From Syntrophaceae bacterium (GTDB lineage: Bacteria; Desulfobacterota; Syntrophia; Syntrophales; UBA2210), in assembly GCA_030619435.1 (NCBI GenBank), contig JAUXBI010000021.1, positions 1 through 12,081 on the forward strand: a DNA stretch of 12,081 nt, given 5' to 3'. Both the position numbers and the translations under genes were made by a program. Position 1 is the first letter of the stretch. The number at the start of each line of letters is the position of its first letter. The notes beneath the pieces were generated by a model. It was given only the letters and a program-made list of their open reading frames with translations. It ran no database searches and was not told the DNA's origin. Shown here one piece after another: positions 1 through 12,081 of this stretch.

Positions 1-122
1 GAAATGCCGCAGTATTCCTGCCCCCTGTGCTGCAGAAAATCCAATCCTTGATAGATGTCATCCACGCACTGTGTTTTTGAATATATGCCAAAGACACCGC
101 AATTTTCCTCTATGAATTTCAT
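1..122 (-). CDS. purF: Amidophosphoribosyltransferase, N-terminal 41 codons (runs off the left edge)
   Basis: This is the beginning of glutamine PRPP amidotransferase, which catalyses the first committed step of purine synthesis in the cytoplasm. The visible residues start MKFIEEN, followed by CGVFGIYS and then LQHRGQEYCGI. Those are the class II (Ntn) glutamine amidotransferase signatures: the Cys that becomes the N-terminal nucleophile, and the LQHRGQ(D/E) motif. A seven-residue leader before the Cys implies propeptide removal, as in the Bacillus-type enzyme; E. coli PurF has only the initiator Met. The ATG at 122 is preceded by a good GGGAGAAGG ribosome site. An in-frame ATG at 158 is possible, and an in-frame stop at 165-167 closes the frame upstream. 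The gene lies 126 bases after carB on the same strand with no terminator-like hairpin between them, so co-transcription is plausible. Another class II amidotransferase is possible but less likely. Confidence 0.85.
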   Translation of the reverse strand, partial: MKFIEENCGVFGIYSKTQCVDDIYQGLDFLQHRGQEYCGI

Positions 123-248
123 GGTCTGGCCCTTCTCCCTTGCTTCTGGATGGTGCATTATTAGTTAAAAACACCGCACATTGGCATGGAACTATCTCTG
201 CAACCCATGTCAATTTACAACTAAACATTCAAAATAATTAGATCCGGA

Positions 249-3200
249 TCAACCTATATCTGCGTGGTAACTCTGGAGAGATTTTACGCGGCCATGGTCT
301 TTCCGTATGGCAGAGATCCCCCTGACGGTGGCGAGGGCCGCGGCTGCCGTGGTTATATAGGGAACCTTGTGTTTAATAGAGGCCTTTCTTATATATGAAT
401 CGTCATATTTGCTCATTTTGCCACTCGGCGTGTTAATCACGAGCTGAATCTCACGATTTTTTATCCCGTCGACTATATTGGGCCGCCCCTCATGCATCTT
501 GAGTATAAGCTCCGATTTGATATCATGCTCTGCCAGGAAACGATGGTTCCCCTTTGTGGCCTTCAGTTTGAAACCAAGCCTCTCGAATTCTTTTGCCACT
601 TCAAGTATGGCATTTTTATCATTATCGTACACGGTAATCAATACGGTTCCCTCTTCGGGAAGCACCTGACCCGCGGCTTCCTGTGCCTTGAAGAATGCAA
701 GGCCGAAGGAATCAGCCATCCCCAGAACTTCTCCCGTTGACCGCATCTCCGGGCCGAGGAGCGGGTCAACCTCCTGAAACATGTTGAATGGGAAGACAGC
801 TTCTTTTACACCGAAGTGTTGTACCGTCCTGGTTGCAAGATGGAGATCCGCCAGCTTTTTTCCAAGCATCAGTTGAGTGGCGATGTGCGCCATGGATATG
901 TTACAGATCTTTGAAACCAGCGGGACCGTCCGGGACGCGCGAGGATTTGCCTCAAGTATGTAAACGACATCATCCATTATAGCGTACTGGATGTTCATCA
1001 ATCCAACCACATTCAATTCCATCGCGATCTTTTTTGTGTATTCATGGATGGTATCTATATTGCCGACCGACAAACTGACAGGAGGAATGGCGCACGCGGA
1101 ATCACCCGAGTGAACACCGGCAAGCTCGATATGCTCCATGACCGACGGGATGAACACATCTGTTCCGTCGGATATGGCGTCGGCTTCCACCTCGATGGCA
1201 TTTTCCAGAAACTTGTCGATAAGAACGGGTCTCTCAGGAGTGACATCGACGGCGGCCGCAAGATAGCGTCTCAGCATTTCCTCGTCATGAACCACCTCCA
1301 TGCCTCGTCCACCCAGAACATACGATGGTCTGACCATTAACGGGTAATCTATCTTTTTCGCGATATTAAGGGCTTCTTGTATATTGCTTGCCATCCCAGA
1401 TTCCGGTTCAGGTATCTCCAGCTTTTCCATCATCTTCCGGAATCGATCCCTGTCTTCCGCCAAGTCTATCATTTCCGGTGGGGTACCGATAATCTTCACC
1501 CCCGCTTCGGCCAGCTCGTTCGCGAGATTAAGAGGTGTCTGCCCCCCAAATTGCACGATGACCCCTTCCGGTTTCTCATTTTCATAAATACTCAGAACAT
1601 CTTCCACTGTAAGGGGCTCGAAGTAGAGCTTGTCTGATGTGTCATAGTCTGTGGATACTGTTTCCGGGTTGCAGTTTATCATAATGGCTTCGAAGCCTTC
1701 ATCCTTGAGGGCGAAGGCCGCGTGCACGCAGCAGTAATCGAATTCTATTCCTTGCCCGATACGGTTCGGCCCCCCGCCGAGGACAATAATTTTCCGCCTG
1801 TCAGTTGTCGCAACCCTGCCCGGCGAGTTGTATGTCGAGAAATAATATGCCGCGTCAGCCACTCCGCTGACGGGCACGGGGTCCCAGCCCTGCACAATGC
1901 CCAGCGATGTACGCCGTTCTCGTATTTCCTTCTCCGTAATTGTGAGCAGTTGTGACAGATAGCGGTCTGCGAACCCGTTTTTCTTCGCCCGGCCAAGCAG
2001 ATCATCCGGTAGCTCTTTGCCTCTGTACCGGAGGATGTCCTCTTCCATCTCGACAAGTTCCTTCATCTGCTCGATGAACCACGCCTTGATGTGGGTTTTT
2101 CTGTGAAGATCTTCCACCGTTGCGCCCTTGCGTAGCGCTTCATACATGATAAACTGTCGTTCGCTTGTCGGTTTGGCCAAGAGCCCCATCAGCTCATCGA
2201 GGGGTCTTTCATGAAAATCCAGGGCAAATCCGAGACCATAGCGATTTATTTCAAGGGACCTGATTGCCTTCTGCAGAGCCTCCTTATAGTTCCTGCCGAT
2301 GCTCATCACTTCGCCAACCGCGCGCATCTGCGTTCCGAGTTCGTCTACTGCCCCCTCGAATTTTTCAAATGCCCACCTGGCGAACTTGACAACAACATAA
2401 TCGCCTGAGGGGGTATATTTATCCAGGGTACCGTCTCTCCAGTAGGGTATTTCGTCCAGTGTGAGCCCGGCCGCCAGCATAGATGATATCAGGGCGATGG
2501 GGAATCCAGTTGCCTTGGATGCCAGAGCGGAAGAGCGTGATGTTCTGGGATTGATTTCTATTACCACCACTCGACCGGTTTCAGGATTGTGGGCGAATTG
2601 TACGTTTGTGCCGCCTATTACTTGGATTGCCTCCACGATATCGTAAGAATATTTCTGGAGACGTGCCTGTAATTCCGGAGTTATCGTCATCATGGGAGCC
2701 GTGCAGAATGAATCTCCGGTATGCACACCCATTGCATCGACATTTTCTATGAAGCAGACGGTGATCATCTGATTTTTGGCGTCCCGGACAACTTCTAGCT
2801 CTAGCTCTTCCCACCCCAGGACGGATTCTTCAATAAGTATCTGGCCGATAAGACTAGCCGCGATACCCCTGCCGGCGATAGTTTGAAGTTCCTCTTTATT
2901 GTAAACCAGACCGCCACCCGTCCCACCCATGGTGTAGGCCGGTCGAATAACCACCGGATACCCGAGGTCTTCAGCGATTTTTTCGGCTTCGGCCACGTTG
3001 TAGGCAGGCTCGCTTTTCGGCGTGTCTATGCCGAGATGGTCCATTGCCTCTTTGAACGCTATGCGGTCCTCGCCGCGTTCAATGGCGTCAATATTTACGC
3101 CGATAATCTTTACGTTGTATTTGTCGAGGACCCCCCCCCGCGACAGTTCAAGTGTCAGATTAAGAGCGGTCTGACCACCGAGGTTGGGGAGGATGGCGTC

Positions 3201-3449
3201 CGGACGTTCCTTTTCTATAATTTCCTCCAGATATCGGAAGTTTAGAGGCTCAATATAGGTAACATCAGCTGTCCCGGGATCTGTCATTATGGTAGCGGGG
3301 TTGGAATTGACAAGAATAATCTCATAGCCCAGTTTCTTGAGGGCCTTGCATGCCTGCGTCCCAGAATAATCAAACTCACAGGCCTGGCCTATGATAATTG
3401 GTCCTGAACCTATAATCATTACTTTTTTTATGTCCCTGCGTGCCGGCAT
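249..3449 (-). CDS. carB: Carbamoyl-phosphate synthase, large subunit
   Basis: The large subunit of carbamoyl-phosphate synthase uses ammonia delivered by CarA, bicarbonate and two ATP to make carbamoyl phosphate for pyrimidines and arginine. At 1066 residues it is full length. The first half opens with MIIGSGPIIIGQ (11-22) and has an ATP-grasp with RPAYTMGGTGGG (169-180) and EINPRTSRSSALASKATG (298-315). An oligomerisation segment spans about 400-550. The duplicated second half opens with IVLGGGPNRIGQGIEFDY (555-572) and has RPSYVLGGRGMEVV (707-720) and EANPRASRTVPLVSK (833-847). An MGS-like allosteric domain (about 935-1066) ends with NTPSGKMSKYDDSYIRKAS. The ATG at 3449 has an AAAGGA site 9 bases upstream. 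A strong promoter of its own lies just ahead. carA is not adjacent, which is unusual since carA-carB is the common arrangement. A G9 run encodes part of residues 104-107. Confidence 0.98.
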   Translation of the reverse strand: MPARRDIKKVMIIGSGPIIIGQACEFDYSGTQACKALKKLGYEIILVNSNPATIMTDPGTADVTYIEPLNFRYLEEIIEKERPDAILPNLGGQTALNLTLELSRGGVLDKYNVKIIGVNIDAIERGEDRIAFKEAMDHLGIDTPKSEPAYNVAEAEKIAEDLGYPVVIRPAYTMGGTGGGLVYNKEELQTIAGRGIAASLIGQILIEESVLGWEELELEVVRDAKNQMITVCFIENVDAMGVHTGDSFCTAPMMTITPELQARLQKYSYDIVEAIQVIGGTNVQFAHNPETGRVVVIEINPRTSRSSALASKATGFPIALISSMLAAGLTLDEIPYWRDGTLDKYTPSGDYVVVKFARWAFEKFEGAVDELGTQMRAVGEVMSIGRNYKEALQKAIRSLEINRYGLGFALDFHERPLDELMGLLAKPTSERQFIMYEALRKGATVEDLHRKTHIKAWFIEQMKELVEMEEDILRYRGKELPDDLLGRAKKNGFADRYLSQLLTITEKEIRERRTSLGIVQGWDPVPVSGVADAAYYFSTYNSPGRVATTDRRKIIVLGGGPNRIGQGIEFDYCCVHAAFALKDEGFEAIMINCNPETVSTDYDTSDKLYFEPLTVEDVLSIYENEKPEGVIVQFGGQTPLNLANELAEAGVKIIGTPPEMIDLAEDRDRFRKMMEKLEIPEPESGMASNIQEALNIAKKIDYPLMVRPSYVLGGRGMEVVHDEEMLRRYLAAAVDVTPERPVLIDKFLENAIEVEADAISDGTDVFIPSVMEHIELAGVHSGDSACAIPPVSLSVGNIDTIHEYTKKIAMELNVVGLMNIQYAIMDDVVYILEANPRASRTVPLVSKICNISMAHIATQLMLGKKLADLHLATRTVQHFGVKEAVFPFNMFQEVDPLLGPEMRSTGEVLGMADSFGLAFFKAQEAAGQVLPEEGTVLITVYDNDKNAILEVAKEFERLGFKLKATKGNHRFLAEHDIKSELILKMHEGRPNIVDGIKNREIQLVINTPSGKMSKYDDSYIRKASIKHKVPYITTAAAALATVRGISAIRKDHGRVKSLQSYHADIG

Positions 3450-3505
3450 ACAGTTTTGTCCTTTCTCCTGAAAATGTGTTTTGATAAAATTCCTGAAGCG
3501 CCGGG

Positions 3506-3534
3506 AGTATAAAAAAGTCGCTCTGCTGTGTCAA
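3506..3534 (-). promoter_or_regulatory. Sigma70-type promoter of carB
   Basis: On the minus strand a perfect TTGACA (3529-3534) and TATACT (3506-3511, five of six matches to TATAAT) are separated by exactly 17 bases. Transcription would begin near 3499, giving a leader of about 50 bases ahead of carB. No PyrR-type attenuator or riboswitch fold fits in so short a leader. This makes carB independent of the efflux operon upstream. Confidence 0.8.
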
Positions 3535-3567
3535 GATGTAAATTCTCTTTTGCATGCCTTCTCAGGC

Positions 3568-3641
3568 AACTGTTCACGTTTGCCGGTTCACAGTTTTTCA
3601 ACCGTGACCCGATAACTGCAAACCGTGAACTGTTACTTGCT
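3568..3641. repeat. Degenerate 7-base repeats arranged as a long imperfect hairpin
   Basis: From 3572 the plus strand reads in 7-base steps, first as GTTCACG-like units and, after about 3600, as the complementary AACCGTG-like units. The outer arms 3568-3583 and 3618-3634 pair with one mismatch and one bulge. Inner arms 3584-3591 and 3604-3611 pair at seven of eight positions. The structure lies downstream of the RND gene and upstream of the carB promoter. It has no T run on the minus strand, so it is not a classic intrinsic terminator, though it could end or stabilise the efflux transcript. Confidence 0.7.
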
Positions 3642-3670
3642 CATATTATCAGATTCCGGTTCAATGGTTC

Positions 3671-3712
3671 TCGAAACTCTAAACCCGAATCCCGAAACTC
3701 AAGACTTAAACT
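3671..3712. repeat. Six tandem 7-base units (consensus YCGAAAC) overlapping the RND stop codon
   Basis: On the plus strand six consecutive heptamers follow a degenerate YCGAAAC pattern: the first unit is TCGAAAC, the fourth CCGAAAC, and the others differ at one to four positions. The last two units cover the TGA stop (3699-3701) and the final codons of the RND pump gene. Such degenerate heptamer tracts are known between genes in some bacteria, for example the STRR sequences of cyanobacteria. Whether these are related is not known. Confidence 0.6.
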
Positions 3713-6700
3713 TTTCAGAGAATTTGAGAATGTCTTCAAGGATGAGGTAGAGGCTCGGGATTAGGAGTAGCGTAATGAATGTCGCAAAGAGCACCCCGTA
3801 GCCGAGGCTTACCGCCATAGGTATCAGGAATTTGGCCTGCAGGCTTCTTTCCAGGATCATGGGCGTCAATCCCGCGAAGGTAGTCAGGGATGTAAGGATG
3901 ATTGCCCTGAAACGCAAGGTTCCTGCCTGTACGATTGCATCGTGCGCGTCAGCGCCCTGCCGACGGAGCCGGTTTGTCGCATATATCAGCACCAGAGAAT
4001 CGTTGACAACGACACCTGCCAGGCCCACGATCCCGAAGAGGCTGATGAAGGTGATATCGAGTCCCATAATGAGGTGTCCCCCGACAGCGCCGACGATGCC
4101 GAACGGGATCGCCATCATAACTACAAAAGGTTGTGTGAATGACCTGAAGGGAATGGCCAGAAGCGCGTAGATGCCGAAGATGGCAAACAAAAAGCCCAGC
4201 TTGATATCGTCAAGAGATTCGCGCTGTTCCCTGCCTTCTCCTTCCATCGAGTATCGCAGGCCGGGGTAAAGGTACTTAAGATCCTGAAGGAACCCTTTTT
4301 CAAGAGTTTGTCGCACTTCATTGGCATTGGTAACGGATTCATCCACATCGGCATAGACTTTGATGACGCGTTTTCTCTGACTATGTTCAATGGAAACATA
4401 GCCCTGTTCCATTGTTACGTCGGCCAACAGACTGAGGGGAACCTCCAGACCATCGGCAGTGCGAATGCGCATTTTTTCCACATACCCTAGTGACTCTCTC
4501 TCCTGTTCGGGGTAGCGCACCATGACCTTGACCTCGTCCTTTCCCCGCTGTATTCGGAGGGCTTCGGCGCCGTAGAAGGCGTGTCGCACCTGCGTGGCGA
4601 TATCGCTGAGGGTCAGTCCCAGACTCCGGGCGGTCGGTTTCAGATTGAGTTGCATCTCCTTTTTACCCGGCATGAAGCTGTCACTGATATCGTATACGCC
4701 GGGGTAGCTCTGCAGCTCCTCTTTCAGTTGCTCGGCGGCAGTCAGCAGGTTTTCATGATCGTCTAATGACAGGTGGATCTCAACCGATTTTCCCGCGCTG
4801 TGCAGGACGCTCTTAAAGGTCATTGATTCAATACCCGGGATCGTACCCGCGTTTTTACGCCAGAGTGCCGCAAGTCGGGCAGTGCTTACTTTTCGCTTTT
4901 CTCCTTCCAATACCTGGACCCAGATATAGGCAAGATGTCCTCCCGAATCGCTGAGCATTCCGCGATTTCCCACTTGCGCCCCGAGCAGGGCGAAACTGTA
5001 TTGGAAAAGAGGAGGAGAACCTTCAGGGGCTTCTTTGTCTGCGTTTGCCATGGTTTCCCGTGCAACCTCTTCCAGGTAACCGACCACTTCGGTAGTGCGC
5101 TCCAGAGGCGTCCCCGCAGGCATTGTTAGCGAACATTCCAGCATGTCGCTTTCCACCTTTGGGAAAAACGTAAATTCAATTAGTCCGCCCCGGAATGTTC
5201 CCACAATTATAAGTAGCAGGGCAATGCCCAGCGCCACGGTGGCATACCGCCACCTTACACAGAATTTTACCGCTTTCAGATATGGACCGTTAATGAATGC
5301 CCGCATCCATTGTGCCATCCGTTTTTCTTTCTTTGGACCGGAGTCCTGTCTATGTCCGGCAGGTTTGCTTCTTGACAGGTGGCACGGCAGGATCAAGAGC
5401 GACTCAATTAGTGATCCAAGCAGGACGACAATGATCACGATCGGTATGCTGCGCATCATTTTTCCCATCATACCGGTTGCCATCAGAAGCGGCGCGAAAG
5501 CCACCATGGTGGTGAGAACGGAGAAAATAACCGGCCGGCCTACTTCAGTGGTGCCCTGAATTGCCCCGTTCAAGGGAGACAACCCCTTTTCCTGTTTTTG
5601 AAATATGTTTTCCCCGACAATAATGGCGTCGTCAACCACGATGCCAAGGACCATAATGAATGCAAAAAGGGAGATCATGTTGATGGTTACATCCAGGTAT
5701 GGCAGTGTGGCCAGCCCCGCCAGAAAGGATATGGGGATCCCGAGTGTTATCCAGAATGAGAGTTTGATGTTAAGAAAGGCTCCGAGGATCAGAATCACCA
5801 GAACAAGGCCGATAGCCATATTTTTCAACAGGAGATTGAGGCGGCTGTGCAGAATTTCCGACATGTCGGCAAAGAAGGCGATACCGACACCTTCGGGTAG
5901 TGAAGGCCTGACATCAGTGATATATTGTTTTACTTTTCCGGCAACGTCGAGGGCACTCTGGTCGGCCACCCGATAAACCTGGATCATGGCTGCTGTTTTG
6001 TCCTGGAAGCGCGCGAAAAGATCGACATCTTCAAACCCGTCACGAAGGGAGGCAATTTGTCCGAGAATTACTTTGCTGCCGTCGGCGCGTGTAATGACGG
6101 CGATATCGGTAAATTCGTCTGCGTAGTACAACCGCCCTTTTGTGCGGATAAGTATCTCGCCACCTTTCGCTTTAACGCTTCCCGCGGGAAGGTCGAGACT
6201 TGCCTTCCTGACGGCATCGGCCACCTTCCCCAGGGTTAGACCATAGCTACGCAATGTCTCCTCGGAGATTTCAATATGGATTTCCCCATTACGGATACCC
6301 AGGATGTCGGCTGAAGTGACGCCCGGCAGACTGGTGATGTCGTCTTTGATCTTTTCGGCAAGATGTTTGATTGTTGCTTCCGGGACATCTCCATAAATGC
6401 CAACGCTGATTACCTGCACACGCTGGGTTACCTCTTGGACAATGGGCTTTTCCGCTTCGTCCGGGAATGTGGTAATGCGGTCGACCTCGGCCTTAACCTC
6501 ATCCAGAAGTGTTTTAATGTTCCACCCCTTGATAATTTCTACTGTAACGGTACCGATGCCTTCTTTTGCCGTGGAATCGATGCGCCTAATACCGGATAAT
6601 CCGGCCAGTCGTTCCTCTATACGGAGGATGATTGCCTCTTCCACCTCGGCAGGGGAAGCGCCCGGATAACTGGTAATTACAGAGATCCTATCCAGAGAGG

Positions 6701-6821
6701 TCTCAGGGAACACCTCCAGCTTTATTGTGTATAGTGTGAAAATTCCGGCCAGAACCAGAAATATCATAAGCAGATTTGCCGCGACGTGATTTTCAGCAAA
6801 CCAGGAAACAACTTTTTTCAT
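3699..6821 (-). CDS. RND-family inner-membrane multidrug/solute efflux pump
   Basis: This is the proton-driven inner-membrane pump of a tripartite efflux system. Its 1040 residues match the usual RND length. It has the expected duplicated layout: TM1 (about 12-32), a large periplasmic loop, TM2-6 (about 332-480), TM7 (about 527-545), a second periplasmic loop, and TM8-12 (about 874-1030). TM4 carries the family Asp pair in VLGIVVDDAIIVGEN (D397/D398). TM10 reads GVVVNDSLVL, so N940-D941 stands where AcrB has Lys940-Asn941. The start was set at ATG 6821, which lies 6 bases after an AAAAGGA site and 2 bases past the stop of the upstream fusion-protein gene. A TTG at 6827 abuts that site and is unlikely. 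Substrates cannot be read from the sequence. The sequence is unlike AcrB-type HAE1 in TM10 and could belong to a less-studied RND branch. Confidence 0.95.
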   Translation of the reverse strand: MKKVVSWFAENHVAANLLMIFLVLAGIFTLYTIKLEVFPETSLDRISVITSYPGASPAEVEEAIILRIEERLAGLSGIRRIDSTAKEGIGTVTVEIIKGWNIKTLLDEVKAEVDRITTFPDEAEKPIVQEVTQRVQVISVGIYGDVPEATIKHLAEKIKDDITSLPGVTSADILGIRNGEIHIEISEETLRSYGLTLGKVADAVRKASLDLPAGSVKAKGGEILIRTKGRLYYADEFTDIAVITRADGSKVILGQIASLRDGFEDVDLFARFQDKTAAMIQVYRVADQSALDVAGKVKQYITDVRPSLPEGVGIAFFADMSEILHSRLNLLLKNMAIGLVLVILILGAFLNIKLSFWITLGIPISFLAGLATLPYLDVTINMISLFAFIMVLGIVVDDAIIVGENIFQKQEKGLSPLNGAIQGTTEVGRPVIFSVLTTMVAFAPLLMATGMMGKMMRSIPIVIIVVLLGSLIESLLILPCHLSRSKPAGHRQDSGPKKEKRMAQWMRAFINGPYLKAVKFCVRWRYATVALGIALLLIIVGTFRGGLIEFTFFPKVESDMLECSLTMPAGTPLERTTEVVGYLEEVARETMANADKEAPEGSPPLFQYSFALLGAQVGNRGMLSDSGGHLAYIWVQVLEGEKRKVSTARLAALWRKNAGTIPGIESMTFKSVLHSAGKSVEIHLSLDDHENLLTAAEQLKEELQSYPGVYDISDSFMPGKKEMQLNLKPTARSLGLTLSDIATQVRHAFYGAEALRIQRGKDEVKVMVRYPEQERESLGYVEKMRIRTADGLEVPLSLLADVTMEQGYVSIEHSQRKRVIKVYADVDESVTNANEVRQTLEKGFLQDLKYLYPGLRYSMEGEGREQRESLDDIKLGFLFAIFGIYALLAIPFRSFTQPFVVMMAIPFGIVGAVGGHLIMGLDITFISLFGIVGLAGVVVNDSLVLIYATNRLRRQGADAHDAIVQAGTLRFRAIILTSLTTFAGLTPMILERSLQAKFLIPMAVSLGYGVLFATFITLLLIPSLYLILEDILKFSEKFKS

Positions 6822-6823
6822 GG

Positions 6824-7999
6824 TCAATCCTTTTCCGCTACTCTCCGTACAGTCATGCCGTCTGTGGCGGCCTTAAGGGGGGAGAAAACAACCAGTTCAC
6901 CATCTCTGAGGCCGGATTCGATAACGATTTCTTCACCCTGATAAAGGGCGACCCTGACCGTTCTAAAACTCAGTACGCCTTGATCATTCACTGTCCACAC
7001 GATATTTTCCTGGCGGAGGGCCGCCCGGGGAATGACGGCGGCATCCGGTAGAACCCGTCCCATAATGTCAACCGTTACAAAAAGGCCGATCGCAAGGGGC
7101 GGGTTTGTCGCGTATGGTTTGTCAATCCGGACAATGACGGTTATCATTCGGGTTCTTTCATCCAGTTCGCCTTCAGCGCGGACCACTCTTCCCGAAAAGA
7201 CCAGTTTATGCCCTGCAATTTCGGCGTGCACTGTGGCAGGTGACCCGCTCCTGTCACCCGGCGTGAATCCGGGGACGTCAAACCAGAAGAGATCTTTGTC
7301 TTCCAAGTGCAGGGCGATCTGGGCCACTTCAGTAGAGAAGAGTCTTGCCAGGGGCTGTCCCGGTGCCACATATTGACCGATATCAACAGATTTTCTGCTG
7401 ACGCGGCCATTAAAGGGTGCCTTCAAAACTGTTCTTTCAAGGTTCAGGGAGGCCTTTTTCAGATTAGCCCGATCAGCGTCAAGGCTGGCGCGAGCTGCTG
7501 CCAACTGTGGCTCCTTGGCTACAAGTGGTGGAATCTTTTTCCCGGCATGGGAAATGTCTGAGTAGTGAGCCCGCCATTCTTCCCTTGCCACCAGCGCTTC
7601 TTCCTGAATAATTTTCAGGTTACTTTCAGAATTTCTTACCTTTGCCTTTGCCAGCGTAACAGCCAGTTCATAATCAATCGGGTTTATTGAAAGCAATGGA
7701 TCACCCTTGCTGAACTTGCCGCCATTGACCAGGGAGGGAGATGTATGGACGATTTTGCCGCCAACCTGTGTAACAAGATCGATTTCCTTCAGCGGGCGTA
7801 CCGTTCCCTCGCCCCTGATAATTATCGGTTTCGGTCCTGTTTTGATCTTGATCACTTGAACCATGGGCGCAGGAGCGGAGGGTTTTATCTTCTGCAGTTC
7901 AGGGCTACTCGCTGTCAGTGCGATCATAACGATTACCCCCGTGATAACGAGTGCTGTACTTAGGGTGATATGGATAATAGTTTTTCTTTTTAGGCTCAT
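6824..7999 (-). CDS. Efflux RND periplasmic adaptor (membrane-fusion protein)
   Basis: This periplasmic adaptor joins the RND pump to the outer-membrane channel. Its 391 residues show an N-terminal membrane anchor (about 8-30, no lipobox), then the first lipoyl half (about 63-105, with VGGKIVHTSPSLVNGGKFSKGDPLL). An alpha-helical hairpin rich in Ala, Lys and Glu follows (about 108-190). The second lipoyl half (LKAPFNGRVSRKSVDIGQYV, 192-211), a beta-barrel (about 225-315) and a C-terminal membrane-proximal domain complete it. The hairpin is of moderate length, in keeping with an HlyD/AcrA-type adaptor. The ATG at 7999 has AAGGA 7 bases upstream. The gene ends 2 bases before the pump's ATG, which suggests translational coupling. 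It lies between the channel and pump genes. Confidence 0.95.
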   Translation of the reverse strand: MSLKRKTIIHITLSTALVITGVIVMIALTASSPELQKIKPSAPAPMVQVIKIKTGPKPIIIRGEGTVRPLKEIDLVTQVGGKIVHTSPSLVNGGKFSKGDPLLSINPIDYELAVTLAKAKVRNSESNLKIIQEEALVAREEWRAHYSDISHAGKKIPPLVAKEPQLAAARASLDADRANLKKASLNLERTVLKAPFNGRVSRKSVDIGQYVAPGQPLARLFSTEVAQIALHLEDKDLFWFDVPGFTPGDRSGSPATVHAEIAGHKLVFSGRVVRAEGELDERTRMITVIVRIDKPYATNPPLAIGLFVTVDIMGRVLPDAAVIPRAALRQENIVWTVNDQGVLSFRTVRVALYQGEEIVIESGLRDGELVVFSPLKAATDGMTVRRVAEKD

Positions 8000-8034
8000 T
8001 GTTTTTTCCTTGGAAGATATTAGGTGTCAGTTAT

Positions 8035-8047
8035 CAGCCATTGGCTG
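8035..8047. repeat. Short perfect palindrome in the 89-base OMF-adaptor gap
   Basis: CAGCCA and TGGCTG flank a single central T. The palindrome lies between the stop of the outer-membrane gene (8089) and the start of the adaptor gene (7999). It is too short and has too tight a loop to be a good RNA hairpin, and nothing else stands out in this gap. No internal promoter was recognised here, so the four efflux genes are probably one transcript. Confidence 0.4.
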
Positions 8048-8088
8048 TCTGTCTTGTTGCATTCAATTTCACGTTCCCCCGGTTTTTC

Positions 8089-9483
8089 TCACTCCGGTCC
8101 GCCCCATCCGCCTCCCAGTGCGCGGTGCAATGTTACGCGATTGCTGAGAATGGCCAGTTCCACCAGAACCAGACTTTCTTCGGCCTGAAAGCGGGCACGC
8201 TGGGAGTCAAGCACTGTGAGGTAGTCGACCAGCCCCCGTTCATAGCGATTTTCGGCCACCTTTTGCGTGGACCGCGCTTCGTTGAGAAAATCAAGCATTT
8301 TTTCTCTTCTTTCCATCTGTTCCTTTCGTGTCAGAAGGGCGCTTTCCACCTCGGAAAAAGCGGTAAGGACAGCTTTGGCATAGTCAGCCATTCCCTGTTG
8401 AAACTGCGCCTCTGCGGCGCGTTGCCCGGCCTTGAGTCTACTTGCGTCAAAAATAGGCTGAAGTGCTCCGAAGGCTATGTTCCACAGGCTGCTTCCCGGC
8501 ATAAAGAGTAGATCCAGCTCGCTGCTCGAATAGCCGAAGGCTCCCGTCAGTGTTATTCTCGGGAAGCGACTGGCCTTGGCGACACCTATTTTTGCGTTAA
8601 GCGCCCGCAGGGCCGCTTCGGCCGCCCTGATATCAGGTCTGCGTAAGAGGAGGTCGGAAGGCAGTCCCGATGGCACGAGAGAGGGAAGCTTGAAATAGTC
8701 TTCCGGTTGGATCCGTGCCGATCGTGTTTCCGGATATTGTCCTGAAAGTACAGCCAGTTTTTGCTGCTTGATGCCGATCTCCTGCCTCAGCGAGGGAAGG
8801 ATGGCCTCTGCCTGGGCAAGGACGCGTTTTGCCTGTTTCAGGTCAAGGATGGAGGTCAGTCCTCCTTCATATCGTCGCTCTATAAATGAAAGGTTGCGGC
8901 GGTAATTTTCTATGCTCTGAGCTGTTATCTGAATCCTGCGCTCCAGGGATTCTATCTGAAAATATAATGTTATCGCTTCCGATACGATGGTCTGGGCAAT
9001 AATGCGGGCATTCTCCTCCGTTTTTGCGAGGTTTGCCAGGGCGGCTTCCTCGGCACGGGTCAGACGGCCCCAGAGATCGATTTCAAATGATGCCGGCAGA
9101 GAAAGGTTATATACGTCCGATTCGATTCCCGGGAGAATACGGTGTCGTCGCACCTCACCCTGCAGGCTGAGGCTGGGGAAACGATCCGCCCTGGATTGGA
9201 CAAAATAAGCCCGCATCTCGGAGATCACAGCCAGCGCTTTTCTGATATCCAAGTTACCCGACAATACATTTCCCGCAAGCTGATTCAACTCGGGATCGTT
9301 GAAAGCGGCCCACCACCGGTCGGTAATCTTTCCCGTTTCAACATCAGATGGAGCATGCTGATACGATTCCCTGATCTGTGAACTCATGTCGGGTTTTTTG
9401 AAGTCGGGGCCTACCTTCATGCATCCCGTAAAGAGCACAAAAGCAGAGATGGTTATGAGCATGGGCACTGTCCTGTGCTTCAC
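8089..9483 (-). CDS. NodT-type outer-membrane efflux lipoprotein (TolC-like channel)
   Basis: This is the outer-membrane factor that forms the exit duct of the efflux system. Its 464 residues are normal for the NodT/OprM group. The signal peptide ends FTG-C21, followed by MKVGPDFKKPDM, which matches the family's typical lipidated start (GC..VGPD..P). The -3 residue Phe is not ideal for a lipobox, but the context is convincing. Two outer-membrane efflux repeats follow (about 60-255 and 270-460), with the family-typical LPSLVPSGLPSDLLLRRPDIRAAE stretch between them (visible around 270-293). The start is GTG at 9483, placed by an AAAGGAGG site 7 bases upstream inside the tetR gene. The GTG shares the bases GTGA with the tetR stop, so the two are translationally coupled. 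Confidence 0.94.
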   Translation of the reverse strand: MKHRTVPMLITISAFVLFTGCMKVGPDFKKPDMSSQIRESYQHAPSDVETGKITDRWWAAFNDPELNQLAGNVLSGNLDIRKALAVISEMRAYFVQSRADRFPSLSLQGEVRRHRILPGIESDVYNLSLPASFEIDLWGRLTRAEEAALANLAKTEENARIIAQTIVSEAITLYFQIESLERRIQITAQSIENYRRNLSFIERRYEGGLTSILDLKQAKRVLAQAEAILPSLRQEIGIKQQKLAVLSGQYPETRSARIQPEDYFKLPSLVPSGLPSDLLLRRPDIRAAEAALRALNAKIGVAKASRFPRITLTGAFGYSSSELDLLFMPGSSLWNIAFGALQPIFDASRLKAGQRAAEAQFQQGMADYAKAVLTAFSEVESALLTRKEQMERREKMLDFLNEARSTQKVAENRYERGLVDYLTVLDSQRARFQAEESLVLVELAILSNRVTLHRALGGGWGGPE

Positions 9484-10127
9484 CTGGCATCCTCCTTTAC
9501 GGGCAGACCGGAGAGAGAAAAATCGACAATGTGTTGAACCAGCCTGTCTTTGAACGGCTGGTCATAGGCATGCCCGATAATTTTCGATACCGGTAATCTG
9601 GCAAAATTGAAATAGAGAACCATCGAAAAAATGCTCAGAATGTTAAGGAGCGTGCGCTCTTCATCGATGCTCTCATGCAGATAAGGTTGAAGTAATTGTC
9701 CCAACCCTTCGAAGGAAGGCTTCATGGTCTCTTCCAGCACTATTTCAAAGGCCTCTGTCGGTTTGATTATCTCCCGGGTCATCAACTGAAAATGGAACAG
9801 GCGCTCTTTGTCCGTAAGGGGACCTTTGATGAGGGCTTCAGCCAGGGATTGGATCACAGACGCGGGCGATGTGTCGTCGCAGCCGGTAAGGTTTTCCTCG
9901 AAACATGCACGAATGCGCTGTGCCCTGGATACCCAGCGTTCGCGGAACACATTCAGATACAGGGTTTTTTTATTGCCGAAGTGGTAGTTTACAGCGGCAA
10001 GGTTGCACCCTGCTGCTGTTGTAATTTTCCGCACACTTACCGCATCGTAGCCTTTTTGAGCAAACAGCGTTTCGGCGACTTCCAACAGACGATCCCGGGT
10101 TGTTTTGCTTCCGTTGTCCGGAGACAT
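9480..10127 (-). CDS. TetR-family transcriptional repressor of the efflux operon
   Basis: This is a DNA-binding regulator of about 215 residues. The N-terminal TetR domain includes TRDRLLEVAETLFAQKGYD, and its helix-turn-helix spans about 32-51, ending in AAVNYHFGNKKTLY. The 'NLAAVNYHFG' wording is typical of the CerR/YbiH-like branch with its own C-terminal ligand domain. The rest is alpha-helical and variable, as expected for an effector-binding region; the ligand cannot be inferred. The start was set at ATG 10127, which has AAAGGA 9 bases upstream (10137-10142). The longer frame back to TTG 10184 would start inside the -35 element and upstream of transcription, so it is rejected. First gene of the efflux operon; its stop overlaps the next start. 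Confidence 0.93.
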   Translation of the reverse strand: MSPDNGSKTTRDRLLEVAETLFAQKGYDAVSVRKITTAAGCNLAAVNYHFGNKKTLYLNVFRERWVSRAQRIRACFEENLTGCDDTSPASVIQSLAEALIKGPLTDKERLFHFQLMTREIIKPTEAFEIVLEETMKPSFEGLGQLLQPYLHESIDEERTLLNILSIFSMVLYFNFARLPVSKIIGHAYDQPFKDRLVQHIVDFSLSGLPVKEDAR

Positions 10128-10155
10128 AGCGTACATTCCTTTCATGTGGAAAACA

Positions 10156-10184
10156 CGTATATCAAACGAACGTTTGATTGTCAA
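10156..10184 (-). promoter_or_regulatory. Promoter of the tetR-efflux operon
   Basis: On the minus strand a perfect TTGACA (10179-10184) lies 17 bases from TATACG (10156-10161, four of six matches). Directly upstream is an A-rich run (A7 at about 10187-10193, then A-tracts up to about 10240) resembling an UP element. Transcription should start near 10149, leaving a leader of about 22 bases before the tetR ATG. Confidence 0.75.
10161..10178. promoter_or_regulatory. TetR operator inside the promoter spacer
   Basis: ATCAAACG and CGTTTGAT form a perfect 8-base inverted repeat around a central AA. The palindrome covers the entire 17-base spacer between -35 and -10 plus the first -10 base. A bound TetR dimer would block RNA polymerase, so self-repression of the operon, relieved by an efflux substrate, is the simple reading. 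That the neighbouring TetR binds it is inferred from position and symmetry. Confidence 0.8.
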
Positions 10185-10246
10185 TGTTTTTTTGCCCGGT
10201 AAGGACTTTTTTCAATCTGTTCTTTTTTATATTTTTTAACAGGAAA

Positions 10247-10440
10247 AATGTTATCGGTCAGGTGGGCGCTATCAGACATGGCATATCCAATGCCCTCGTG
10301 GGGTATGATGGGAAATTGGGATCTGTTCCAAAGAAGGCCGGTTTTCTTACAAGAGATGTTCCGGTAAAGGAGAAAGAGAAATGCTGCAGGGAGCAAACAA
10401 CAATGGGCAGAGGGCCCTGTCCGAATATAACTCGAAGCGT
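10247..10440 (+). pseudogene. rpsI: Remnant of ribosomal protein S9 (C-terminal part, truncated and frameshifted)
   Basis: Reading the plus strand from 10247 gives a stretch matching the conserved C-terminal half of S9: [11 protein letters not shown] (10256-10288), then [14 protein letters not shown] (10331-10357) and VKEKEK. These correspond to the S9 motifs [24 protein letters not shown] and VKERKK. After about 10381 that frame loses similarity. The next frame (10405-10440) gives [12 protein letters not shown], resembling the S9 tail GQ-(K/R)-GAR-FQFSKR with two residues missing. Upstream of 10247 only T-rich DNA is found, so at least the N-terminal half is gone, and no stop follows the final SKR. 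Base and codon use resemble the neighbours. It is inferred to be a dead fragment left by duplication or rearrangement of rplM-rpsI. It is unlikely to be translated. Confidence 0.75.
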
Positions 10441-10490
10441 GTCGTTGAATCGGTAGCAGGAAAGTTTTGCACAACTTGAGACAAAACTAC

Positions 10491-10519
10491 CATGGCCACC
10501 AGAGGAACTGGTGGCCATG
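10491..10519 (-). terminator. Perfect 12-bp hairpin, candidate terminator of the decarboxylase gene
   Basis: CATGGCCACCAG (10491-10502) and its exact complement (10508-10519) enclose a five-base loop. On the minus strand the stem is followed by TAGTTTTG, a weak T run. It lies about 65 bases past the stop of the OadB-family gene and is the best candidate for its 3' end. Confidence 0.6.
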
Positions 10520-10538
10520 ATTACTACCTGTAAGTTTG

Positions 10539-10576
10539 CACCTTCAAATTTGTGCCTGAAGGTGAAGATTTTTTCT
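10539..10576 (+). terminator. Hairpin with T6 tract, oriented to stop plus-strand transcription
   Basis: CACCTTCA (10539-10546) pairs perfectly with TGAAGGTG (10557-10564) across a ten-base loop. AAGATTTTTT follows on the plus strand (T6 at 10569-10574). It would halt plus-strand transcripts entering the antisense side of the decarboxylase gene. As it lies about 100 bases past the rpsI remnant on the same strand, it may be that gene's old terminator. Confidence 0.5.
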
Positions 10577-10583
10577 CACAATC

Positions 10584-11927
10584 CTAATACAATATACCAA
10601 TGAACACGCCACCTGCAATCGCCGCGCCTATGGCACCGGCGACATTAGGTCCCATGGCATGCATCAGGAGAAAGTTCTGCCTGTTTTCCTTTTGACCCAA
10701 AACCTGTACAACCCTTGCGGACATGGGAACAGCAGACACACCGGCTGCGCCTATCATGGGATTTATCTTTTCCTTCAGGAAAAGATTCATGAACTTCGCG
10801 AGGAGCACGCCTGCCGCTGCCGCACTGGCAAAAGCTACGACGCCGAGGACCATTATCAGCAGGGTCGAGGACTGCAGAAAGTTCTGGGCCGGCATTGATG
10901 CACCAATGGAAAGTGTCAGGAATATGGTTATGATATCAACAAAGGTTGTCTGCGATGTCTTGTTGAGTCTTTCGGTAACGCCGGATTCCCTGAAGAGATT
11001 TCCAACCATGAAACATCCGATAAGCGGAGCGGAAGAGGGTACCATCAATATGACAATAATGGTCGTAACCAGGGGAAATACAATCTTCTCCAGCTTTGAC
11101 ACCTTTCTGAGTGACGGTTTCATGTATATCTGGCGTTCCTTCTTCGTGGTAAGAAGGTATATCACCGGAGGCAGAATAATGGGTACAAGCGCCATATAAG
11201 AGTAACACGCGACAGCGGTGGCGCCTATAATGTGTGGGGCGAGCAGGGAAGTAACATATATGGTGGTGGGCCCCTCAGCACCACCTATTATCCCTATGGA
11301 CGATGCCTCCGGAAAAGTAAACCCGACCATCAAAGCCATGAAGAATGCCAGATAAACGCCGAATTGCGCGGCAGCGCCAAGGAGCAGAGTTTTGGGATTG
11401 GCAAGCATAGGCCCAAAATCCGTAAGCGCTCCCAGGCAAAGAAACATGAGAGGAGGCAGCATCTGCCACATAATTCCATACTGGAAAATTCTGGAAAGCA
11501 ATCCTATAGGTCTTGTGGGCAGCACCGACTGATCGGTTTGTTCCATTGTTATAAACTTACCTATAACATCCCCCTTGTTAATATGCTGACCCTTGGATAC
11601 CTTCAGAGTGTCAACCCTCCCGAAGACAGGGGCTGCTATTTCCCCCGAATCAAGTTTGCATATCACTCCGCCCTTGCTGAAAGAATCTCCATCCTGCATC
11701 TGCACTTCCATTACAATGCCTGCCTGCGGGGCTCTCAGCACCATTTCATAGTCCATTATGCCTCCAAGAGGCAGATTGACCAACATTATGCCGAACCCTA
11801 TGGGTATCAGCAAAAGAGGTTCCATATCTTTGGAAATTGCCAGATAAATGAATACCAGGCCTATAACAATCATAAGGGCATTGCCCCAGTAGAACAGGCC
11901 GAAGCCACTCTCAAGTAATCCGAACAT
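10584..11927 (-). CDS. Na+-translocating decarboxylase beta subunit (OadB/GcdB/MmdB family) with inserted swivel-like domain
   Basis: Proteins of this family are the membrane Na+ pump of biotin-dependent decarboxylases (oxaloacetate, glutaconyl-CoA or methylmalonyl-CoA). Carboxybiotin is decarboxylated and Na+ is exported. Family marks in order: TM1 (about 13-32), EPLLLIPIGFG (36-46), GALTDFGPMLANPKTLLLGAAAQFG (166-190), GIIGGAEGPTTIY (212-224), YSYMALVP (242-249), INPMIGAAGVSAVPMSARV (388-406) and LLMHAMGPNVAG (420-431). Relative to Klebsiella OadB, the Tyr229, Asn373, Gly377 and Ser382 equivalents are kept (Y244, N389, G393, S398), but Asp203 is Glu218. Residues about 62-128 form an inserted barrel resembling a biotinyl/lipoyl domain without its lysine. 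The ATG at 11927 has GGAGG 7 bases upstream. The 154 bases ahead hold no gene or promoter I can support. Partner alpha/carrier subunits are not in the window and may lie to the right. The substrate is undetermined. Confidence 0.93.
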   Translation of the reverse strand: MFGLLESGFGLFYWGNALMIVIGLVFIYLAISKDMEPLLLIPIGFGIMLVNLPLGGIMDYEMVLRAPQAGIVMEVQMQDGDSFSKGGVICKLDSGEIAAPVFGRVDTLKVSKGQHINKGDVIGKFITMEQTDQSVLPTRPIGLLSRIFQYGIMWQMLPPLMFLCLGALTDFGPMLANPKTLLLGAAAQFGVYLAFFMALMVGFTFPEASSIGIIGGAEGPTTIYVTSLLAPHIIGATAVACYSYMALVPIILPPVIYLLTTKKERQIYMKPSLRKVSKLEKIVFPLVTTIIVILMVPSSAPLIGCFMVGNLFRESGVTERLNKTSQTTFVDIITIFLTLSIGASMPAQNFLQSSTLLIMVLGVVAFASAAAAGVLLAKFMNLFLKEKINPMIGAAGVSAVPMSARVVQVLGQKENRQNFLLMHAMGPNVAGAIGAAIAGGVFIGILY

Positions 11928-12081
11928 TGCTATACCTCCGATAACAGCTTTTTAGATATTGTCCATCCAAAAATAAATCTTCAAAAAAGACCACCGGCTA
12001 ATCCGCAATACAGAAAAGGACGCTTTTAAAAAGCTCAAGAAAACTAACAAACTACACAAAAACGTATCAAAATATACACGC

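Follow-up and report, generated by a model that had tools for sequence, protein, structure and literature searches.

A biotin-carrier-like barrel lacking the biotin lysine, inserted in the beta subunit of an ion pump driven by biotin-dependent decarboxylation, in a clade with an altered ion site

The window, by which we mean the whole stretch of 12,081 nucleotides analysed here, is contig C207 of a draft Syntrophaceae genome, whose 247 contigs total 1.61 Mb at a completeness of 80.6%. An oadB-type gene lies at its right end, and the contig stops 154 bp upstream of this gene.

10584..11927, minus strand: oadB/mmdB-type gene encoding the barrel-bearing beta subunit (447 aa) of an ion pump driven by biotin-dependent decarboxylation

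OAD_beta proteins are the membrane subunits of oxaloacetate, methylmalonyl-CoA, and glutaconyl-CoA decarboxylases, where they decarboxylate carboxybiotin and move ions. In profile searches, the 447-aa protein matched OAD_beta over nearly its full length (PF03977, 492.2 bits, cut-off 31.6), and of the 25 NCBIfam models listed the general TIGR01109 alone scored over its cut-off (478.8 bits, cut-off 190.6). AlphaFold2 modelled the whole protein with a pLDDT of 88.7, and its membrane fold is that of OAD_beta, including the two re-entrant hairpins. A profile search of the host genome returned one OAD_beta match, the window's oadB, and three Carboxyl_trans matches. No stand-alone gene for the biotin carrier BCCP was found in the assembly using PF00364, the single match sitting in a 651-residue open frame; because relatives carry BCCP near oadB, the BCCP gene of this genome could lie past the contig end. 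After oadB, on the same strand (3699-10184), are genes for a TetR/CecR-type regulator, an outer-membrane factor, an adaptor, and an RND pump; judged by gene lengths, this order is apparently kept in loci L002 and L003, and not in several more distant barrel loci.

The initial annotation of this DNA proposed that a biotinyl/lipoyl-like domain without the biotin lysine is inserted between membrane segments II and III of the beta subunit, and the profile, structure, and alignment analyses bear this out in all three respects.

11547..11750, minus strand: barrel-sandwich (BCCP-like) domain, residues 60-127, occupying the slot that domain E fills in StOAD and predicted to be extracytoplasmic (by Pfam, AlphaFold2, VIA-align, and HHalign)
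11640..11657, minus strand: shortened biotinyl hairpin KLDSGE, residues 91-96, four residues less than AMKMEN in the alignment to BCCPs and with no lysine at the biotin position

Residues 55-135 by themselves scored over the Pfam cut-offs of both Biotin_lipoyl_2 and Biotin_lipoyl. The isolated domain was modelled by AlphaFold2 as a barrel-sandwich fold with a pLDDT of 95.5, and VIA-align superposed the model on Pyrococcus horikoshi BCCP (5gua) with an rmsd of 0.8 A over 67 residues. The two-half sequence pattern of BCCPs is present in the barrel, and HHalign against a profile of 18 BCCPs, of which 15 are encoded at barrel loci and 3 elsewhere, gave a probability of 99.1 and an E value of 5e-19, with the alignment broken only at the biotinyl hairpin, where the barrel is four residues short.

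A scan for related loci revealed the insertion at the identical place in 28 of the best 80 of 501 loci, a count that favours barrel proteins since two of the six patterns used lie in or next to the barrel. Alignment A1 comprised the window protein, the proteins of these 28 loci, and 40 of the 52 that lack the barrel. Four loci with in-frame stops in their matched stretch (L041, L046, L048, and L054; joined tblastn segments) were left out; all four read GGADGPT and, being unaligned, do not count among the barrel-free proteins below. Eight further loci were also left out (L033, L035, L038, L049, L052, L070, L077, and L081), and these have Asp at position 203 and Thr at position 419. The comparisons below use 38 barrel proteins (29 + 5 + 4; 18 of the 23 barrel loci in the second set lie on contigs already in A1, and L137 and L138, among the four added last, are nearly identical) and 69 proteins without barrel, namely 48, 20 that we chose from the matches listed for spread and odd lengths rather than at random, and a second beta subunit in genome G683. 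This last protein (L130:7397-8632) is a divergent OAD_beta of 412 aa with Asp at position 203, encoded 1.4 kb from the barrel-type gene and adjoining an ISL3 transposase. In L060, L066, and L076, the slot between T2 and T3' holds another short, unrelated-looking insert, which suggests that inserts of more than one kind are tolerated at this outer position.

In a tree of the 69 A1 proteins with the insertion columns removed, the 29 barrel proteins formed one clade (stem support 79.9/91). The labels of the 28 barrel records are Syntrophales, Syntrophobacterales, Syntrophaceae, Smithella, Deltaproteobacteria, Dehalococcoidia, Chloroflexi, and one Desulfobacterales. In the rooted tree, Dehalococcoidia-labelled proteins branch first, with Deltaproteobacteria-type labels nested, which suggests, if the labels of these MAG records are taken as given, a transfer. 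In a survey at E<=1e-12, the barrel profile matched 23 of 155 genomes from the order to which the window belongs, 22 of them with a barrel beta subunit; the match in G682 lies in a 78-residue frame only, and its fetched locus has no OAD_beta match. The profile further matched 1/294 genomes in the class sample of G012 (G012 itself), 1/60 relatives of G023 (G023 itself), and 5/81 relatives of G022, and OAD_beta overall was present in 164 of the 297 genomes of the phylum sample. The initial annotation had left it open whether this architecture was already described. NCBIfam, judged by the 25 models listed, gives no subfamily for a barrel-type beta subunit, and PMC titles and abstract beginnings described neither a beta-subunit barrel nor a clade with Asp203 exchanged for Glu, an absence that weighs little with subscription papers mostly outside that scope.

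Conservation within the insert is uneven and is highest in two short stretches.

11616..11630, minus strand: PVFGR, residues 100-104, with P100, G103, and R104 invariant in 38/38 of the barrel alignment
11502..11549, minus strand: conserved linker T..QT.Q...PT.P, residues 127-142, leading from the barrel to T3', with T127, Q130, T131, P140, and G142 in 38/38

Across the 38 barrel proteins, mean entropy was 1.04 in the linker, 1.47 in the second half of the barrel, and 2.01 in the first half, against 0.48 in the membrane core, which is thus much better conserved than the barrel. Counting letters present, residues 57-142 include 11 invariant positions, three in the barrel (Pro100, Gly103, and Arg104, the only ones in residues 60-126) and eight in the flanks and linker. 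Stronger conservation of the second half is what packing of this face against the pump would predict. No lysine hairpin occurs in any alignment row of the 28 barrel loci, and in residues 93-98 of the 38 proteins the lone lysine is at position 98, in L019. The stub of the hairpin (residues 93-97, entropy 1.27, with D93 in 36/38) is no less conserved than the rest of the barrel, which leaves room for some role of the stub at the former biotinyl hairpin, as far as sequence conservation can indicate.

The barrel clade also differs from its relatives at the ion site.

11274..11276, minus strand: E218, at the tip of hairpin H1, aligned with the essential Asp203 of the Na+ site; Glu in 37/38 barrel proteins, Asp in 69/69 without barrel
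10623..10625, minus strand: A435, aligned with StOAD Ser419, for which a hydrogen bond to the H1 tip is reported; Ala in 38/38 barrel proteins, Ser or Thr in 69/69 without barrel

In the first set, the Asp203 position is Glu in 28 of 29 barrel proteins and Ala in L013, and the Ser419 position is Ala in all 29, with Asp and Thr/Ser in 48/48 proteins without barrel; three gaps in the Ser419 column of A1, where L016, L025, and L029 end early, read Ala in another alignment. The nine further barrel proteins all have Glu and Ala. The window protein has S382 and N412 alongside its Glu, a conservative swap that runs through the clade. With a separating position defined as at least 90% in one group and at most 5% in the other, the core positions M153, E218, V225, I233, C241, C305, T338, A435, I437, and G439 distinguish the groups, several of them on H1, T5, or T10 by secondary structure; at 439, Ala has become Gly in the barrel group. 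The protein of L013 (L013:8001-9338) has Ala at both the Asp203 and Ser382 positions (GGAAGPT and GVAAVP) and thus lacks both Na+ ligands of the first site, and in L023 Ser382 alone is missing. D203A is reported to abolish Na+ binding in the Salmonella enzyme, and according to the accessible text of PMC7274780, Asp203 substitutions severely disrupt Klebsiella OAD and S419A by itself costs 90% of its activity. With Asp203 exchanged in a natural clade, whether these pumps couple to Na+ or to H+ can be tested directly. Because the changes sit in one clade, the barrel and the altered ion site may simply have been inherited together, with no functional connection.

The side of the membrane on which the barrel lies was deduced from the first two helices.

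11832..11888, minus strand: T1, residues 14-32, an AlphaFold2 helix predicted to run from outside to inside (OAD_beta listed as N-out in the accessible part of PMC8396727)
11775..11819, minus strand: T2, residues 37-51, an AlphaFold2 helix predicted to run from inside to outside, with E36 (= StOAD Glu40) at the T1-T2 turn (Glu40 cytoplasmic in the accessible part of PMC7274780)

A comparative study of the CPA superfamily gives OAD_beta as 10H-2RH-Nout (PMC8396727, the part available). The Salmonella beta-gamma structure, in the available text, has Glu40, Thr148, and Asp149 on the cytoplasmic face and a periplasm-open cavity lined by T3', T3, and T8 (PMC7274780). By sequence, the turn between T1 and T2 contains Glu40 and the final part of T3 contains Thr148/Asp149, and the Glu40 equivalent is Glu in 69/69 proteins of A1. 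Either the N-out listing or the cytoplasmic-face residues imply that T2 ends outside, and hence that the T2-T3' slot is outside; domain E of Salmonella OadB, which fills this slot, would likewise be outside. Loop charges agree, as counted with barrel and linker set aside and with loop limits that we drew on the AlphaFold2 model. In the 29 barrel proteins, mean K+R was 1.9 (T1-T2), 1.0 (T3-T4), 6.2 (T5-T6), 2.2 (T7-T8), 2.0 (T9-H2), and 3.1 (H2-T10) in the predicted inside loops, and 0.00 in the N terminus, T2-barrel, T4-H1, T6-T7, and C terminus and 0.07 in T8-T9 on the predicted outside. Net charge is less clear-cut, with two inside loops near zero (T3-T4 +0.03, T7-T8 +0.24), and in the 40 proteins without barrel the outside loops T6-T7 and T8-T9 had K+R of 0.50 and 0.65. 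The initial annotation had placed this loop on the cytoplasmic side, which the N-out listing, the Salmonella structure, and the loop charges contradict. Homologue, helix parity, and charge together argue strongly for a barrel outside the cytoplasm, and a cytosolic cofactor-carrier fold has apparently been re-used outside the membrane. Biotin ligase and carboxybiotin are cytosolic, and the loss of the hairpin fits such a predicted location.

Carboxyltransferase, BCCP, and delta genes, the set that goes with OAD_beta, are absent from the window, whose contig ends so close upstream of oadB, and were seen in relatives. All 28 barrel loci have an OadG/delta-like open reading frame of 42–54 aa upstream of oadB (mini-delta; for example L002:7625-7756), with one hydrophobic stretch by eye, which scarcely reaches the OadG models (at E<=0.01, TIGR01195 matched 13/28 and NF040909 3/28). 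The mini-delta profile also matched 43/52 loci without barrel (E<1e-4), and we therefore rejected the barrel as compensation for a shortened delta. A BCCP of about 70–75 residues (start chosen by us) with an intact [AS]MKM was present in the fetched flank of 15/28 barrel loci, and a carboxyltransferase in that of 10/28; some flanks are short, and 10 of the 13 barrel loci without BCCP have a flank of more than 10 kb. The carboxyltransferases of L005 and L008 are mmdA-like, under the model cut-off, and those of L025 and L028 are of a longer, more distant kind, which from their length we take to be GcdA-like. In L132, from a genome of the window's genus, BCCP, mini-delta, beta, and carboxyltransferase genes stand in a row. 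The BCCP and carboxyltransferase genes of L025 have a neighbour resembling glutaryl-CoA dehydrogenase (NF045552, 738.6 bits, cut-off 470), which at this locus points to glutaconyl-CoA as the substrate.

These results are best explained together, and we hold this reading with moderate confidence, by a membrane-embedded beta subunit belonging to an ion-pumping, biotin-dependent acyl-CoA decarboxylase of the methylmalonyl-/glutaconyl-CoA decarboxylase type; in a single clade, this subunit would have acquired a domain of BCCP descent as an outer structural cap or scaffold on a pump with a re-tuned ion site. The decarboxylation cycle would be the ordinary cytosolic one: the carboxyltransferase would transfer the carboxyl group to biotin on a separate, mobile BCCP of about 70–75 aa, the BCCP would bring carboxybiotin to beta at its inner face, and this subunit would decarboxylate it and move ions, with mini-delta anchoring the complex. 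The barrel without its hairpin would fill the variable outward slot T2-T3' as part of a static scaffold outside, and there keep the beta trimer together or define the external opening of the ion path, and the cap may belong with the re-tuned site, in which Asp became Glu with smaller T10 neighbours. The cap role is suggested by analogy with the position of domain E, which in Salmonella reaches the trimer interface through its helix E4 (PMC7274780). An extension to which we give a low probability is a distinct pump class, in records labelled Syntrophales/Deltaproteobacteria, Dehalococcoidia, and one Desulfobacterales, in which the Glu/Ala site and retired barrels forming a three-fold exit cap would set ion selectivity or coupling, possibly with proton pumping; if true, a proton-pumping decarboxylase would suit syntrophs living near thermodynamic equilibrium.

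Other readings were weighed against the structural cap. The barrel could bind an extracytoplasmic partner such as wall, lipid, or a periplasmic protein, in the way that efflux-adaptor lipoyl domains assemble in the periplasm, rather than serving the pump trimer; we consider this unlikely, given that clustering of open reading frames from the 28 loci found only beta, carboxyltransferase, and BCCP families common to at least nine loci, and that the barrel occurs under both Dehalococcoidia and Syntrophales labels, groups whose envelopes differ. A change of coupling ion (e.g. H+ replacing or alongside Na+), with the barrel as part of it, would account for the exchanges at 203, 419, and 439, and only one of 24 readable c subunits, surveyed in barrel genomes alone (30 loci fetched from matches in 22 genomes), had Gln plus ESTGIY, which we take to be the Na+-type pattern. 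This proposal is nevertheless doubtful, as Asn412 is retained in 29/29 and Ser382 in 27/29 barrel proteins, and Glu can also bind Na+. The c subunit with Gln plus ESTGIY, in G023, adjoins a 492-aa open frame (G023:C496:2040-3443) with six tandem PF00137 (ATP-synthase c-subunit) matches. Syntrophus aciditrophicus, a member of the Syntrophales, has a glutaconyl-CoA decarboxylase named among proton-translocating enzymes, by name and without measurement in the accessible part of PMC4992975.

A barrel without any role is rather improbable. It would descend from a fragment of the adjacent BCCP gene that was copied into an ancestral oadB and tolerated there, as would befit a slot that is variable or empty in relatives, a domain much more variable than the membrane part, and a BCCP gene that ends 14 nt before oadB in L024, L027, and L029; against this, a barrel-size insert is retained in 38/38 proteins, with the invariant positions described above, mostly in flanks and linker. 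The role proposed in the initial annotation, a cytoplasmic docking or gating module for the carboxybiotin carrier or a substitute for the gamma/delta contact, is probably wrong and in our estimate highly improbable: the fold, the separate carrier, and D93 of the stub are in its favour, but an outside slot, as indicated by the N-out topology (PMC7274780 and PMC8396727, available parts) and the loop charges, means that docking from the cytoplasm would require another topology, and a mini-delta in each of the 28 barrel loci, its profile also matching most loci without barrel, speaks against a substitute. The domain identity, lysine loss, and II-III position in the initial annotation stand, and its functional proposal is not supported.

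The structural cap that we favour can be set beside several known systems. Periplasmic adaptors of the RND, HlyD, and MacA type (PF13533, TIGR01730) share with the barrel an unmodified lipoyl/barrel-sandwich fold on the outer side, and the barrel matches adaptor profiles (TIGR01730 under its cut-off) and adaptor structures; it differs in belonging to a transporter subunit and in lacking a coiled-coil hairpin at the tip. In the AlphaFold2 model, neither an MFP-type coiled-coil hairpin nor adjacent beta-barrel domains were found around the barrel, which is flanked directly by T2 and the T3' linker. That the RND adaptor gene lying 2.6 kb off in the window (6824-7999, itself barrel-bearing) was the donor appears improbable and was rejected, as several Dehalococcoidia-labelled barrel loci neighbour RecA/RecX and other genes and the HHalign match of the 65-residue domain to BCCPs is strong. 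Mini-delta weakly matches the OadG/delta family (including OadG_rel_small, NF040909), and is too short for the carboxyltransferase-binding C-terminal tail of Salmonella OadG, residues 61-84 of which bind alpha (PMC7274780, accessible text). The BCCPs (PF00364; P. horikoshi 5gua/2ejf) resemble the barrel in fold and two-half pattern, whereas the barrel has the four-residue hairpin deletion, no lysine, and a place inside a membrane protein, predicted to be outside the cytoplasm. Finally, in Salmonella OadB (6iva/6iww; OadB/MmdB/GcdB, PF03977, TIGR01109), domain E is helical, where the window's clade has the barrel instead, and beta subunits of the window's type have Glu in place of Asp203 and Ala in place of Ser419.
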